DNA of 64,000 nucleotides from IMG/VR virus record IMGVR_UViG_3300025133_000043, positions 1-64,000 of that record; one strand, written 5' to 3'. This document shows, piece by piece, positions 1 through 64,000 of this stretch; position 1 is the stretch's first letter; each line of letters begins with the position of its first letter. The notes below the pieces were generated by a model. The model did no database searches and was not told where the DNA came from. It worked only from the letters and a program-made list of their open reading frames with translations. The position numbers and the translations under genes are program-made. The stretch is from a virus.

Positions 1-280
1 GGTTGATGGTCAGGTGGAAGGTGTTGTCGATGATGATGAACAGCCAGACGCCGAGCCAGGGAGGCGCGTCCTCGAGATGCAGCTCGACCTCGGACGGGAA
101 GTTCTTGATCAGAACCTTCTTGTGGTCAGCCTCCGCGCCGTCCCGCAAGGTGACCCAGGACCAACCGAAGCGGGTCAGGATCTTCTCCGGGAGCCAGCCC
201 ACCACGCCGCCGCCCCAGAAGGTGCAGCTCTGCTTGACCGGGAACTTCAGAGTCTCCTGGAGCAGCTGTCGGTCGGTCAT
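1..280 (-). CDS. Hypothetical protein, 3' end beyond window
   Basis: An open frame begins with ATG at 280 and runs off the left edge (93 codons visible). The start overlaps the stop of the upstream gene as TGATG, the usual junction in this operon. The visible protein starts MTDRQLLQETLKF and is rich in Trp (motifs FWGGGVVGW and RFGWSWV). I recognise no family. Confidence 0.6.
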   Translation of the reverse strand, partial: MTDRQLLQETLKFPVKQSCTFWGGGVVGWLPEKILTRFGWSWVTLRDGAEADHKKVLIKNFPSEVELHLEDAPPWLGVWLFIIIDNTFHLTIN

Positions 281-540
281 CAGGTCTCCTTGGGGATGAT
301 GATCTGAGGCCACATTGCGTTCTTCATGAGATCGAAGTGCTTCTCCTGCAGCTCGTTGTAGAGCGAGAGCAGGACGAGGACGATCTGGTCAGAGTTGGCC
401 CCCGTGTCCAAACAGGCTCGGATGACTGGATCGGTGCGGTAGGCCTCTCGGACAGCCTCAGCTGCTTCCTCCGGGGTCATGCTTCCGATCTTGGCGAGCT
501 GGCCGGTGATGCCAGGGTGATCTCCGAACTTCTCCATCAA
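280..540 (-). CDS. Hypothetical protein, 86 aa
   Basis: A short, mostly helical, acidic protein. It overlaps the Mom-like gene upstream by 4 nt and the next gene as TGATG, so it is probably made by translational coupling. No catalytic motif or membrane segment is visible. The first two codons are both ATG. Confidence 0.65.
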   Translation of the reverse strand: MMEKFGDHPGITGQLAKIGSMTPEEAAEAVREAYRTDPVIRACLDTGANSDQIVLVLLSLYNELQEKHFDLMKNAMWPQIIIPKET

Positions 541-1409
541 GCCTCCACGGTGTCGATGATCTTGGGGTAGGGCGCCGGCGGCTCCGGCGCGGGACTCAGG
601 TACTCAAGCGCACCCCGGTGGGCGCGGCGAGCCTTCTTCCGAGTCCCTCGTCCGAGGTCGTCGAAAGGGGGGACCAGCGCCCACGTGTAGACGTGGTTGC
701 CTGTGTGACGGACCTTGCGGAAGACCTCCTTGGCTCGGAGGATGTACGCGGCCCAGCTCTCGCTCGGCGTCTTGGCCGGAGCTCCTCGGGCGATCAGACG
801 TTCGTAGGCCGCCACCGCACCGACCTCGCCGTTGCGGATCTTGCTGAAGCTGCGGCGATCGAACAGCCGACCGTCTGGGCCGAACCACTGGGTCTCCTTC
901 TTGGAGCGGCCGTGGTAGACGCCGTTGAAGGCCTGGTAGATCGTCCCAACGTGTCCAGGCATCACGATCCGGCCGTCCGAGGCTGTCCTCGGCACCGGGT
1001 CGCTGTAGCTCAGGACCGAGAGCATCTGGGGCAGGCCCTGGAGTAGGGCGGCGAAGCTCTTGGCCAGGAACCAGGTCTCGCCGTTCGCAGGTACGTCGTC
1101 GACCAGGACGAAGCGGCTCAGGACCACCCCACACTCGGCGGGGATGCCGCACCACTTCGGGATCGAGGCGTTCTGGGCAGGGACTCCGAACACGCACACT
1201 CCGACGAGCTCGGGGACCCCGGACTTGGTGGTCCGGTAGAGCCCGACCCGGAAGCGGGCCGCGGGGTATGAACCGGAATAATGGGCTTGAACTACGAAGT
1301 CCCGAGCCACCCTATCCGAATAGATCACCTCTATGCCGTACTTCGACGTATCGATGGGTTCCCCGAGAGGTCGGTAGCTATCTCGACCACCCCTCCACCT
1401 CTGAGTCAT
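537..1409 (-). CDS. mom: Mom-like DNA adenine modification protein
   Basis: A 290-aa protein resembling the phage Mu Mom family, GNAT-like enzymes that convert adenine in phage DNA to N6-methylcarbamoyl-adenine and so protect it from host restriction. Visible family-type blocks are HYSG (43-46), LSRFVLVDDVP (97-107), SYSDP (134-138) and PGHVGTIYQA (151-160), followed by a basic C-terminal region. It is somewhat longer than Mu Mom. The start overlaps the HNH gene stop by 4 nt. No com-like activator is obvious, although small Cys-rich proteins are encoded nearby. The family call rests on recalled motifs; the in vivo modification is inferred. Confidence 0.75.
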   Translation of the reverse strand: MTQRWRGGRDSYRPLGEPIDTSKYGIEVIYSDRVARDFVVQAHYSGSYPAARFRVGLYRTTKSGVPELVGVCVFGVPAQNASIPKWCGIPAECGVVLSRFVLVDDVPANGETWFLAKSFAALLQGLPQMLSVLSYSDPVPRTASDGRIVMPGHVGTIYQAFNGVYHGRSKKETQWFGPDGRLFDRRSFSKIRNGEVGAVAAYERLIARGAPAKTPSESWAAYILRAKEVFRKVRHTGNHVYTWALVPPFDDLGRGTRKKARRAHRGALEYLSPAPEPPAPYPKIIDTVEA

Positions 1410-1897
1410 AGGTGACTCCAGGATTCTCGTCGGACAATCTGACCGATCAGCCCCCTGGAAACTCCGTACTCGGCTGCCAGATCTCTCTGCCTGATCCCGC
1501 CCGCATCCCAGCGGTGGCGGATCTCGAGGACATCAGACTCTACGAGCTTGGCAGAAGGGTGAGCCTCTCCCGGAGATCCGGTATAGCCGCCACGTCCCTT
1601 CCTGAGCATGTCCTGCATGTTGTCGGACTTGGTCCCGGGAAACAGATGAGCAGGGTTGACACAAGGTGGGTTGTCGCAGGTATGGAGAACGTCCAAGCCT
1701 TCAGGTACGGGACGGTTGTTCTTGATCTCCCAGGAGATTCTATGGGCATTGAACCCACATCGCTTACCGTTGATCTTCCACTTAGGGTAGAAGCGTCCGT
1801 AGCCCTTAGGGAGGCGGCTACCTACCCAGAGCCAGCAGTCGTCTGGGCCGGTTTTGTCAACACGGGCCCAGGACTTCTCAGCATATTCTTCGTGCAT
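1406..1897 (-). CDS. HNH endonuclease with C-terminal HTH
   Basis: A 163-aa HNH_3-type nuclease. The N-terminal half has CWLW (21-24), AHRISWE (51-57) and the core HTCDNPPCVNPAHL (72-85), giving the metal and catalytic His/Asn residues. A helix-turn-helix follows (about 118-160, QRDLAAEYGVSRGLIGQIV). This layout is typical of free-standing phage homing nucleases. A good ribosome site (AGGAG) lies just upstream of the ATG. It sits beside the Mom-like gene with a 4-nt overlap. It could be a mobile intruder or a restriction-type nuclease. Confidence 0.88.
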   Translation of the reverse strand: MHEEYAEKSWARVDKTGPDDCWLWVGSRLPKGYGRFYPKWKINGKRCGFNAHRISWEIKNNRPVPEGLDVLHTCDNPPCVNPAHLFPGTKSDNMQDMLRKGRGGYTGSPGEAHPSAKLVESDVLEIRHRWDAGGIRQRDLAAEYGVSRGLIGQIVRRESWSHL

Positions 1898-1918
1898 TGA
1901 TCTCCTGTACGTGTTGAG

Positions 1919-2275
1919 TCACTCTTCGGATCCCAGGACCTTGGCGTCGAAGATGGACCCCGTGAACTTTCGAGTCACGGGCTCGATGTCGACGACCATC
2001 TCCAAGGTGTCTTCCAGAGGAGAGCTGCTGTCTCCTTCGTGCATGCAGGTGTTGTGGCCGTCGTTCCAGAGACAGCCGGTGTGGTCGTTGTCGCAGCCCC
2101 ACGCCGGCGTGCCATCTGGATCGGTATCAGGGGACCGAGCGCACGGAAGGCCCCAGACGGCCCCACACTCGCCCATGCACCTGGCCTCTCCAGCGCCGTA
2201 CTCGATGGTGCCGCTCTGGCAGCTGGGACACTCGAGCCCCGCTTCTGGAAGCGTTTCCGCCGTCTCGTCAGGCAT
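1919..2275 (-). CDS. Cys-rich zinc-ribbon-like protein, 118 aa
   Basis: The start is placed at ATG 2275, which overlaps the upstream stop as TGATG. The protein has CPSC near residue 17, a second pair CMGEC, and more Cys/His further on, consistent with zinc binding. The acidic C-terminus has no recognised domain. Function is unknown. Confidence 0.65.
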   Translation of the reverse strand: MPDETAETLPEAGLECPSCQSGTIEYGAGEARCMGECGAVWGLPCARSPDTDPDGTPAWGCDNDHTGCLWNDGHNTCMHEGDSSSPLEDTLEMVVDIEPVTRKFTGSIFDAKVLGSEE

Positions 2276-2550
2276 CAGTCCTTCTCCAAAGTGATGTCTA
2301 CGTCTGTGTGGATGTGGACCCTGTGGGCTGGAAAGGCCGGAGCGACCATGACGCACCAGGAGCCGTCTGGACCCTTGGTGACCTTCCCGATCTTCGTCCT
2401 GTGGATCTCAGGAAGAGTTCCCTGGACCAGGTCGATCTGCCTCTGGAGGTAGGACCGGACGCTCTCCGCCGTCTCGGGCTCACCGATGTAGTGATCGAGG
2501 CTCCTTCGCAGGTGATCTACCAGCAAAGCCTCTGACAGTTTCCTGCTCAC
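2275..2550 (-). CDS. Hypothetical protein, 91 aa
   Basis: GTG start at 2550 in a GTGA overlap with the upstream stop; longer in-frame extensions would lie inside the upstream gene. The N-terminus is helical (MSRKLSEALLVDHL) and the C-terminal half looks like a small beta domain (VHIHTDVDITLE). No family recognised. Confidence 0.6.
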   Translation of the reverse strand: MSRKLSEALLVDHLRRSLDHYIGEPETAESVRSYLQRQIDLVQGTLPEIHRTKIGKVTKGPDGSWCVMVAPAFPAHRVHIHTDVDITLEKD

Positions 2551-2876
2551 CGACGGTGCCTCAGCGTGCCCGGAGAGCTGTGCCGAGGGCAGTTGCCGTC
2601 CTTGTCGGTGTCCTTGGGGCAGCACTGGCCCTTCCAGCCCAGGCGCCAGAGAAGACGGAGCTGGGCCTGATCCTGCTCGTGCTGCCAGTGCTTCTTGGGG
2701 TGGTAGCCAGGGCCGATGGTCTCGGTGAGCTCACGCCCGTCTGACTCCCGCTTCACCTTGATGGTGTAGGACCGGCAGCTCGCAGCACGGCCCTTGCCCT
2801 TCTGTCCAGTGGCTCCAGCGACGTGTCCGCTGGAGGAGCCGGTCCAGCCGCAGCTGAATCCCTTCGTCTTGATCAT
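2547..2876 (-). CDS. Basic Cys-containing hypothetical protein, 109 aa
   Basis: A basic protein with Gly-rich stretches and scattered Cys/His, ending HSSPGTLRHRR. It overlaps its neighbours by 4 nt on both sides. The composition suggests nucleic-acid binding, but no domain can be named. Confidence 0.55.
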   Translation of the reverse strand: MIKTKGFSCGWTGSSSGHVAGATGQKGKGRAASCRSYTIKVKRESDGRELTETIGPGYHPKKHWQHEQDQAQLRLLWRLGWKGQCCPKDTDKDGNCPRHSSPGTLRHRR

Positions 2877-3319
2877 GGGGTGTTGTTCTCCTTGGACTTC
2901 TTGATGTAGTCCTTGCAGTAGCAGTGCTCCTCAACCGTGCCGATACAAGATCCGACATGGCCACTGTGAGCGCGGGTGTGCGCCACCTTGGAGTGACCGC
3001 AGGTGCAGTCGTCCTTGAACGGGTCGAAGGGCTCGCCGAGGTACTCCTGCGAGAAGATCAGCGGATCGTACTTGACTCCCCGGAGGGCCTCTGCGGTCAG
3101 AGTCTGAGGCCACGTTTCGCCCTTGAGGACCTCGTCCATGATCCTGATCGGACGCTTGGCCATCTGGTGGGAGATGTTCCGCATGATGGCGGCGCCGGCC
3201 TCACAGAGGTCGAAGGGGTTCTGCTCGCACTGCTTGCAGACGTCCAGGTGGTCGTGGAAGGTCTTCTGCAGATCATCAGGGATCGTGCAGTCAGACCAGT
3301 CGCGGAACTCAGGCATCAA
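2873..3319 (-). CDS. Cys/His-rich hypothetical protein, 148 aa
   Basis: It contains HLDVCKQCEQNPFDLC near the N-terminus (similar in look to the C-x2-C elements of small zinc folds) and CTCGHSKVAHTRAH, with further Cys, near the C-terminus. This suggests two metal-binding clusters. The start is ATG 3319 or 3316. It overlaps the upstream gene by about 11 nt. Function is unknown. Confidence 0.62.
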   Translation of the reverse strand: MMPEFRDWSDCTIPDDLQKTFHDHLDVCKQCEQNPFDLCEAGAAIMRNISHQMAKRPIRIMDEVLKGETWPQTLTAEALRGVKYDPLIFSQEYLGEPFDPFKDDCTCGHSKVAHTRAHSGHVGSCIGTVEEHCYCKDYIKKSKENNTP

Positions 3320-3812
3320 TCCACTCCCAGGTACCTTCGACAGGCTCCGCGAGGTGGTCCAGCGGGCCGGTCCTCATGTCGCCGGCGAAGCCCAGGTCGC
3401 GGAGCTCCTCATCCTCGTTGTCCACCCAGCCGATCTCCCGGATGTGGTGGAGGACGTAGCCATCCGAGGTGGTGAACTTCCGAGCTCGGTCGCTGAAGGG
3501 TGGAGGCAGATCGTTGTCCTGGGCGTGCCGGACTGCGTCTTCCTTTCCGAGGTCGGACATCTTGAAGCCATCGTCTCGGAATTTGTAGCAGAACTCCCTC
3601 CACTCCGGTTCGGTGATGCAACCAAAGTGGCGGGCGATCTCTGCTTCGTCGAAGGTCCTGATGTCCGAGAGGGGGATCTTCATTGGCAGGAAGGCCCTGA
3701 CCTGCTTCACGCTCATCTTGCAGAGCTTCGCCAGCTTGGAGATCGGGGTACTGGCATCGAGCCAGTGAGCTGGCGTGGTGTCTCGATCGGGGTCGAGTCG
3801 GTGCACCTTCAT
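3309..3812 (-). CDS. Hypothetical protein, possible HTH, 167 aa
   Basis: Start chosen at ATG 3812, where a TGATG overlap joins it to the upstream gene. Residues about 22-50 (PISKLAKLCKMSVKQVRAFL) look like a helix-turn-helix. The rest is acidic and has no recognised domain. It may be a small DNA-binding regulator; this is inference. Confidence 0.55.
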   Translation of the reverse strand: MKVHRLDPDRDTTPAHWLDASTPISKLAKLCKMSVKQVRAFLPMKIPLSDIRTFDEAEIARHFGCITEPEWREFCYKFRDDGFKMSDLGKEDAVRHAQDNDLPPPFSDRARKFTTSDGYVLHHIREIGWVDNEDEELRDLGFAGDMRTGPLDHLAEPVEGTWEWIDA

Positions 3813-4201
3813 CAGTAGACCCGGCATCGGCCGTTGAGGACGCGGTCATCCTCCTCCAGGCCGAAGAGGGTGTTGATCTTCACGGTCATGTTCCCCACCT
3901 TTTGGCGGCAGCGCGTGCACTCGGCAGCGCCAGAGTAGGTGCTGTGCCCGCGGCTGGGGTTCGGGAGCCGGACCTTGAGCGGGCCCTGGTAGGCCTCCTC
4001 CATGCAGTCCGGGTTGTCCTTGTGTGCCTGGGCCAGCATCTCCTTGGGAGCCAACGCCCGGGTCTTGCCGTGGAAGTCGACCAAGGCCACCAGCTTGGAG
4101 CAGAGCGGACAGTCTGCGGAGGGGATCTCCACGTATTCGCAGGTCTCGTAGGGAACGCTGCCGTGGATGGCTTTGTCTCCCACGGACAGGGTGATCTTCA
4201 T
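3812..4201 (-). CDS. Zinc-binding hypothetical protein, 129 aa
   Basis: Starts MKITLSVGDKAIHG at ATG 4201 in an ATGA overlap with the GIY-YIG gene. CPLC in the middle and CTRC near the C-terminus could form a zinc site. No family recognised. Confidence 0.6.
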   Translation of the reverse strand: MKITLSVGDKAIHGSVPYETCEYVEIPSADCPLCSKLVALVDFHGKTRALAPKEMLAQAHKDNPDCMEEAYQGPLKVRLPNPSRGHSTYSGAAECTRCRQKVGNMTVKINTLFGLEEDDRVLNGRCRVY

Positions 4202-4539
4202 TGCACGCTCCTGAGGATCTGATCCACGTTGTTGCTGAAGCCCTCTCGGGCTGCGAAGGCCCAGCCAGGGGAGTCGAGGCGAGCTTCCATGGTAGCGAGC
4301 TGCGCCTTGAAGTGTCTGGTCTGGTTCTTGATCCACAGTTCTGCGCGAAGTGCGTCACCGTGTGCGTCTTCCCCCTCGAAGCACCAGGAGATCAGAAGCA
4401 CGGCGGGGAGCCTGGATCCGCGCAGGTACTTGGAACCCTTGCCGCGGTTGTGCGTCGCGACGCGGGCCTTCACGTCCTTGGAGATCCCACAGTAGAAGCT
4501 GCCCGTATTGGTGAGCAGCAGGTAGGTCCACCAGGTCAT
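4198..4539 (-). CDS. GIY-YIG nuclease domain protein
   Basis: A 113-aa single-domain GIY-YIG protein of the YhbQ/Slx1-N type. It reads TYLLLTNTGSFYCGISKDVK (the GIY and YIG positions are occupied by YLL and YCG), then ARVATHNRGKGSKYLRG with the conserved Arg/His, and a Glu in AELWIKNQ. These are metal-dependent nucleases acting in repair, or homing enzymes in phages. Overlaps of 4 nt occur on both sides. The degenerate first motif leaves catalysis open. Confidence 0.75.
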   Translation of the reverse strand: MTWWTYLLLTNTGSFYCGISKDVKARVATHNRGKGSKYLRGSRLPAVLLISWCFEGEDAHGDALRAELWIKNQTRHFKAQLATMEARLDSPGWAFAAREGFSNNVDQILRSVQ

Positions 4540-4772
4540 GTGTGGACAGATCCTGCCGGAGACACCCCGGCGGTGATCTTGATCTTGGAGTCCTTGTGGT
4601 AGTGCTTCTCACCGTCCTCGCCTACGAAGGGGATCTCGTAGGGCTCGCGGACGATGGCGCTGACCCAGCCCTTGGGCAGGCCCTGCGGGTCGTGAAGCAC
4701 GTCGGTGAACGCCAGGGTGGAGCCGAACCGCTTCGCCAGGCTCTTCACTGCGTCGAGCTGCTGTGCGGTCAT
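4536..4772 (-). CDS. Hypothetical protein, 78 aa
   Basis: Start at ATG 4772 (MTAQQLDAVKSLAKRFG) in an ATGA overlap with the zinc-ribbon gene. An N-terminal helix is followed by a small beta domain. No recognised family. Confidence 0.58.
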   Translation of the reverse strand: MTAQQLDAVKSLAKRFGSTLAFTDVLHDPQGLPKGWVSAIVREPYEIPFVGEDGEKHYHKDSKIKITAGVSPAGSVHT

Positions 4773-4951
4773 CTCCCACGCTCCCGGTTCGCGTCGTGTG
4801 CCAGATCTGACTCCACGTCGCAGGTCGAACACTCCGAGGGCGTCTTGCCGTGAGGGCACTTGGCCTTCCTGGAACACTTCTGGCACCAGACGTAGACCGT
4901 CATCTCGCCGCACCCACTGCAGGGGCGGCGGAAGTCAGGCTGATTCGGCAT
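4769..4951 (-). CDS. Small zinc-ribbon protein, 60 aa
   Basis: Cysteines at CSGC (12-15), CQKC (23-26), C32 and CSTC (41-44) can bind two zinc ions. The length and pattern are typical of phage zinc-finger proteins that modulate host machinery, but no partner can be inferred. It overlaps the upstream gene by 17 nt. Confidence 0.65.
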   Translation of the reverse strand: MPNQPDFRRPCSGCGEMTVYVWCQKCSRKAKCPHGKTPSECSTCDVESDLAHDANRERGR

Positions 4952-5225
4952 TGAAGTTCATGTTGGCGATGGCGTCGTCGACTGTCTTGGCCTTGTGGAC
5001 CAGCTGGTACTTCCAGCCGATGAATCCCTGACTCGGCATGTCCGGGGCGCGGTCTCCGATGTCAGCCTTGTCCCACTGGGCCGTGTCGTAGAACAGGGCG
5101 ATCCGGCGGCCTGCGTCTGCACTGTCCAGAGCCTTGTTCTCGAAGATGCCGATCCAGGTCTCCCCATCGGCCAGGTGGTGCTCGAAGCGAGCCTTGGCGT
5201 GCTCCAGAGCTGTCTGCTCAGGCAT
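4935..5225 (-). CDS. Hypothetical protein, 96 aa
   Basis: Start at ATG 5225 ([18 protein letters not shown]), 8 nt inside the upstream gene. An N-terminal helix and a mixed alpha/beta remainder with GFIGWKYQLVH. Function is unknown. Confidence 0.55.
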   Translation of the reverse strand: MPEQTALEHAKARFEHHLADGETWIGIFENKALDSADAGRRIALFYDTAQWDKADIGDRAPDMPSQGFIGWKYQLVHKAKTVDDAIANMNFNAESA

Positions 5226-5541
5226 CCTGATCCTCCTTGTAGACGACCTTGCCGGACTGCACGACGTCGCCGTCGCGCCAGACCTCGGCGTAGCCAGTGG
5301 AGAGCATGACGATCTCGCTGACGAAGCAATCGCAGCTGATCCCGTCTCCGTCGCAGTCGACGTGCTCATCGGGCTCTCGGAGCCCCTTGATGGTCTTCTC
5401 GACGTGCGCGATGTCGCTACGTCTCTGATCCATGACGTGTTCCCGGTCGCTCTCATACTCGTCGTCTGAGCAGAACAGGCCGGTGATGGGGGAGCGGAGC
5501 GGTCGCCCCGCCTCCTCCATCGTCGGGGGAGCCTGCTTCAC
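5218..5541 (-). CDS. Acidic Cys-containing hypothetical protein, 107 aa
   Basis: GTG start at 5541 in a GTGA overlap with the truncated thyX gene. It contains [10 protein letters not shown], an Asp-rich loop that could bind metal, and a C-terminal small beta domain. Function is unknown. Confidence 0.55.
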
Positions 5542-5831
5542 AGGACCCCCACCGCCTTCCAGAACGCCTGGACGGCTCTTGGGTCAACAGGCGCGGCCAC
5601 GACAAGTCCACGACAGTTCTGAACGGATCCTCCACCCATGTGGAACGCGGTCGCCCGGTCCCTCATCAGCTTCCGCTTATCGAATTCCAGCCCCTCGCCC
5701 TCGCCGTAGGACACTCGGGCAGCCTGCACGATGGCAGCGTCGTCGCCCATCACGTCGACCAGGCGGATGTGTCCCTTGTCCAAGACTCGTCGGGGCTGGC
5801 CGAACGTGGCCAGCAGCTCTTCCTTGTTCAT
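5538..5831 (-). pseudogene. thyX: Truncated ThyX-like fragment fused to tail-gene DNA
   Basis: Residues 1 to about 64 resemble the N-terminus of flavin-dependent thymidylate synthase ([20 protein letters not shown], then VSYGEG and [12 protein letters not shown]). True ThyX proteins continue for about 150 more residues with the RHRxxSxNExSxRY signature. Here the frame instead enters a 74-bp stretch (5565-5638) that nearly duplicates part of the tail gene at 53713-53786, on the opposite coding strand, and ends at 97 aa. Catalytic and FAD-binding residues are missing, so activity is unlikely. The short product still has 4-nt overlaps on both sides and may be translated. An assembly chimera is the main alternative. 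Confidence 0.65.
5565..5638. repeat. 74-bp dispersed repeat, copy A
   Basis: 73 of 74 bases match 53713-53786 in the same plus-strand orientation; the only mismatch is T at 5617 versus C at 53765. Here it encodes the C-terminal part of the thyX fragment on the minus strand. Confidence 0.95.
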
Positions 5832-5944
5832 TTCTCTCCAGTCGCAAGGCGGGAACCCCCAGCACCTGTCGTAGGCGCCGGGGGTCTGCTTTGCGGATTG
5901 TCGAAGGGTAGCCAGCCACGATCGGCCGGCGGAGGGGTACTCAC
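5828..5944 (-). CDS. Small Pro-rich hypothetical protein, 38 aa
   Basis: GTG start at 5944, four bases after the upstream stop, ending in an ATGA overlap with the thyX fragment. The sequence is Pro/Gly-rich with GWLPFDNPQ. The junction geometry is the main support. It fills what would otherwise be a gap in an operon without gaps. Confidence 0.45.
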
Positions 5945-5948
5945 AGTA

Positions 5949-6230
5949 CTACTCAAGGGAGGCCACTGTGAAGACGAGATCGTTCTCGTCGAGGGGGCCA
6001 TCTTCGTCCATGAAGAGGCCAGGGAAGTGCTCCTCGTAGGGAGGCGCCATCCACTCATCGTCATCCGACTCACCTCGGGAGAGCAGAGTTACTCGGGTAA
6101 CTGGACCCAGTACGCAGTGCTCATGGCGGTCGACCTGCTGGTGTACGGCCGTCTCGACCGCGCTCCAGTGGTTCTCAGCCTGTACGGCCTCTCCCAGAAG
6201 GGAGCCGCTCCAGACGTAGAAGGTCCTCAG
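5949..6230 (-). CDS. Hypothetical protein with probable CTG start, 93 aa
   Basis: An open frame of 94 codons. Its only plausible start is CTG at 6230, which overlaps the upstream stop as CTGA, copying the ATGA/GTGA junctions of its neighbours. There is no ATG, GTG or TTG in frame before codon 61. The protein begins (M)RTFYVWSGSLLGEAV and ends with a strongly acidic region. No family recognised. The same CTGA arrangement occurs at 18736 and 18909. Confidence 0.6.
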   Translation of the reverse strand: MRTFYVWSGSLLGEAVQAENHWSAVETAVHQQVDRHEHCVLGPVTRVTLLSRGESDDDEWMAPPYEEHFPGLFMDEDGPLDENDLVFTVASLE

Positions 6231-6541
6231 CCGTCTGCCTGCGACTTCCGAAGCTCCTCGTTGGCGGAGGCGATCATCTTGCGACCGGCCTCCATGGTCT
6301 TGTGCACGGCCATCCCGATGGACTGCATGACCGGACCCTGCTCCTGCATCAGGCGCTCGCCCAGGATGGCGATGGCCTCGAAGACCGGCCAGCCCTTGCC
6401 GGGAGGGAATTCGTAGGTCTTGGGGGAGAGCTGGCCTTCCTCGTTGCCGTCTTCGGCCTCGAAGGAGGTCAGCACGAAGGCTTCGGTACTCACGGTCTCG
6501 AGGGTGCCGTCCTCGAACCGGATGGTGATCTGTACGCTCAT
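6227..6541 (-). CDS. Hypothetical protein, 104 aa
   Basis: A beta-rich N-terminal half (MSVQITIRFEDGTLETVSTE) and a helical C-terminal half. ATGA overlap with the upstream gene. Function is unknown. Confidence 0.6.
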   Translation of the reverse strand: MSVQITIRFEDGTLETVSTEAFVLTSFEAEDGNEEGQLSPKTYEFPPGKGWPVFEAIAILGERLMQEQGPVMQSIGMAVHKTMEAGRKMIASANEELRKSQADG

Positions 6542-6792
6542 CTGCGCTTGAACCTCGTCTTGATGCGCTCCTCCACGTTGATCGGGAGGAGATTCAGGTT
6601 GGGGATTTGGAGGTGTCGGTGTTCGTCCTCCAGCTGTACCAAGGTCGAGGAGGATCCGGCAGTAGTTCGCACCACCCGACCCTTCGACCCCATAGGAATC
6701 CAGAACTCCACGCCTGCGAAGATCACTCTGGTTTCCCGAATCACCTCGACCTTCTGACCGAACAGAAAGGGTACGAGGAAACTTGGCTTCAC
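6538..6792 (-). CDS. Small beta-barrel-like protein, 84 aa
   Basis: The pattern VEVIRETRVIFAGVEFWIP then GSKGRVVRTT resembles an SH3/KOW-like barrel, with a basic C-terminus (RIKTRFKRR). This may be a nucleic-acid or protein-binding module; inference from pattern only. Confidence 0.55.
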   Translation of the reverse strand: MKPSFLVPFLFGQKVEVIRETRVIFAGVEFWIPMGSKGRVVRTTAGSSSTLVQLEDEHRHLQIPNLNLLPINVEERIKTRFKRR

Positions 6793-7235
6793 TGCTCCTC
6801 GACGCCAGCGCTGCTGAGGAGCTTCTTGCGCTGGCTCTTCTCGACGCTGCGCTTCATCCCATCCTCGATGCCCTTCCAGATCTCCTTCTGGATGGCCGGG
6901 TCGGCGAAGTGCTTGAGCTGGTCGTTCTCAGGCAGGTCAGCCAAGGCCTTCCTGCGGTAGGTCTCCAGCCGTTCCTGAAGGCTCTCGGCTGTCTCTTCAC
7001 CCAGCCGAGGCTCGATGAAGTCCAGGACGAACATCTCCAGAGCATCGTGACGAGCTCGCAGCTCCAAGAGCTCTGGCGCCAGGAGGGTGAGGATGAACCG
7101 CTTGCCCGCACTGGCGCGGGCCCAGAGCCGTCGCTGCTTGTCGGCGTCCAGGGTCTTGGTCTTCATGATCTGCTCGATTGCCGTGCGGGAGAACTTCTTG
7201 CGAATCCCCGCCAGCGTGTCCTTGGTGTCGCTCAC
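6789..7235 (-). CDS. Helical hypothetical protein, 148 aa
   Basis: An almost wholly helical, charged protein (for example LTLLAPELLELRARHDALEM and ESLQERLETYRRKAL). A coiled coil is likely. 4-nt overlap downstream, and adjacent to the next gene upstream. Function is unknown. Confidence 0.6.
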   Translation of the reverse strand: MSDTKDTLAGIRKKFSRTAIEQIMKTKTLDADKQRRLWARASAGKRFILTLLAPELLELRARHDALEMFVLDFIEPRLGEETAESLQERLETYRRKALADLPENDQLKHFADPAIQKEIWKGIEDGMKRSVEKSQRKKLLSSAGVEEQ

Positions 7236-7871
7236 TTATCCGTGATCCTCCAGAGATTTCATCTGACCAGCCAGCAAGGAGAGCATCTCCTCCGGCTTCT
7301 CTGCCCAGCGTCGGAACTGCTCCGGATCCACCGTGAAGGTGAGGTTGCTGGGCTTGATGATGACGGTGGCGTTGCCGCCGAAGTATCCGATGACCTCGAA
7401 CAGCTTCGTGAGGAAGCGGCGCGGGCCGATGATCTTGTGCTCGGTGGTCAGGTCGGTGAAGACCGCGGGGAGCTCCGAGAGCCTGTGGGGGATGGCGTGG
7501 AAGGGGAGCTGCTTGCACCCGTCGAAGTAGGACATGCGCATCCCGGCCTCGTTGATCCCCTCAGCCAGGGGGTTCTCCTCCCGGACCGTGATGATGAAGC
7601 TCGGGCGGCCCGAGAGGGGTCCGTAGGTGGCCTCGACGATCACCGGCAGTCCGCCGTCCGCGACACGGATGGAGACCGGACCCTTCCTCTCGCGGCTGGC
7701 CAGCTCGGTGATCTTCTTCATCCACTGAAGCTTCTTGCGGTATCGCTTCTGCGCCGCCTCCTTCCAGCGACGGACCTGGAGGCCGTCCCACTTCTGCCAC
7801 CCTCCAGGCCTGGCGTTGAGAGGGACTCCCTCCCACCGCTTCTCGATTCGTGGATCTACCACTTCGCCCAT
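7236..7871 (-). CDS. Hypothetical protein, 211 aa
   Basis: Start at ATG 7871 (MGEVVDPRIEKRWEG), 16 nt inside the upstream gene. A basic N-terminal region (WKEAAQKRYRKKLQW) is followed by beta-rich sequence (SFIITVREENP, NATVIIKPSNLTFTV). No recognised family. Confidence 0.62.
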   Translation of the reverse strand: MGEVVDPRIEKRWEGVPLNARPGGWQKWDGLQVRRWKEAAQKRYRKKLQWMKKITELASRERKGPVSIRVADGGLPVIVEATYGPLSGRPSFIITVREENPLAEGINEAGMRMSYFDGCKQLPFHAIPHRLSELPAVFTDLTTEHKIIGPRRFLTKLFEVIGYFGGNATVIIKPSNLTFTVDPEQFRRWAEKPEEMLSLLAGQMKSLEDHG

Positions 7872-8545
7872 GAGAGGAACTCCGTGATGCTGATGTTCTC
7901 GACGCGTGCGGGGGGATTCATCAGCGCGTGCTCCGAGATGACTCCGGAGGGCTGGTTGTCGTTCTCCATCCTGTCCACGTCCTGTCGGATGGCTCCCTCG
8001 ATCTCCGAGGGGAGGACGAAGGACAGCCGGTCTCCTTGGGTCATGCCGCAGGAGAGGAGCTGCTCCTGGTCGATGTCCAGGCAGTCCTTGAGGACCGGGG
8101 ACCGGTAGACCACGATGATGCACTCCATCGGATCCCAGATGATCGCCCAGCGGACGTCCATCGGAGCCCCGTAGAGGGCGTCCTCGATGTAGTAGTTCGA
8201 GCCGTCTTCCGGGTCCTCCAGGATGGACTTGGAGTTGTCGGTGAAGGCCACCCAGTCGCCGGCGAAGGCCGGGACGTAATTGGTGGTTCTGTGCTTCACG
8301 TCGGTCCAGCGGACATCAGTCTCGTGGGTCTCGTTGTATTCGCGCAGGGCGGACCTGGCCTTGAGACGATGGATCACAGATCCACCTTCCGCTCTGTCCA
8401 CGGACTTGACGATCTTGCGGAGGCCTCGGAAGTGGACGAAGACTCCCTGATCGATGGCCTCGAACTTGTGGGAGAGCCAGTCGATCACGGACTCTGTGGC
8501 TGGGTAGACTCCGCGCTGAGGGAGGTCCTCAACCTGCATGTTCAT
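7856..8545 (-). CDS. Hypothetical protein, paralogue of upstream gene
   Basis: Start ATG 8545 or 8539; 229 aa. The middle (RKIVKSVDRAEGGSVIHRLK, then ARSALREYNETHETDVRW) matches the pattern of the neighbouring protein (MRIVEKGRGGGIKRLIARER, then FRKHQETSDYTIHADY). The two genes are therefore likely tandem paralogues. Trp- and Asp-rich C-terminal half. Function is unknown. Confidence 0.65.
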   Translation of the reverse strand: MNMQVEDLPQRGVYPATESVIDWLSHKFEAIDQGVFVHFRGLRKIVKSVDRAEGGSVIHRLKARSALREYNETHETDVRWTDVKHRTTNYVPAFAGDWVAFTDNSKSILEDPEDGSNYYIEDALYGAPMDVRWAIIWDPMECIIVVYRSPVLKDCLDIDQEQLLSCGMTQGDRLSFVLPSEIEGAIRQDVDRMENDNQPSGVISEHALMNPPARVENISITEFLSWAKW

Positions 8546-9155
8546 TCTCGTAGCCCTCCAGGGTCTTCTGTATTTCTGCTGCAGCTTCGAGGATTTCGGG
8601 CGTGAGCGCGTAGGCCTCGTGGGTGTTGTGTCCTGGGTGCTCTCCGAACGACACGACCTCGTCGAAAGCGTAGTAACCAGCGTCAGGGTGGAATCGACCC
8701 TCAGCGATGTATGGGGAACGGACCACGTAGGTGTTGCCACCGTGCACGTCGATCAAGACCACCAGAGTGTTCTCTTCGCGGGCGAGGATGGCCTCCAGGG
8801 CATCCATACAGTCTTCGATCTCAGGTACCCACTCAAGTCCGGGCCCGTCGAAGTAGATCGCCCAGCACTGGTGGTCTGCCATGAGCATGTCGAAGCCGTG
8901 GTCTACGTCGTCGAAGTCCTCGTAGTCGGCGTGGATCGTGTAGTCCGAGGTCTCCTGGTGCTTCCGGAATCTCTCCCGTGCGATGAGCCTCTTGATGCCG
9001 CCGCCTCGACCCTTCTCCACGATCCGCATGACGGGCTCGACGGAGTGCATGTAGGTGAGTTCCATGTTGTCGAAGGAGTCCAGATCCTCCAGTGCCCATT
9101 GGAGGTAGAACTCTGATTGGTACACGCCAGTGTGATGCTCTGAGTCCAGGTGCAT
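8529..9155 (-). CDS. Hypothetical protein, first gene of left operon, 208 aa
   Basis: An acidic protein sharing the RIV-x-GG-x-RL-x-AR core with the next gene. AAGGAG lies directly against the ATG with no spacer, which is unusual; the next in-frame candidate is GTG at codon 11. As the first gene after the divergent region it probably marks the operon's 5' end. No known domain. Confidence 0.62.
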   Translation of the reverse strand: MHLDSEHHTGVYQSEFYLQWALEDLDSFDNMELTYMHSVEPVMRIVEKGRGGGIKRLIARERFRKHQETSDYTIHADYEDFDDVDHGFDMLMADHQCWAIYFDGPGLEWVPEIEDCMDALEAILAREENTLVVLIDVHGGNTYVVRSPYIAEGRFHPDAGYYAFDEVVSFGEHPGHNTHEAYALTPEILEAAAEIQKTLEGYENEHAG

Positions 9156-9279
9156 CTCCTTGGTTGGGGGTTCGGCTTCTTATCCAAGAATCGGGACGTA
9201 TCTACGCGTAATGAGGAGGTTGATCCACGCATAAGAACCTGACCCAAGGGGAACGATCCCCAACACAACAGGAGGGTTC
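9156..9279. promoter_or_regulatory. Divergent promoter region
   Basis: 124 bp between the leftward operon and the rightward gene at 9280. It holds ATAAG-type elements on both strands (minus 9183-9179, plus 9231-9235), a small dyad GGGGAACGATCCCC, and the ribosome site AGGAGGG before 9280. No convincing -35 boxes were found. Confidence 0.45.
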
Positions 9280-10611
9280 ATGGACACCAACCACCGCGAC
9301 CATCTTCGGATGATCGACATGATGAGCACTGGAGAGCTCGTCACCGCACTGCAGGGCATCGAGATCGGGGGCAAGTTCCCCTTCAAGGGGAAGAACGCGG
9401 AGAACATCGCAGCGAAGGTGAAGTCGAAGGCCATCAAGGTCGACGGGCTGCTCACCGACCTCCACAAGGTCGGCGCCAAGACCGCGGAGAAGATCCTGGC
9501 GCACCTGGACGCCGAGCTGTGGATCATGGAGCGGGAGAGGGCCATCGCCCAGGCCAAGAACACCCAGAAGCTGACCCAGAAGGTGCAGGAGACCTCTGAG
9601 GCCCTGGTGCTGGCCTACGAAGGTGAGTCCGACTTTGGTACTGCCAAGGTGGCCTTCGACGAGGTCTGGAAGGAGCTGGACCGGGTGATGACGACCGAGA
9701 CCTGTCGTGTGGACTACAACGTCTCTGTCCTGGACGAACTCTACCGAGGGGCGAAGGACCTCTTCGAGCTCTCGAACCAGCACCAGGACGAGATGCGGAT
9801 CGCCCAGGCCATCGAGTCCGGACGTGCCCTCATCTCCGAGATGCGGAAGTGCGTCGACAAGGAGGACGTCGTCGGTGTCGTTGCCGCTCACGACGGCCTC
9901 ACGGCGCTCCTCGAGGCGAACCAGGACATCTTCCAGGAGCTGAAGGGGCCGCTGGACGAGGAGTACGGTCAGGCCATCGGGGCCTACGAGATCCTGAAGG
10001 CCCAGATCGCGGACGAGGTGCAGGCCGCGAAGGAGGCTGAGGAGGCTCGGATCGCGGACGAGGCCGAGAAGGAGGCCGAGAAGCAGCGCATCGAGGAGGA
10101 CTCTCGGCAGGCTGGAGCGATCATCGCCTTCTGGAGACAGCGCTTCAACATGACCGAGTACCGGGGCATCCTGGTCACCGTCAAGGCGTTGATCAGCGCC
10201 CAGAGCTCGAAGGAGGCTGCCGAGTACCTGGTGAAGGACGGCAAGTTCACCGATGTCGGCCACGCGCAGAAGCTCATGCGCAGCACCCGCAGCCGGGACG
10301 GTGAGCGCTTCACGAAGGCCTTCGACCGCCTGGTCGGCCAGATCTACGGCTGGGAGGAGGAAGGCGTCTACGCGGCTCGCAAGGTCGCCGGTCGTCAGCT
10401 CGAGCGAGAGCCTCTGACCTTCCGCATGGACTTGAGCAACGTGCCCGTGAGCCGGGCACGTGCCCGTCCCCAGGCGAAGCCGCGTCAGCGGCCGGCGTCG
10501 ACTCCGAAGGGGGTCCGGGTCCGGAAGGACACCCCGGTCCTCATGAGGAGCCTGCTCCACGTCCTGCAGACCCAGGTGACCGCCCAGCAGGTCCTGAACG
10601 CACAGCCCTGA
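9280..10611 (+). CDS. Coiled-coil hypothetical protein, 443 aa
   Basis: Long charged helices dominate residues 85-290, including an Ala/Glu-rich stretch (EVQAAKEAEEARIADEAEKE) typical of a rod-like coiled coil. A globular C-terminal part (about 290-390) and a basic tail rich in Arg/Pro follow. A strong ribosome site precedes the ATG. It is transcribed alone, away from the left operon, and followed by a hairpin. The role is unknown; a structural or DNA-associated protein is possible. Confidence 0.7.
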   Translation: MDTNHRDHLRMIDMMSTGELVTALQGIEIGGKFPFKGKNAENIAAKVKSKAIKVDGLLTDLHKVGAKTAEKILAHLDAELWIMERERAIAQAKNTQKLTQKVQETSEALVLAYEGESDFGTAKVAFDEVWKELDRVMTTETCRVDYNVSVLDELYRGAKDLFELSNQHQDEMRIAQAIESGRALISEMRKCVDKEDVVGVVAAHDGLTALLEANQDIFQELKGPLDEEYGQAIGAYEILKAQIADEVQAAKEAEEARIADEAEKEAEKQRIEEDSRQAGAIIAFWRQRFNMTEYRGILVTVKALISAQSSKEAAEYLVKDGKFTDVGHAQKLMRSTRSRDGERFTKAFDRLVGQIYGWEEEGVYAARKVAGRQLEREPLTFRMDLSNVPVSRARARPQAKPRQRPASTPKGVRVRKDTPVLMRSLLHVLQTQVTAQQVLNAQP

Positions 10612-10620
10612 TCGTACAAC

Positions 10621-10650
10621 CCCCGGCTGCGTCGCAAGGCGTGGCCGGGG
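10621..10650 (+). terminator. Hairpin after coiled-coil gene
   Basis: CCCCGGC (10621-10627) pairs with GCCGGGG (10644-10650), ten bases after the stop codon. There is no U-tract, as is common in GC-rich genomes. Confidence 0.5.
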
Positions 10651-10683
10651 CGCGTGCGTCTGCTCTCGCTTACGATGTAGACC

Positions 10684-11142
10684 ATGTACCCGATCCACAG
10701 CCTGCTCAGACGCTTCGCCTCGACCGTGCTCTACGTCGAGGTCGGCTCCAAGATCGGGGCCAGTCCCCGGATCCAGCAGCTCAACATGAAGAAGGGCGTC
10801 TGGACCAAGCGGAAGGGACGGCAGGTGCTCATCTACGAGCTCGTGGCCGAAGCGCGCACAGCCTCCCTGGCTGCTCAGAAGCTGAGTCTACGGGAGAATG
10901 AAATCGCCAGGACACTCCAGGCCGAAGACCAACGCTACACGCTGATCTTCGGCCCAGGAGAGCAGGTGGAGTTGCCGGACGGCTCTGTCCGGCGGGTGAC
11001 GAGGATCGCTGCCCTCAACGGAATCTTCCGCTACCAGGACGGAATCGTCGAGCGTCTGCGACGGAAGACTCCCTCCGGCGCAGTCGCGAGGTCCAAGCCC
11101 CGTCCCGCTCCGCCTCCGGGAGCGCTGATCGAGAGGCGCTGA
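10684..11142 (+). CDS. Hypothetical protein, 152 aa
   Basis: ATG start without a clear ribosome site. A basic N-terminal region (LLRRFASTVLYVEVG), a central helical part and a small beta segment (LIFGPGEQVELPDGSVRRV) are followed by a Pro/Arg-rich tail. The last 128 nt overlap the RNase H gene on the other strand, so one C-terminus may be a run-on. Function is unknown. Confidence 0.5.
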   Translation: MYPIHSLLRRFASTVLYVEVGSKIGASPRIQQLNMKKGVWTKRKGRQVLIYELVAEARTASLAAQKLSLRENEIARTLQAEDQRYTLIFGPGEQVELPDGSVRRVTRIAALNGIFRYQDGIVERLRRKTPSGAVARSKPRPAPPPGALIERR

Positions 11143-11761
11143 CCCGTCTGGTGACCTTGTTGTCGCGGTGCACGCCGTCGACGGTGCCCAGGCGGAGGAG
11201 AGCCTCCTTGTGCTGCTTGGTGCAGTAGCCGTTGTGCTGGGCGAAGCCGTAGCCGGGGTGATCTCCCTCCAGGGCCGCCATCTGCCGGTCCCGGTGGACC
11301 TTGGCCATGATGGAGGCGCAGGCGACCGTCAGGGACTTGTCGTCGGCCTTGGGGATCGCCCGGAAGTGGTAGCCCCTGAGGTCCCGGTCCTGGTCCCCGT
11401 CGATGATGATGGTCTTCACCGCGGGGCCTCGAGCCAGGGCCTCGTTCAACACCTGCCGGAACAGGTCGTCCAGGTGCCTGGCCATCCAGCCCTTCTTGTA
11501 GTCCACGGCCTCGACCTGGACGATGTAGTGCCAGACGTAGTGATCGTGGACCAGCTCGGCGATGGCCTCCCTTCGAGAGGGGCTGAGCTGCTTCGAGTCC
11601 CGAGCCCCTGCCTTGTAGAGCAGCTCCTCGACCTCGGGGTCGCCCGGCAGGACCAGGCCGCAGACGGTGATCGGGCCGGCGATGGCTCCGGTCCCCACCT
11701 CATCGAGACCCAGGACCGGGCCAGGGAACTTCCTGTCGAATTCGAGTCGGTTCAGGTGCAT
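11015..11761 (-). CDS. rnhB: Type 2 RNase H (RNase HII-like)
   Basis: A 248-aa enzyme that would cut the RNA strand of RNA-DNA hybrids, for example primers. The DEDD residues are D20 and E21 (GLDEVGTGAIAGP), D121 (IIIDGD) and D140 (KADDKSLTVACASIMAKVHR), followed by HPGYGFAQHNGY. The usual GRG motif of RNase HII reads GTG here, as in RNase HIII, yet the N-terminal TBP-like domain of HIII is absent. Start at ATG 11761, 10 nt inside the upstream gene. About 45 C-terminal residues are basic, low in complexity and antisense to another gene. Confidence 0.93.
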   Translation of the reverse strand: MHLNRLEFDRKFPGPVLGLDEVGTGAIAGPITVCGLVLPGDPEVEELLYKAGARDSKQLSPSRREAIAELVHDHYVWHYIVQVEAVDYKKGWMARHLDDLFRQVLNEALARGPAVKTIIIDGDQDRDLRGYHFRAIPKADDKSLTVACASIMAKVHRDRQMAALEGDHPGYGFAQHNGYCTKQHKEALLRLGTVDGVHRDNKVTRRVSASRSALPEAERDGAWTSRLRRRESSVADARRFRPGSGRFR

Positions 11762-12216
11762 GTCGTCTTGAGCTCCTTCCCGGCGCAGCCGTAGTAGTCG
11801 TCCCTGCCCTTGAGGCACTTCTTGGCCTCGCCGCAGGGGTTGGGGGGATCGCCGCCTTCGGAGAGGTGACTCCAGTGGCAGTCACCTTCGAGGGTCTGGG
11901 CATCGCAGCGGAACCCCCAGGTCTTCTGGGGGATCCAGCCGATCTGGCGACCGGAGGCCCAGGGCCCGCAGTGGGGACAGTTGCCCTCACCGCAGGGCTG
12001 GTGGTTGGAGCAACCGCAGTCGAGGCAGATCTGCCCGCAAGCCTCCTCATCGCCGGGCTTCCAGGTCTCGACGACGTGGGGATGCTCCCCCTCCAGACTG
12101 CGACGGAACTCCAACCCCTCGAGGCCGGTGTAGGAGGCGTAGGTGGGCCAGCCATGAGGTTGCGGATCGTAGAGCCACTTCAGGAACTCCTTGATCACGG
12201 GGTGGTCTTCGAGCAT
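11752..12216 (-). CDS. Cys-rich hypothetical protein, 154 aa
   Basis: Start at ATG 12216 in a TGATG overlap with the VWA gene. The middle holds CGQICLDCGCSNHQPCGEGN, then CPHC, and the C-terminus has several more Cys. It may bind two or three zinc ions. It lies between the VWA protein and RNase H. Function is unknown. Confidence 0.65.
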   Translation of the reverse strand: MLEDHPVIKEFLKWLYDPQPHGWPTYASYTGLEGLEFRRSLEGEHPHVVETWKPGDEEACGQICLDCGCSNHQPCGEGNCPHCGPWASGRQIGWIPQKTWGFRCDAQTLEGDCHWSHLSEGGDPPNPCGEAKKCLKGRDDYYGCAGKELKTTCT

Positions 12217-14297
12217 CAACGACTCCGGAGGTAGGCGAGGAACTGTTGGGTGAGGAAGTCGAAGCCGTCCTGGTAGAGCTGCTCGACGTTGATCTTTCGC
12301 CAGTTCCGAGGGCCGAACATCTGGTCCATCGCACCATCGCGGGGGACGTGGCGGCCGATCATCCAGCACCAGCACCGGATGCGCTGCTTGCGGAGCTCCT
12401 GCACCGCGTCTCGGGTCCACTCCTGCAGGGCGCCGGTCTGCATGTACTGGCTCTTGTTCTTGAGCCGGTAGACCGGGAAGCCGTCGCTGAGCAGGAAGAC
12501 GTGGCGCTCGTTGCGGGAGTTCCGGAGGCTCTGGCCAGCGAGCTGGACCGCGAAGCTCAACGGCGTGACGCCGCCGGCGCGGCTCTCGGGAGAGACCAGG
12601 CCCTCGTTCCCCGTGCAGACCGGGTAGTCGTAGAGCGTGACGCCGCCGTCCTCCTTGCTGGCCCAGCCCTGGACCCGCATCTTGACGAAGGGGAAGTCCA
12701 GAGCTCGGCGGAGGATGAGCACCAGCCGCTCGACCTCAGCGAACAGGCTCCCGGCCATCGAACCGCTCATGTCCACCGAGATGATGACCTCGAACCCGCG
12801 GCCGGTGACCTCTCGCCGGAAGCAGGGGATGGGCATCCCGCTCTGCTGGGCGCGGATCAGGTCCGGGACCGACAGGCGGCCTCCCTGGTGGACCATCCGG
12901 TTCTGCAGAGCACCCATCGCTCGGATCACCTGCTTCCGCCACTTCTCGGCGACCTCCAGATCCTCCGGAGACAGGGCAGCGGCACGGAGTCGCTCCCTCT
13001 TCACCTTGATGATCTGGAGGTCCGCCTTCACGGCCTTCTTCAGGTAGTCGCTCTTCTGGATGAGCGGGTCGCGAGCTCGTGCGTCCAGCTTCTTCTTGAT
13101 CTGCTGAGCCTGCTGAGCTCCGGCGTCGCCAGCCCGGTCCAGGAAGTCCTGGACGGAGCCAGCGTCCTTGGGGTCGATCTTGAGCAGCTTGAGGACCTGG
13201 CTGGTGATGATCGGATCGGTGACCTTCCGCTCTGGGATCTGGTGGTTGTCGTCGAAGCCCGCGTTGTCGGAGCGGAACTCGATGGCCGAGGGCTTCTTGC
13301 CCTTGAACAGCTCCTGCAGCGCCTTGTCGGCAGCTGCGGCCGCGGCCTTCTCCCTCTGCTTGGCCTTGATGTCGTCCTCGATGGACTGGTTGGGGCCGGT
13401 CTGGGAGAGGTCCTGGCCGCTGTCGTCGGCGTCGCCCAGGTCCTTCCCCGCCTGCTTGGGGTCGGCCTGCAGGCCGTTGAGCGGGTCAGGCTGGGGCTGC
13501 GGGGCCTCCTCCATGTCCTCGGCGACCTTCTTGAGGATCTTCTCCACCAGGTGGCGGCAGGCCACCAGGCAGGAGGGGAAGCTGGTCCAGAGCACGTCGT
13601 CGCGGGTCTGGATGATGTCGTCCTCGAACTCACCCCACTTCGAGCTCTGCGCCGGCTGGTCCAGGCAGAGCAGGATGGCGTAGGTGAACAGGTGGTCGAC
13701 GTCCCCGTTCTTGAAGATCTTCTGCGCCTTCTTCATCATGGCCGGGCCGATCTTGTCGACGTAGTGCTCGTCCATGTCCCGGCCGTCGCCTGGGTAGATC
13801 AATCCCCACAGGCTGTTGACCCGCCAGTCGTCCAGGATGTTGATGAAGAAGCACAGGTCGTCGGTCATCTGCCCCTTCAGGTGAAGGGCCAGAGGCCGTC
13901 CACGGTCCTCCTCGAACTTCTTGATCATCCCTCGGACGAAGGCCAGCCGCAGGGCCAGGTTCGACTTGAAGAAGATGTGGGAGAGCTCGTGCTTGGTGGC
14001 CACTCGACGGGCCGGGTGCATCTTGGGGAGGAAGATCTTGGTGCCGTCCGTCGCCGCCTTCGTGATGCCCTGGCGGGGTCCGCCGGCGACGAGGACGAGG
14101 CGACGTCCGACGATGTAGCTCCCGATGTCGACCAGGTCGTAGCAGACGGACATGTCCTCGCTGAAGGCCCGGTAGGCCGCGGTGAACTTGCCGTCCTCCA
14201 TCATCTTCGGCCACTTCAGGGTCCGGTCGTTCCGAGTCGGGCCCTTGTTCCCCGGCTTGATCGGAGGGACGTAGACCTTCTGCTTCGAGTCAGACAT
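12216..14297 (-). CDS. VWA protein with N-terminal HELSH metallopeptidase-like motif
   Basis: A 693-aa protein. The N-terminal part carries HELSH (103-107) and FINILDDWRVNSLW (151-164), as in the metallopeptidase-like plus VWA proteins of the DUF2201/CobT type. The middle (265-345) is charged linker. The C-terminal VWA domain has a complete MIDAS start DMSGS (509-513), GGVTPLS and LLSDGFP. The gene overlaps the MoxR-type ATPase gene by 8 nt, the standard pairing in which the ATPase remodels targets with the VWA partner. In phages such pairs are often labelled CobS/CobT-like, but nothing here indicates cobalamin synthesis. The substrate is unknown. Confidence 0.88.
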   Translation of the reverse strand: MSDSKQKVYVPPIKPGNKGPTRNDRTLKWPKMMEDGKFTAAYRAFSEDMSVCYDLVDIGSYIVGRRLVLVAGGPRQGITKAATDGTKIFLPKMHPARRVATKHELSHIFFKSNLALRLAFVRGMIKKFEEDRGRPLALHLKGQMTDDLCFFINILDDWRVNSLWGLIYPGDGRDMDEHYVDKIGPAMMKKAQKIFKNGDVDHLFTYAILLCLDQPAQSSKWGEFEDDIIQTRDDVLWTSFPSCLVACRHLVEKILKKVAEDMEEAPQPQPDPLNGLQADPKQAGKDLGDADDSGQDLSQTGPNQSIEDDIKAKQREKAAAAAADKALQELFKGKKPSAIEFRSDNAGFDDNHQIPERKVTDPIITSQVLKLLKIDPKDAGSVQDFLDRAGDAGAQQAQQIKKKLDARARDPLIQKSDYLKKAVKADLQIIKVKRERLRAAALSPEDLEVAEKWRKQVIRAMGALQNRMVHQGGRLSVPDLIRAQQSGMPIPCFRREVTGRGFEVIISVDMSGSMAGSLFAEVERLVLILRRALDFPFVKMRVQGWASKEDGGVTLYDYPVCTGNEGLVSPESRAGGVTPLSFAVQLAGQSLRNSRNERHVFLLSDGFPVYRLKNKSQYMQTGALQEWTRDAVQELRKQRIRCWCWMIGRHVPRDGAMDQMFGPRNWRKINVEQLYQDGFDFLTQQFLAYLRSR

Positions 14298-15219
14298 GGG
14301 AGGCCCGACGCCCAGGCACGTTCGACTTGAGGCGCGTGGCGAAGATGCCGTCGATTCGGTCGGCGACGGTGTTCATCTCGGTGCCCTCGAACTTGTGCAT
14401 GACCTGGCGGAGGGGCGACTCCAGCTTGCCCTTCTTGCGCTGGATCTTCTGGAGGAGCTGGACCATGTCGCGGGTGCTGAGGCTGTACTCGAGCGACTCC
14501 GCCTGGGTCTCCTCACTGAGCTGGGCGACCTGCTTGACGAGCGCCGGCTTGGCCCAGGGGCAGACCTTCTTGAGGATCTTCTCCATCTGGGCTCGGGTGG
14601 GCGGGTCCAGCTTCTCCTCGCCGAAGCGGGAGCGGAGGTCCTGGTTCAGCGAGTAGACGCCGCCGTAGGCCGAGGGGTTCATGGTGGCCAGGACGATCAG
14701 GGTCGCACCGGAGTTGAGCCGGAACATCTGACCGACCGGTGCCACGTAGATGCCGTTCCGCCAGTCGGTCATCCGGTTGCAGACCTTCTGCGCTCCGGGA
14801 GGCAGGGCGCTGATCTCTTCCAGGAGCAGCGCCGCGCAGCCGACCTCGTTGGCCAGGTCGATGGCGAGCGGGAAGGGTCCGAGCTGGAAGGCCGTGGAGC
14901 CGTCGGGCAGGACGGTCGGCATGCCGATGAGGTCCCACTCCCGAGTGTCCTCGGAGCAGTCGAAGGTGACCAGGGGCACGGCCAGCCCCAGCTTCTCGCC
15001 CAGCTTCTTGATCAGGTGGGCGCAGAGCAGGGTCTTGCCCAGGCCGTGCTTGCTGTTGAAGAGGAGGTTCTGGACCGGGATGTCTCCGGGGACGATGTAG
15101 TCGAGGGCGTCGTCGAAGACGCCGTTCACGTCGACGAAGGGGGTCTTGGGATCTGGGACCAGGTCAGAGGCCGGGGTCCGGAGGATCTGCTGAGTGCTCA
15201 TGTTCTGTGGGTTCTCCAT
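14290..15219 (-). CDS. MoxR/CobS-type AAA+ ATPase
   Basis: A 309-aa AAA+ protein. Walker A SKHGLGKT (56-63), Walker B ALLLEEIS (130-137), sensor 1 TMNP (179-182) and an arginine finger region RSRFGE (196-201) are present, followed by a helical lid. It is expected to form a ring that works with the adjacent VWA protein. ATG 15219 is annotated, but ATG 15201 has a GGAG 12 nt upstream and may be the true start. It is the first gene of the minus-strand set 11015-15219, with the promoter presumably in the AT-rich region upstream. Confidence 0.9.
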   Translation of the reverse strand: MENPQNMSTQQILRTPASDLVPDPKTPFVDVNGVFDDALDYIVPGDIPVQNLLFNSKHGLGKTLLCAHLIKKLGEKLGLAVPLVTFDCSEDTREWDLIGMPTVLPDGSTAFQLGPFPLAIDLANEVGCAALLLEEISALPPGAQKVCNRMTDWRNGIYVAPVGQMFRLNSGATLIVLATMNPSAYGGVYSLNQDLRSRFGEEKLDPPTRAQMEKILKKVCPWAKPALVKQVAQLSEETQAESLEYSLSTRDMVQLLQKIQRKKGKLESPLRQVMHKFEGTEMNTVADRIDGIFATRLKSNVPGRRASHV

Positions 15220-15459
15220 GTGATCTGTTGGTGATCAGATCCTTATGCCAGCTTTTGTCACTTCCTGAGTTGACAAGCTGATCAGGAGATCCAACAGATC
15301 CGGTAGATGCGTAGATGCCCTCTACCTTTATTCCTCCTTCTTCTAATCTTCATATAATGGGTAAGTTTTTTGGTTAGTACAGTGAACTCTACCCATTAGT
15401 GTTTCTGGTTTCGGATTGAGAATCAGGGAAGCGCCTCTACACGCACGTCGGATTCTGAT
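15220..15459. promoter_or_regulatory. AT-rich intergenic region with several dyads
   Basis: A 240-bp non-coding region, clearly AT-rich around 15320-15420 against a GC-rich background. It holds a 10-bp inverted repeat (GATCTGTTGG 15222-15231 / 15291-15300), TTGTCA/TGACAA (15255-15260 / 15271-15276), a 9-bp dyad TAATGGGTA (15355-15363 / 15390-15398), and two copies of GATTCTGATCTA (15451-15462 and 15467-15478, running into the next gene's 3' end). CATAAG on the minus strand (15247-15242) could be a -10 for the ATPase gene. A promoter/operator region is likely; a replication origin is possible. Confidence 0.55.
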
Positions 15460-15783
15460 CTACCCAGATTCTGATCTAAGAGGGCACTCGGTCACCCTCC
15501 CGGTCTCGATCACCAGGAGGTGTGCGTCCCTCAGCTTCTGCGGAGTCAGGTCGCCCTGGCACTGATCTTCGGTCGGGTGGAACATCCGGCAGGCGTCTGG
15601 AGAGTGGACACAGCGTCCGCAGTTGTTCCGGAGCCAGAGGTCCCATCGCTGAGCTCCCTCGTCGACCTGCAGGAAGACCTGAGCCGTGGCGTTGCTCATG
15701 ACGTCGGACTGGCCCATGTGCTTGCCGTAGCGGCGGAGCAGCCGGATGAGGCCTCCTTCGGTGATGACCAGGGGCTTGAACAT
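15460..15783 (-). CDS. Cys-containing hypothetical protein, 107 aa
   Basis: Begins MFKPLVITEGGLIRLLRRYG. A cluster NNCGRCVHSPDACRMFHPTE may bind zinc. It is separated from the ATPase gene by 240 bp and stands divergent to the lysis region. Function is unknown. Confidence 0.6.
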   Translation of the reverse strand: MFKPLVITEGGLIRLLRRYGKHMGQSDVMSNATAQVFLQVDEGAQRWDLWLRNNCGRCVHSPDACRMFHPTEDQCQGDLTPQKLRDAHLLVIETGRVTECPLRSESG

Positions 15784-15796
15784 AGACTCGCTCTCC

Positions 15797-15825
15797 TTGA
15801 ACCGATCATCGGTTCCGACTATGGT
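15797..15825 (+). promoter_or_regulatory. Sigma-70-like promoter before lysis genes
   Basis: TTGAAC (15797-15802), a 17-bp spacer and TATGGT (15820-15825). A dyad GAACCGATCATCGGTTC covers the -35 and spacer and could be an operator. It points towards the gene at 15852. Confidence 0.45.
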
Positions 15826-15851
15826 ACTCGCTCACCACCCTGGAGGCCACG

Positions 15852-16217
15852 TTGGCTGCCACCCTCTCCTTCCTCGCTCCGATGCTCTCTGCCCTGACCG
15901 GCAGCCAGATCCCGGCGTCTGTCTTCACCTTCCTGCTGGACCTCATCCCCGAGATCGCAGACGTCATCCGGGTCCTCAAGGACGAGAGCGCCAGCGGCAG
16001 CGACAAGGCCAAGGTCACCGTCGAGGCGGCGGCCGAGCTCATCGACGAGAAGCTCGACGAGATCCCCGAGTGGGGTGACCTCTCCGAGGAGCAGCGCGAC
16101 CGGATGCTCTACGGCCTGGTCGAGTGGGTCTACTGGGGCATGACCCTCCAGGAGAAGCACGGCAAGCGCGGCAGCCGCAAGCTCCTGAAGAAGGCGCTCC
16201 GCAAGCTCCGCAGCTGA
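15852..16217 (+). CDS. Hypothetical protein upstream of endolysin, 121 aa
   Basis: TTG start at 15852, placed by GGAGG 5 nt upstream. The first 42 residues are hydrophobic or amphipathic (LSFLAPMLSALTGS and ASVFTFLLDLIPEIADVI). The rest is a charged helical region ending in a basic tail (RKLLKKALRKLRS). Its position before the endolysin allows a holin or lysis-accessory role, but a clear holin topology is not visible. A terminator-like hairpin follows. Confidence 0.6.
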   Translation: MAATLSFLAPMLSALTGSQIPASVFTFLLDLIPEIADVIRVLKDESASGSDKAKVTVEAAAELIDEKLDEIPEWGDLSEEQRDRMLYGLVEWVYWGMTLQEKHGKRGSRKLLKKALRKLRS

Positions 16218-16226
16218 TCTACAGAG

Positions 16227-16253
16227 GCTGCCGGGACACGCCGCCCCGGCAGC
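16227..16253 (+). terminator. Hairpin between 15852 gene and endolysin
   Basis: GCTGCCGGG (16227-16235) pairs with CCCGGCAGC (16245-16253), ten bases after the stop codon. No U-tract, so it may be a partial terminator or an RNA processing site. Confidence 0.5.
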
Positions 16254-16292
16254 GCTCGGTAGGTTCGTTGCGACCACTCAGAGGAACACGAC

Positions 16293-17120
16293 ATGGCTCG
16301 ATCTACGATCAGGAAGGGAAGCAAGGGCGTCGACGTCAAGTACGCCCAGGAGCGCCTCCGGCACCACGGTGCCCAGGTCTCCATCGACGGCGACTTCGGA
16401 GCTCGAACCTACGACGCGGTCCGACAGTTCCAGGCCAGCCGGAACATCAAGGCCGATGGCATCGTCGGCCCGACCACCTGGGGCTACCTCGAGGGCGCCT
16501 CGACCAGCCGGGCCGTGGACATCGGGGACGACGACGCCCGCAAGTCCGCAGAGCAGGCGCTCATCGACAAGATCCCCGATGACATCAGCGGCGTCCGCCG
16601 CCTGGTCCTCGAGTCTGCCATTCGGGACCTGGGCGCTGACGAGGTCCCCGACGGCTCCAACTGGGGCGACGAGATCATGCACCTGGTCGAGGGCTACAAC
16701 GAGTACTGGGGTGTCGACACCGCCAAGTACGGCCGCATGGCCTGGTGTGCGATGGCCTGCAGCTCCTGGATCGCTCTGGGAATGGGCCTCGGCACCCGGT
16801 CGGCCGAGATGAACTGGGGCGGTACGCCCATGAAGAAGTTCTTCGGTGGAGCCAGCCAGTACGAGGCCTGGGGCTACGACAAGGGCTGCTACGCCGAGGA
16901 GACCGAGCTGGCCGAGCCCGCCAGCGTCTTCACGATGGCCCGCGGCGGCTCGAACTCCGACCCGGCCCAGACGGCCAAGGCCGGTCACGTCGGCATGGTC
17001 GTCTGCGACAACGGCGACGGCACCGTGACCACCATCGAGGGCAACGTCAGCAACGGCGTCCGCTCCTACACCCGGAAGAAGCGGGACCTCCACGGCTTCG
17101 TGGAGTGGTGGGCTGCCTGA
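16293..17120 (+). CDS. Endolysin: PG-binding domain plus CHAP-like domain
   Basis: A 275-aa cell-wall hydrolase. Residues 8-66 form a PG_binding_1 repeat (GVDVKYAQERL, SIDGDFGARTYDAVRQFQ, ADGIVGPTTW). Residues 100-275 form a CHAP/NlpC-like amidase or endopeptidase domain with catalytic Cys152 (AWCAM), His232 (GHVGMVV) and a polar third residue near TIEGNV (247-252). There is no signal peptide, so release would need a holin. The ribosome site AGAGGA precedes the ATG. Confidence 0.9.
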   Translation: MARSTIRKGSKGVDVKYAQERLRHHGAQVSIDGDFGARTYDAVRQFQASRNIKADGIVGPTTWGYLEGASTSRAVDIGDDDARKSAEQALIDKIPDDISGVRRLVLESAIRDLGADEVPDGSNWGDEIMHLVEGYNEYWGVDTAKYGRMAWCAMACSSWIALGMGLGTRSAEMNWGGTPMKKFFGGASQYEAWGYDKGCYAEETELAEPASVFTMARGGSNSDPAQTAKAGHVGMVVCDNGDGTVTTIEGNVSNGVRSYTRKKRDLHGFVEWWAA

Positions 17121-17167
17121 GCACCGTGAGCAACGACGACTACAGACCTGACCTGGAGCGGAACAAC

Positions 17168-17497
17168 GTGGAACGACACCTCATGGACACCAAGGTCCAC
17201 TACGACTCGAAGCCGGCGGTGCGCTTCTTCCTGGAGCGGGTGGAGGACGAGACGGGTGTCTCCGGCACCGGCCGCGTCCTCGAGGCCGTCATCTGGCAGG
17301 ACGGTTCCGTCACCGCCAAGTGGCGTCCGCCGATGAGCACGGAGACCTCCTACAAGGACTTCGAGACCTTCCTGCGGGTGCACGTCACCAGCCACCCCTC
17401 GAAGAGCAAGGTGGTCTTCATCGACGAGATCGAGAAGTCCCGCGTCGACCTCAGCTTCGCCCTGGGTCACGTCGAGTTCCGAGGCGGTGTGCTGTGA
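17168..17497 (+). CDS. Hypothetical protein, 109 aa
   Basis: GTG 17168 is chosen because GGAG lies 9 nt upstream; GTG 17126 and ATG 17183 are alternatives. Beta-rich sequence with VLEAVIWQDGSVTAKW and VVFIDEIEKSRVDL. GTGA overlap with the next gene. Function is unknown. Confidence 0.6.
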   Translation: MERHLMDTKVHYDSKPAVRFFLERVEDETGVSGTGRVLEAVIWQDGSVTAKWRPPMSTETSYKDFETFLRVHVTSHPSKSKVVFIDEIEKSRVDLSFALGHVEFRGGVL

Positions 17498-17841
17498 AGG
17501 TGTTGGAGGGCGCAAGGAAGCTGGCCATCGGGGAGTGCACTCGCAACGTGGAGGTGAACTCCATCGGGTACATGATCGAGTTCGACGGAGCCTTGGAGAT
17601 CTTCACTCTGGATGGCTGGAAGCGGAGGACTCGGCGTGCCTTCATCCCTCTCCACACCTTCGCCTCAGATCGGAAGCGCTCTTCGGACGAAGCGAGGGCC
17701 GAGCTTGAGGGCAAGCTCAACGCCGCCTTCAGAGGGGAGAATCTCCAGGTCTACATGAAGGGAGTTCTGAAGGTCTACGATAGTCCAGAAGGGTGGTCCC
17801 AGGCATGGGTTGACGTGGGTGCGTCGAGGCAGATCCAATGA
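17494..17841 (+). CDS. Hypothetical protein, 115 aa
   Basis: GTG start at 17494 in a GTGA overlap. Basic in the middle (WKRRTRRAF). Ends with an ATGA overlap into the exonuclease gene. No recognised domain. Confidence 0.6.
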   Translation: MKVLEGARKLAIGECTRNVEVNSIGYMIEFDGALEIFTLDGWKRRTRRAFIPLHTFASDRKRSSDEARAELEGKLNAAFRGENLQVYMKGVLKVYDSPEGWSQAWVDVGASRQIQ

Positions 17842-18485
17842 GCCAGGTCTTCATCAGCGTCGACGTCGAGGTCACTGACACGGATCCGGTCCACGGCCGG
17901 CTCATGCAGGTGGGCCTGGTTGCTGAAGATGGTTCGGAGCTCGAGCTCGTCTTCCCGGTCAAGAACACCTCGAAGACGAGCGACTGGGTCCGGGAGAACC
18001 TCCAGGAGCTGCTCGAGGACTGCTGGAGGGCCTACTCCTACGCCTTTGCGCCGGTGCACGTGAGGCGTCGAGGGATCAACGGCATCTTCTTCGCCCAGGT
18101 CCAGAAGATGCACACCTGGGTCCAGCAACGGCGGATGGCCGCTGTCTCGACGCCGGAGCCCAAGCCTGAGGGCGGCTTCAAGCTGAGGGCAGCGGACTCC
18201 GCCTTGGCAGAGGTCCAGGCCGTGATGGTCTGCTACTGCGGCGGGCTGGACTGGGGCTTCGTCACCAGGGCCTTCGCCCACTGCGGACTGGAGAACCCCT
18301 TCCACTACGAGTTCATCGAGATCAGCTCCCTGGCGATGGGCAAGCTGGGCCTGGACTACGGCTTCCCTGAGTCCGACCTCGAGGAAGCCTTGGGGATCGA
18401 CCCGATGGTGGAGGGGACCAAACACAACGCCTTGGAGGACGCGAAGCATCAGCTCGACGAATTCCAGGCTCTGATGAGGCTCTGA
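17838..18485 (+). CDS. DEDDh 3'-5' exonuclease
   Basis: A 215-aa DnaQ/RNase T-type exonuclease. Exo I is D9 and E11 (ISVDVEVTDTD), Exo II D138 (GLDWGF), and Exo III H196 with D201 (KHNALEDAKHQ), giving the DEDDh set. Residues 60-130 form an insert with basic and Cys residues. It may act in proofreading, host DNA turnover or RNA trimming; the sequence does not say which. Coupled by ATGA to the upstream gene and by one base to the downstream gene. Confidence 0.85.
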   Translation: MSQVFISVDVEVTDTDPVHGRLMQVGLVAEDGSELELVFPVKNTSKTSDWVRENLQELLEDCWRAYSYAFAPVHVRRRGINGIFFAQVQKMHTWVQQRRMAAVSTPEPKPEGGFKLRAADSALAEVQAVMVCYCGGLDWGFVTRAFAHCGLENPFHYEFIEISSLAMGKLGLDYGFPESDLEEALGIDPMVEGTKHNALEDAKHQLDEFQALMRL

Positions 18486-18739
18486 TGGCAAACCAGCTCC
18501 CTACAACCGCACCAACCGCGGGCGACAAGGCCTACGGCAAGATCCACAAGACGACGAACAACGACCCCAAGATGGGTGCCGTCTGGGTCTACAACCGCGT
18601 CCTGGTGAAGGACGAAGACGGGGAGCTGGAGACCCTGCTGCTCACTGACCACGAGCTCGGCGTCATCCGGGCACGGGTCCAGAAGAACCCCGAGGAGCAC
18701 CTGGAGCCGACGTGGCTGGACAAGCTCCGCTCCCTCTGA
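18485..18739 (+). CDS. Hypothetical protein, 84 aa
   Basis: Polar N-terminal tail (MANQLPTTAPTAGDKAYG), then a small beta domain (VWVYNRVLVKDEDGELETLL) and a helix. Its stop overlaps the CTG start of the next gene. Function is unknown. Confidence 0.6.
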   Translation: MANQLPTTAPTAGDKAYGKIHKTTNNDPKMGAVWVYNRVLVKDEDGELETLLLTDHELGVIRARVQKNPEEHLEPTWLDKLRSL

Positions 18740-18912
18740 CCTGCTTCATCGACAAGGAGAGGCCCTGCAACCAGAGCTGCAGGGCCTTCAAGAACGACAC
18801 GTGCGAGATCCTGGACAGCATCAGCAGCCTGAAGAGCTCCGCCAAGAAGGTCGTGGCGGCTTGGACGAGTCTCGCCCGGGCGCTGGAGAGGAGACCTCCT
18901 CCCAGGCCCTGA
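18736..18912 (+). CDS. Small Cys-rich protein with probable CTG start, 58 aa
   Basis: CTG 18736 overlaps the upstream stop as CTGA. It gives (M)TCFIDKERPCNQSCRAFKND with four Cys in the first 30 residues, then a helix. A GTG start at 18712 is possible but would encode the out-of-frame end of the previous gene. The metal-binding role is inferred. Confidence 0.55.
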   Translation: MTCFIDKERPCNQSCRAFKNDTCEILDSISSLKSSAKKVVAAWTSLARALERRPPPRP

Positions 18913-19199
18913 AGCTGAGCCAGGTGGCCGACCTCCTGGGCTGCTCCTCCCGCCAGGTCCAGTACCTCCGCGAGCGGGGGATCGTGACTCCGTCCCAGGG
19001 CGCCGGCGGCCGCGGCCGCGCAGGGCTCTACAGCAAGTCGGACATCGAGAAGCTCCGGCTCGTCCTCGGCCTGAAGGGCCTCGAAGAGCAGGTCGTCCGC
19101 GACATCGTCAACGGAGTGGACTGGAGCCTGGATGAGTACGTGCATCCGCTCTCAGACTCCACCCAGGTCGTCCTCGACCTCACCAAGCACCGGAAGTAG
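18909..19199 (+). CDS. MerR-like HTH regulator with probable CTG start, 96 aa
   Basis: CTG 18909 overlaps the upstream stop as CTGA and places the winged-helix motif at the N-terminus as expected: (M)KLSQVADLLGCSSRQVQYLR and then ERGIVTPSQG. A helical segment follows (IEKLRLVLGLKGLEEQVV). Longer starts would add out-of-frame sequence from the previous gene. It is probably a transcriptional regulator; the nearby hairpin at 19479-19523 is a possible target. Confidence 0.75.
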   Translation: MKLSQVADLLGCSSRQVQYLRERGIVTPSQGAGGRGRAGLYSKSDIEKLRLVLGLKGLEEQVVRDIVNGVDWSLDEYVHPLSDSTQVVLDLTKHRK

Positions 19200-19202
19200 A
19201 CC

Positions 19203-19473
19203 ATGCAGCTCAAGTTCCTCTGGATCCCCCCAGGAGAAGAAGTTCCACTTCGAGATCCGCAAGAACGACGGCACGACCGTCATCGCCATGTGGATGAGTC
19301 CGGTCGACGTGGTCAACATGTTCAACGTGATCCTGGGGGAGCTCCGCCGAGCTGCCATGAACCCTGAGTCCCTGCCGAAGCCCCTGGCCATCACCGATCC
19401 GAAGCAGGTGGCCGCCGACAAGCTCTTCGAGATGATGGCCAAGCAGAACTCCGAGGAGGAGGTCGACAACTGA
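19203..19473 (+). CDS. Hypothetical protein, apparent +1 frameshift near its start
   Basis: ATG 19203 has a weak GGAAG site and opens MQLKFLWIPP, but that frame soon turns nonsensical. The frame that looks coding (EKKFHFEIRKNDGTTVIAMW to the stop at 19473) lacks any ATG, GTG or TTG until codons inside it. The two frames meet at a run of six C (19226-19231). Dropping one C joins them into an 89-residue protein. The cause may be a homopolymer error, a real mutation or programmed +1 shifting. Function is unknown. Confidence 0.55.
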
Positions 19474-19478
19474 CTCGC

Positions 19479-19523
19479 CAACTCCAGAGGTGACAGGATC
19501 GAGACTTGTCACCTCTGGAGTTG
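19479..19523 (+). repeat. Perfect 17-bp inverted repeat
   Basis: CAACTCCAGAGGTGACA (19479-19495) pairs with TGTCACCTCTGGAGTTG (19507-19523) around an 11-base loop, six bases after a stop codon. It could be a terminator or an operator. Its right arm enters a -35 box, and a similar sequence lies at 15255-15276, which favours protein binding. Confidence 0.8.
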
Positions 19524-19549
19524 ACAGTCCAGATCGCCGCCCATAGAGT
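19521..19549 (+). promoter_or_regulatory. Sigma-70-like promoter after inverted repeat
   Basis: TTGACA (19521-19526), a 17-bp spacer and TAGAGT (19544-19549). It points into a 70-base stretch that ends at the next hairpin, with no gene in between. Confidence 0.45.
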
Positions 19550-19580
19550 CTGGATGCGAACGAAGGGTAGTTCAGCTGCG

Positions 19581-19614
19581 ACCGACCGACGCCCCGCGAA
19601 GAGCGTCGGTCGGT
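19581..19614. terminator. Bidirectional terminator between convergent genes
   Basis: ACCGACCGACGC (19581-19592) pairs perfectly with GCGTCGGTCGGT (19603-19614) around a 10-base loop. It lies just beyond the stop of the minus-strand gene 19621-20706. Confidence 0.7.
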
Positions 19615-19620
19615 TGCCCC

Positions 19621-20706
19621 TCATCGGAAGAAGTCGATGATCTCGTCGACGGTCCTACCGGCCAGCTTCCGAGGTTCGTTCGACTCGAGGCGGTTGCCTC
19701 GCCACTGGTTCAGTCGGCGGGTGCCGTGCTCCTGCATCGCCTCGACCACATCCTCCTCCGTGAGTGGGTTGTGCGGGCACTCGGTGTTCAGGCACCGGCC
19801 TCCTCGGAACGGGCAGAGAGGCTCTGCGATCCGGTTGTCCATCTGATCCACCTCGTGGCCCTGGTCCATGGCAACGCACATGCAGTCGTTGCAGACCATG
19901 AACCAGTCGTCGTTGATAGTGGCGCCGACGACGCAGTGGAGGTTCTCCTTGCAGAAGGCACAGGTGCCGAGCCCGCGCTGGGTGCACTCCATGTTCCGCG
20001 GGTCCAGGAGCATGTTCTCCCACTGCTCGAGGAAGGCGACCCCGAAGTCGTCCACGCAGGACCAGACCGGGTCGATCTCGCAGAGCCACTCCCGGCCGTT
20101 GTCGCTGAGCACCCACATGAAGGTGCAGTAGAGGATCAGCTCCACCAGCAGCTTGGGAGGCGGCTCCAGGTCCATCGCCCTGTAGACGTCGTGGATCAGG
20201 AACTGGACGGCCTCGCTCCGCTCCTTGTCGGTCAGGCCCGGATCCGTGAAGCGCTCCTCGAAGGCGTTCTCCTCCGGATCCTCCTTGAACTTCATGATCA
20301 TGTCGGGGTCGAACTCGTAGATGATCTCCTTGTTCGCCTCATCGTCCCAGCTGGTGTAGCGGTAGACCCACTTGTAGGTCTCGCTGCTGTGGTAGATGCC
20401 GGTGTAGGTCCAGGCCCACCAGCCGCACAGTGCAATCCAGTCCAGCCCGCCGATCAGCCCCACAGCGATCATGTACTCGGGCAGCTCCCGGACCTGGAGT
20501 CCCAGCTCCTGCTGGATCAGGTCCCCGAACTTGAAGTCCAGCATGTCCTGGACGAAGGCGGCCGCACCCTCATCAGGGGTCTGATCTTCTCGGAGCCCTT
20601 CGGGAGCCTCGGACATGCGCGTCGGCATGCGCTCCATTTGACGAACGACGTCCAGGTCGTTCGGGGCAGACCCCGACAGAACCAGGGCCTCTTCGTGTCG
20701 ATCCAT
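19621..20706 (-). CDS. Hypothetical protein with C-terminal Cys cluster, 361 aa
   Basis: Start at ATG 20706 with an AGGAGAG ribosome site. Largely helical and acidic, Trp-rich near 120-150 (GGLDWIALCGWWAWTYTG). A C-terminal zinc-type cluster follows: CTQRGLGTCAFCKENLHCVV, CNDCMC, and then CPFRGGRCLNTECPH. It is flanked by terminator and divergent promoter, so it forms its own unit. No family recognised. Confidence 0.68.
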   Translation of the reverse strand: MDRHEEALVLSGSAPNDLDVVRQMERMPTRMSEAPEGLREDQTPDEGAAAFVQDMLDFKFGDLIQQELGLQVRELPEYMIAVGLIGGLDWIALCGWWAWTYTGIYHSSETYKWVYRYTSWDDEANKEIIYEFDPDMIMKFKEDPEENAFEERFTDPGLTDKERSEAVQFLIHDVYRAMDLEPPPKLLVELILYCTFMWVLSDNGREWLCEIDPVWSCVDDFGVAFLEQWENMLLDPRNMECTQRGLGTCAFCKENLHCVVGATINDDWFMVCNDCMCVAMDQGHEVDQMDNRIAEPLCPFRGGRCLNTECPHNPLTEEDVVEAMQEHGTRRLNQWRGNRLESNEPRKLAGRTVDEIIDFFR

Positions 20707-20746
20707 AGGCACTCTCCTGCTCCTCATGGGTTTCGCGTGCTTATAC

Positions 20747-20789
20747 TCGGAAATCGGAACTTGACCTTCTTCCGACTTCGGGGTAGTGC
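20747..20789. promoter_or_regulatory. Divergent promoter/operator region
   Basis: On the plus strand TTGACC (20761-20766) and a weak TAGTGC (20784-20789) are 17 bp apart, so the transcript would start almost at ATG 20797 (leaderless). A dyad TCGGAA / TTCCGA (20754-20759 / 20770-20775) overlaps the -35. TATAAG on the minus strand (20745-20740) may serve the opposite gene. Confidence 0.4.
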
Positions 20790-20796
20790 TGTCGCA

Positions 20797-20991
20797 ATGG
20801 CGGAACTCCTCACCACAGCCCAGGTTGCCGAACTCTGCGGGGTCACCCCTCGGACGATCCGGAACTGGGAATCCTCCGGGAAGCTCGAGGCTGTGGACCG
20901 CACGAAGGGTGGCCACCGCCGCTTCACGTGCGCGGAGGTGCGGAAGAAGATCATCGAGAACACACGGCCGCAAGACGGCGTCAGCTACTGA
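20797..20991 (+). CDS. MerR/excisionase-like HTH protein, 64 aa
   Basis: Short winged-HTH protein: LTTAQVAELCGVTPRTIRNW, then ESSGKLEAV and GGHRRFTCAEVRKKI. It is the first gene of the next rightward operon and lacks a ribosome site. It is probably a regulator that could bind the dyad overlapping its own promoter. The fold is also used by phage excisionases, but no integrase is seen here. Confidence 0.85.
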   Translation: MAELLTTAQVAELCGVTPRTIRNWESSGKLEAVDRTKGGHRRFTCAEVRKKIIENTRPQDGVSY

Positions 20992-21001
20992 GGAGCTCCC
21001 C

Positions 21002-21643
21002 ATGTCCGACCTTTCCCACCTGCCCACGCCCGGCGTCACCGAAGTCGGTGGCGGCGCTCCGGCCACCCCCGTCCACGAGGCCAAGGCCGCTCCGAAGAAG
21101 GGTCAGACCCGCAAGGCGCGTCGCCACTCTGGCGGTGACATCGCCCAGGCGGCGATCGACGCCGGTCTCGCTCGGGAGATCACCCCCGACGCTCCGATGA
21201 CCCCCGGCGTGAAGCCCACCCGTCGCCGCTCCATCCTGGAGATCCCCCTGAACAACCAGGGCGGCCTCGAGGGCGAGTTCGGCGTGGCCAAGTTCACCTC
21301 GAAGGACGGCGAGACCTACCGGATTCGCTACGGCACCGCCGGTCGAGACGGCAAGATGAAGCTCGCCCCCAACGGCATCGACCGCCTCCAGTGGGCTGCC
21401 TTCCGCGAGATCGTCCTGGCCACGCCCGGAGCCGAGGCGGCCATCAACGTCTTCAACGCGATGAAGCTGTCCATGGCGGATGAGGACGGCAAGCCGCTCT
21501 TCCCCATCACCATCCAGATGCTGCGCAACTCCCGCGTCGGCAGCCCCGGCGTCGTCTCCCAGGCGACCCACGACGCCCCCCTCAACGAAGATGACGAGGA
21601 CGAGCTCGACCGCGGCTTCTCCCTCGGCAGCGACGAAGGCTGA
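21002..21643 (+). CDS. Hypothetical protein with acidic C-terminus, 213 aa
   Basis: The N-terminal 75 residues are Pro/Ala-rich and basic. A compact domain follows (about 78-180, EFGVAKFTSKDGETYRIRYG and GIDRLQWAAFREIVLATPGA), then an acidic tail (NEDDEDELDRGF). Acidic tails occur in ssDNA-binding proteins, but no OB-fold can be claimed. GAGGAG lies upstream of the ATG. Confidence 0.65.
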   Translation: MSDLSHLPTPGVTEVGGGAPATPVHEAKAAPKKGQTRKARRHSGGDIAQAAIDAGLAREITPDAPMTPGVKPTRRRSILEIPLNNQGGLEGEFGVAKFTSKDGETYRIRYGTAGRDGKMKLAPNGIDRLQWAAFREIVLATPGAEAAINVFNAMKLSMADEDGKPLFPITIQMLRNSRVGSPGVVSQATHDAPLNEDDEDELDRGFSLGSDEG

Positions 21644-21647
21644 GATC

Positions 21648-21929
21648 ATGGCCCGCAACCTTCAGATCACCCTGAACCATGACGCACTGTCGATCGGCAT
21701 GGAGATCCCCCTCTCGCCCTTCGAGACGTGGTGGGAGGATCTGAAGGCGCGGAACTCAGCAGCCCGTGATGCGGAGGGCGACGAGGTCGCCGTCATCCGG
21801 CACTGGGTGCAGTGCAAGGAGTGCCAGGCTGACGCCTCCCACTTGGGGGCCGTGCACCTCGAGGGTAGACTGGTCCGGATCTGTACCCGGTGCCAGTCTC
21901 TCTTCGAGGTCGCTGATGGGTCGTCTTGA
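21648..21929 (+). CDS. Zinc-ribbon hypothetical protein, 93 aa
   Basis: Residues about 55-93 hold CKEC and CTRC about 30 residues apart with intervening beta sequence, a classical zinc ribbon. The N-terminal part is an unknown small domain. It overlaps the next gene by 14 nt. Confidence 0.65.
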   Translation: MARNLQITLNHDALSIGMEIPLSPFETWWEDLKARNSAARDAEGDEVAVIRHWVQCKECQADASHLGAVHLEGRLVRICTRCQSLFEVADGSS

Positions 21930-22326
21930 CGCAGCTCAGTTCGCGGACCGTCGACGCATCTGCGTAGGCTCCCACGAGATCGCAGTCCTCAAGCCTGGGC
22001 GCGGCGTCCTGAAGATCTGGGGGAGGCTCTGGTACCTCAGGGCCTCCAAGCGGATCATGGTCAAGATCCGCATCATCCCGAGCAAGACCAACAACGGGAT
22101 CAAGGTCTCCAAGACCTGGGAAGAGGACTGGGCCGGCGGAGGCACCACCGCCGTCCTCAAGAGTCACCTCGAGGCCGTGGTCAGGAAGTACCACAAGCTC
22201 TACCGGGCGCGTGAGTGGCCGGAGGAGGACAACTACCTGACCAAGTGCAACAGGCGGAACAAGGCGGGGTTCGTCGCCAGCGTCTGCGCGACCTGTAGCG
22301 CCAGCTACTGCACCGTGGAGCGGTGA
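21916..22326 (+). CDS. Basic hypothetical protein, 136 aa
   Basis: A basic protein with beta strands (HEIAVLKPGRGVLKIWGRLW and MVKIRIIPSKTN) and Cys near the C-terminus (SVCATCSASYC). Possibly nucleic-acid binding. GTGA overlap downstream. Confidence 0.6.
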   Translation: MGRLDAAQFADRRRICVGSHEIAVLKPGRGVLKIWGRLWYLRASKRIMVKIRIIPSKTNNGIKVSKTWEEDWAGGGTTAVLKSHLEAVVRKYHKLYRAREWPEEDNYLTKCNRRNKAGFVASVCATCSASYCTVER

Positions 22327-22607
22327 GCTTCTTCGATGAGATCGGATCAGACTTCAGCTTGGAGCACCTGCGTCGGGAGTACCAGTGCTGTGACTGCAAC
22401 CACCCGTTCAGGATCTCTCAACGAGAGGTTGAGCGTTCGATGGATCAAGGCTACTTCCGGTGCGCGGCGTGCACTACAGCGTGGATGAGGAGAGGATCTG
22501 ATGTCAGCCCCCGGAGACAAGGCCAAGCTGGTCAACATGCTGGACAACAGCCTGGCGGAAGCCACCGGGCTGCAGTCGGTCTACAAGATCGAGATCATCC
22601 TCAGTAG
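22323..22607 (+). CDS. Zinc-ribbon protein with long run-on, 94 aa
   Basis: GTG start in a GTGA overlap. CCDC (22-25) and CAAC (47-50) form a zinc ribbon. After about residue 59 the frame runs 107 nt into the next gene, far more than other overlaps here. A TGATG junction exists at 22499-22503 in another frame, so an indel in this gene is possible. Confidence 0.55.
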   Translation: MSFFDEIGSDFSLEHLRREYQCCDCNHPFRISQREVERSMDQGYFRCAACTTAWMRRGSDVSPRRQGQAGQHAGQQPGGSHRAAVGLQDRDHPQ

Positions 22608-23046
22608 ATCACCGAAGAACGGCGTGAAGTGCGGAGCCATCTGCGTCTTCCGCAACAACTCCATCGACCTGGCCGTCAACCCCATGACGGTCGACACCGA
22701 GGAGCTCCAGGCCCTGCAGGAGGACTTGAACAACCAGACCGAGGTGATGTTCATGGACCCGGTCAAGTTCCGCGCAGATCAGGGGAAGTGGATCTCCTGG
22801 GCGATGGACGAGGCCCTCCGCCTCTACGACAGGTTCGGGGGCGCCACCATCATCGTGAAGGCCCCTCGCCTGAAGATCAAGCAGAAGCGCTCCTCCGGGT
22901 CGGTCTCCTCCGGCCGGTCGGACATGGACAAGCTGTTCCCCTGCCTCCGGGACATCGACCGCCTTCTGACCGACAACTTCAAGTGGGATCCCTGGTCCAA
23001 GACGGTGCGCCGCGGCGACGTCAACGCCAAGAAGGGCGGTCGATGA
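22501..23046 (+). CDS. Hypothetical protein, 181 aa
   Basis: Contains KIEIILSRSPKNG, ICVFRNNSIDLAVNP and WAMDEALRLYDRFGGATIIV, a mixed alpha/beta fold, and a basic C-terminal third. No recognised family. ATGA overlap with the next gene. Confidence 0.62.
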   Translation: MSAPGDKAKLVNMLDNSLAEATGLQSVYKIEIILSRSPKNGVKCGAICVFRNNSIDLAVNPMTVDTEELQALQEDLNNQTEVMFMDPVKFRADQGKWISWAMDEALRLYDRFGGATIIVKAPRLKIKQKRSSGSVSSGRSDMDKLFPCLRDIDRLLTDNFKWDPWSKTVRRGDVNAKKGGR

Positions 23047-23342
23047 ACCTGTCGGAAGCCCTGCTCGAGCTCCAAGAGAAGGATCACCTGCTGGGTGTGT
23101 TCGCCGAGCTCGTGGGGCACCTGAACAAGCTCACAGAGGAGGATGCGAAGATCCCGATCTACAACTCCACCGAGGAGTTCGTGGACGAGGGGTACATCGA
23201 CGAGGTACGAGATGTACTGCAGGCCCAGATCGATGGGCTGGAAGCAGCGCGGAAGAAGATCCTGGACTGGAAGGTGGAACGTGGCGGAGAAGATCCTCCT
23301 GAAGACGACGATGGAGGCGCCGGAGGGGACACAGTTCCCTGA
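23043..23342 (+). CDS. Helical acidic hypothetical protein, 99 aa
   Basis: Helical sequence (LSEALLELQEKDHLLGVFAE and RDVLQAQIDGLEAARKKIL) with an acidic Gly-rich tail. Overlaps the next gene by about 60 nt if the GTG start there is right. Confidence 0.58.
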   Translation: MNLSEALLELQEKDHLLGVFAELVGHLNKLTEEDAKIPIYNSTEEFVDEGYIDEVRDVLQAQIDGLEAARKKILDWKVERGGEDPPEDDDGGAGGDTVP

Positions 23343-23496
23343 GGCGGCCCAAGAGATCCTGCAGCAGGTGGTCGATCCCGAGATCGAGCGCTTCGGTGCC
23401 TACTTCGCTGAGCGCGCTGGCGGCGGCCCCCTGGCTGGGTACGAGAAGGAGGTCCTCCGGGCCTACCTCTGGTTCAAGCTGAAGGAGGAGTCATGA
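23281..23496 (+). CDS. Helical hypothetical protein, 71 aa
   Basis: GTG 23281 with an AGGTGGA site upstream; ATG 23311 is an alternative. Sequence EIERFGAYFAERAGGGPLAG followed by a helical end. ATGA overlap downstream. Confidence 0.5.
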   Translation: MAEKILLKTTMEAPEGTQFPEAAQEILQQVVDPEIERFGAYFAERAGGGPLAGYEKEVLRAYLWFKLKEES

Positions 23497-23828
23497 AGGC
23501 CGTCGAGTGGGAATTCGCGTCCGACGCAGAGACCGAGAAGTTCCGGAAGAAGCCGAAGGCTCGCGGGCGGTACAAGCCCGGCTCCAGCCAGCAGGGCGTC
23601 TACCAGATCGTGGAGCCCTCGACCGTCAAGGACCGGGATGGCTCCTTGCACCAGGTCGCGGTCGGTGAGAGCATCAAGGTCTTCGACGACGCCGAGGCCA
23701 GACGCTACGAGTCTGAGGACTGGCTGATGTTCGCTGAACGAGTGCGCGTCAGATACGGTGAGGGTGTAGAATCCCTCCGTGCTGGTGCACGCCTCGCAGT
23801 CTTGCCTGATCTGGAGTCCCCGAAGTGA
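23493..23828 (+). CDS. Hypothetical protein, 111 aa
   Basis: Basic N-terminal half (FRKKPKARGRYKPG) and a beta-rich C-terminal half (LHQVAVGESIKVFDD). GTGA overlap with the KH-domain gene. Function is unknown. Confidence 0.58.
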   Translation: MKAVEWEFASDAETEKFRKKPKARGRYKPGSSQQGVYQIVEPSTVKDRDGSLHQVAVGESIKVFDDAEARRYESEDWLMFAERVRVRYGEGVESLRAGARLAVLPDLESPK

Positions 23829-24103
23829 ACCCGCCCCTCGATCAACTACTGACGGATCTCATCCTCAGCCTGATCGACGATCGGGATGCCGTGAAGATCG
23901 AGAAGAACATCTCGGACCACTCGGCGCACTTCGAAGTCACCGTGGCAGACCCGGACGTCGGCAAGCTCCTGGGACGGAAGGGGGTTCACGCCAACAGCCT
24001 CCGTCGCGTGTTCGAGGCAGCCTACGGCAAGACCGGTCGGGGCTTCCACCTTCACATCGTCGATCCTCGACGGCAGCGGAGTGAACGGCCCAGAGGTAGC
24101 TGA
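23825..24103 (+). CDS. KH-domain RNA-binding protein (KhpA-like)
   Basis: A 92-aa single KH domain. The GxxG loop lies in VGKLLGRKGVHANSLRRVF (45-63) and the final strand is FHLHIVDP (74-81), as in bacterial KhpA/YlqC. Such proteins bind RNA and act in post-transcriptional control. GTG start; one-base overlap with the large virion protein downstream, so it would be made just before virion assembly. The usual KhpB partner is not seen. Confidence 0.85.
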   Translation: MNPPLDQLLTDLILSLIDDRDAVKIEKNISDHSAHFEVTVADPDVGKLLGRKGVHANSLRRVFEAAYGKTGRGFHLHIVDPRRQRSERPRGS

Positions 24104-27100
24104 TGCAGGGCCAGGGACCTCCCAACGTCTCACCGCCAGGCCTTTCCCACTCCCTGGCAATGGGGGCGGGGATGGGGGCCCAGTACGGGACGACCTTCTC
24201 CCAGGTCAACCAGTACGGACAGCTCTCCCAGGCTCAGGCCGGCTCCCAGGCCGGAGACTTCTTCGGGAACACCGTCACCCCCGTGGCTGTCCACGGCGGG
24301 ATGATGGCGGCGATGGTCGCTGCTCCGATGATGGCCGGGGCCCAGAGCCTGGCCCCGCGCATGCTGGGCAGCACCATGATGGCGCTGGAGCCCTTCAGCT
24401 ACGTCGCTCCTGCAGCTCGAGCTGGCTTCGCCTTCGGAGGCGGCGGTTCCTGGGCAGCTGGCCGAGGTGCTCTCGGGGCCATGAAGACTGCCTGGGGAGG
24501 GTTCACCGGAGCCAAGACCGCGGCAGGGGTCGGTAGGGCGAGCCTCAGTCTCGGTCGAGCCGCCATGGGCGTCGCCGGCGCAGGCGCTGTGGGACTCGCA
24601 GCGGCCGCTGCTCCCATCGCCGCAGGTCTGGCGATCACAGAGGGGATGATCCAGACAGGTGAACAGGTCTTCCACGGAGCCCACCAGGGGATGGTGGGCA
24701 AGGGTCTGATGGCCAGCATCGGCGGTCAGTTCGGAGGAAACCAGCACCACGGAGCCAATGTCGGCAAGCTCCTGGCAGATCAGGGGAGGGACATCGGCAA
24801 GGGCGTGGGTCAGATGGCGGACATGGTCCGCGAGATGGACTCCATGAAGCTGTTCCAGACCACTCGGGACGTGAAGGAGTTCAAGGAGCGCTTCACCAAG
24901 ATCATGGACACGGTGAAGGAGGTCGCCTCCACCATGCAGACCAGCGTGGACGACGCGCTGAAGATGGTGGGGGAGCTCCGCACTCAGGGCTTCTACACGA
25001 CCTCGGACATCAAGGCCGCCTCCCTACGCCAGACAGCTCGAGAGATCATGTCCGGCCTCAGCACCGGGGACATGGTCAACGCCGGGCGCTTCGGCACCCA
25101 GTACGCCAGGCAGCTTGGGATGAAGGGACGTCACGGATCCGACTTCGCCCAGCAGCAGACTGCTGGCGTCGCCTACGCCATGCGGCAGGGCTACCTCAGC
25201 GAGGAGGACGTCATGGAGGCCGGCGGAGTCGGCCAGGTCGGTGCAGGGATGGCGGCACGTCAGATGCGCTTCCTCAGCTCCTCTCGCGGCCGGGTGATGA
25301 TCGCCAACATGCTCGGCGAAGGCAACGAGATGGACATGGGACGGGTCAACAGCTTCCTGTCGGGCGACAAGTCCCTCGAGTCCATGGTCACGGGCGCCTC
25401 CAATCGGGGTCTGGGAACCCTCCACCGTGCCGGCACAGCGGAGGCCCGCGAGAACGCCATGCAGTACGCAGGCATGGGGATGGTCTCCATCGCGGCAGCC
25501 CAGTCCCAGCAGCTCCATGGGGGGTACAACAAGCAGGGGATCATCAGGCACTTGGGCACGATGGGCATGGGCGTCAACGAGGCCAACATGATGCTCTCCC
25601 AGACGATGGCGATGCCAGAGCTCTTGGAGGCGCAAGCGTCTGCTGAGTACGAGGCCGCTCAGACTGAAGCCTGGGAGCAGGACCGGAACTACCACAAGAT
25701 CGGAGCAAGCGTCAGCAGGTACCTGAACTCGGGCGACTACGGATTCACTCGAGGGCTGTTCTCTCGCGCCAGAGGCTGGGGCGAGGACATGGGAGGAGCA
25801 GCCAGCCGTTCCTGGGGGGATGTCGCTGAGACCTTCTGGCGTCCCCGGACCTACAGCGGAGGAGGGGAGTCTGATCAGCGCTTGGCCGAGCGCTACGGAC
25901 GGGGTTCTGGCAGGGACATGGACTACGAGCGTGCCAGCGAAGCTCTCCTGGCCAAGTCCGCCTGGTGGGAGAAGCGCTACGGTCAGCTTGAGCACGTAGC
26001 CCCAGCCCTTGAGTATGGTCCAGTTGACCAGCTAATGGGGGTCAGCACCAGCGACTCCGGCCCCTTGATCGGAGGCACTCCCGGCGCCAGAGAGCGGATG
26101 CGCACGGAGCTCTCGGCCTACACCATCGGCGCCAACGAGGCGATCAAGAAGGGAGGTGATCACGTCGATCTGGGAGATGGACGATTCATCTCCAGGGAGG
26201 ACATGAATCGGGGTCTGAAGATCTCCCAGTCCGCCAAGCTCACCGACCGCCAGAGGACCAACCTGAGCAGGCTCACGGGAGGTGGCGGTGACATCGTCCA
26301 GCGGGCTCGAGAGACCATCGTCGGCGGGTCTGACCTCGGCTACGACCGCCTCAACGACATCTACCAAGCCGAAGGGTGGGATGACCTCAGCAAGGAGGAG
26401 CAGAACCTCTGGCTGTTGGCTACAGCCAGCGACACCCTGAGCGGCGACACGAAGACGGGCCTCCGCGGCTCCGGAGACATCGAGAAGTACATCTCCGACA
26501 AGAACTACCGGACTCTCTTGACCTCCACGATGCGTCAGGACGAGAAGCTCGTAGAGACGGGAATCGCCAAGAAGGGGACGTTGCGTAGGCTCGGAACGGT
26601 CTCTGGCGTTCGGGAGACGGGGGAGCAGAACCTCAACAAGCTCCTGTCCGGCCTGGACAACCAGAGCATCTACGACGGCATCGACGAGGACGACATCAGC
26701 AAGACCCTGTCGTCCGACAAGGACGCCCGGGCGGCGTTCGCCAAGTACCTGGAGGCGCAGAAGGGAGGAACTCCAGAGGAGATCGCTGAGGCGATGCAGG
26801 GCTTGGAGTCCTACGATCAGCTCCACAAGATCGCGCTGAAGGCTGACAGCCACGTTAACTACAGGATGTCACTCCGACAGAGCGCCGGCGGGATGCTGGA
26901 AGAGCTCGGGGTGATCGCGGACGCAGAGGTCAGAGGACGTAGCCAGTCCCGCGCTGTGGCCAATGCGCGGGAGGCCAAGGGCTTCGCCGGCGGGAAGTAC
27001 GACAAGCGCCTGGATCAACTGGGACGAAGCGGCACAGGGATCAGCACCTACTCGGAGATGACACAGCGCTTCATCGAGGATGATCTGCTCTCAGACAGTG

Positions 27101-27507
27101 ACCTGTCTGACGAAGAGGCAGCTCTCCTGGAGACGGTCTACGGGGCGAGTGGAGGGAGGCTGGGTTCGGGCCTTCAGGGACTCCTGTCCGGAGACGCGAC
27201 GAAGACCAAGGCCGCAGGGGAGAGCCTCAACTTCACGGAAGACGAGATCAAGATGATCGGCAGCATCCAGGATGAGACTGCCCGGGCTGCCCAGGTCATC
27301 GAGATCCTGAAGCAGAAGAACCTCCTCGACCCCACGGCCTACAGCTCCGCCAGCGGCACGGAGATCGGGGACACTCGCACGGCATACGCCCAGGCCAACA
27401 CCCGGTTCGTCGCAGCCGTCGATCGCTTCGTGAGCAACATGAAGGGAGATCTGGGCGACGACTGGAAGCCCCTCGATCAGAACTTCTTGGAAGGCGAGGG
27501 CGGGTGA
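24103..27507 (+). CDS. Large virion protein, candidate tape measure, 1134 aa
   Basis: The N-terminal 200 residues are Gly/Ala/Met-rich with hydrophobic segments (GAVGLAAAAAPIAAGLAITE). Helical coiled sequence follows (MADMVREMDSMKLFQTTRDV), then many Gly/Met-rich stretches and a charged helical C-terminal half. Size, composition and position immediately before hub-like and baseplate genes fit a tail tape measure protein, which sets tail length and may enter the host envelope. No peptidase or lysozyme motif was noticed. Another internal virion protein is the alternative. Confidence 0.55.
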   Translation: MQGQGPPNVSPPGLSHSLAMGAGMGAQYGTTFSQVNQYGQLSQAQAGSQAGDFFGNTVTPVAVHGGMMAAMVAAPMMAGAQSLAPRMLGSTMMALEPFSYVAPAARAGFAFGGGGSWAAGRGALGAMKTAWGGFTGAKTAAGVGRASLSLGRAAMGVAGAGAVGLAAAAAPIAAGLAITEGMIQTGEQVFHGAHQGMVGKGLMASIGGQFGGNQHHGANVGKLLADQGRDIGKGVGQMADMVREMDSMKLFQTTRDVKEFKERFTKIMDTVKEVASTMQTSVDDALKMVGELRTQGFYTTSDIKAASLRQTAREIMSGLSTGDMVNAGRFGTQYARQLGMKGRHGSDFAQQQTAGVAYAMRQGYLSEEDVMEAGGVGQVGAGMAARQMRFLSSSRGRVMIANMLGEGNEMDMGRVNSFLSGDKSLESMVTGASNRGLGTLHRAGTAEARENAMQYAGMGMVSIAAAQSQQLHGGYNKQGIIRHLGTMGMGVNEANMMLSQTMAMPELLEAQASAEYEAAQTEAWEQDRNYHKIGASVSRYLNSGDYGFTRGLFSRARGWGEDMGGAASRSWGDVAETFWRPRTYSGGGESDQRLAERYGRGSGRDMDYERASEALLAKSAWWEKRYGQLEHVAPALEYGPVDQLMGVSTSDSGPLIGGTPGARERMRTELSAYTIGANEAIKKGGDHVDLGDGRFISREDMNRGLKISQSAKLTDRQRTNLSRLTGGGGDIVQRARETIVGGSDLGYDRLNDIYQAEGWDDLSKEEQNLWLLATASDTLSGDTKTGLRGSGDIEKYISDKNYRTLLTSTMRQDEKLVETGIAKKGTLRRLGTVSGVRETGEQNLNKLLSGLDNQSIYDGIDEDDISKTLSSDKDARAAFAKYLEAQKGGTPEEIAEAMQGLESYDQLHKIALKADSHVNYRMSLRQSAGGMLEELGVIADAEVRGRSQSRAVANAREAKGFAGGKYDKRLDQLGRSGTGISTYSEMTQRFIEDDLLSDSDLSDEEAALLETVYGASGGRLGSGLQGLLSGDATKTKAAGESLNFTEDEIKMIGSIQDETARAAQVIEILKQKNLLDPTAYSSASGTEIGDTRTAYAQANTRFVAAVDRFVSNMKGDLGDDWKPLDQNFLEGEGG

Positions 27508-27722
27508 TGGCTACCTCCACTGAGCTCGGAAAGTCCACCGTTGTCACCCGCGACGGTGTCGTCACGGCTACCCTGGTGGACAGGGTCGGGCCTGATCGGA
27601 TCACGCAGATGCTGCTGCGAGGCTTCGCGTCTGCTAAGTACGGTGGACTGCCCGATGAAACGCCTCGAGTGAGTCCTGAGATCCGGACGCTCCTGGTCAA
27701 CCCCAAGGCCGAGGATGGATGA
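27507..27722 (+). CDS. Small hypothetical protein, 71 aa
   Basis: Begins MATSTELGKSTVVTRDG at ATG 27507 (TGATG junction); GTG 27504 is also possible. A small protein between the tape-measure candidate and hub-like genes, in the place where phages often encode LysM-like or baseplate spacer proteins. No motif supports a firm call. Confidence 0.55.
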   Translation: MATSTELGKSTVVTRDGVVTATLVDRVGPDRITQMLLRGFASAKYGGLPDETPRVSPEIRTLLVNPKAEDG

Positions 27723-28789
27723 TGCCGGTGATCCTCCTGGAGAAGGACCCCTTCGTCGAAGCCATGGAGGGGGACAAGGACTCCCTCCCCTTCGAGGAAG
27801 TCAACGTCCGCCGTCCTCTCGAGGGGCTGTTGCACAAGGACCCCCGGCACGCTTTCCTGTCCCTCTACAGGATGGACGGATCTGAGTTCAAGCACGTCTC
27901 TGTCCTGGACAGCTCGGCGCCGGCGCACGACGGAAGTCAGGGCACCTCGGCCGCGACCCACAACTTCATCCTGCAGGCGGTGTCTCAGACCAGGCAGGAG
28001 AAGGTCCAGATCGTAGAGACCTTCGGCCCCTTCTACGCCTTCTTCTACGGGCAGAAGCCCATCGTCCTCCAGTGCCAGGGGATGCTGCTCAACAGTAGGA
28101 ACTTCAACTGGAAGAACGAGTGGTTGCGCAACTACGGCAAGTACCTGCGCGGGACGAAGTGCGTGGAGTACAGGGCTCGGGTCTACCTGGGCTTCGACGA
28201 CGTGCTGGTGCAGGGGATGATCCTGGGCACCTCGGTCACGCAGACCTCCGACAACCCCTTCGTCTGTCCCTTCAACTTCTCCCTCCTGATCACGGCCTAC
28301 AAGGACCTCAGCGAGGGCGACGACTCCTACGTCAACCGCTTCGGGACCACTGCACGGGCAACAGGTCTCGTAGGCTCGGAGGTCCACCCCGAGTACCCAC
28401 TCGCTGGAGGCACTGGGTACGGAGGAGCCAAGAACCCAGGGTACAACTACATCGACCTGGCGACGGGGGAGCTCGTCGAGGAGTCTGGCAGCACTCAGGA
28501 TGTACCAGCGACCTCGACGAGCATTAGGACCGCCTCTTGGATCGGGGACAGCTCGACCGGCAAGCTCTGGAAGGAGCCGGGCGCTGCGCTCACGTTCATC
28601 GACACGGACTTGGCTGTCCAGCAGACGGAAGGCGGAGACAAGCTCACGGCCCAGATCCAACGGCGTAGCGATCCAGACGCCTTCCCGCTGGCCTCGAGGG
28701 ACTCCAATTCGGCAGGGATCAGCAGCTCCCTCTCTGCGGGCGTAGCGAACTGTGCCTGCGTGATCGACGATCATCCTGCGGTGGGCTGA
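27719..28789 (+). CDS. Putative tail/baseplate structural protein, 356 aa
   Basis: The core (FGPFYAFFYGQKPIVLQCQG, then YRARVYLGFDDVLVQGMILG and PFVCPFNFSLLITAYKDL) reads as a beta-rich virion domain. A Ser/Thr/Gly-rich C-terminal part follows. The assignment rests on position between the tape-measure candidate and the hub-like gene, and on composition. No named family recognised. Confidence 0.55.
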   Translation: MMPVILLEKDPFVEAMEGDKDSLPFEEVNVRRPLEGLLHKDPRHAFLSLYRMDGSEFKHVSVLDSSAPAHDGSQGTSAATHNFILQAVSQTRQEKVQIVETFGPFYAFFYGQKPIVLQCQGMLLNSRNFNWKNEWLRNYGKYLRGTKCVEYRARVYLGFDDVLVQGMILGTSVTQTSDNPFVCPFNFSLLITAYKDLSEGDDSYVNRFGTTARATGLVGSEVHPEYPLAGGTGYGGAKNPGYNYIDLATGELVEESGSTQDVPATSTSIRTASWIGDSSTGKLWKEPGAALTFIDTDLAVQQTEGGDKLTAQIQRRSDPDAFPLASRDSNSAGISSSLSAGVANCACVIDDHPAVG

Positions 28790-31260
28790 TGACTACCCCG
28801 CGAAGGCTCAACCTCAGGTTGTTCATCGACGGTGTCGAGCTCCCCGTCGTTGGGGCGCGGTGTACCTTCGCCGACAACGCCGATGCGCAGGCCGACATCC
28901 AGGTCATCGCCACCGACCACATGTTCGACCTGCTGCCTCGGTCGATGATCCACCTGTTCTACTACGAGGACGCCGACTACACCTTCAAGGAGGGAAGTGA
29001 GTCAGGCTTCGGAATTGCAGACCCACGTCGCTGGAAGATGCTCTTCGCCGGGGAGCTGGCGTCAGTCCGTCTGCAGAAACAGGACGGTCAGAGGGCGGGG
29101 ATCCTGAGCTGTGTCGGCCCGATGAACTATCTGGACTTCATCCGCCAGCACTACCTGAACTTCCGCAACGGCGGGGTCGAGTTCTTCGAGAACGCCTTCA
29201 TGGGCGTCACCGCGGACAAGATCAAGAACTACGATGTGATCGGCAAGGGCGTGAGCTCCAACCTGTTCGTCTGGCTCAGTGCGTCCAAGGTCAAGGTCAC
29301 CGACAGCGACGGCAACACCGAGAGCTACAGCAACATCTACACTGGCACCCAGCGTGTCCTGCGTGAGATGTTCTTCGCCTCCAGCGTCTTCTACGCCCAG
29401 GCCTTCAACCGCTGGAGGATCGGGGACCTGATCGTGGGCATCCCGGAGGACAAGACCGCCGCCAAGCTGATGAAGCTGGACTTCTTCCAGAAGTTCATCA
29501 AGAACCAGGTCGGCGGCGGTGGTGGGATGGTGACCGCCCGTCAGATGATCAACACCATGCTGGGGACGGTCATGCACTCCATGACCACCATGCCTTGTCC
29601 CTGGCTCGATCCCGGCGGCACGGCCCTGGGGCTCGACATCCAGCAGGCCGCGCCCGAACTCGCCAAGCAGACGGTATCTGATCAACCCTGGGAAGGTGCC
29701 AGCCTGAACTACGTGGTGGTCAAGCCGGACACCTGGTTCCTGGCGCCGCCGGCCTGCAACATCGTCTTCCCGCACCAGTACAACTCGCTGGCCTACCAGA
29801 GGAGCTACTTGGCGGAGCCCACTCGTCTGATGCTCCGCACGAGCCTGTTCTTCACGGGCCGATCCAAGTGGCTCACAGAGCGCTTCTACGCCCCGGACTT
29901 CTCTGAGGTCGCAGAGGTCATGTACCGGGAGGGTGGGCACCTCGACCGCATGGCTGAGATCCTCATGCCTCACGAGGAGTTCGTCGGCCTCAACCCCATC
30001 TTCACCTGGGAGTCCGATCTCGGGGCCTACGTCCAGAAGGGCGGCCGTAGGGAGTACCTCTCCAAGCTCTGCGACTACCTGTTCTGGAAGTACCGGTTCA
30101 GCACTCGATCCACCAACGTCTCCGGACCCTTCAACCCCAACCTGGTCCCCGGCTACCCAGGTCTGGTGATGGACAGGGTCGGCATCCCCGGACTGATCAC
30201 CCGCCACGTCATGGGCAACGTCCAGACGGTGGTGCACTCCATCGATCAGAACGGAGGCTGGACCCACTTCACGATGGTGGGTTGCTACCAGCACGACGAG
30301 GCTGCCGACTTCGACAACGAAGGGAGATCCGTCTACGAGGTCACCCGCCGCGGGACAGACGGGTTCCTGGACGACCGCTATGACTGGGAGCGGATTGGGG
30401 AGGAGGTCTACCAGACCGTCTTCGGGTGCGGATCTCTGTTTGACGTCATCGCCGGCGTCAACGAGGGCGATCTGGCTGACCTGGTAAGCGGGGCATCCGA
30501 AGGTGTGGCGCAGGCCTTCGAGCCCATCATCACCAGGAGGAAGGTCAAGAAGACCCGCAAGGCGACCCGGAAGGAGGAGATCTTGCTCTTTGAGACCGAC
30601 ATTGCCACAGGGGACACAGAAAGTATCCCCACCGGCGAGTTCAAGGACGTTGAATTCGATGAGTCTTACTGGGGCTATGAGGAGGTCACGAGCTACGACT
30701 CGAAGGCCCTAGTGAGGTCGGTCGCCTACCTCCAGCTGCTCTACCAGACGATCCTCCAGAACGAAGGGAACCTCCAGGCGTTCACGCAGTCGATCACCCA
30801 GCGTCCTAAGGCCGACATGGCTCAGACCGTGGGCTTGGCTACGGCCAGTTCTTGGCGGAGCTTCGGGGAAGGCGAAGCACTGGACGAGATCGAAAGCACC
30901 ATCCAGGCCAAGGTCCTGGCAGACTACGGAACGGATCACGGCTTCTTCTCAGCAGCTGTCGATCCGAGCAGCCCTGTCGATGACAGCTACACATCGACCA
31001 GGTCCGTGCAGCGGAGGGTCGTGGACGTTCCTGAGCACGAAGAGACCATCTACGAGACGAACATCGCGAGTTACGACGACGACGGCTCCCTCCCGGAATC
31101 CGTCCCGATCGGGAAGAAGACGGTGGAGGCCACCTACAAGACGCTCCAGGTGGAGCAGAGTGAGGAGACCAACTACGGACTCCGTGATCTGCTTCAGAGG
31201 CGACAGGCTGCTACCTTGGCCTACGCCAAGAGCCTCCTGTACCAAGGACTTCGAGGATGA
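28789..31260 (+). CDS. Putative baseplate hub protein, 823 aa
   Basis: The N-terminal region (LRLFIDGVELPVVGARCTFA, then ADIQVIATDHMFDLLPRSMI and MLFAGELASVRLQKQDGQRA) has the shape of gp27/VgrG-like hub domains, which begin with a definition of rotated local coordinates and a path definition. The middle is globular and Trp/Tyr-rich. The C-terminal 250 residues are charged and may be a linker or second domain. ATGA overlap with the helicase gene. Confidence 0.55.
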   Translation: MTTPRRLNLRLFIDGVELPVVGARCTFADNADAQADIQVIATDHMFDLLPRSMIHLFYYEDADYTFKEGSESGFGIADPRRWKMLFAGELASVRLQKQDGQRAGILSCVGPMNYLDFIRQHYLNFRNGGVEFFENAFMGVTADKIKNYDVIGKGVSSNLFVWLSASKVKVTDSDGNTESYSNIYTGTQRVLREMFFASSVFYAQAFNRWRIGDLIVGIPEDKTAAKLMKLDFFQKFIKNQVGGGGGMVTARQMINTMLGTVMHSMTTMPCPWLDPGGTALGLDIQQAAPELAKQTVSDQPWEGASLNYVVVKPDTWFLAPPACNIVFPHQYNSLAYQRSYLAEPTRLMLRTSLFFTGRSKWLTERFYAPDFSEVAEVMYREGGHLDRMAEILMPHEEFVGLNPIFTWESDLGAYVQKGGRREYLSKLCDYLFWKYRFSTRSTNVSGPFNPNLVPGYPGLVMDRVGIPGLITRHVMGNVQTVVHSIDQNGGWTHFTMVGCYQHDEAADFDNEGRSVYEVTRRGTDGFLDDRYDWERIGEEVYQTVFGCGSLFDVIAGVNEGDLADLVSGASEGVAQAFEPIITRRKVKKTRKATRKEEILLFETDIATGDTESIPTGEFKDVEFDESYWGYEEVTSYDSKALVRSVAYLQLLYQTILQNEGNLQAFTQSITQRPKADMAQTVGLATASSWRSFGEGEALDEIESTIQAKVLADYGTDHGFFSAAVDPSSPVDDSYTSTRSVQRRVVDVPEHEETIYETNIASYDDDGSLPESVPIGKKTVEATYKTLQVEQSEETNYGLRDLLQRRQAATLAYAKSLLYQGLRG

Positions 31261-33425
31261 GCACCCAGCGCTGGTTCCAGGCACTCCGCGCTGACGAGGC
31301 TCTCGTCGGGATGGAGAAGATCGCCAAGGACAGCTCTGTTCCGCTGATCTCCGTGGATGGAGGTAAGGCGGAGAAGCAGATCCTGGATGCCATCGAACAG
31401 GTGGTCAACCCAGGCTGGACGCACCCTCAGGTGGCGGTGTCCGCGAAGGAGATCGGGGACCTCAAGGAGCGTGGGTTCAAGAAGACTCGCATGGCGATCC
31501 CACTGCCTGGCGAGCGGTTGTTCACCCCCACCTGGCGGAAGGGGAAGCTGCACGCCCACCGGGTCGGGAAGCACTACCTGTTCCACAAGGACGCCGTCGC
31601 CCCGACGAGCCTCAAGAGGGTCATCAAGCACAACTTCCACGATGTGCCTCCCGCTGTGCGGGCGAGGATCCGCAAGTCCGACATGCGCTTCAAGCTGGTC
31701 CCTCCGGACCAGCTCAGGAAGGTGGCAGCGTCGAACGTCGCCCTCGCCTCCTTCCAGGTCGAGTTCCAGAAGATCGCAGAGTCAGGAGGCCACTGGCGCC
31801 GGCTCCCGGCCGGTCAGAAGGGACACGACCAGTTCGGCAACGAACAGGCCGGACGTACCTGGGTCACGAAGAACCGGCTCAAGGGCTTCGTCAAGCTCAA
31901 GGCCCACCAGGCGGACTTCGCCAAGAAGGTGCTGAAGGATCCGACCTCTGGCCACATCGCCGCCCATGGCACGGGCACCGGCAAGACGGTCTCGGCCATT
32001 GCCACCTTCGAGAAGCTCAAGGGTCAGGGCAAGGCCAAGCGAGCCCTGGTCATCGCCCCGGCAGGGCTGCGCAAGAACTTCCACGACAGCGTCGGCAAGT
32101 TCACCGGATCCAAGAGCGTGATGCTCACCAACGCCAACCAGAAGGTCAGCCAGGACACCGAGTACGTCGTGGTGTCCTACTCAGCCTTCCGACGGAACCC
32201 CCAGGCCTTCATCGACGCCTACAAGCCCGACACGCTCATCGCGGACGAGTTCCACCGGGCGGGCAACCCGGACAGCTCCACCCACAAGGCCATCGCCTAC
32301 GCACGGACCAGGGTGCCCAACGTGATGGGCCTGACGGCCTCGATCGCCCAGAACGACTCTTCCGACGCCGTCCCCCTGGTCAACCTGGTCACAGGCGGAA
32401 AGGCTCCGATCAAGACCAAGAGGCAGTTCCACCGCCAGCACACTCAGAGGGTGCAGACCGCCCAGCGAGGCGTCTTCGGTGGCAAGGTCATGGAGAAGCG
32501 GCTCAAGAACAAGGAGCAGCTCTACAACCGGATCGGCGGCTCCATCCACTACATCGAGGATCTGAACGCCACCGAGAAGCCGCCCAAGCACGTCAAGGAC
32601 GTGGCGGTGCCCATGAGCTCGGAGCAGCTCCGGGCCTACAAGATGGCCATGAAGGGCGTGGACCCGGCTCTGCGCCGGAAGATCAGCCTGGGGATCATGC
32701 TCAACAAGCGGGAGGAGATGAACGCCTTCACCCGCCTGCAGCGTGCCCAGCAGATCTCGAACTCCATGCACCTGGTCAACCGGAAGCTCACCCCGGCCCA
32801 GTCCGCTGAGCGGACTCCGAAGATCAAGCGGATCATGGACGACGTGCAGAAGCACCTCAAGACCACCTCGGACGGGAAGGTGATCATCTACACCAACCTG
32901 GTGAAGGGTGGGGTCGACGTCATCAGCGCTGGACTGACGGCCCGAGGCATCGAGCACGGGGTCTTCGCTGGCAAGTCCATGAAGGGCATGACCGAGGAGC
33001 GGCGTCAGCAGGACGTGGAGGACTACAAGGCCGGGAAGAAGAAGGTGATCATCATCACCGGGGCTGGGGCCGAGGGCCTCTCCCTGGGCAACACGACGAT
33101 GGTGGCGCTGGCTGATCCGCACTACAACCCCGAGCGCATGAACCAGGCCGCGGCCCGCGGCATCAGGGCCGGCGGGCAGAGCCATCGGCCCCTGGACAAG
33201 CGCGGCGTGATCGTCAACCGCTACGTCACGGCCGTGCCCAAGAACTTCTGGCAGACGATCACGTTCCAGAAGGCGGAGCGCAGCGTGGGTCAGTACGCCT
33301 ACATGACTGCGGATCGGAAGTCGAGGAACACGAGGGAGCTCCGGGATGTGCTACAGCAGAGGCATACCCACGAGCAGAAGAAGCGGGACTCCCGCGTGTA
33401 CCGCTGGTTCGGAGGAGGTCCGTGA
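31257..33425 (+). CDS. SNF2/SF2-type helicase in the virion gene cluster
   Basis: A 722-aa protein. Residues 1-160 form an accessory region with MEKIA at 19-23. The ATPase core has motif I GTGTGKT (238-244), motif II DEFH (330-333), and a C-terminal RecA-like domain with IIYTNLVKGGVD, GAGAEGLSL and the arginine-rich QAAARGIRAGGQSHRP. A second KIA motif (FQVEFQKIA, 166-174) lies at the border, suggesting two once-separate proteins. DNA translocation or remodelling activity is expected. The position among virion genes is odd for a replication helicase and suggests packaging in the particle. Confidence 0.88.
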   Translation: MSTQRWFQALRADEALVGMEKIAKDSSVPLISVDGGKAEKQILDAIEQVVNPGWTHPQVAVSAKEIGDLKERGFKKTRMAIPLPGERLFTPTWRKGKLHAHRVGKHYLFHKDAVAPTSLKRVIKHNFHDVPPAVRARIRKSDMRFKLVPPDQLRKVAASNVALASFQVEFQKIAESGGHWRRLPAGQKGHDQFGNEQAGRTWVTKNRLKGFVKLKAHQADFAKKVLKDPTSGHIAAHGTGTGKTVSAIATFEKLKGQGKAKRALVIAPAGLRKNFHDSVGKFTGSKSVMLTNANQKVSQDTEYVVVSYSAFRRNPQAFIDAYKPDTLIADEFHRAGNPDSSTHKAIAYARTRVPNVMGLTASIAQNDSSDAVPLVNLVTGGKAPIKTKRQFHRQHTQRVQTAQRGVFGGKVMEKRLKNKEQLYNRIGGSIHYIEDLNATEKPPKHVKDVAVPMSSEQLRAYKMAMKGVDPALRRKISLGIMLNKREEMNAFTRLQRAQQISNSMHLVNRKLTPAQSAERTPKIKRIMDDVQKHLKTTSDGKVIIYTNLVKGGVDVISAGLTARGIEHGVFAGKSMKGMTEERRQQDVEDYKAGKKKVIIITGAGAEGLSLGNTTMVALADPHYNPERMNQAAARGIRAGGQSHRPLDKRGVIVNRYVTAVPKNFWQTITFQKAERSVGQYAYMTADRKSRNTRELRDVLQQRHTHEQKKRDSRVYRWFGGGP

Positions 33426-34687
33426 TGTCTGAGATGATCGAGCTCGCCATGCTGCAGGAGATGGACGAGATCATCAAGACGGCAGGGTACGCGAAGGACT
33501 TCGCGGCCGGCATCGATCCCTTTGGGGCCTACACCAGCCGCTACGGGCAGGAGGCTCAGCGGAAGGGGCTCAGCAGGAAGACGCATCGGAAGAAGCAGAT
33601 GGCAGGTGTTGCCGGTGGTGTTGTCGGTGGGGCTGTCGTCGTTCCTTCCGCCATTCACGGGCTGATCGGAGCAGGGAAGGGGTTGGCGAGCGGTGGCGGC
33701 GTCCGAGGCATGGCTCGCGGAGCTGTATCGGGGGCCGTTCGTGGGGCGAAATACCCCTTGGAGTCTGTCTACCGAGGGACGAAGGCTGTCAAGACTCTGA
33801 ACCGTGCAGCCAAGACCACTGGCGGGGTCAGCCTGACCAAGGCCCAGAAGAAGAACCTCCGCTACATGTCTGACAACGCCAGTGTCGACGCGGCACGTGA
33901 CCAAGCCGAGAAGGCCCTGAAGGCCGGCAGTCCTCTCAGGACGTCAAGCTCCAACAGGATCTCCCAAGATCAAGCCAAGCAGGTTCTACCTGGTGCCAGG
34001 AAGGAGCTGGCGGGCGGGTACGCACAGTTGGGGCTGGGTGGAGCCATCGGTGCGGGAGGTGCTCACGTCCAGTACCAGAAGGGTCGGGATGCTGAGAAGG
34101 AGTTCCAGTCTCGACTGAAGAAGGGGAAGTCCAAGGCCGCGTCTTCCCGTCTCCCCGCTGACGACTCCGATGAGGGGACGATCCAGACGGAGGATCTCCT
34201 CAGCGAAGAAGGCCGGAAGAACTGCCTCGAGTGCGGAGCCGTCTGCCAGGAGGACGACAACCACTGCCGGAAGTGTGGGGCCAAGCAGATCATCACTCAG
34301 AAGGCACCCAAGTCCAAGAAGAACCGGATCAAGACGCCGGAGGAGAACGAGGACGAGGAGGAGGGCACCGGAGGCAAGAACTCAGCGGCCAGCGACATGG
34401 ACAAGGAGAGCGCCGTCAAGCAGATCATCCAAGGCATCAAGGCCCAGCCCATGAACGCCCTCCGAGCTGCAGGAGGGTTGAGTGTCCTGGGCGCGGGCAC
34501 CTACGGGGCAGTCAAGGTCAACAAGTGGATGAAGCCCAAGAAGCCGGTACCTCAGCAGCGAGGGATGGTCAGAACAGCAGCTGAGAAGCCCAGGAAGCCT
34601 CGGAAGCGGGGACTCAACCCGGTCCACCGGATCCGGAGCGCCAAGCGCCTCCGCCTGGTCAACGCCTTCCTGGGCAAGGAGAAGTGA
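33425..34687 (+). CDS. Zinc-ribbon protein with Gly-rich segments, 420 aa
   Basis: ATG 33425 follows GGAGGAGG; GTG 33422 is in frame. The N-terminus has LQEMDEIIKTAG (10-21), a variant of the KIA motif. A Gly/Val hydrophobic segment follows (MAGVAGGVVGGAVVVPSAIH). The middle holds a zinc ribbon (CLECGAVCQEDDNHCRKCGA, about 260-280), flanked by charged low-complexity sequence, and the C-terminus is strongly basic. Probably a virion-associated, membrane- or DNA-interacting protein; inference. Confidence 0.6.
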   Translation: MSEMIELAMLQEMDEIIKTAGYAKDFAAGIDPFGAYTSRYGQEAQRKGLSRKTHRKKQMAGVAGGVVGGAVVVPSAIHGLIGAGKGLASGGGVRGMARGAVSGAVRGAKYPLESVYRGTKAVKTLNRAAKTTGGVSLTKAQKKNLRYMSDNASVDAARDQAEKALKAGSPLRTSSSNRISQDQAKQVLPGARKELAGGYAQLGLGGAIGAGGAHVQYQKGRDAEKEFQSRLKKGKSKAASSRLPADDSDEGTIQTEDLLSEEGRKNCLECGAVCQEDDNHCRKCGAKQIITQKAPKSKKNRIKTPEENEDEEEGTGGKNSAASDMDKESAVKQIIQGIKAQPMNALRAAGGLSVLGAGTYGAVKVNKWMKPKKPVPQQRGMVRTAAEKPRKPRKRGLNPVHRIRSAKRLRLVNAFLGKEK

Positions 34688-34766
34688 AAGTGCTATGCTC
34701 CTCGGGCAACCTGGTCCGGACAGGGATCACCCCTGAAGGCCAAGACCCTACCGCAGGAGCACCCGC

Positions 34767-35429
34767 ATGAGCCTCGCCACCGGCAAGAACGCCCTCCAGA
34801 AGCTGTTCAACTGGACCCCCCGCAAGGGCTGGGGCTACGAGCTCAAGCTGATCCGCCAGAAGATCGTGAACGCCTTCCGTGAGCGGAGCGAGGTTCTCGA
34901 GGGCGGCGTGGTCACCGAGGGCTCCTCGATCGCGGCGGGCACCTTCAGCGCCGACATGACCGCCCTGCGCTGCATGCTGGGCGGGCGCCTGATGCAGACG
35001 ATCTCCGCTCTGACCAACACCGACCTCCTGGCCACCAGCGGCAGCGTGGGAGCAGCCATCTACGAGGACGGCACGGCCGCGACGGCCCTGTCGCTCAGCA
35101 CGGACGAGACCGCCTACTGCACCCTCATCGTGTGCAACAGCGATGGAGCCGGTGACGCGGACGAAGACGACGACGGCGCTGCCCTGCTCGTCCTGATCGT
35201 GAACGGCGACAGCACGGACTACGAGGACGAGACCTCGCACCTGTCGAGCACCGAGATCCAGGCGGCCCTGGAGGCCTCCGACTCCGTGCACGATGGCGTC
35301 ACCGCCTGGGCCCACGTCTGCTCGTTCATCATCGACGAGAACTCGGCCTCCCCGCACATGGAGAGCGTCGCCGCCGGCGCGGACAACGTCGCCCTGATGA
35401 ACCGGAACAACGTCGTTTCGGAGGCCTGA
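34767..35429 (+). CDS. Putative virion structural protein, 220 aa
   Basis: Preceded by a 79-bp gap and a clear GCAGGAG ribosome site, so it may have its own promoter and high expression. It has MSLATGKNALQKLFNWTPRK at the N-terminus, then beta/Thr/Ser/Ala-rich sequence with an acidic loop (GDADEDDDGA). It lacks the KIA motif of its neighbours. It might decorate the particle, but no family is recognised. Confidence 0.5.
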   Translation: MSLATGKNALQKLFNWTPRKGWGYELKLIRQKIVNAFRERSEVLEGGVVTEGSSIAAGTFSADMTALRCMLGGRLMQTISALTNTDLLATSGSVGAAIYEDGTAATALSLSTDETAYCTLIVCNSDGAGDADEDDDGAALLVLIVNGDSTDYEDETSHLSSTEIQAALEASDSVHDGVTAWAHVCSFIIDENSASPHMESVAAGADNVALMNRNNVVSEA

Positions 35430-35456
35430 TCTCGCCTCCTCCCAGGAGGTAGGGAC

Positions 35457-37292
35457 ATGGACCTGGAGCGACTGGCCTTCTCCTACGAGCTCTGCAAGAT
35501 CGCTCAGGAGAAGTCGAAGAAGCGGAACTACGGGGCGCAGATGCTTGCTGCGGCCCCCGTGGCCGTCGCTACGTCTGCGGCTGACTTCCCGAAGGGGTGG
35601 GTCGACAAGAAGGTCGAGGTCGCGGTCTCCAAGGGCCTGAAGCCTGCGGTCAAGGCCAAGGCATGGAAGTCCGGCTTCGGCAGGGCCTCGGGACGCCTCG
35701 GTGCGTCCGTCCTCACCACGCCTCTGTTCTACTCGGGGATCAAGGACCTCAAGGAAGGGCGTCAGAGGGAAGGGACAGCCAAGGTCCTCGCCGCGGGAGG
35801 GGCCTACTCCGGCATCAAGGGCGGGCTCGAAGCCGGGATCAAGAACCGAGGTCGGGGGCTCACCTCCACTCAGATCAAGGACCTCGCCAAGAAGATCGGA
35901 GGGACTCGAGGCATCATCGGCCTGGGGTCCGCAGCCATCACCGCCAGATCCATCGCCAAGGCACAGAAGAAGGGCAAGAAGCTCTCTTGGAAGGACCGGG
36001 TAGCAGTGCCGGCCTTGATCGGAGCAGGGATCGGAGCCCCCAAGGGAGCCATCGAGAAGGTCGTCGAGGACGGGGCCAAGAAGACCCTGAAGTCGTTGAA
36101 GGGGCCCAACGCCGGGAAGGCTTTGAGGGGGATCGGTGGCGCCGCTGCCGGACGTGCCGCTGCTGGAGTGATCGGCGCGGTCGCCATCTCCGAGGCAGCT
36201 CGGATGATGACCAAGAAGTCCTCGGAGTACCAGCCTCAACCTCAGCTGACTGCCGCATCCTCTGCCGGGCAGCTCTACGCGAGCACCCGATCCCAGGCGC
36301 GGGGCGTGTCTGACCAGGGGCTTCAGAGCTTCCTCAAGCAACGGCCGGATCCGGAGAGGACCCCCTCTCGACGGGCCGTGACCTACGCGGTCAACGACGA
36401 GCTCAGGACACGAGGCCTGCCGGTGCCCAGGGAGCAAGTGCGGCACCAGACCCATCCTCCGATGATGAAGGGCACCTCCATCGCCCACACGGCTGCAGCT
36501 GCAGCCGTGATCGCAGCCCCTTCCCTGGTCTGGGAGCTGGGCATCAGTCCGATGAAGGCCAAGGAAAAGGACCTGGTCCTCCAGGATGCCTTGGATCAGA
36601 TGTCTGCCGATCGTGGCCTGGAGAGGATCAACGCCGGCTCGTCCGGAGACAGCATCCACTTCGGCAAGAAGCCCTCGGCCTACTACCGAGGCTTCGACCC
36701 CTCAGACCTGTCTGGAGAGGCCGCTGAGCTGCTGTCCACCCACAGCGAGGCCAGTCCGGAGGCGCAGGCCAAGGCCAGAGCCCTGGCGAAGAAGATCAAG
36801 GGAGGGAAGGTCAAGGGCGTCGTGTCCGCCTCCAGGGCCTCCGACCTGGCCCACGAGCTTGGGCATGCGACTGCCGGGGAGCTCCGCCGCAAGACCATCG
36901 CGTCCCCCGCCGCCCGGAAGGCCGGGGAGATCGCACGCATCCCTGCTGTGGTGATTCCCCTGATCGTCCTGGACAGCGCCTCGGATCGATCCTTCCACAC
37001 CAAGGAGGAGATCGAAGCCAAGGCGAAGTTCGCGGAGCGCATCGGAGGGGTCTCCCTACTGCTTGGAGCTCCCCTGCTGGCGGAAGAAGCGACTGCAACG
37101 GCCAAGGGCCTGCAGTACATGAAGCGGATGGGAGCGAGCAACCGACAGCTCGGGAGGGCCGCAGCTCGCCTCCTGGCGGCAGGGTCGACATACGCTGCAC
37201 CTTTCGCTACAGGTGCCCTCGCGGCTAAGATCCTTCGATCGAGGCCTACCCGCGAGAAGGGTACGCCCCCATCGGATAGGATGAGATCATGA
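35457..37292 (+). CDS. Membrane-type metallopeptidase (HELGH), 611 aa
   Basis: The N-terminus carries FSYELCKIA (8-16). Residues 30-250 are Gly/Ala-rich and basic, with several hydrophobic stretches. The C-terminal domain has the zinc motif HELGH (466-470, LAHELGHATAGEL), hydrophobic segments (IPAVVIPLIVLDSA, GGVSLLLGAPLLA), and a likely third ligand in LLAEEATATAKGLQ (about 540-552), the layout of integral-membrane M48/YugP-like peptidases. It may act on the host envelope at entry or on virion proteins. AGGAGG precedes the start. Confidence 0.7.
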   Translation: MDLERLAFSYELCKIAQEKSKKRNYGAQMLAAAPVAVATSAADFPKGWVDKKVEVAVSKGLKPAVKAKAWKSGFGRASGRLGASVLTTPLFYSGIKDLKEGRQREGTAKVLAAGGAYSGIKGGLEAGIKNRGRGLTSTQIKDLAKKIGGTRGIIGLGSAAITARSIAKAQKKGKKLSWKDRVAVPALIGAGIGAPKGAIEKVVEDGAKKTLKSLKGPNAGKALRGIGGAAAGRAAAGVIGAVAISEAARMMTKKSSEYQPQPQLTAASSAGQLYASTRSQARGVSDQGLQSFLKQRPDPERTPSRRAVTYAVNDELRTRGLPVPREQVRHQTHPPMMKGTSIAHTAAAAAVIAAPSLVWELGISPMKAKEKDLVLQDALDQMSADRGLERINAGSSGDSIHFGKKPSAYYRGFDPSDLSGEAAELLSTHSEASPEAQAKARALAKKIKGGKVKGVVSASRASDLAHELGHATAGELRRKTIASPAARKAGEIARIPAVVIPLIVLDSASDRSFHTKEEIEAKAKFAERIGGVSLLLGAPLLAEEATATAKGLQYMKRMGASNRQLGRAAARLLAAGSTYAAPFATGALAAKILRSRPTREKGTPPSDRMRS

Positions 37293-38434
37293 CCCACGCC
37301 TCAGCCCTGAACAAGATCGCGCAGGACCACCGAGGATCCGCAGCAGCCTTCCGCCGGGCTGCTGACGAGGCGTTGGCACGCGCAGGGGCCAACGAGTACC
37401 TCGCCGTGGCCTCCTTCAACGATGAGATCGAGAAGATCGCCTTCGTAGGTACTGTAGCCAGAGGACTCGGCCACCTGGCGCGAGGAGGCCGGGCCGTAGG
37501 TCGTGGAGCTGCCGCTGGACTCGAAGGCCTCGGAACTGGTGTGGTTGGTGCCGGACGCAGTGCTCAGAACCTCGGACGCAGTGCCCAGGCCGCGGCCGGC
37601 CGAGCCAAGCGAACCGTGCAGAACAAAGCTCGGGCTGTCGCTGACAACGCCTCTGTTCAGTTCCAGTCGGCCTACCGCGGGGTGAGCCCCAGCAAGATTC
37701 GGAAGCCCACCATCGACCTCACCGGTGCCAAGCCCGCTCCGCTGTCCAGTACCCCTCGCGCTCGTATCGAGATGCCGAAGCCTCCGTCCGGTCCCGGACC
37801 TGGAGCACGGGTCCAGGTTCCCGGGGGAGCCCAGGCCGGAGCGCGGAAGGGTCCGGCATCCGTTGCGCTCGCCGACCGATCACGTGGACCGGCATCGGCT
37901 GCCCTGAGTCAGCCCAAGGTCGTCGGCACTCCTACTGCCGCACGTCCTACTGCTCCCGCCCCTACGCAGGCTGCCACTCCCAAGAAGCCTCAGATGACCA
38001 AGAGTCAGCGGAAGGCAGATCGGAAGAAGAAGATCGAAGCCGAGCTCGCTCGCAGGCAGGCCGCAGCCAAGCCCGCGGCTGCCCCCACCACGGCAGCTCA
38101 GCCGACTCCGACCCCCACGGCTACTCAGCCGGTGGTTGGGGGAGCGCCGGCTCAGCCGGTCAACCCCGCTGCAACCGCAGGTCGTCCTGTTGCTCCGACA
38201 GGAGCACCGCCAGTCGCCGCAGAGCAGCCGTGGGCCCAGCGCCATTTCGGGTTGGGAGGAGCCCCCATCCAAGGTCCCATGCAGCAGGGTCAGTCCCGTA
38301 TGGGGATGTGGTGGGGAGGCCTCAATAGGCATCAGCGCACCAACGTCATGGGGGCGATGGGCGGTGCCGGCACCATGCTGGCAGGCGGCGCTGGTCTGGC
38401 AGCTGGCAACAAAACCACCGTCGTCTACAGGTAG
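37289..38434 (+). CDS. Ala/Pro-rich KIA-motif protein, 381 aa
   Basis: FNDEIEKIAF at 43-52, preceded by a weaker LNKIAQ at 7-12. A Gly/Ala/Arg-rich region follows, then a long Pro/Ala/Thr-rich linker (about 130-300) with a basic helix (KSQRKADRKKKIEAELARRQ). The C-terminus is a Gly/Ala hydrophobic hairpin (MGAMGGAGTMLAGGAGLAAG). Low complexity prevents a functional call. It resembles an extended, membrane-interacting internal virion protein. Confidence 0.6.
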   Translation: MTHASALNKIAQDHRGSAAAFRRAADEALARAGANEYLAVASFNDEIEKIAFVGTVARGLGHLARGGRAVGRGAAAGLEGLGTGVVGAGRSAQNLGRSAQAAAGRAKRTVQNKARAVADNASVQFQSAYRGVSPSKIRKPTIDLTGAKPAPLSSTPRARIEMPKPPSGPGPGARVQVPGGAQAGARKGPASVALADRSRGPASAALSQPKVVGTPTAARPTAPAPTQAATPKKPQMTKSQRKADRKKKIEAELARRQAAAKPAAAPTTAAQPTPTPTATQPVVGGAPAQPVNPAATAGRPVAPTGAPPVAAEQPWAQRHFGLGGAPIQGPMQQGQSRMGMWWGGLNRHQRTNVMGAMGGAGTMLAGGAGLAAGNKTTVVYR

Positions 38435-38440
38435 ATCAAC

Positions 38441-38983
38441 ATGAACAGCTTCGACACCCGCGGACGCGCCATCGCCCAGGCCTTCTGGACCGAGATGGAG
38501 AAGATCGCCTACAGCCGTCAGGCACATCGCCTGGTTTCCCAGGCGAACAGAGCCGCCAAGCAACACCAACGAGTAGGGAACGCGACTGGCTGGGGAGGGT
38601 GGAAGAAGTTCATGCCCTTCACGGATGATCACCGAATGGCTGACGCATCCAGGCTCAGAGCGAAGGCGGCCCGCAGCAAGGCCACGGCCCAGATCCAGGT
38701 GGAGAGGGATGCGGCCAAGAAGGCGATCCGTACCGGACGGGGGAACCAGGACTCCGCCCTCCGGATCCTGGAAGGGAAGCCCGCTCGGAAGTCGCCCACC
38801 CATGTGGATCTCCCCAACACCACCAACAAGAAGGGCGGATCCTCCACCCTCCGCCGTGTAGCCATCGGCACCGCCGCCGGCCTCGGCCTCACGGGAGCCG
38901 CTGTCGGTGGGAAGCGCGTCTACGACATCCAGAAGAACAAGAAGCAGGGCTACGGTGGCGGAAGCAGCGGTCCGGGGTACTGA
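38441..38983 (+). CDS. Basic KIA-motif protein with Gly-rich segment, 180 aa
   Basis: FWTEMEKIAYS at 15-25. The rest is basic and helical, with a Gly/Ala hydrophobic segment near 145-160 (RVAIGTAAGLGLTGAAVGG) and a Gly/Ser tail. No enzyme motif. A short member of the island's motif-bearing set. Confidence 0.62.
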   Translation: MNSFDTRGRAIAQAFWTEMEKIAYSRQAHRLVSQANRAAKQHQRVGNATGWGGWKKFMPFTDDHRMADASRLRAKAARSKATAQIQVERDAAKKAIRTGRGNQDSALRILEGKPARKSPTHVDLPNTTNKKGGSSTLRRVAIGTAAGLGLTGAAVGGKRVYDIQKNKKQGYGGGSSGPGY

Positions 38984-38986
38984 TCA

Positions 38987-39739
38987 ATGGCTCGCCGCAA
39001 TCCAGATGCGGAGAGGCAGCTCGAACTCTGGAAGACCTGGCAAGCAGATCCGACGGAGGCGAACCTCGAGCCTCTCCTGAAGGAGTTCGAGCCGGACGTC
39101 GACTGGAAGGTCAGCGAGTTCTCGAAGACCAAGAACTTCGTGGTCCCGGAGCAGGCGCTTCGATCCAAGGGTCGGATGCTGGCCCTCAAGGGTCTCCAGA
39201 CCTACGACCCGGACAACGAGAAGGGCGCCGGAGTGCGCACCTGGGTGAACTGGCAGCTGCGCAAGCTCCGGTCCTTCACCATCGAGCACCAGAACTTCGG
39301 GCGGATCCCCGAAGGCCGTGCCCTCCAGATCACCCCCTTCAAGGAAGTCAGGGCGGATCTGACCGAACAGCTCGGCCATCCTCCGGACGCTGTAACCCTG
39401 TCGGAGGCGCTGCAGGCCCACAACCCGAAGTACACCTGGAGCGTGGCCGAGGTGGGTCGCATGGAGACCGAGCTCCGCCAGGACCGGATCGCCTCCATGA
39501 CGCCGGAGCCTGATCAGCTTCCCTCGTTGTTCGAGAGCGAGGAGCGGGACATCCTGCGCTACATCTACCATGATCTGACCATGCAGGAGCGCGTGGTCTA
39601 CGAGTACACCCTGGGCGTCAACGGCAAGCCCAAGCTCCCGGCCAAGGATATCGCCAGGCGGATGAACGTCTCGGGCCCGAAGGTGAGCCGGCTCCGCAAG
39701 AGCATCGACGACAAGATGAAGAAGCGAGGTCTGACATGA
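38987..39739 (+). CDS. Sigma-70-family RNA polymerase sigma factor
   Basis: A 250-aa sigma-like protein. Region 2 lies at about 56-105 (ALKGLQTYDPDNEKGAGVRT, then WVNWQLRKLRSF), region 3-like sequence at 105-165 and region 4 at 186-247 with an HTH (KDIARRMNVSGPKVSRLRKS). Region 1.1 is absent, as in alternative and phage sigmas. It should redirect host RNA polymerase to phage late promoters. It sits inside the virion gene island and is coupled to small virion-type genes by ATGA. Confidence 0.85.
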   Translation: MARRNPDAERQLELWKTWQADPTEANLEPLLKEFEPDVDWKVSEFSKTKNFVVPEQALRSKGRMLALKGLQTYDPDNEKGAGVRTWVNWQLRKLRSFTIEHQNFGRIPEGRALQITPFKEVRADLTEQLGHPPDAVTLSEALQAHNPKYTWSVAEVGRMETELRQDRIASMTPEPDQLPSLFESEERDILRYIYHDLTMQERVVYEYTLGVNGKPKLPAKDIARRMNVSGPKVSRLRKSIDDKMKKRGLT

Positions 39740-39936
39740 GCGACGTGGCGACTCAGGCTCAGGCGGTCAAGGACGCGGTCAAGGAGGTCTTCGACGCCAA
39801 GTGCGCCGAGGTCGACTCACGGGTCGAGCAGCTCCAGCGCATCAAGACCGCGTCGACGGAGGCCAGCGAGAACACCACCCAGCAGGCCATAGACGAGGCC
39901 AACGACTACCTCGCCACGTTGGGAGTGGATGTCTGA
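39736..39936 (+). CDS. Small helical protein, 66 aa
   Basis: Helical, acidic protein (MSDVATQAQAVKDAVKEVFD) predicted to be a short coiled coil. Coupled to the sigma gene by ATGA, so it could be a partner of the sigma factor. No direct evidence. Confidence 0.55.
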   Translation: MSDVATQAQAVKDAVKEVFDAKCAEVDSRVEQLQRIKTASTEASENTTQQAIDEANDYLATLGVDV

Positions 39937-40088
39937 TGGATCAGATCAGCGGAAGCAGCGCAGGCGGAGGTTCAGCCCTCGACAGCTACCAGGACGGCGG
40001 AGGGGTCCTGCCCAAGCAGCCCTCGGCCAACCTCCTCACCCTCGTGGGCGACAAGAAGGATGCCTTCGCCGTCGTCAAGGCCGGTTGA
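39936..40088 (+). CDS. Small Gly/Ser-rich protein, 50 aa
   Basis: ATG 39936 in a TGATG overlap. The N-terminal half is Gly/Ser-rich (SGSSAGGGSALDSYQDGGG) and the C-terminal half short and mixed. Support comes from junction geometry and position. Confidence 0.5.
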   Translation: MDQISGSSAGGGSALDSYQDGGGVLPKQPSANLLTLVGDKKDAFAVVKAG

Positions 40089-40091
40089 TCC

Positions 40092-40922
40092 ATGCCGAAC
40101 ATCTACCAGGCCGTCAAGGGACGGCAGCTCCGCATCCCCATCATCGATTCGTCGGACACGACCGGCTTGGTGATCGGAGACTTCACCATCTCCGCCGCGG
40201 TTGCTGGCGCCCTGAGCTCGGACCCAGAGACAGACCTCTCGCTGACCCTGGCCGAAGTCGATGACTCGGATCTCCCCGGGTACTACGAGCTCGTCGTGAC
40301 CCCCTCGGAGGTTGGCCTGACCTACCTCCGCCTGGTGGACAACGACACCCACGAGATCCACCTGCAGGTCGCTCACGAGTCCCAGGACCTGATCGGGCAG
40401 ACCCTCTACGGCGCTGAGGGCACTCTGGAGATCACGGTGGAGGATGCTTCGGAGAACCCCATCGAGGGCGTCCTGGTCCGGCTCCTCACCAGCACCGGCT
40501 CCGGCCTGGTCGGCAAGGCGCTCACGGACTCGTCGGGCGAGGTCTCCTTCGACCTGCCCACCGGGAGCTACTACGCCCGCTTCTCCAAGAGCGGCTACGA
40601 CTTCTCCGAGGAGAACCCCACCAGCGTGGTCGTGCTGGCCTGGGAGAACGTCACGCCGGTCATCTCCGAGCTCCTCCCCAGCACCGCCTCCGAAGGCGAC
40701 TCTGTGGCGATCAAGGGCTCGTACTTCAACGGGGACAACCCCATCGTCACCATCGGTGGTGAGGAGGTCACGCCCGAGGCGGTCTCCGACGACGGCACGG
40801 TGCTCATCTTCGTCGTGCCCGAGGAGCTGGACTCACCGGCTACCGTTCGGGTAAAGAAGGATGATCCCGACAACGAGGGCGAGTACCTCACCTCCTCCAG
40901 CCTCTCCCTGACGATCAGCTGA
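40092..40922 (+). CDS. Virion protein with Cna-B-like and IPT/TIG-like domains
   Basis: 276 aa. The N-terminal about 100 residues form a beta domain. Residues about 110-190 resemble carboxypeptidase-regulatory/Cna-B domains (LEITVEDASENPIEGVLVRL, GEVSFDLPTGSYYARF). Residues about 196-276 resemble an IPT/TIG domain (VISELLPSTASEGDSVAIKG). Ig-like domains of this kind decorate phage heads and tails and may bind cell-surface sugars. Confidence 0.7.
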   Translation: MPNIYQAVKGRQLRIPIIDSSDTTGLVIGDFTISAAVAGALSSDPETDLSLTLAEVDDSDLPGYYELVVTPSEVGLTYLRLVDNDTHEIHLQVAHESQDLIGQTLYGAEGTLEITVEDASENPIEGVLVRLLTSTGSGLVGKALTDSSGEVSFDLPTGSYYARFSKSGYDFSEENPTSVVVLAWENVTPVISELLPSTASEGDSVAIKGSYFNGDNPIVTIGGEEVTPEAVSDDGTVLIFVVPEELDSPATVRVKKDDPDNEGEYLTSSSLSLTIS

Positions 40923-41719
40923 TGCCTCAGATCAAGACTGCCGCCATGACGCCTGCCAAGGCCAGAGCTCTGGAAGCTCTGGCCGGCCTGGTCGTGGGGG
41001 GCGGCGCTGGAGGCTTCCTCGCCACCAAGACCTTCCAGACGAAGGAGCCCCGCTACTGGCTCCAGAACGGTCAGATCTACGGCAGGGACCTCTCCAAGAG
41101 CGAGAAGCAGGACTTCCTCAAGCGCCTGGGCAAGGCAGCCGTCATGGGTGGATCTGGAGCCGCTGCGCTGAGTCTGGGGGCCTCCGCGATCCGACGCAAG
41201 CATCTCACCGCCAGGGACGCCAGACTCAGCCGAGAGGCCTTCCAGAGGATCTTCAAGCCCCTGGACATCGCCATCCGGAAGCAGAAGTCCAACGTCTCTG
41301 GCTCCGGGGCGAGGATCAAGCAGTTGCGGGAGGCCCAGGGGCAGGTCAAGGGCGTTGGCCGCTCCACAGAGCAGCTCCAGGTAGCGCACGACCTGGAGCA
41401 GACGCTGAAGGGCCACAGGGAGGCCGAGGCCGTCCTGGAGCGCCTGCGCAGCCAGAAGAAGTCCCACAGCTTCGACCTCTACCTGGACAGGGCGAGGAAG
41501 GCCCGGAAGCACGTCCCCTGGGGTGGGAAGGCGGCTCGCGACGTCCCCATCGGGGAGAAGCGCGTGGTGAAGGTCCCCTCGAGGATGACAGCAGAGGGTC
41601 AGATGTCCGAGGTCCTCGGGAAGGACAACGTGTCCTACAGCTTCACCCCAGACGGGAAGCGACACGTCAGCGGGCCTGGACAGGCCTACTGGACAGGCAA
41701 GGCCCGAGGAGGATCCTGA
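40922..41719 (+). CDS. Basic protein with Gly-rich N-terminal segment, 265 aa
   Basis: Begins MPQIKTAAMTPAKARALEAL, a possible degenerate form of the KIA motif, then a Gly-rich hydrophobic segment (LAGLVVGGGAGGFLATK). The rest is basic, helical and charged. Function is unknown; composition matches the other island proteins. Confidence 0.58.
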   Translation: MPQIKTAAMTPAKARALEALAGLVVGGGAGGFLATKTFQTKEPRYWLQNGQIYGRDLSKSEKQDFLKRLGKAAVMGGSGAAALSLGASAIRRKHLTARDARLSREAFQRIFKPLDIAIRKQKSNVSGSGARIKQLREAQGQVKGVGRSTEQLQVAHDLEQTLKGHREAEAVLERLRSQKKSHSFDLYLDRARKARKHVPWGGKAARDVPIGEKRVVKVPSRMTAEGQMSEVLGKDNVSYSFTPDGKRHVSGPGQAYWTGKARGGS

Positions 41720-42390
41720 TGGGGTACACGGTCACAGGCACAGCGATCTCCGGCAGCGGCGAACCCGACGCAGACATGTGTCGGGTGTCCGGCTACTTGA
41801 AGGACCTGCACGGCGACGCTCTGGTGAGCGAGAAGCTCACGGTGCGGAACATCCACATCCCGGCAGCGGTGAGCTCGAACACGCTGATCCTCAACGAGCA
41901 CCAGACCGCCAAGTCGGACGGCGACGGCTACGTCGAGTTCGACCTCTACCAGGGCGCTACGGTCAGGATCGAGATCCCAGGCAGGGAATCGGACCTGGTC
42001 CGAACCGTCGTGGTCCCAGAGGAGAGCTCCATCGACCTGGTGGCGCTCATCTTCCCCTACATCACCGAGATCGAGTTCGACGACGGCGATGACTATGAGG
42101 CCGAGGTCGAGGAGCAGTTCACCCTGGACATCACGACCACCCTTTCCAACGGCGAGGAGGCGGGGAGCTCCGTGCAGGGGGCCTTGGAGATTGAGATCAG
42201 CGACGAGACGGTGGTGGTGCAGGTGGCCAACCTGTCCTTCCGCGCCCTCAAGGCCGGGACCGTCACCATCGAGATCACCGAGGTCGACACCGACGAGGTC
42301 AACGAGTACCAGGAGCCTGATGGCGACGTGATCGAGAGGCTCCAGCACCCGACGATCACCCTCCCCACCATCACGGTCACGGTGTCCTGA
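41719..42390 (+). CDS. Virion protein with Big-2-like C-terminal domain, 223 aa
   Basis: The N-terminal domain (CRVSGYLKDLHGDALVSEKL, GYVEFDLYQGATVRIEIPG) is a beta domain like those in phage adhesins. The C-terminal half (FTLDITTTLSNGEE, VVVQVANLSFRALKAGTVTI) resembles bacterial Ig-like group 2 domains. Probable surface decoration or adhesion role. Confidence 0.6.
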   Translation: MGYTVTGTAISGSGEPDADMCRVSGYLKDLHGDALVSEKLTVRNIHIPAAVSSNTLILNEHQTAKSDGDGYVEFDLYQGATVRIEIPGRESDLVRTVVVPEESSIDLVALIFPYITEIEFDDGDDYEAEVEEQFTLDITTTLSNGEEAGSSVQGALEIEISDETVVVQVANLSFRALKAGTVTIEITEVDTDEVNEYQEPDGDVIERLQHPTITLPTITVTVS

Positions 42391-43445
42391 TGAACATCTC
42401 CACCACGTCAGCGACCTACTTCTGGGACGAGATCGAGAAGCTGGGAGCCTCTCGGAAGAGGCGGAAGTTCCCCTGGAGAGGGGTCGCCATCGGAGCCGCG
42501 GCGGGAACGGCTCTGGGCCTCAGTCGACTTCCGGGCACTCGGGCCAATCTCCGGGCCATGATCAAGGGAGTCGGCAAGGGAGGTTCTCGGAAGGTGGATG
42601 CAGCTCGACCCCTACCTCAAGGAGCGAAGGACGAGGCTGCCCGGATCTTGAAGGCGCTCAAGGACGCAGGAGTGGATCCGAAGAAGTCTCGGATCGCAGT
42701 CTCGGGTACCGGAGGTACGGGCAAGAGCACCACGGCCAAGGCCCTGGCGGAGCAAGCCGGTACGAGGGTCTTCCACTACGACAAGCCGAACATGACTGCG
42801 CAGCAGATCTCAACCCTCTCACGCAAGCAGGTCAAGCCCGGAGTCTACGAGCAGACCCACATGCTCGCCGAAGCCGATCCCGGTAGCTTCGACGTCTTCG
42901 TCCACATGAGGAAGGACCCGAAGGTGGTGAAGGCCCAGCTCATGGCCAGGAAGCGTGGGGCTTGGCAGGCAGACTTCTACCGGACGAAGAAGATCGATCA
43001 GGTCCTCTCCAAAGGCTTCAAGGAGCTCCCAGGAGAGGAGGTTCGAGCATCTCCGATCTCTTCTGTGAAGATCGCCCCGAAGGGCGGCTTCCCAGCTTCG
43101 AGAGGGTCGGAGAGGGCGTCCCGTCTGCAGCGTGAGGCCGCCGGCATCAAGGGAGACGGAGGCCGGCACGAGTACTTCAAGAAGGGCAAGCTGACGCTGG
43201 CCTTGATGATGCCTGGAGCTGGCATGGCTGTAGGAGCTGGGGTGGAGAAGCGGGGACCGGGCTCCGGACCCTCTCCGGCTCAGATCCACAGACTCGCCAA
43301 GTCCAAGGGGATCGAATCTGATAGCCATCTCCCCGGCTCCGGGGCGTTCATGTCGATGTCCGAGGATCTCACCGGAAAGGGCCACCTGGACCAGATGTCG
43401 CCGGCACAGAGGAGGCGCATCTACGGAGCGCTCATGCTGGCGTAG
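42390..43445 (+). CDS. P-loop NTPase/kinase-like protein with KIA motif, 351 aa
   Basis: FWDEIEKLGAS at 11-21, then a Gly/Ala hydrophobic segment (GVAIGAAAGTALGLSRLPG). The NTPase part starts with RIAVSGTGGTGKSTTAKAL (101-119, Walker A 106-114) followed by a HYDKPN segment, as in small-molecule or polynucleotide kinases. The Walker B is not certain. The C-terminal third is Gly/Ala-rich and basic. A nucleotide-binding enzyme with the island's N-terminal signal is notable. Substrate is unknown. Confidence 0.65.
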   Translation: MNISTTSATYFWDEIEKLGASRKRRKFPWRGVAIGAAAGTALGLSRLPGTRANLRAMIKGVGKGGSRKVDAARPLPQGAKDEAARILKALKDAGVDPKKSRIAVSGTGGTGKSTTAKALAEQAGTRVFHYDKPNMTAQQISTLSRKQVKPGVYEQTHMLAEADPGSFDVFVHMRKDPKVVKAQLMARKRGAWQADFYRTKKIDQVLSKGFKELPGEEVRASPISSVKIAPKGGFPASRGSERASRLQREAAGIKGDGGRHEYFKKGKLTLALMMPGAGMAVGAGVEKRGPGSGPSPAQIHRLAKSKGIESDSHLPGSGAFMSMSEDLTGKGHLDQMSPAQRRRIYGALMLA

Positions 43446-43468
43446 TCGAGAACCGATAGACTGGCTTC

Positions 43469-46400
43469 ATGGCGATCACAGCGGAACAGGTACAGGCGGC
43501 CGTCGAGAAGTTCCTCCCGAGGACGCTCGAGGTCTCCCGTGATGCAGACACCGGGGCTCTCGACCAGGAGAAGGTCGTCGAGAGGGCGCTTCAGATCGCC
43601 CGCACGTCGATGCTCATGGACATCGAGGCGCCCTTCTACCCGCTGTCGATGGCGGTCACGTCGTGGGGCGAGGACCTGCAGAGCATCCTCGACGCAATGG
43701 CCAAGCTCGCCAGCGACGATCTGCTGCTGTCGCTCCGGGACGAGGCCCCCTACTTCATCAGCGACTTCACCAAGCTGCGCAGCGCCCGGACGAAGCTCTC
43801 CCAGCTCTCCGGCTCCGTCGCCGAGGGGACTCTCAGCGACAACTACCTGGACGGCTTCACGGGCGACCTGGAGGACTTCGTCGCCGACGAGGTGATGCCC
43901 AACGTCACCAACCGCAACCGGGTGGTGATCAGGGACGAGGCCAAGGCAGTCTACGCCGGACTCGAGCCGCTGTGGCTGGACGTGCTTGCCAAGAAGGACG
44001 ACCTCCTCGCCCAGGTCGATGCCTTCCTCGAGGTCGACCTGAAGTCCAAGGTCGCCTCCGAGCTGATCCTTGCGATCCGGAAGCAGCTCGCCCAGACCAT
44101 CAAGGACCTGGAGGGGGCGAACTCCAGCGAGCAGGCCGCCCTGGCGGAGCAGGTCCTCATCGACCTGGCAGCCAGCCGGGCAGTCCTGAAGATCATCCAG
44201 ACCGCGCCGGACTACACCGGGACCAAGATGGTCGTCCCGGCCATCGAGGGCTCCACGCCGAAGGACTACCTCCAGCGGCAGGGCAAGGGCGTACCAGAGC
44301 CGATCAGTGTGGTGGATCTGCCTTCTGGGGCTCGATTCGGGACTGGCGGCCGCATCCACCTGGACCCTCTAGCAGGTGGGCATGGAGAGGCCGTAGACGA
44401 CGGCGACGGCGACATCCTCACCGACACCTTCCGGGACTCCGGGGCCGCCTTCGTAGTGGACGGCGTGAAGCCAGACCACTTCCTGTTCCTGGTGCACACC
44501 GCTCAGTGCTACCGGATCCTGACGGTCACGGCGACGGAGCTCACGACCACCCCTGAGATCCCGAACGACATCACCTCGGACGACAGGTACTTGGTCCTCG
44601 AGGACATGCTCGGGACCTACTTCAAGGACACCGGCGAGAGCTTCTGGACCGAGTACAGCGACGGCGCGACTGGCTCCAACGTGGTGGTCTCCGGAGGCGG
44701 CGGCATCTTCCTCACGGATCGACGCCTGGAGGACGACGACGGCTCGACCAACGGCCTGAACAGCAAGAAGCTGCGGCAGAGCTCGGTGGTCACGTCTGAC
44801 CATGCCCTCACGGGGCAGAAGTCCGGGACAAAGTGGCCCTTCAAGATGAAGCCGGTCGACGGTCAGCTCGGAGGGAAGCCTCTGGGCAAGAGCGGCGTGG
44901 CGAACGCCGAGGCCGGGACCTACCCCTCCACTCACGATCAATTCACCTCCTCCGGCCAGAGCGCGAGCAACCGCTGGTTCGACACCAACGTCGCTGACTT
45001 CACCGCTCTCGGCGTGTCAGTAGGCGATCTACTGGAGATCTCTGGCGTCTCTGCCGACGCTGTCTACTGGAGGATCGACGGCATCGTCTCGACCTGGTTC
45101 ACCGTGGATGAGTCCGCTCGATCCATGCCAGCTCTCTCCGGGAAGAACTGGAAGGTCAAGGCCCGCTGCTCGAACTACGTCGTCTACGACAGCACGGCCA
45201 CCTTCGTCACCGACAGCGTCGCCATCGGCGACTACGTCTACCTCAAGTCCGTGGACGGCGACTACCGGGAGCTGTTCCAGGTGGACTCGGTGATCTCCGA
45301 AGACCGCATCATGCTGGACAGCACGATCGCCAGCTACGAGACAGACGTCTTCTGCATCGTCTACAACGGGGCCAGCGTCACGGATACGAGCACGATCGGA
45401 CCGGACTACATCTACACCGCGGGGAGCTTCTTCGATGCCCTGGTGCAGGTCGGGGACGTGGCCAGGGTCTACACCGGAGGGGACGCCGAAGGCGATTACG
45501 AGATCACAGCCTTGATCTCCGACAACATCGTGCAGATCGATGGAGTGTTCTCAGGATTCGAGGACTCCCAGGTCGAGGTCTACTTCCACCCTGAGGACTA
45601 CACGGACCTGTTCTACGATCCGGACGGGGAGTTCCTCACCAAGGGCATCGTCGCCGGCGACAAGCTCTACCTCCACGAGGGCTCCGGTACGGGCACGCCC
45701 ATCGGCATAGGAGGAGAGGCGCACACCATCTCCGAGGTGGTGGGTCAGAACTACCTCAAGGTCGACACCCCCTTCACGGAGCACTCGACCCAGATCACCT
45801 GGCACATCTCCCCGGACAGCACGTACTTCTTCAACAGCCAGGACGTGATCGTCTACGCCGGGCTGTTGAAGGACACCCTGGCAGAGAGCCCTGGCTACAA
45901 GCTGGTGATCACCGCCTCAGCCATGTCGTCCCACGAGGGCGACTACAACCTGAAGTACAACCCAGACGACCGCAACGCCTATCCGGAGATCGGCCTCTAC
46001 TGGCTGGAGCTGGACGACTCGCTCCCCAACGACGCCGACAACCCGGCCTTCTACACGGGTTGGCACGTGTCGCCCCAGGACGACAAGACCTGGCTCTTCG
46101 CCTTCAGCGACAGCTACGGGAGCAAGATCGACTTCCTGGACTTCACCGACGACAACGGGGACGACAACAGCGTCGCGGGAACGATCACCTACGACGGCTC
46201 TCGCGACGCCTGCTACCTGGTGCACGACGGGAACGCCTACCAGGTCTACTTCGCCGTGCGGGAAGATCCCTACGATTCCACGTCGCCGGCGTACACGATC
46301 CGCATCAAGGACCGGGTGGACGTGCTGGAGACCCCCTGGCAGGACTGGGAGATCTGGAGAGGCCTGACCACGGACGTGTTCACCGACACCGTGAACAGCC

Positions 46401-48235
46401 CCTTTGGCAGCTCTGCCCTGGGCGACATCATCCGGCTGGACCCCAACGGCCCCGATCAGCAGGACGTGATCATCATCGAGGTGATCAGCGCCAGCGAGGT
46501 GAAGGTTTCCGCACAGCTCGACGCCGGGCAGTCTGGCCTGAGCTACGCCATCTTCGACACGGTCAAGCCGGGGATGGAGCTGGTGACCGGCTCCCGCCGA
46601 GTCCAGATCGTGGACATCGCCGACGAGCACGTCCTCAAGCTCCGGACCTCCCTCCCAGCCTCGGTCGGGAAGGACCTCACCTGGTTCGTGGTGCTCCCCG
46701 GCACCAATCTCGACACGACCTACCTGGTGGACCGGGACGCGGCCTTCCTCGCGGACGGGGGCTTCGGTACCGGCTCCGTCCCCGACGACTGGGTCGAGGG
46801 CTCCACCGTGCACGTCATGGGCAGTCAGATGATCAAGGCGAAGGTCGTGGGGGTCAGCGACCTCGACGGCGATGGCATTGCTGAGGCTGTGATCATCGAC
46901 AAGGGGATGCCGCTGTCCAAGGGGCCCGTCTCCTACAAGGTGCTGGACTTCGAGGAGATGAAGACCGTCACCTTCACACCAGGTGACGACACCGAGGGCT
47001 CACCCATCGACCTCAGCCTGGTCGAGGCCGGGGACCTGCTCACGGTCTGGGGCCGATCCGAGGTCTACGAGATCGAGGAGGTCGACGCCGGCGCCGGGAC
47101 GGTGGAGCTCAACCCGCGCATCTCCGCTGGGCTGACGGACCAGACCTTCGTCATCACCCGCAACGGGGCACAGGCCTGGGGCCGCTTCCTCCTGCTCCGC
47201 TACTTGCTCGAGCAGCTGGACCTGGACGAGGACCTGGACGACCTGAAGCTCCATCTGGCCGAGGTGATTGCCGACTTCGGCGGCGAGGCCAAGGTCGAGA
47301 TCGTCGCATCACCGGGAGGGACGGCCACGCTGGAGGACGACTCCGACGCCGACGACACCACTCCGACCCTCCACGTGACCAAGGAGGCGGACATCCAGGC
47401 CGGAGATCAGGTCTACATGACGCTCTCCGACGACGGGGAGGTCTTCTCCTACGTGGAGACCGTGGATCACTCAGACCCCACGTACAGCGCCCTCACGCTG
47501 TACCACGAGTTCGAGTCGAGTCAGACCGTCACGACCTACAGCATCGTCCGGAACAGCGTCTCCTACGTCCTGGACGAGATCTTCAACGAGAGCGACGGTC
47601 TCTACTCCCAGATCGAGGCCATCCAGGACGTGGCCACTGCCTTCGAGGTACCGGCCAACAGCGAGACCTCCGCGGTTACCGCGCTGTTCGAGCAGCTCAG
47701 CATGGACAAGGCGGTCGACGCCATCAAGGCCGGAGACCTCGAGGCCCTGTCGGAGATGTCGGCCGGGGACAGCTCCTACTCCGCGTCGGCCGCGGTGGCC
47801 GTCAACACACTGGGCCAGTCCACCGCCCTGTCGGGAACGTCGTCAGGGAGCTCCGCGGCCAGCAGCAACGTCGCAGGGGAGAACCCCGACGAGTCCACCT
47901 CCTCGGACTACTCCGGGACCAACACGTCCACCACGGTCCCGGAAGAGGTGGAGATCCGCATCGCCCTGGCCGACCTGGCCGAGTACCTGGCAGCGGAGAC
48001 CAGAACCTACGAGGCTGCGGAGATGGGCTTGGACGAGGCCCTCTCTCGTGCCATCTTCGAGCTCAACGGAGAGGTGGAGAGCGATCTCATCACCGACACT
48101 GATCCCACCCTCCCGTGGATCGCTGTCTCCGGGTCGAAGAAGGACAGGATCATCGAGACGAAGGAAGCGGCCGACGCTGCCCTCGACTACATGATCGAGA
48201 ACCCTGATGAATTCGAGACGGTGGAGGGCGAGTGA
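43469..48235 (+). CDS. Giant multi-repeat virion protein, 1588 aa
   Basis: The N-terminal 270 residues are helical. From about residue 310 the protein is built of beta modules of 60-70 residues with a core G-V-x-x-G-D-x-L, for example near nt 45011, 45214, 45440, 45643, 46420, 47025 and 47390. The C-terminal 250 residues are helical, with a Ser/Thr-rich linker. It lies directly before the gp25-like baseplate gene with a 4-nt overlap. A long baseplate- or tail-associated scaffold is likely. No enzyme motif was seen. Confidence 0.65.
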   Translation: MAITAEQVQAAVEKFLPRTLEVSRDADTGALDQEKVVERALQIARTSMLMDIEAPFYPLSMAVTSWGEDLQSILDAMAKLASDDLLLSLRDEAPYFISDFTKLRSARTKLSQLSGSVAEGTLSDNYLDGFTGDLEDFVADEVMPNVTNRNRVVIRDEAKAVYAGLEPLWLDVLAKKDDLLAQVDAFLEVDLKSKVASELILAIRKQLAQTIKDLEGANSSEQAALAEQVLIDLAASRAVLKIIQTAPDYTGTKMVVPAIEGSTPKDYLQRQGKGVPEPISVVDLPSGARFGTGGRIHLDPLAGGHGEAVDDGDGDILTDTFRDSGAAFVVDGVKPDHFLFLVHTAQCYRILTVTATELTTTPEIPNDITSDDRYLVLEDMLGTYFKDTGESFWTEYSDGATGSNVVVSGGGGIFLTDRRLEDDDGSTNGLNSKKLRQSSVVTSDHALTGQKSGTKWPFKMKPVDGQLGGKPLGKSGVANAEAGTYPSTHDQFTSSGQSASNRWFDTNVADFTALGVSVGDLLEISGVSADAVYWRIDGIVSTWFTVDESARSMPALSGKNWKVKARCSNYVVYDSTATFVTDSVAIGDYVYLKSVDGDYRELFQVDSVISEDRIMLDSTIASYETDVFCIVYNGASVTDTSTIGPDYIYTAGSFFDALVQVGDVARVYTGGDAEGDYEITALISDNIVQIDGVFSGFEDSQVEVYFHPEDYTDLFYDPDGEFLTKGIVAGDKLYLHEGSGTGTPIGIGGEAHTISEVVGQNYLKVDTPFTEHSTQITWHISPDSTYFFNSQDVIVYAGLLKDTLAESPGYKLVITASAMSSHEGDYNLKYNPDDRNAYPEIGLYWLELDDSLPNDADNPAFYTGWHVSPQDDKTWLFAFSDSYGSKIDFLDFTDDNGDDNSVAGTITYDGSRDACYLVHDGNAYQVYFAVREDPYDSTSPAYTIRIKDRVDVLETPWQDWEIWRGLTTDVFTDTVNSPFGSSALGDIIRLDPNGPDQQDVIIIEVISASEVKVSAQLDAGQSGLSYAIFDTVKPGMELVTGSRRVQIVDIADEHVLKLRTSLPASVGKDLTWFVVLPGTNLDTTYLVDRDAAFLADGGFGTGSVPDDWVEGSTVHVMGSQMIKAKVVGVSDLDGDGIAEAVIIDKGMPLSKGPVSYKVLDFEEMKTVTFTPGDDTEGSPIDLSLVEAGDLLTVWGRSEVYEIEEVDAGAGTVELNPRISAGLTDQTFVITRNGAQAWGRFLLLRYLLEQLDLDEDLDDLKLHLAEVIADFGGEAKVEIVASPGGTATLEDDSDADDTTPTLHVTKEADIQAGDQVYMTLSDDGEVFSYVETVDHSDPTYSALTLYHEFESSQTVTTYSIVRNSVSYVLDEIFNESDGLYSQIEAIQDVATAFEVPANSETSAVTALFEQLSMDKAVDAIKAGDLEALSEMSAGDSSYSASAAVAVNTLGQSTALSGTSSGSSAASSNVAGENPDESTSSDYSGTNTSTTVPEEVEIRIALADLAEYLAAETRTYEAAEMGLDEALSRAIFELNGEVESDLITDTDPTLPWIAVSGSKKDRIIETKEAADAALDYMIENPDEFETVEGE

Positions 48236-48894
48236 GCTTCGACATCCAGTTCCTGTCCATCGCAGACGACATCCGGGTTCTGTCCGCCTCCGAGGTTCTG
48301 GACTCGGACCCGCGAGCTGTACGCCTCGTCTGTGACGGGGACGTCCGCTACGCCAAGACCGTCAGCATCAACGGCCTGGACATCACGGACTTCTCGGCGG
48401 TGTCAGACCGCACCCTGCTGGTGTTCCCTGGCGACAGCTTCGAGGACACCACGACCAGTCAGATGGCGATCACCATCGTGTCGTCCAGGTGGACCTCTGG
48501 GAACCGGGTGCGCCTGGTCTTCACCCCGACCTTCAACATCACCAAGGTCACGGGCGTCCAGAAGCTGATCCAGCAGCTGGTCAAGTCGATGCTCTCCAAC
48601 TCGGGCTCGAACCGGTTCAACAGGGCAGAGGGCGGAGACGTTCTCCGGGCCCTGGGCCTGACCCTGGATCCCAGCTCCAAGGCCCAGCTCGCCGCCGTCT
48701 TCACGGAGGCGGCGTCCCGGACGGAGACCCAGTTCATCGCAGCCCAGGCTGGCAGGGCTCTCCCGCCGTCTGAGAGGCTGCTGTCCTTCACGTTCACTCG
48801 GGTATCCTTCAACCCGGAGAGCCAGCAGGCTGTGGCCTACCTGAGCGTGACCACCTACGCAGGGCAGGCAGTCTCCGTGCCCCTGGTGCTCTGA
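48232..48894 (+). CDS. gp25-like baseplate wedge protein
   Basis: 220 aa. Residues about 105-220 show the gp25/GPW layout: an alpha-helical start (GVQKLIQQLVKSMLSNSGSN) and an end reading LLSFTFTRVSFNPESQQAVA followed by a final strand. The N-terminal half is an extra beta domain. GTG start. Immediately upstream of the gpJ-like gene, the conserved order in contractile tails. Confidence 0.65.
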   Translation: MSFDIQFLSIADDIRVLSASEVLDSDPRAVRLVCDGDVRYAKTVSINGLDITDFSAVSDRTLLVFPGDSFEDTTTSQMAITIVSSRWTSGNRVRLVFTPTFNITKVTGVQKLIQQLVKSMLSNSGSNRFNRAEGGDVLRALGLTLDPSSKAQLAAVFTEAASRTETQFIAAQAGRALPPSERLLSFTFTRVSFNPESQQAVAYLSVTTYAGQAVSVPLVL

Positions 48895-48903
48895 GGAATT
48901 CTG

Positions 48904-51525
48904 ATGGCCGACACGACCATGATCGAGCTGATCCAAGAGCTGGTGTCCGACTACGACAGCTCCATCGACACGTCGAGCGGGTCCGCCTTCTACACCAAGG
49001 TGATCACCCCGCTGATGAAGCGGATCGGAGATGACCCCCTCGCCACAGATGTCGAGCTGCTCGTCGCCGCCCACCTCGAGGAGAACATCGACGGCATCGA
49101 CGTGGGTGAGGGCTCGGGGACCAGAGACCTGATCGCCCGGCCTCTGACCGTGGGCATGGAGCCCTACAAGCGCGAGCTCGCCGGGATCAAGGTCGCAGCG
49201 TCCCTGGACAACTACGAGGCCATGACGCGTCCGGAGGTCAACTCCCTGCTGGCCAACTTCTTCACCGAGCTCAAGGTCGGCGAGAAGGCCACGGTCACGG
49301 CGCGCATGTACTTCACCTCCGCGCAGACCGTGGTGGTGACAGCCCTGAGCCAGTTCTCGACCGGCAGCGGTCTGAACTTCTTCCCGACCCAGACCCAGAC
49401 GATCACCAGCACGTCGATGAGCTTCAACCAGGAGGGCTCGCTCTACTACTTCGACGTGACCCTGGAGGCCGAGGCCGCCGGCGAGTCCTACAACGTGGAC
49501 AAGGGGTCCATCATCTCCGTGCAGGGGATCGCAGGAGTCGTCCGGGTCACCAACAAGTCCGCCGCGACCGCCGGCGACGACGACGAGACCAAGCTGGAGG
49601 GCATCACCAGGGCAAAGGAGTCGATCACGATCCGGAACCTGGCCGTCCTGCGTGGCTGCAGGACCGTCCTGCAGGCGGAGTTCAGCTCGATCGACGACAT
49701 CGAGATCGTGGGCATGGGCGACAGCCTCATGCTCCGGGACGTGATCACAGGCCCCGTCGACATCTCCGGCATCCCCGGCGGCTACGTCGGCGCGGACCCG
49801 AGCCTGGTCGGGTCCGGCCAGACCGTCCACATCGGTGGCAAGACCGACATCTGGCTGTTCACCACGACCCCCACCGAGGAGTCCCTGGACATCGAGAACG
49901 TGACCGACCAGGGGCTCAGGGTCTGGGCCGGGACGCACGGCTACACGAACCCCGGATCTGGACCGACGACGACGTTCCGGGACGAGTACGGCCGGTTCTC
50001 CTCCCGAGGCGTCTCCGGAGGCGACTTCCTCAAGCTGGGGGAGGAGGTGATCGAGATCAACAGCAGGACCGCGACCACCCTGACGCTGGCCTCCTCCATC
50101 GATCCCGCCCTGTCCGAGCAGACCTACGAGATCGTGACCTACGTGGATCGGTCAGTCCACAACGACGGGAAGGCCTACCTCCTCACGGTCCCGCTCTGGA
50201 ACCTGGTCGCCGAGAGCGACGGCAGCGTGGTCACCGACGACGACGACGATGTGGTCTTCGTCATCCCCGGCAGCGCGGACCTCACGGCCTACACCGACGG
50301 CGACGGCGACTACGTCAAGGTCACCGAGAACATCGCCGACGCCAACCTGGAGCTCCCCCTGGTGCGGGTCAAGAGCGTGGCCTTCCTGGACTCCCTGGAC
50401 CTCACGGAGACCGGAGACACGATCCCTCTGGCCAACATCCTGACCATGAAGGCCCTGACCGCCTTCGAGGGTGGTGACGCCAGCACCAAGGCCACCGGCA
50501 CCGTGCGGATCTACTTCAAGGACCCGGTCAACTTCTTCGTCGGCCCCGACTTCCGGTTCAGCCCCGATGGCGTGGTGACCTACCTGGTGGACTACGTCTC
50601 GGTCTCCAGCGGCAACTACACCATCGACAGCAACTCCTGCGAGGTCTCTGGGGATCTGACCAGCGATCCGAACCTGAAGCCAGGGAACCGGCTCTACGGT
50701 GGCGCCGAGTACTGGACCATCATGAGCGAGCCCGTCTACGACGGAGGCTCCGGGAAGACCACCTTCGACATCCGCGAGGACAGTGGGACGGTGATCCTGT
50801 CGAGCCCTGACGGTCTGGAGGGCTGCCTGGAGGCTGACCTGGTCTCTGATGACGGCCGGGGCATGGCCCTGGATGCGGAGACGGGCCTCTACTACATCGA
50901 CCTCGAGGCGGAGGCGACGGCCAAGGGATCAGCCGGCAACCAGGACATCGACACCTTCATGGCGGTGACCTCGAGCACCGACAGCTTCTTCGCCGAGGGC
51001 TACTACCTCCACGCCCAGGAGAGCGAGCTCGCCTACTCGACCAAGGAGCACACGTACATGGCGTTGACCAGGTACGTGAACGACACCAAGGATCTCCGCA
51101 GCACCTCGACCTCCTACGTCCTCCGCCTCACCTACGACTACGCCGAGGGCTACCAGGACCTGCAGGACTACGTGGAGCACGAGGACAACCGCCCGGTCGG
51201 GGAGGACATCCTCATCCGGCACATGATGCCCTCCGTGGTGATCATGTCTCCGGTCACCGACCTGGACGCCGACGACGCCGACGAGGCGGTCATCGACTTC
51301 CTGCTGGCCATGGACCCGCAGGACGACTTCGAGATCTCGGACCTGGTCGATGAGCTCTACGCCGCCGGCGCCGAGTACGTGAAGATGCCGCTGCAGGGAT
51401 CGGTCATCAGCTGCGGCCGCAACCGCCAGTGGATCGGCGAGCACATCACCGACAAGCACTCGACCACGAGGATCAACCACTACCTCGCGGACACCGACTC
51501 GATCACCTCTACTGAGGACTCGTAG
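48904..51525 (+). CDS. Baseplate J-like protein (gp6/gpJ)
   Basis: 873 aa. Residues about 60-290 match the baseplate J layout: LEAEAAGESYNVDKGSIISV (about 180-205), GIAGVVRVTNKSAATAGDDD, then TRAKESITIRNLAVLRGCRT. The region after 330 carries one of the shared GVxxGD modules (near nt 50008) and further beta domains. It forms the wedge that links tail tube and fibres. Confidence 0.8.
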   Translation: MADTTMIELIQELVSDYDSSIDTSSGSAFYTKVITPLMKRIGDDPLATDVELLVAAHLEENIDGIDVGEGSGTRDLIARPLTVGMEPYKRELAGIKVAASLDNYEAMTRPEVNSLLANFFTELKVGEKATVTARMYFTSAQTVVVTALSQFSTGSGLNFFPTQTQTITSTSMSFNQEGSLYYFDVTLEAEAAGESYNVDKGSIISVQGIAGVVRVTNKSAATAGDDDETKLEGITRAKESITIRNLAVLRGCRTVLQAEFSSIDDIEIVGMGDSLMLRDVITGPVDISGIPGGYVGADPSLVGSGQTVHIGGKTDIWLFTTTPTEESLDIENVTDQGLRVWAGTHGYTNPGSGPTTTFRDEYGRFSSRGVSGGDFLKLGEEVIEINSRTATTLTLASSIDPALSEQTYEIVTYVDRSVHNDGKAYLLTVPLWNLVAESDGSVVTDDDDDVVFVIPGSADLTAYTDGDGDYVKVTENIADANLELPLVRVKSVAFLDSLDLTETGDTIPLANILTMKALTAFEGGDASTKATGTVRIYFKDPVNFFVGPDFRFSPDGVVTYLVDYVSVSSGNYTIDSNSCEVSGDLTSDPNLKPGNRLYGGAEYWTIMSEPVYDGGSGKTTFDIREDSGTVILSSPDGLEGCLEADLVSDDGRGMALDAETGLYYIDLEAEATAKGSAGNQDIDTFMAVTSSTDSFFAEGYYLHAQESELAYSTKEHTYMALTRYVNDTKDLRSTSTSYVLRLTYDYAEGYQDLQDYVEHEDNRPVGEDILIRHMMPSVVIMSPVTDLDADDADEAVIDFLLAMDPQDDFEISDLVDELYAAGAEYVKMPLQGSVISCGRNRQWIGEHITDKHSTTRINHYLADTDSITSTEDS

Positions 51526-51709
51526 CCGTCTCGGGGCAGTTCGGGCAGATGAAGCGTGACTCGCCTTCGAGGGTCCTCTCGGGGGCCATGAGGCAGTCGC
51601 AGCGTCCACAGCGCTTCGGGGTCAGCAGACCCGGCACGACCTTCTGGTCCTTCACCAGATCGAGGAGATCCTCCTGGCTGAGTCGAGGGCGGTGTGTCTG
51701 CGTGTCCAT
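51509..51709 (-). CDS. Antisense zinc-ribbon protein inside tail operon, 66 aa
   Basis: The only minus-strand gene between 20797 and 61956. CGRC (34-37) with a further Cys at 39 and CPNC (55-58) form a zinc ribbon. The N-terminus is helical. It overlaps the 3' end of the J-like gene by 17 nt and occupies the gap before 51755. A late insertion ('moron'-like) or an antisense regulator is possible. Confidence 0.6.
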   Translation of the reverse strand: MDTQTHRPRLSQEDLLDLVKDQKVVPGLLTPKRCGRCDCLMAPERTLEGESRFICPNCPETATSPQ

Positions 51710-51754
51710 GTGCAGTATGCTAATCCACCTGGGCAGACCGGGTGCAGAACTCTG

Positions 51755-53332
51755 ATGGCCACTATCTCGACAGGAACTCTGGACAACGAAGGGATCGCCC
51801 ACCTGATCGGTGCGGAGATCTTGGACATGAGGTTCGTCGACGTCTCCAAGAGCCCGTTCGCCAATCCCGACTCCAGCTTCACCGGCTACGCCGCAGACGG
51901 CTTCTGGTACACCGACGGCGCCGCGGACCCGACGCACCTCCCCTTCAAGGCCACCTGGTCTTCCGAGGGAGAGCACGAGGAGGCGGATCTCTACCGAGGT
52001 ACGCTGGACCGCTTCCCGGACAGGATCTTCGTCGTCACCACGGCCTCCGAGGTGGTGATCCTCGACGCGGACAGCCTGGACGTGTGGATGCGGTTCGTCC
52101 CGCATGACGGCGTCACCGCCTTCAGCTTCGGGACCTTCCTAGGGGACGATACCACCGAGATCAGGCAGGCCGCCTTCATCGACGGCTTCCTGGTCGTGGC
52201 CACCTCTGTCGGCATCCGGATCGGGGACTTCAGGAACGACCGCTCCTTCTACCTGGGCACCGTGGTCTCGCACCATTCCGGGAGCGTGACGCTGCAGGAC
52301 CGGAACGTAGACGGCATGCTCGAGGCCGAGGTCTACACCCAGTACGCGACCTACCGCGACTGTCTCTGCGTCGACGTGGGCGTGGTGGGGGCAGCCGTCT
52401 CGGAGAGCTCGTCCGGCGGCATCGTCGTGACCGCCGTGGGGCACTCCAGGGGGATGACGGGCATCGTGCTGCTCTCCTCGCTGGTGAGCTCGCCGCAGGC
52501 CAAGGAGCACGACGACTTCCTGGTCACCGGTCTTGGGGACTGGGAGGCCTACGACGACAACGACGGCGACGGCGACACCCCGTACTTGAGGAAGCCCTCC
52601 GGGCCCGCGGTCTGGAAGGCCAACGAGGTCAGGGTCGGAGACACCCTCATCCTGACCCCGTCCTCTGGGCCCGTCTTCGAGGTCACGGTCACTGAGGTAC
52701 AAGACGAACAGATCTCCGTGGATCCCGAAGTCGATCTCACAGACTCTGGCTCCATCCACGTGAGCCACCGGCCCGTCCCCAGCATCTTCATCGGATCTGG
52801 AGGCGTCCTGGCTTTCGCCAACGGGCAGCAGCTCGTCGCCCAGGTCTCCAACGAGGACTGGTACACGGGGGCTGGCGCCCTCGATCCTCGCACGGGCTCG
52901 GGGTCCACCAAGGTGGTGCTGACTCATGTCGAGATCGCCGAGATCAACAAGGTGCGCATCTCCGGGAGCTCCGTCTACGTCGCCACGGACCAGGGTGTGT
53001 TCCTCGTGCTGCAGAGCGTCTTCGACGCCACCAGCGTCAGCTTCTCAGCGGGTGAGCTGATCTACGGCAGCTCCACCTCGATCCTGACACCGACCTACGA
53101 GATCTTGGAGGGGGACATCTCCTCCTGCGTGGACGTCTCTGTCGACCCGGAGACGGGCAACGTCATGGTGTCCGCCGTGGATGGAGCTGACTGCGTGGTG
53201 ACCGAGATCGACACCAGCATCCACCAGGCCTTCCAGTACTTCGACCAGGACGACTTGGGAGGTGTGGTCAACTGCATCGTCTCCTACCGGAACACGGAAG
53301 GTCCACCTGACGACGAATCTGAGGTGGCCTGA
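51755..53332 (+). CDS. Tail/baseplate protein, possible beta-propeller, 525 aa
   Basis: Start at ATG 51755. Repeated strands ending in statements such as RIFVVTTASEVVILDAD, GFLVVATSVGIRIGD and VYVATDQGVFLVLQ suggest a beta-propeller. One shared GVxxGD-like module (EVRVGDTLIL, near nt 52626) is present. Coupled to the next gene by TGATG. Virion role inferred from position. Confidence 0.6.
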   Translation: MATISTGTLDNEGIAHLIGAEILDMRFVDVSKSPFANPDSSFTGYAADGFWYTDGAADPTHLPFKATWSSEGEHEEADLYRGTLDRFPDRIFVVTTASEVVILDADSLDVWMRFVPHDGVTAFSFGTFLGDDTTEIRQAAFIDGFLVVATSVGIRIGDFRNDRSFYLGTVVSHHSGSVTLQDRNVDGMLEAEVYTQYATYRDCLCVDVGVVGAAVSESSSGGIVVTAVGHSRGMTGIVLLSSLVSSPQAKEHDDFLVTGLGDWEAYDDNDGDGDTPYLRKPSGPAVWKANEVRVGDTLILTPSSGPVFEVTVTEVQDEQISVDPEVDLTDSGSIHVSHRPVPSIFIGSGGVLAFANGQQLVAQVSNEDWYTGAGALDPRTGSGSTKVVLTHVEIAEINKVRISGSSVYVATDQGVFLVLQSVFDATSVSFSAGELIYGSSTSILTPTYEILEGDISSCVDVSVDPETGNVMVSAVDGADCVVTEIDTSIHQAFQYFDQDDLGGVVNCIVSYRNTEGPPDDESEVA

Positions 53333-56300
53333 TGGCGTACTTCCTCGGCGGGGACTTCGGTGGATCAACCGTTGAGTCCACCATCTCCGATGCCCAGAAG
53401 GGCTACGACCCGGTCTACGCCGACGAGGTCAGCGGGGAGTTCATCTGGCAGCTCCTGCCCTCCGCCTACCGCGCCCTCATGGACGACCGGGAGGTCTTCA
53501 CCCACTCCTGGGAGGCCATGATCAGGACGACCTCCGGCCTGATGCTCGACGCCTGGCAGGCCGGCGCGTCCTACTCCCTGAAGGACATCCCGGTCCATCA
53601 GCAGCGGAAGTGGATCCTCTACGACCTGATCAAGACGGAGACCTTCACGAAGGATCCAGGACTGACGACGGTCGGTGTCTCTAATCGACTGGAGTGGGAC
53701 GGGACCTACTTCCGCCTGGACGGCTCTTGGGTCAACAGGCGCGGCCACGACAAGTCCACGACAGCTCTGAACGGATCCTCCACCCAGGATGGTTCGCTCT
53801 CCTGGTCGGTGACAGCCTCCTTCTCGGAGGTGTCGATCTGGTCCGGGGCGCAGTTCGGCTACTTCAGCTCGACCGACAAGAACGCCATCGCCAACGCCTT
53901 GGTCGTCGGCGCCGTGGCGGACGGGGACGGCGTGCTCTTCCCCTTCGTCGGGCACTACTCCCAGATCGGAGTGCTCACCAGCACCACCGGCTCCTGGGAG
54001 ATGGCGATCGACACCGAGTACAGCTTCGAGGCCAGCTACGAGGCGAAGGACGGGATCCTGACCCTGACCCTTCACGAGCTCGAGGCCGAGAAGGCCACGG
54101 GCACCGAAGGGGAGTGTGACTCGACCGACTCCTCGGACATCTACACCGCGGGCTTCTCCGACTCGAGTCAGGACTTCGACGACGACGGCGTAGTCGCCGG
54201 AGACACGCTGATCATTGACACCGACGAGTACGAGATCGTGACGGTCGCCGGCGGCACCCTGGTCGTGGCCTCTTCGTCTCTGCCCGCAGGAAGCTCGGGG
54301 ATCACCTACTCCATCGTGGGCAAGCTCCAGAGGACCAGCGTGTCTCTGGACCTCCCCAACCTGGCTGGAGATCCGACCTTCACCGTGGACCAGTTCGGCA
54401 CGGCCGCCATCGATCTGCGCTACGTCTCAGACGGGTCTGGGGGCACGCTGTTCGGCGGCTCGATCCCGACCAAGGCACGGAGGAAGGCCCTGACCGGCTA
54501 CACGGACACCTGGATCTACTTCGATCCGACCGTCGAGGAGACGCTCCTGTCCGCCCCCATCCTGCAGGACCAGGTCACCACGCCAGAGGTCTACCTCTAC
54601 GAGGGGACGGACTTCGAGGTGGTCGGATCAGCCTTCCAGTTCAAGGAGCCGCCGGCCTCGGCGATGTGGGCTGAGTACAGCACCTACGACGAGGACGTGC
54701 TCTACAACAACTTCGGCGCCCACGTGGGCCTGGGCAACGAGGAGTCCAGCGCCACCTACCGCTCCAAGGTCCGCGGGCTCTACTACGCCTACTACCAGGG
54801 CCCGACCCCGAGCTCCATCAAGGCCGGAGTGCAGATCCTCCTGGGCCTGCCCATCGCCGAGGAGGCGGGGGAGGTCGACTCCATCAACGAGGCCTACTCC
54901 GGCGACTACGGTGAGCTCACCATCGACGGCACAGGCTACCTCTACCCGCTGCTGGTGGGGACTTCGTTGGTCGTGGGGGACGAGGTCAAGGCCTTCCAGC
55001 CCCTCTGCGACGGGGTGCAGATCAAGGACTACCTCTCCCGTCCGGAGTGGTTCATCCACTTCGATCTGCACGAGGTGGAGAAGTTCCACACCTTCGCGGT
55101 GTTCCTCAACATCGACGCCTTCGACATCGAGGACCTCTCAGGCGCCGCGTCCTTCGTGGAGACGATCAAGCCCACCTGGAAGTCCGCGCTGTTCGTCGTC
55201 CACAAGGACGTGACCGACGAGGTCGACCTGGACGACGAGCTGAAGTTCGTCCTGGCCCTGAACCTCTACGACATCCCCTGCGACGAGCCTCCTCTGGTGG
55301 CCTACGACGACGCGATCTACGAGGGGGAGGAGGCTGACTGGAAGTACGATCAAGGCGTGGACGAGTGGGGAGAGACCTCCGCGGCCATGCGGGAGACGGG
55401 CAAGGACTACACCTCCGCCCAGCTCCAGGGCGTCTACAGCGACTCCGAGGTCAGGTACTACCTGACGGGCACGGCCACCCTCACCAACGGCTCAGGAGCC
55501 GGAGCTGGCGTAGGGACAGCCTGGACTACTGAGATTGGGTCCGGGGCGTTGACCAACACCTACGTCGCCGTCGCCCTGCAGCTCTCCGGGGCAGACGGCG
55601 TCGCGACATCGGGATCCAACACCTTCACCGACACAGTGACGGGCTTCGCAGGCGTCGAAGACGGCGACATGATGACCATCGACGGCACCGAGTACGAGGT
55701 GCAGTCCGTGGACAGCTCCACGGAGGTCACGCTGGACGCACCTCTGACTGATGATGATACCGGCGTCGCCTGGCTCACGACAGGGCAGCTCAAGATCTGG
55801 GGCGAGGTGTCCAACGTCGGCGCCGACGACGCCCTGACCTTCAACACGGTCTTCGGAGGCAGCGACGGGGTCTACCAGCTCACGCTGCTGGACCCGGACT
55901 ACCGAGAAGCCTTCCACGACCAGTTCCTCGAGCAGTGCCCGGAGGAGGAGTTCACGTTCGTGGTGGATCTCTCGGTTGGCTACGGAGAGGATCATCTGAC
56001 GGGCCGCTCGACCTTTACGGAGTTCTCGGCTGGTGTCGAGGGGAACGGGAACGTCGAGTACATCACGGAGCTCGGCCTGCTCAGGGACTCTGGCTCTGGG
56101 GATGGCGACACCGACAGTCCGGGCTCTGGTCCCATCACTTTCACCGTGACCGGGGAGAACTTCCTCACCTCGATCCCCAACGGAGGCGCCGCGACTCCCC
56201 CGACCAACCTGACCCGGCTGAAGATCGGAGCCGTAGGCTACGTGACTATCACGGAGGTCACGGACGACGAGAATCTCAAGTTCGCCTACGATGCCGATTT

Positions 56301-56811
56301 CGCGGGCCTCTCCGGGGAGGACTGGGAGGTCCACGACAACAGCTCGACCACGGACAAGTTCATCGTGGCCAGGGACGGGACCTGGCACGAGGTCACCTCG
56401 ATCATCGACAACGACAGCATCCAGGTCACTCCGGTCGCTACTGAAGATCAGACCTTGGTGCGGGCCTACATCGCCGCCAATGTCCTCTCGGACACCCTGC
56501 TTTTCGCCAACAGCTCGGGCGCCGTGGTCTGCAGCTCTGACCTCTCCGCCACCGGGACTGGCGAGCTCGCCGTGGGCGACTGGATTCAGTCGGTTCCTGG
56601 CGGGGAACCTGTGGCGGAGATCTTGACGATCTCAGGAGTCAACATCACGCTGACTTCCAGTTACTCAGGTAACTCTGGAACCACGCAGGCCATCCGGCGA
56701 GATGGTGTTCTTCCTCTGGCTGTCGGGCTACCCAGTGGCAGCCAGAACTTCACCGACTGGAACGGCACCGCCGGCGGCCAGCTTTCGGACACTGTTGCGG
56801 AGCCGATCTGA
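53332..56811 (+). CDS. Large tail protein with LamG-like domain, 1159 aa
   Basis: The N-terminal 120 residues are a tail-attachment type region (FIWQLLPSAYRALMDDREVF, TSGLMLDAWQAGASYSLKDI). Residues about 120-260 look like a LamG/concanavalin-like beta sandwich. Three shared GVxxGD modules occur near nt 54188, 55651 and 56565. The DNA at 53713-53786 is duplicated in the thyX fragment at 5565-5638. In this gene the repeat is in frame within the LamG-like region and looks native. Confidence 0.65.
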   Translation: MAYFLGGDFGGSTVESTISDAQKGYDPVYADEVSGEFIWQLLPSAYRALMDDREVFTHSWEAMIRTTSGLMLDAWQAGASYSLKDIPVHQQRKWILYDLIKTETFTKDPGLTTVGVSNRLEWDGTYFRLDGSWVNRRGHDKSTTALNGSSTQDGSLSWSVTASFSEVSIWSGAQFGYFSSTDKNAIANALVVGAVADGDGVLFPFVGHYSQIGVLTSTTGSWEMAIDTEYSFEASYEAKDGILTLTLHELEAEKATGTEGECDSTDSSDIYTAGFSDSSQDFDDDGVVAGDTLIIDTDEYEIVTVAGGTLVVASSSLPAGSSGITYSIVGKLQRTSVSLDLPNLAGDPTFTVDQFGTAAIDLRYVSDGSGGTLFGGSIPTKARRKALTGYTDTWIYFDPTVEETLLSAPILQDQVTTPEVYLYEGTDFEVVGSAFQFKEPPASAMWAEYSTYDEDVLYNNFGAHVGLGNEESSATYRSKVRGLYYAYYQGPTPSSIKAGVQILLGLPIAEEAGEVDSINEAYSGDYGELTIDGTGYLYPLLVGTSLVVGDEVKAFQPLCDGVQIKDYLSRPEWFIHFDLHEVEKFHTFAVFLNIDAFDIEDLSGAASFVETIKPTWKSALFVVHKDVTDEVDLDDELKFVLALNLYDIPCDEPPLVAYDDAIYEGEEADWKYDQGVDEWGETSAAMRETGKDYTSAQLQGVYSDSEVRYYLTGTATLTNGSGAGAGVGTAWTTEIGSGALTNTYVAVALQLSGADGVATSGSNTFTDTVTGFAGVEDGDMMTIDGTEYEVQSVDSSTEVTLDAPLTDDDTGVAWLTTGQLKIWGEVSNVGADDALTFNTVFGGSDGVYQLTLLDPDYREAFHDQFLEQCPEEEFTFVVDLSVGYGEDHLTGRSTFTEFSAGVEGNGNVEYITELGLLRDSGSGDGDTDSPGSGPITFTVTGENFLTSIPNGGAATPPTNLTRLKIGAVGYVTITEVTDDENLKFAYDADFAGLSGEDWEVHDNSSTTDKFIVARDGTWHEVTSIIDNDSIQVTPVATEDQTLVRAYIAANVLSDTLLFANSSGAVVCSSDLSATGTGELAVGDWIQSVPGGEPVAEILTISGVNITLTSSYSGNSGTTQAIRRDGVLPLAVGLPSGSQNFTDWNGTAGGQLSDTVAEPI
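53713..53786. repeat. 74-bp dispersed repeat, copy B
   Basis: 73 of 74 bases match 5565-5638 in the same plus-strand orientation. Here it encodes 24 residues of the LamG-like domain and is the likely donor copy. Confidence 0.95.
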
Positions 56812-56978
56812 TGAAGCTCGCTGACCTCCTCAAGCCTCGAGGTGATACTCTCCAGATCAGGCTGCTACGGCGAGGAGAGCCCCACTCGGGTATCTACAAG
56901 GACGACAAGCGGGAGCACGCCTCCCCCAACCTCCCGCGGAAGAAGGACGATGCGAAGACTGCTCCAGAAGATCAGTGA
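56811..56978 (+). CDS. Small basic protein, 55 aa
   Basis: ATG 56811 overlaps the upstream stop as TGATG. Begins MKLADLLKPRGDTLQIRLLR and is basic and polar throughout. Support comes from the junction and the absence of any other gene in this interval; it overlaps the next gene by 29 nt. Confidence 0.5.
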   Translation: MKLADLLKPRGDTLQIRLLRRGEPHSGIYKDDKREHASPNLPRKKDDAKTAPEDQ

Positions 56979-57531
56979 GTGGGTCAGGGAGTTCCGCAAG
57001 GACGCAGACGCCCTGCTCGACAACTTCCGACCCCGTGGCTGGGTCGAGATCCTCCTCATCCACAAGGACACCGGGGAGGTGCACCACCGCGAGAAGAAGC
57101 GGATCTGGCGTCCGGTCTTTGGCCGCAACGTGGTCACAGGCTTCGTGGGCGGACCTCCCTACTCCGGCCGCGACATCATGCGTCGGCTCATCGTCCCCTC
57201 GACCTTCACGGGGAACCTGAGCGGCGACGACTACAAGATCGGCAACATCGAGCTGGGCTCCGGGACCACGGCCGAGGCCAGCTCCGACAGCGAGCTCGAC
57301 ACGGCCCTCACGCCAGACTCCGCGAAGGCGGTCACCGAGGTCGAGTTCGACGGCACCAACCCCTACGTCACCTTCGTGGCGCAGTGGAGCGAGTCCGAGG
57401 TCAACCAGACCATCTCCGAGGCCATGCTCTGGAGCAACGACGGCACGCACCCCTACGCCCGGAAGACCTTCACGGCCTTCACGAAGAACAACGACTTCAC
57501 GCTCCAGCTCCGCTGGACGCTCAGGTTCTGA
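56950..57531 (+). CDS. Putative tail structural protein, 193 aa
   Basis: Start at ATG 56950 after GGAAGAAGGA. An N-terminal helix (MRRLLQKISEWVREFRKDAD) is followed by a beta-rich domain (PRGWVEILLIHKDTGEVHHR, YVTFVAQWSESEVNQTISEA, FTLQLRWTLRF) like the phage fibre-attachment or tail-collar proteins. Located between tail and fibre genes. Confidence 0.58.
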   Translation: MRRLLQKISEWVREFRKDADALLDNFRPRGWVEILLIHKDTGEVHHREKKRIWRPVFGRNVVTGFVGGPPYSGRDIMRRLIVPSTFTGNLSGDDYKIGNIELGSGTTAEASSDSELDTALTPDSAKAVTEVEFDGTNPYVTFVAQWSESEVNQTISEAMLWSNDGTHPYARKTFTAFTKNNDFTLQLRWTLRF

Positions 57532-57534
57532 TCA

Positions 57535-59994
57535 ATGAGCACCTCTGACCAGCTTCGCACCTACGCCGAGATGCTGGCCGCGTCCGAGTTCATCGGGTAC
57601 GGCGAGAAGCTCGAGTCAGGGAGTCTCTCCAGCGCCACGGGTACCAACCGGATCGCCCAGCGCCTGGCACGCAGCATCGACGCCCTGCTCGACGTGCTGC
57701 AGACCGACCGGAACATGGTCATCGCCGGCGGCGGCACGCTGGCCTGGGATCACGTCTCGGGCTCCTTCACCAGGACGGCCGATCTCACCCTCAAGATGCT
57801 CAACGAGCTCGGAGGTGCCAACAACAACGTGATCGCCTCGGCGACAGCGATCACCCTGGCCAGTGCCGGGAACATCGCCTACTGCGTCCTGGATCGGGAG
57901 ACCAACGGCGCCAACCCCACCATCGGGATCTCGGCCAACATGCTGGCCTTCGTGACCCTGGTGACGGGGAACACCGACAGGCTCGACTACCAGCTCCTGG
58001 CCTACCGGGACGCGAACGGCCTGGTGCTCTGGGACGGTCGGCGGATCCTCACAGGTGAGAGCCTCACGGCCAACGGCTTCACCGACACGCAGTACGGGCA
58101 GCAGTCCGAGCTCACCCTGGTCCACACCAACCAGAAGGAGAACCTCCAGTTCCTCCTGCACGGCGGCGGGTTCATCACCTGGGACGAGACGGCGGAGCTC
58201 CTCACCTGGGATGCTCAGCTCGTGCTCTCGTTCCCCGCCTACGCAGGGAACAACCGAATTCCAGCCGGGAACGCCACCGTGGCCGCCGGAGAGTTCCTGG
58301 TCCTAACGCTCACCAGGGCTCCCGGGTCTGCGGTGGACGTTTCCGGTACCCTCTCGGCTGTCGCAGATGGGTCAGTGAGCCTGGGCGACAACGTCTTCGT
58401 TCTGGCCTACCACGACGCAGTCGACGGCCGCATCTACCTCTGGGACGGAACCGCACTCAGCGACGGAGATCGCCGCCGACTGGGTGGTGTGAGCTCTGGC
58501 GTGGAGTTCATGTACCGGGCCTACGGAGACGCCACCCAGGTCTACGACCTCACCGAAGGCGGCACCTACCCAGAGCGCGACTACAAGGTCGGCGACGGCT
58601 CGCTCATGGTCTACATGAACGGGCAGAAGGTGAAGGGCAGCGACGCCTACTGGTCTGGCTCCTACCCGTCAGGATCTCTGGTCGGATCTCTCGACGACGG
58701 AGACCGCTACCTCGAGGTGGACGAGGGTAGCAGCACCGGCTCCAAGATCGTCTTCCTGGCTGACGGCCAGGCCGTGTCCGAGCCCGCCTACCACCCAGCC
58801 GCGACACATGCGATCCCCTACAGCTGGCCGCAGACCAACGACTGGCTCGAAGCCTTCGTTGGTCTGCAGGGGGAGGGGCCGAGCCCGGTCGACTCCGTAG
58901 GCATCCAGGGCCTCGGCGGAGCAACCCTCGATGGTGACGTGAAGATCGAGTCGGGATCAGGCGTCAGCCTGGCCTACGACTACGGCAACAACTCCATCGT
59001 GATCACTGCCACTGTCGCGGCAGGAGTCGCGAGCATCGAGGTCGATGGTGGATCTCAGGGGGCTCAGACAGGGGCTCTCTCCTTCCACCAGAACGCCGGC
59101 ATCAACCTGGACGACTCCATTCCAGGGGAGATCCATATCGGTCTGAGCGCTCAGCTGTCCCACCTCTCCGACGTGGACAGCGACCTCGCCGCGGCCCTCA
59201 CTGGAGCCGAAGATCCGGACGCCACCAACATCATGGCTACGCTGAAGCAGACCTCCCGCCTGGAGGGCTTCGACGTCATCAAGACGAAGACGAACACTCG
59301 GATCCGAGTCGGCTACGGCAAGGCAGTGATCGGCGGGGTCACCTACATCTCCGACAGCACCACGTCGCTGATCAACGTGGACACTACGGACATGTACGGG
59401 TCGGACGTGTTGACGGCTTCGACCTGGCACTACGTCTACATCACGGCAGGGGCCTCTCCGGGAGGACGACCAGAGGGAGAGCTCTCCCTGACGGCGCCGG
59501 TCGACGGTAAGCACCCCAGCGACTCGAGCTACCTGTTCCTCACCAGCGTCTACGTCAACGCGGTCAGCAAGTTCACGCTGTTCACCAAGATCGGCAGCCA
59601 GGTCCACATCTACACCCAGGGCTCGGAGCTCTCCTCTCCGACCACGCTGTCTCTGGGCTCCCAGGAGACAGTCACGCCGGTCCCAGGCACCGACATCCCA
59701 GACTCCGGTGTGGCCGCCGTCCGTGTGCTGATGAAGCTGCATGCCTCGACCTCTGGCGACATCGAAATGCGCTACGGGCAGGAGGCGACGTCCTACCGGA
59801 TGCACACCATGAATCTGGTGGCGGGCCGGTACTACACGCACGAGTTCGAGATCGGTCTGAGCGACAGCGGGGACTGGATCTGGGAGCTGGAGGATCCAGG
59901 GAGCGGCGGTGAGTTCGACTCCTTCGAGGGTGTCTGGCTGACCGGGTACGTCGAAGGCCGCTACAGCACCAACACCAGCCTCTGGACAGCCTGA
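57535..59994 (+). CDS. Tail fibre protein with duplicated module, 819 aa
   Basis: A helical N-terminus (about 1-58), then two copies of a module: residues 59-175 (MVIAGGGTLAWDHVSGSF) and 202-318 (FLLHGGGFITWDETAELLTW). The module ends with a D-x-RIYLWDG-like strand. Beta-rich fibre sequence follows to the C-terminus, with an end domain (MKLHASTSGDIEMRYGQEAT) that is likely the receptor-binding or trimerisation part. The same module occurs once in the next gene. Confidence 0.72.
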   Translation: MSTSDQLRTYAEMLAASEFIGYGEKLESGSLSSATGTNRIAQRLARSIDALLDVLQTDRNMVIAGGGTLAWDHVSGSFTRTADLTLKMLNELGGANNNVIASATAITLASAGNIAYCVLDRETNGANPTIGISANMLAFVTLVTGNTDRLDYQLLAYRDANGLVLWDGRRILTGESLTANGFTDTQYGQQSELTLVHTNQKENLQFLLHGGGFITWDETAELLTWDAQLVLSFPAYAGNNRIPAGNATVAAGEFLVLTLTRAPGSAVDVSGTLSAVADGSVSLGDNVFVLAYHDAVDGRIYLWDGTALSDGDRRRLGGVSSGVEFMYRAYGDATQVYDLTEGGTYPERDYKVGDGSLMVYMNGQKVKGSDAYWSGSYPSGSLVGSLDDGDRYLEVDEGSSTGSKIVFLADGQAVSEPAYHPAATHAIPYSWPQTNDWLEAFVGLQGEGPSPVDSVGIQGLGGATLDGDVKIESGSGVSLAYDYGNNSIVITATVAAGVASIEVDGGSQGAQTGALSFHQNAGINLDDSIPGEIHIGLSAQLSHLSDVDSDLAAALTGAEDPDATNIMATLKQTSRLEGFDVIKTKTNTRIRVGYGKAVIGGVTYISDSTTSLINVDTTDMYGSDVLTASTWHYVYITAGASPGGRPEGELSLTAPVDGKHPSDSSYLFLTSVYVNAVSKFTLFTKIGSQVHIYTQGSELSSPTTLSLGSQETVTPVPGTDIPDSGVAAVRVLMKLHASTSGDIEMRYGQEATSYRMHTMNLVAGRYYTHEFEIGLSDSGDWIWELEDPGSGGEFDSFEGVWLTGYVEGRYSTNTSLWTA

Positions 59995-61553
59995 TGTCTT
60001 CTCCGAGCACCACAGAGCCGGCGACGCTGGGCCGTAGCCAGACCAAGGACGCCGAGTCCATCGTCAACACCCGACAGGACAGGGGGATCTTCATCACAGG
60101 TGGAGGGACGTGGACGTGGGACGCCTCCACGAACAACCTCTCCTGGACCGATGAGATCACGATCTACGTCCAGAGCGTCGGGACGCACACCATCCCCGCC
60201 GGAGCTGTCGGCGGGCTGGACGTAGCAGGGAAGACGGCCAGGATCATCGTAGACAGGTCGGGCCCGTCTGCGACTTTCATGATCACAGACGACATCGCCA
60301 ACTCGATCTTCAACGCCGACGACATCATCCCCATCGCTCTCAGAGGCTTGGACGACCGCCTCTACGTCAGGGACGGGACGATCTTCAACCACGGTGAGTC
60401 GAAGCTGATCGGCACATCCGAGCAGGGTACTGATCGGGTGGACACCCTCTCCGATGGCCGTCTGAATCCTCACCCGTACCCGATCGGAAGGGAGAACGGA
60501 GGGGCCGCGGACGGCATCGTCCTCATCGGAGATCGCACCAACTTCAACTCCCCGACGGCGGCGTTCAACACCTGGATCCCAAACACCCTGGGTGAGCCGG
60601 ACTCGATGTCCTTCCTGCACATCCAGGGGGATGGAGTCTTCCAGATCACTCAGGTGATCGACAACTTCAACGTGACGATCAACACCCTGGCGACGGTAGG
60701 GACGGGGCTCGTCTACGAGGTCTACGATCAAGGCTTCGGGTACATCAATGGCTCTGGTCAGCTGCTGGTGCACGTCAACGGAATCGTGAAGATCGCCGGC
60801 ATCGACTACGACGAACCTGGCCTTGCTGGCGACACCGTGCACATGGTCTCGTTCAAGGCCGGCAAGGAGCCAGGAGTTGGCGCCAACGTCGAGTTCATCA
60901 ACGTCTCAGGCGGGCAGGGTCCCCAGGGCGACGCAGGCGTCGTCGACTTCCAGGACGCCTACGACGCTGGACCGGACATCTCCGGATCACCTGCCAAGGG
61001 GCCGATCGAGCTGGACTGGCCAGGCGGCCCCGACGTCGTGCTCCAGACCAAGGTTGGAGGAGGTCCCACCCCCTTCACGATCCTGCACGCAGACGGGACG
61101 CTGGAGATCCGGGAGCTGCTCATCGACGACGGTGCGGGCAACCAGTGGAGCTTCAAGGGCTTCGCCCCAGGCAACCTACGCCTCGAGCACATGGGCTCTG
61201 GGAAGGGCTTCGAGTTCAGCCCTGGCGGTGGGTTGTCCTTCTACGACACCGCCGGAGCTCCCCTCGGTTCCATGCGCTGGGCCGAGTACTCAGGCACCTT
61301 CGGCACTCCGGCCGTGGCCGTCACGATCGCCACCGGCATCGTCGGCATCAAGGGGGTGATCGTGAAGGTCGAGGATGCCGGCGCCGGCAAGTTCTACGTG
61401 GCTGAGCTCAACAGGGCATCCACCACCACCGCCAAGGCCGTCGTCGCTGTGGACCCGGCCGGCAACGTCTTCATCGACGGCGACTTCGCAGGCGGCAACC
61501 TCGGCAGCGTCTTCGACGGCGGCGACTACCACGTCATCGTCTTCTACGGTTGA
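59994..61553 (+). CDS. Second tail fibre protein, 519 aa
   Basis: Carries one copy of the fibre module (about 29-140, GIFITGGGTWTWDASTNNLS). Then a beta-rich shaft, a very short collagen-like GGQGPQGDAG (about 304-313), and a C-terminal globular beta domain. TGATG overlap with the first fibre gene. Probably forms a second fibre or the distal part. Confidence 0.7.
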   Translation: MSSPSTTEPATLGRSQTKDAESIVNTRQDRGIFITGGGTWTWDASTNNLSWTDEITIYVQSVGTHTIPAGAVGGLDVAGKTARIIVDRSGPSATFMITDDIANSIFNADDIIPIALRGLDDRLYVRDGTIFNHGESKLIGTSEQGTDRVDTLSDGRLNPHPYPIGRENGGAADGIVLIGDRTNFNSPTAAFNTWIPNTLGEPDSMSFLHIQGDGVFQITQVIDNFNVTINTLATVGTGLVYEVYDQGFGYINGSGQLLVHVNGIVKIAGIDYDEPGLAGDTVHMVSFKAGKEPGVGANVEFINVSGGQGPQGDAGVVDFQDAYDAGPDISGSPAKGPIELDWPGGPDVVLQTKVGGGPTPFTILHADGTLEIRELLIDDGAGNQWSFKGFAPGNLRLEHMGSGKGFEFSPGGGLSFYDTAGAPLGSMRWAEYSGTFGTPAVAVTIATGIVGIKGVIVKVEDAGAGKFYVAELNRASTTTAKAVVAVDPAGNVFIDGDFAGGNLGSVFDGGDYHVIVFYG

Positions 61554-61556
61554 TCC

Positions 61557-61916
61557 ATGACTGACTACCTCGTCGACACTTCGACCAAGCAAGTCCTCCT
61601 CCTCGTCAAGGGCCCCATCGTCCCTCAGCCTGGACAGAAGATCGTCCAGGCCTCCGAGGAGATCCCCCCTCGCCTGGCCCGGTACGACGCGAAGTCGGAC
61701 ACCGTTGTCCGGATCACCGAGTCCACCTTCAAGCGCCGGAAGAAGAAGGCGAAGAAGGAGCTGGACGCCCAGCAGGAGGCCATTCAGGCCTCCGGAGATG
61801 AGTTCCGCGAGCTGTGGGCAGCGCAGACGCCAGAGCTGCGCAAGCTCCTACGGCTGATGATCACGCTGCCTGACGACGTGCTCGAGCGGGCCATGGGCGA
61901 AGAAGACCAGGACTGA
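61557..61916 (+). CDS. Small protein after fibre genes, 119 aa
   Basis: A short N-terminal beta part and a basic helix (FKRRKKKAKKELDAQQEAIQ) followed by an acidic tail. Genes in this place often encode fibre assembly chaperones, but no motif confirms it. Last plus-strand gene before the terminator. Confidence 0.55.
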   Translation: MTDYLVDTSTKQVLLLVKGPIVPQPGQKIVQASEEIPPRLARYDAKSDTVVRITESTFKRRKKKAKKELDAQQEAIQASGDEFRELWAAQTPELRKLLRLMITLPDDVLERAMGEEDQD

Positions 61917-61917
61917 C

Positions 61918-61941
61918 GCCCCCTCCCGCCTGGGAGGGGGC
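61918..61941. terminator. Bidirectional terminator between convergent operons
   Basis: GCCCCCTCCC (61918-61927) pairs perfectly with GGGAGGGGGC (61932-61941) around a 4-base loop, two bases after the plus-strand stop and 14 before the minus-strand stop. Confidence 0.75.
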
Positions 61942-61955
61942 GCCGTCATCGCAGC

Positions 61956-63251
61956 CTACTCCGGAGAGAGGGCGCCGCGGATACGGGTGATCAGCAGCTT
62001 GCGGTGGTTGATGGACTTGGCGCCGGGGACACCGACCCGGAGCGCGAGCGCCCGGATCTTCTCGACGCTGAAGTCGTCGAGGATGTTGAGGTCGTTCACC
62101 TCGATGTCGTCCACGTCCGCGATGAGTCCAGCGAACTCCTCGTCGGACATGTTCGCGTGCTCGTCGGAGAGCTCGATGACGTTGACGTCGTCGTCGGAGT
62201 CTTCGTCACCTCCCTCATCCTCGGCCTCCTCGGGAGCAGAGTCGTCCTCCTCGGGAGCGACCTCCTCCTCGGGAGCGACCTCCTCCTCCTCCTCTTCGTC
62301 GGGGTCAGGAGCGACCTCCGGCAGGTCGTCGAGCTGGTAGCCCACGAGCTCCTCCAGCTCGGAGATCTCGTCGTCCGACAGCTCGGCGGCATCGCCCATC
62401 GGATCGAGGGCGATGTCCTCCTGACGCTGGTAGACGGTCAGCCCCAGCTTGGCCACCAGCTGCAGGGCACGGAACAGGCCGCCGTGGGCCTGGGCCATCT
62501 CCTCGCGGCAGACGTCCACGCGGCCGGTCAGCTCCTGGGTGGCGTGGTCGATCTTCTTGGAGATCTCCCCGTCCAGGGCCTGGAAGGCTCCGGCCATCTG
62601 CTCCATGAGCTCGTCGGTGTCGATGGAGGGCGCCTGCTTGGACGCCTCCTCGACCTCCGGCTCGGGCTGAGCCTTCGGCTTCCGGCGGGCACGAGGCTTC
62701 CGGACCTTGGGCTTCTCCTCGGCGGGCGGAGCCTCCTCGACCTCTTCAGGGGCCTCGACGACCTCCTCGACGACCTTCGGCGCGACCTTCTTCTTCGGCG
62801 CGGCCTTCTTGCGACGCATGGGCTTGGTCTTCCGGCCGCCGTCGTCCAGGATGGTGAACTCGGTCACCAGGTGGAAGAGGTGCTCCGGGCTCTTGACCTT
62901 GGTGCCGTCGTGGACCTTCTCGACGTCGTCGATGCCGATGCTCTTCAGGATGGCGAGCCACTCCGGGGACTCGACGGTCAGCTCACCGTCGCCGGCGACC
63001 TTGATGGCCTCGAGGACCTCGGCAGCAGGGGGCCAGCGACGACCGGCGGAGGTCTCGACCAGGAGCTGCCCGTAGTCGAACAGTCCAGCGCGCTTGGCGG
63101 CGATGATGGGCGGGATCTCCGGCCGGCGGATGGTGGTCACGGCGCGGATGTAGTCTCCGTCGACACAGCCGATGACAAGCTGGAGCAGACGGATCTGCTC
63201 CTTGCGCTTCTTGGCGTCTGCGACCTCGGTGTGGATCGTGATTTCAGCCAT
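61956..63251 (-). CDS. Acidic/basic two-part protein with SAP-like C-terminus
   Basis: 431 aa. The N-terminal 130 residues are a globular domain. Residues about 140-205 are Lys/Pro-rich (RRKKAAPKKKVAPK), 205-290 helical, and 310-385 extremely acidic (DPDEEEEEEVAPEEEVAPEE). The last 45 residues (FSVEKIRALALRVGVPGAKS) resemble a SAP/Rho-N DNA- or RNA-binding motif. A nucleic-acid-associated role is likely; no enzyme motif. Confidence 0.65.
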   Translation of the reverse strand: MAEITIHTEVADAKKRKEQIRLLQLVIGCVDGDYIRAVTTIRRPEIPPIIAAKRAGLFDYGQLLVETSAGRRWPPAAEVLEAIKVAGDGELTVESPEWLAILKSIGIDDVEKVHDGTKVKSPEHLFHLVTEFTILDDGGRKTKPMRRKKAAPKKKVAPKVVEEVVEAPEEVEEAPPAEEKPKVRKPRARRKPKAQPEPEVEEASKQAPSIDTDELMEQMAGAFQALDGEISKKIDHATQELTGRVDVCREEMAQAHGGLFRALQLVAKLGLTVYQRQEDIALDPMGDAAELSDDEISELEELVGYQLDDLPEVAPDPDEEEEEEVAPEEEVAPEEDDSAPEEAEDEGGDEDSDDDVNVIELSDEHANMSDEEFAGLIADVDDIEVNDLNILDDFSVEKIRALALRVGVPGAKSINHRKLLITRIRGALSPE

Positions 63252-63259
63252 TGGTCCTC

Positions 63260-63607
63260 TCAGGTGATGGGGTTCTCTTCAGGGGGCAAGATCAGGTCGC
63301 TGTTCATCGCGAAGCAGTGCACGACCCGCTCGTGCGGGCAGGTGGGGCAATGCGAGGAGCAGCGCAAGGTGGAGAGCAACACGGCGTTGCCCTTGATGTA
63401 TTCGTGGGTCTTCTCCCGGATGATCTCCAGGGGATCTTCCACCTCGAAGTCCTCGCCGAGGAGCAGGTTCTCCAGCTCTTCTCGGGGGACCTGGTGGGTC
63501 GCATGGGTGTGGCCCATGTACCGTGCGATCTGGACGAGTTCGCTCAGGCTCACCTCGTCCAGTCGTTGGGGATCAAAGTCCCAGCCAGTCTTCTTCTTCC
63601 GCGACAT
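63260..63607 (-). CDS. Small SAP-like, Cys-containing protein, 115 aa
   Basis: N-terminal helical motif (SLSELVQIARYMGHTHATHQ) similar in layout to the SAP-like end of the preceding downstream gene. C-terminal cluster CSSHCPTCPHERVVHCF may bind zinc. Function is unknown. Confidence 0.6.
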   Translation of the reverse strand: MSRKKKTGWDFDPQRLDEVSLSELVQIARYMGHTHATHQVPREELENLLLGEDFEVEDPLEIIREKTHEYIKGNAVLLSTLRCSSHCPTCPHERVVHCFAMNSDLILPPEENPIT

Positions 63608-63631
63608 TCCGCTTCCAGTTCCGATCTCAGG

Positions 63632-64000
63632 CTAACCCACGGCCGGGGCAGCATCCAAGGGATCAGGGTGAGAGTTGTAGGGGAAGAGGTGTATGACGAT
63701 CCTACGGCCGCGGTCGTCGGCTACCCTCTTATGCGCGGAGATCTTGAAGTTCTGCCGGTCACAGGTGACCCCCAGCAGCTCGGTGACTGCATCCTCCGCC
63801 AGCTTGAAGAAGTTGGAGGTGTCGACCTTTGCGTAGGGGTACTTGGTCCTCTTGTCCTGGCCGAACTTCACGTTCCGGATCTCCTCCTCATCAAGGTAGA
63901 TCCAGATCTCCAGGTGGAACTGATCATGGTCGCTCAGATCCAAGGAAGCCAGCTCCAGGAAATGAGCCCCACCCTTGCTGGTGACGAAGCGGTTCTTCCA
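63632..64000 (-). CDS. Hypothetical protein, 5' end beyond window
   Basis: The frame is open to the right edge: it continues upstream of the first available start (TTG 63943) through WKNRFVTSKGGAHFLELASL, so the true start is probably outside. Beta-rich (FHLEIWIYLDEEEIRNVKFG). The ending is polar. No family recognised. Confidence 0.55.
   Translation of the reverse strand, partial: WKNRFVTSKGGAHFLELASLDLSDHDQFHLEIWIYLDEEEIRNVKFGQDKRTKYPYAKVDTSNFFKLAEDAVTELLGVTCDRQNFKISAHKRVADDRGRRIVIHLFPYNSHPDPLDAAPAVG

Follow-up and report, generated by a model that had tools for sequence, protein, structure and literature searches.

The short peptide shared by a set of otherwise unrelated proteins of this virus is very probably a capsid-targeting propeptide that ends in a KxA (hydrophobic-x-K-x-A) cleavage site, following the plan of the T4 CTS with a different sequence and a different cleavage rule. 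On balance, we also lean toward the broader reading that a universal address, A-F-x-D-E-L-E-K-I-A, together with the KxA cut marks the packaged and injected proteins in a wide clade of large phages, most of them uncultured. In the proposed mechanism, the front of the tag (often A-F-x-D/x-E) would dock a new protein to a partner in the prohead core, and its end, [hydrophobic]-x-K-[I/L/V/T]-A/G, would be the cleavage site of a T4 gp21-like head protease. The cut would fall after the A of the tag and free the cargo inside the head on maturation, after which the cargo would be ejected with the DNA into the host. The same protease would also cut itself and the scaffold/core proteins (at many sites each) and would shorten the major capsid protein by an N-terminal propeptide of roughly 27 residues. 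The front (A-F-x-D-E) is not general in the sites of core proteins and is therefore probably the address, while the back matches these sites and is therefore probably the cut. The original prediction had proposed a targeting tag comparable to the T4 CTS, and this idea gains support from relatives, in which the motif goes together with head-core proteins and a head protease of the T4 gp21 type. It had overlooked that the C-terminal half of the tag is probably a protease site, that the KxA site is common to the scaffold proteins, the protease and the capsid protein, and that the tag is widespread.

The window analyzed here comprises bases 1-64000 of a virus record of 104,726 bases (64% GC), and coordinates above 64000 continue the same numbering. 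The genes for a baseplate wedge, a hub/lysozyme and a terminase identify a large tailed bacterial virus, and a portal-like protein (83030-84949) has its match in the protein annotated as portal in Salmonella phage Arash. The record breaks off in an incomplete gene (103903-104724) whose homologue in genome G003 lies before the head protease gene. It is thus a fragment in which the virus's own protease, scaffold and capsid genes are missing; when the protease was sought in the query itself, the record stopped one gene short of the expected place.

The strict motif (F-x-x-E-[ILM]-x-K-[IL]-[AG]) was compared with 1000 composition-preserving shuffles of the 110 called proteins. It has six matches among these proteins, all in the first 60 residues, where 0.012 are expected, a frequency far above what composition predicts. 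A seventh strict match, FGLELAKIA at 82244, escaped this count because the start of its gene was called too late. At the DNA level, the relaxed pattern matches nine times, always on the late (+) strand, and its reversal has no match on the query DNA. Every peptide listed in the original prediction was recovered in frame, in a coding ORF, at its position (Table 1). The motif marks late virion-cluster genes on one strand instead of genes scattered over the genome, as that prediction required. It is not limited to the cluster at 31-43 kb, and at least four more late proteins outside the window carry it. Of the seven listed copies, five lie within the first 25 residues and two do not.

Table 1. 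Tagged proteins and copies of the tag in the query record.
Feature	Position	Strand	Basis
SNF2-type helicase, tagged cargo, two tag-like copies	31257..33425	+	Pfam SNF2 3e-15, Helicase_C 4e-13
MEKIA, N-terminal tag end (KxA site), helicase residues 19-23	31311..31325	+	translation
FQVEFQKIA, second helicase tag, residue 166, directly before the helicase domain	31752..31778	+	translation; loose motif match
Gly/Ala-rich protein with zinc-ribbon-like stretch, tagged cargo	33425..34687	+	Zn_ribbon_3 E 0.002, below Pfam cut-off
Variant tag LQEMDEIIKTAG	33452..33487	+	aligned near FSCELAKLA / FVTELVKLS of homologues
Large protein with HELGH zinc-peptidase signature, tagged cargo	35457..37292	+	sequence
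Tag FSYELCKIA	35478..35504	+	strict motif
Low-complexity Ala/Pro/Gly protein, tagged cargo	37289..38434	+	sequence
Tag FNDEIEKIA, residue 43	37415..37441	+	strict motif
Small basic protein, tagged cargo	38441..38983	+	sequence
Tag FWTEMEKIA	38483..38509	+	strict motif
P-loop (AAA-like) protein, tagged cargo	42390..43445	+	Pfam AAA 8e-5
Tag FWDEIEKLG	42420..42446	+	strict motif
Tagged protein beyond the window, MNPLLMHAFSDELEKIG	contig 80891-81187, copy at 80915		
Tagged protein beyond the window, MNPRLFLAFNDELTKIA	contig 81831-82223, copy at 81855		
Second HExxH protein, tagged, MDVLDYFGLELAKIA	contig 82226-83023, copy at 82244		
Tagged protein beyond the window, MSKLHAFASEMEKVA	contig 97069-97614, copy at 97087		

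The helicase also matches the PHROG DNA helicase family (8e-56) and is one of several tagged helicases, since others occur in L043, L052 and L087. With its two tags it may have arisen by fusion of two tagged proteins, and the same origin is possible for the proteins with a tandem or internal tag in L056 and L105. The variant tag of the zinc-ribbon-like protein, also named in the original prediction, is real: homologues with 41-45% identity in two related phage groups read FSCELAKLA or FVTELVKLS at about the same N-terminal place, which explains the variant. Homologues in L008-L010 bear the tag, and EIIKTA within the variant fits the KxA site logo described below. The large protein with the HELGH signature gave no match in a Pfam search. 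Both it and its tagged paralogue (Table 1) combine an HExxH motif (HELGHAT and HEAGHAT, respectively) with a later E-E motif and a hydrophobic C-terminus. The low-complexity protein contains an extra LNKIA at residues 7-11.

A gene at 85211-91393 (L002:2711-8890) encodes an RNA polymerase of the multisubunit type whose beta and beta-prime parts are fused into a single chain of 2060 aa, with Rpb2 and Rpb1 domains and the signature NADFDGD; its homologue in Arash and Vibrio phage D69 is split over at least two CDS. This polymerase is likely a virion protein and has no tag, which speaks against the proposed role of the tag. A weak sigma-factor-like protein (38987-39739; phrog_351, E 0.0045) is encoded inside the tagged cluster and is a possible partner of the polymerase.

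With the polymerase as query, relatives with 38-56% identity were found in IMG/VR. The positional counterpart of the 97069-97614 protein in G001 (47% GC) is tagged as well (MHLSIPTVEYFYDELEKIA), and another, different tagged protein precedes the portal there. Despite the difference in GC content (64% in the query), the tag has thus stayed at the same gene place while the rest has diverged. We searched IMG/VR for exact back-translations of F-x-D-E-[LF]-E-K-I-A, with the reversed peptide as control, and found 111 stretches with the tag and 10 with the reversed peptide. A random 15-mer occurs in 41 IMG/VR stretches, which puts the collection at about 22 Gb and the tag at about 5 per Gb; cellular genomes contain 60 matches in 257 Gb (about 0.2 per Gb). 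Among the viral motifs, 73 of 83 fall in the first 30 residues (median 9), and 61 still do so with the farthest start codon, compared to 11 of 52 motifs in cellular genomes by the farthest start. An alignment of 40 tagged ORFs has a mean column identity of 7% outside the tag; F, D, E, E, K, I and A do not vary, as the search itself had fixed these letters. Pfam assigns the tagged ORFs to SNF2/ResIII helicases, Nudix, GNAT, glyoxalase, NlpC/P60-C92 and zinc peptidase families. Dozens of uncultured relatives thus carry one label, with the consensus A-F-x-D-E-L-E-K-I-A, on unrelated proteins. Peptide and keyword searches of the open literature, outside of which most subscription papers fall, returned nothing relevant to the motif.

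The end of the tag recurs in head and core proteins. Three query proteins (79767-80888, 95058-97058 and 103043-103903) contain 23 hydrophobic-x-K-x-A sites vs 2.5 expected, and the site is enriched 5-10 fold in their G001 and G003 homologues and in head-cluster proteins of Arash and D69. KxA richness guided the choice of the three query proteins and of some homologues, but not that of the 939 non-redundant ORFs beside the protease gene at 80 IMG/VR loci, in which 1453 sites were counted vs 409 expected (about 3.5 fold). In the latter set, the control patterns lie at 0.67-1.23. In the former, control patterns that were read backwards, had K exchanged for R, E, Q or D, or had A exchanged for G, S, L or E mostly gave ratios of about 1; the largest exceptions reach about 2-2.5 fold and mostly rest on few counts. 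The site logo reads E..[MFLI][EV]K[TLIQV]A followed by [SAE]A, in agreement with the end of the tag.

In Arash, 40 KxA sites vs 6.0 expected are found in the head-cluster set and 11 vs 12.6 in the tail proteins; many of the CDS carry the label ‘structural protein’, the basis of which is absent from the record. The exact tag (F-x-x-E) was not found in the cultured phages Arash and D69, although KxA sites are present in both. Three Arash proteins labeled as structural and encoded in the tRNA region (gp95c, gp97c and gp100c; L016) begin with short KxA segments of another kind (MSLHKLA, MEKQAS), which may be a separate targeting tag of that lineage. In Bacillus phage G (L323), gp19, a distant homologue of the protease, has seven KxA sites vs 0.8 expected, gp20 starts with LKKTA and gp23 with YKIA. 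Judged from these sequences, the tag may have arisen later than the KxA rule.

The KxA-rich genes surround the protease gene in Arash, D69 and G003. In Arash and D69, this gene has a match to the PHROG family ‘head maturation protease’ (phrog_18299, 2e-6 and 7e-7), and it lies upstream of scaffold-like and capsid genes in these three genomes and in other neighborhoods. An AlphaFold model of a relative's protease is of medium quality (mean pLDDT 65). Its best PDB match by Foldseek is T4 gp21 (5jbl) with a modest score (E 0.017, probability 0.93), with the next unrelated match at 0.16. H102, H103 and S159 are invariant in 30 protease sequences, and the conserved His and Ser are predicted catalytic candidates. 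Based on the sequence and fold matches, the conserved His/Ser and the gene order, the protease is classed as a T4 gp21-like head maturation protease. Its profile matches 39 of 48 tagged contigs with a length of 55 kb or more and none of 24 background contigs (Fisher p=5e-12; p=2e-7 when restricted to the 12 background contigs above 50 kb), with the nine tagged contigs lacking a match perhaps being fragments. On two large contigs found with the reversed peptide, the protease is likewise encoded among KxA-rich neighbors, and it is thus broader than the tag.

The site is also present in the protease itself, in which K29 and A31 are invariant near the N-terminus (30 sequences), and in the major capsid protein, in which K25 and A27 are invariant (24 sequences), just ahead of a conserved DRLRE..[FY].R arm. 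The far-diverged capsid proteins of Arash and D69 read GLVKEA-GAAMS and GLTKEA-GAAMS, respectively, while that of the L236 neighborhood has QAQLT there instead. The capsid protein of phage G has no KxA site, and its structure (6wkk, E 0.035) was the only match in a search for a solved capsid structure of a relative that starts after KxA.

These positions bear on a reading in which the tag and the KxA sites serve only to dock proteins to a hub, the scaffold or the capsid, and are left uncut. A short motif repeated in scaffold-like proteins fits docking too, and the front half of the tag resembles a docking helix. Docking accounts poorly for a logo that continues beyond the A (S/A at +1 and A at +2, with I, K, Y and R depleted) and for a K and an A fixed near the N-terminus of the protease and at the junction before the conserved arm of the capsid protein, and we consider it improbable, about one chance in eight.

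The tag might also be an amphipathic helix that targets a membrane or a cell pole, with the proteins acting at the host membrane. Such a helix would indeed be amphipathic, and Gly/Ala-rich stretches are common (a GxxxG-type zipper in 30 of 69 tagged ORFs), but a classical transmembrane hydropathy score is reached by only 2 of the 69, soluble enzymes are among the cargo, and both the identity of the KxA site with that in head-core proteins and the linkage to the head protease are left unexplained. Membrane targeting is therefore very unlikely, and a transmembrane anchor finds little support in the same hydropathy scores. Least probable of all is an artefact of composition or a functionless N-terminal piece inherited through gene duplication, for although close paralogues exist (adjacent tagged genes in L040/L074; the two metallopeptidases of the query), the shuffles (6 vs 0.012) and the reversed peptide (111 vs 10) reject chance and the tag stays in place across phages of 64% and 47% GC while the rest diverges. 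A conserved DNA or RNA element was rejected as well, because the codons vary and the motif persists at both GC contents.

Proteins that are carried in a phage head and injected are normally known only through proteomics of cultured phages. If the proposed propeptide with its KxA cut is correct, the packaged proteome of a large group of uncultured phages would become predictable from sequence, and each predicted protein could be cloned and tested. On the broader reading, metagenomes would yield a list of hundreds of injected proteins not known so far, among them helicases, Nudix and GNAT proteins and metallopeptidases. The tag would also provide a new means of directing proteins into phage heads, and KxA would be a further head-protease rule beside L/I-x-E and S/A-x-E.

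Among known systems, herpesvirus assemblin cuts after [V/L/I]-x-A before Ser. It shares with the KxA site a small P1 Ala, a preference for Ser after the bond and a distantly related protease fold; compared by description only, the Lys at P3 is specific to the KxA site. According to the consulted parts of two articles (PMC9026906, PMC10052503), the head proteases of phiKZ (gp175) and SPN3US (gp245) likewise trim many internal head proteins at a short, simple motif, in large phages with enzymes and an RNA polymerase in the virion. Their motif is S/A-x-E or A-x-E, with AxE used in SPN3US (PMC10052503), and these parts describe no common short targeting tag for either phage (PMC9026906, PMC10052503). 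The closest parallel is the T4 CTS of IPI, IPII, IPIII and Alt, as described in PMC9026906: a short N-terminal propeptide common to unrelated proteins and processed by gp21, with an aromatic/acidic front, a protease motif at its end, late head genes and a gp21-fold protease. Ten N-terminal residues are enough for IPIII to be packaged; of these, positions 4 and 7 act mainly in targeting and positions 8 and 10 in processing by gp21 at L/I-x-E (PMC9026906). The tags described here have another sequence and a cut motif of hydrophobic-x-K-x-A instead of the L/I-x-E of T4 (PMC9026906). They end in K-[IL]-[AG], the L/I-x-E ending being absent, and are therefore CTS-like in their working without being classed as CTS. 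Compared to T4, the cargo set is also far wider and is spread over a large group of uncultured phages.
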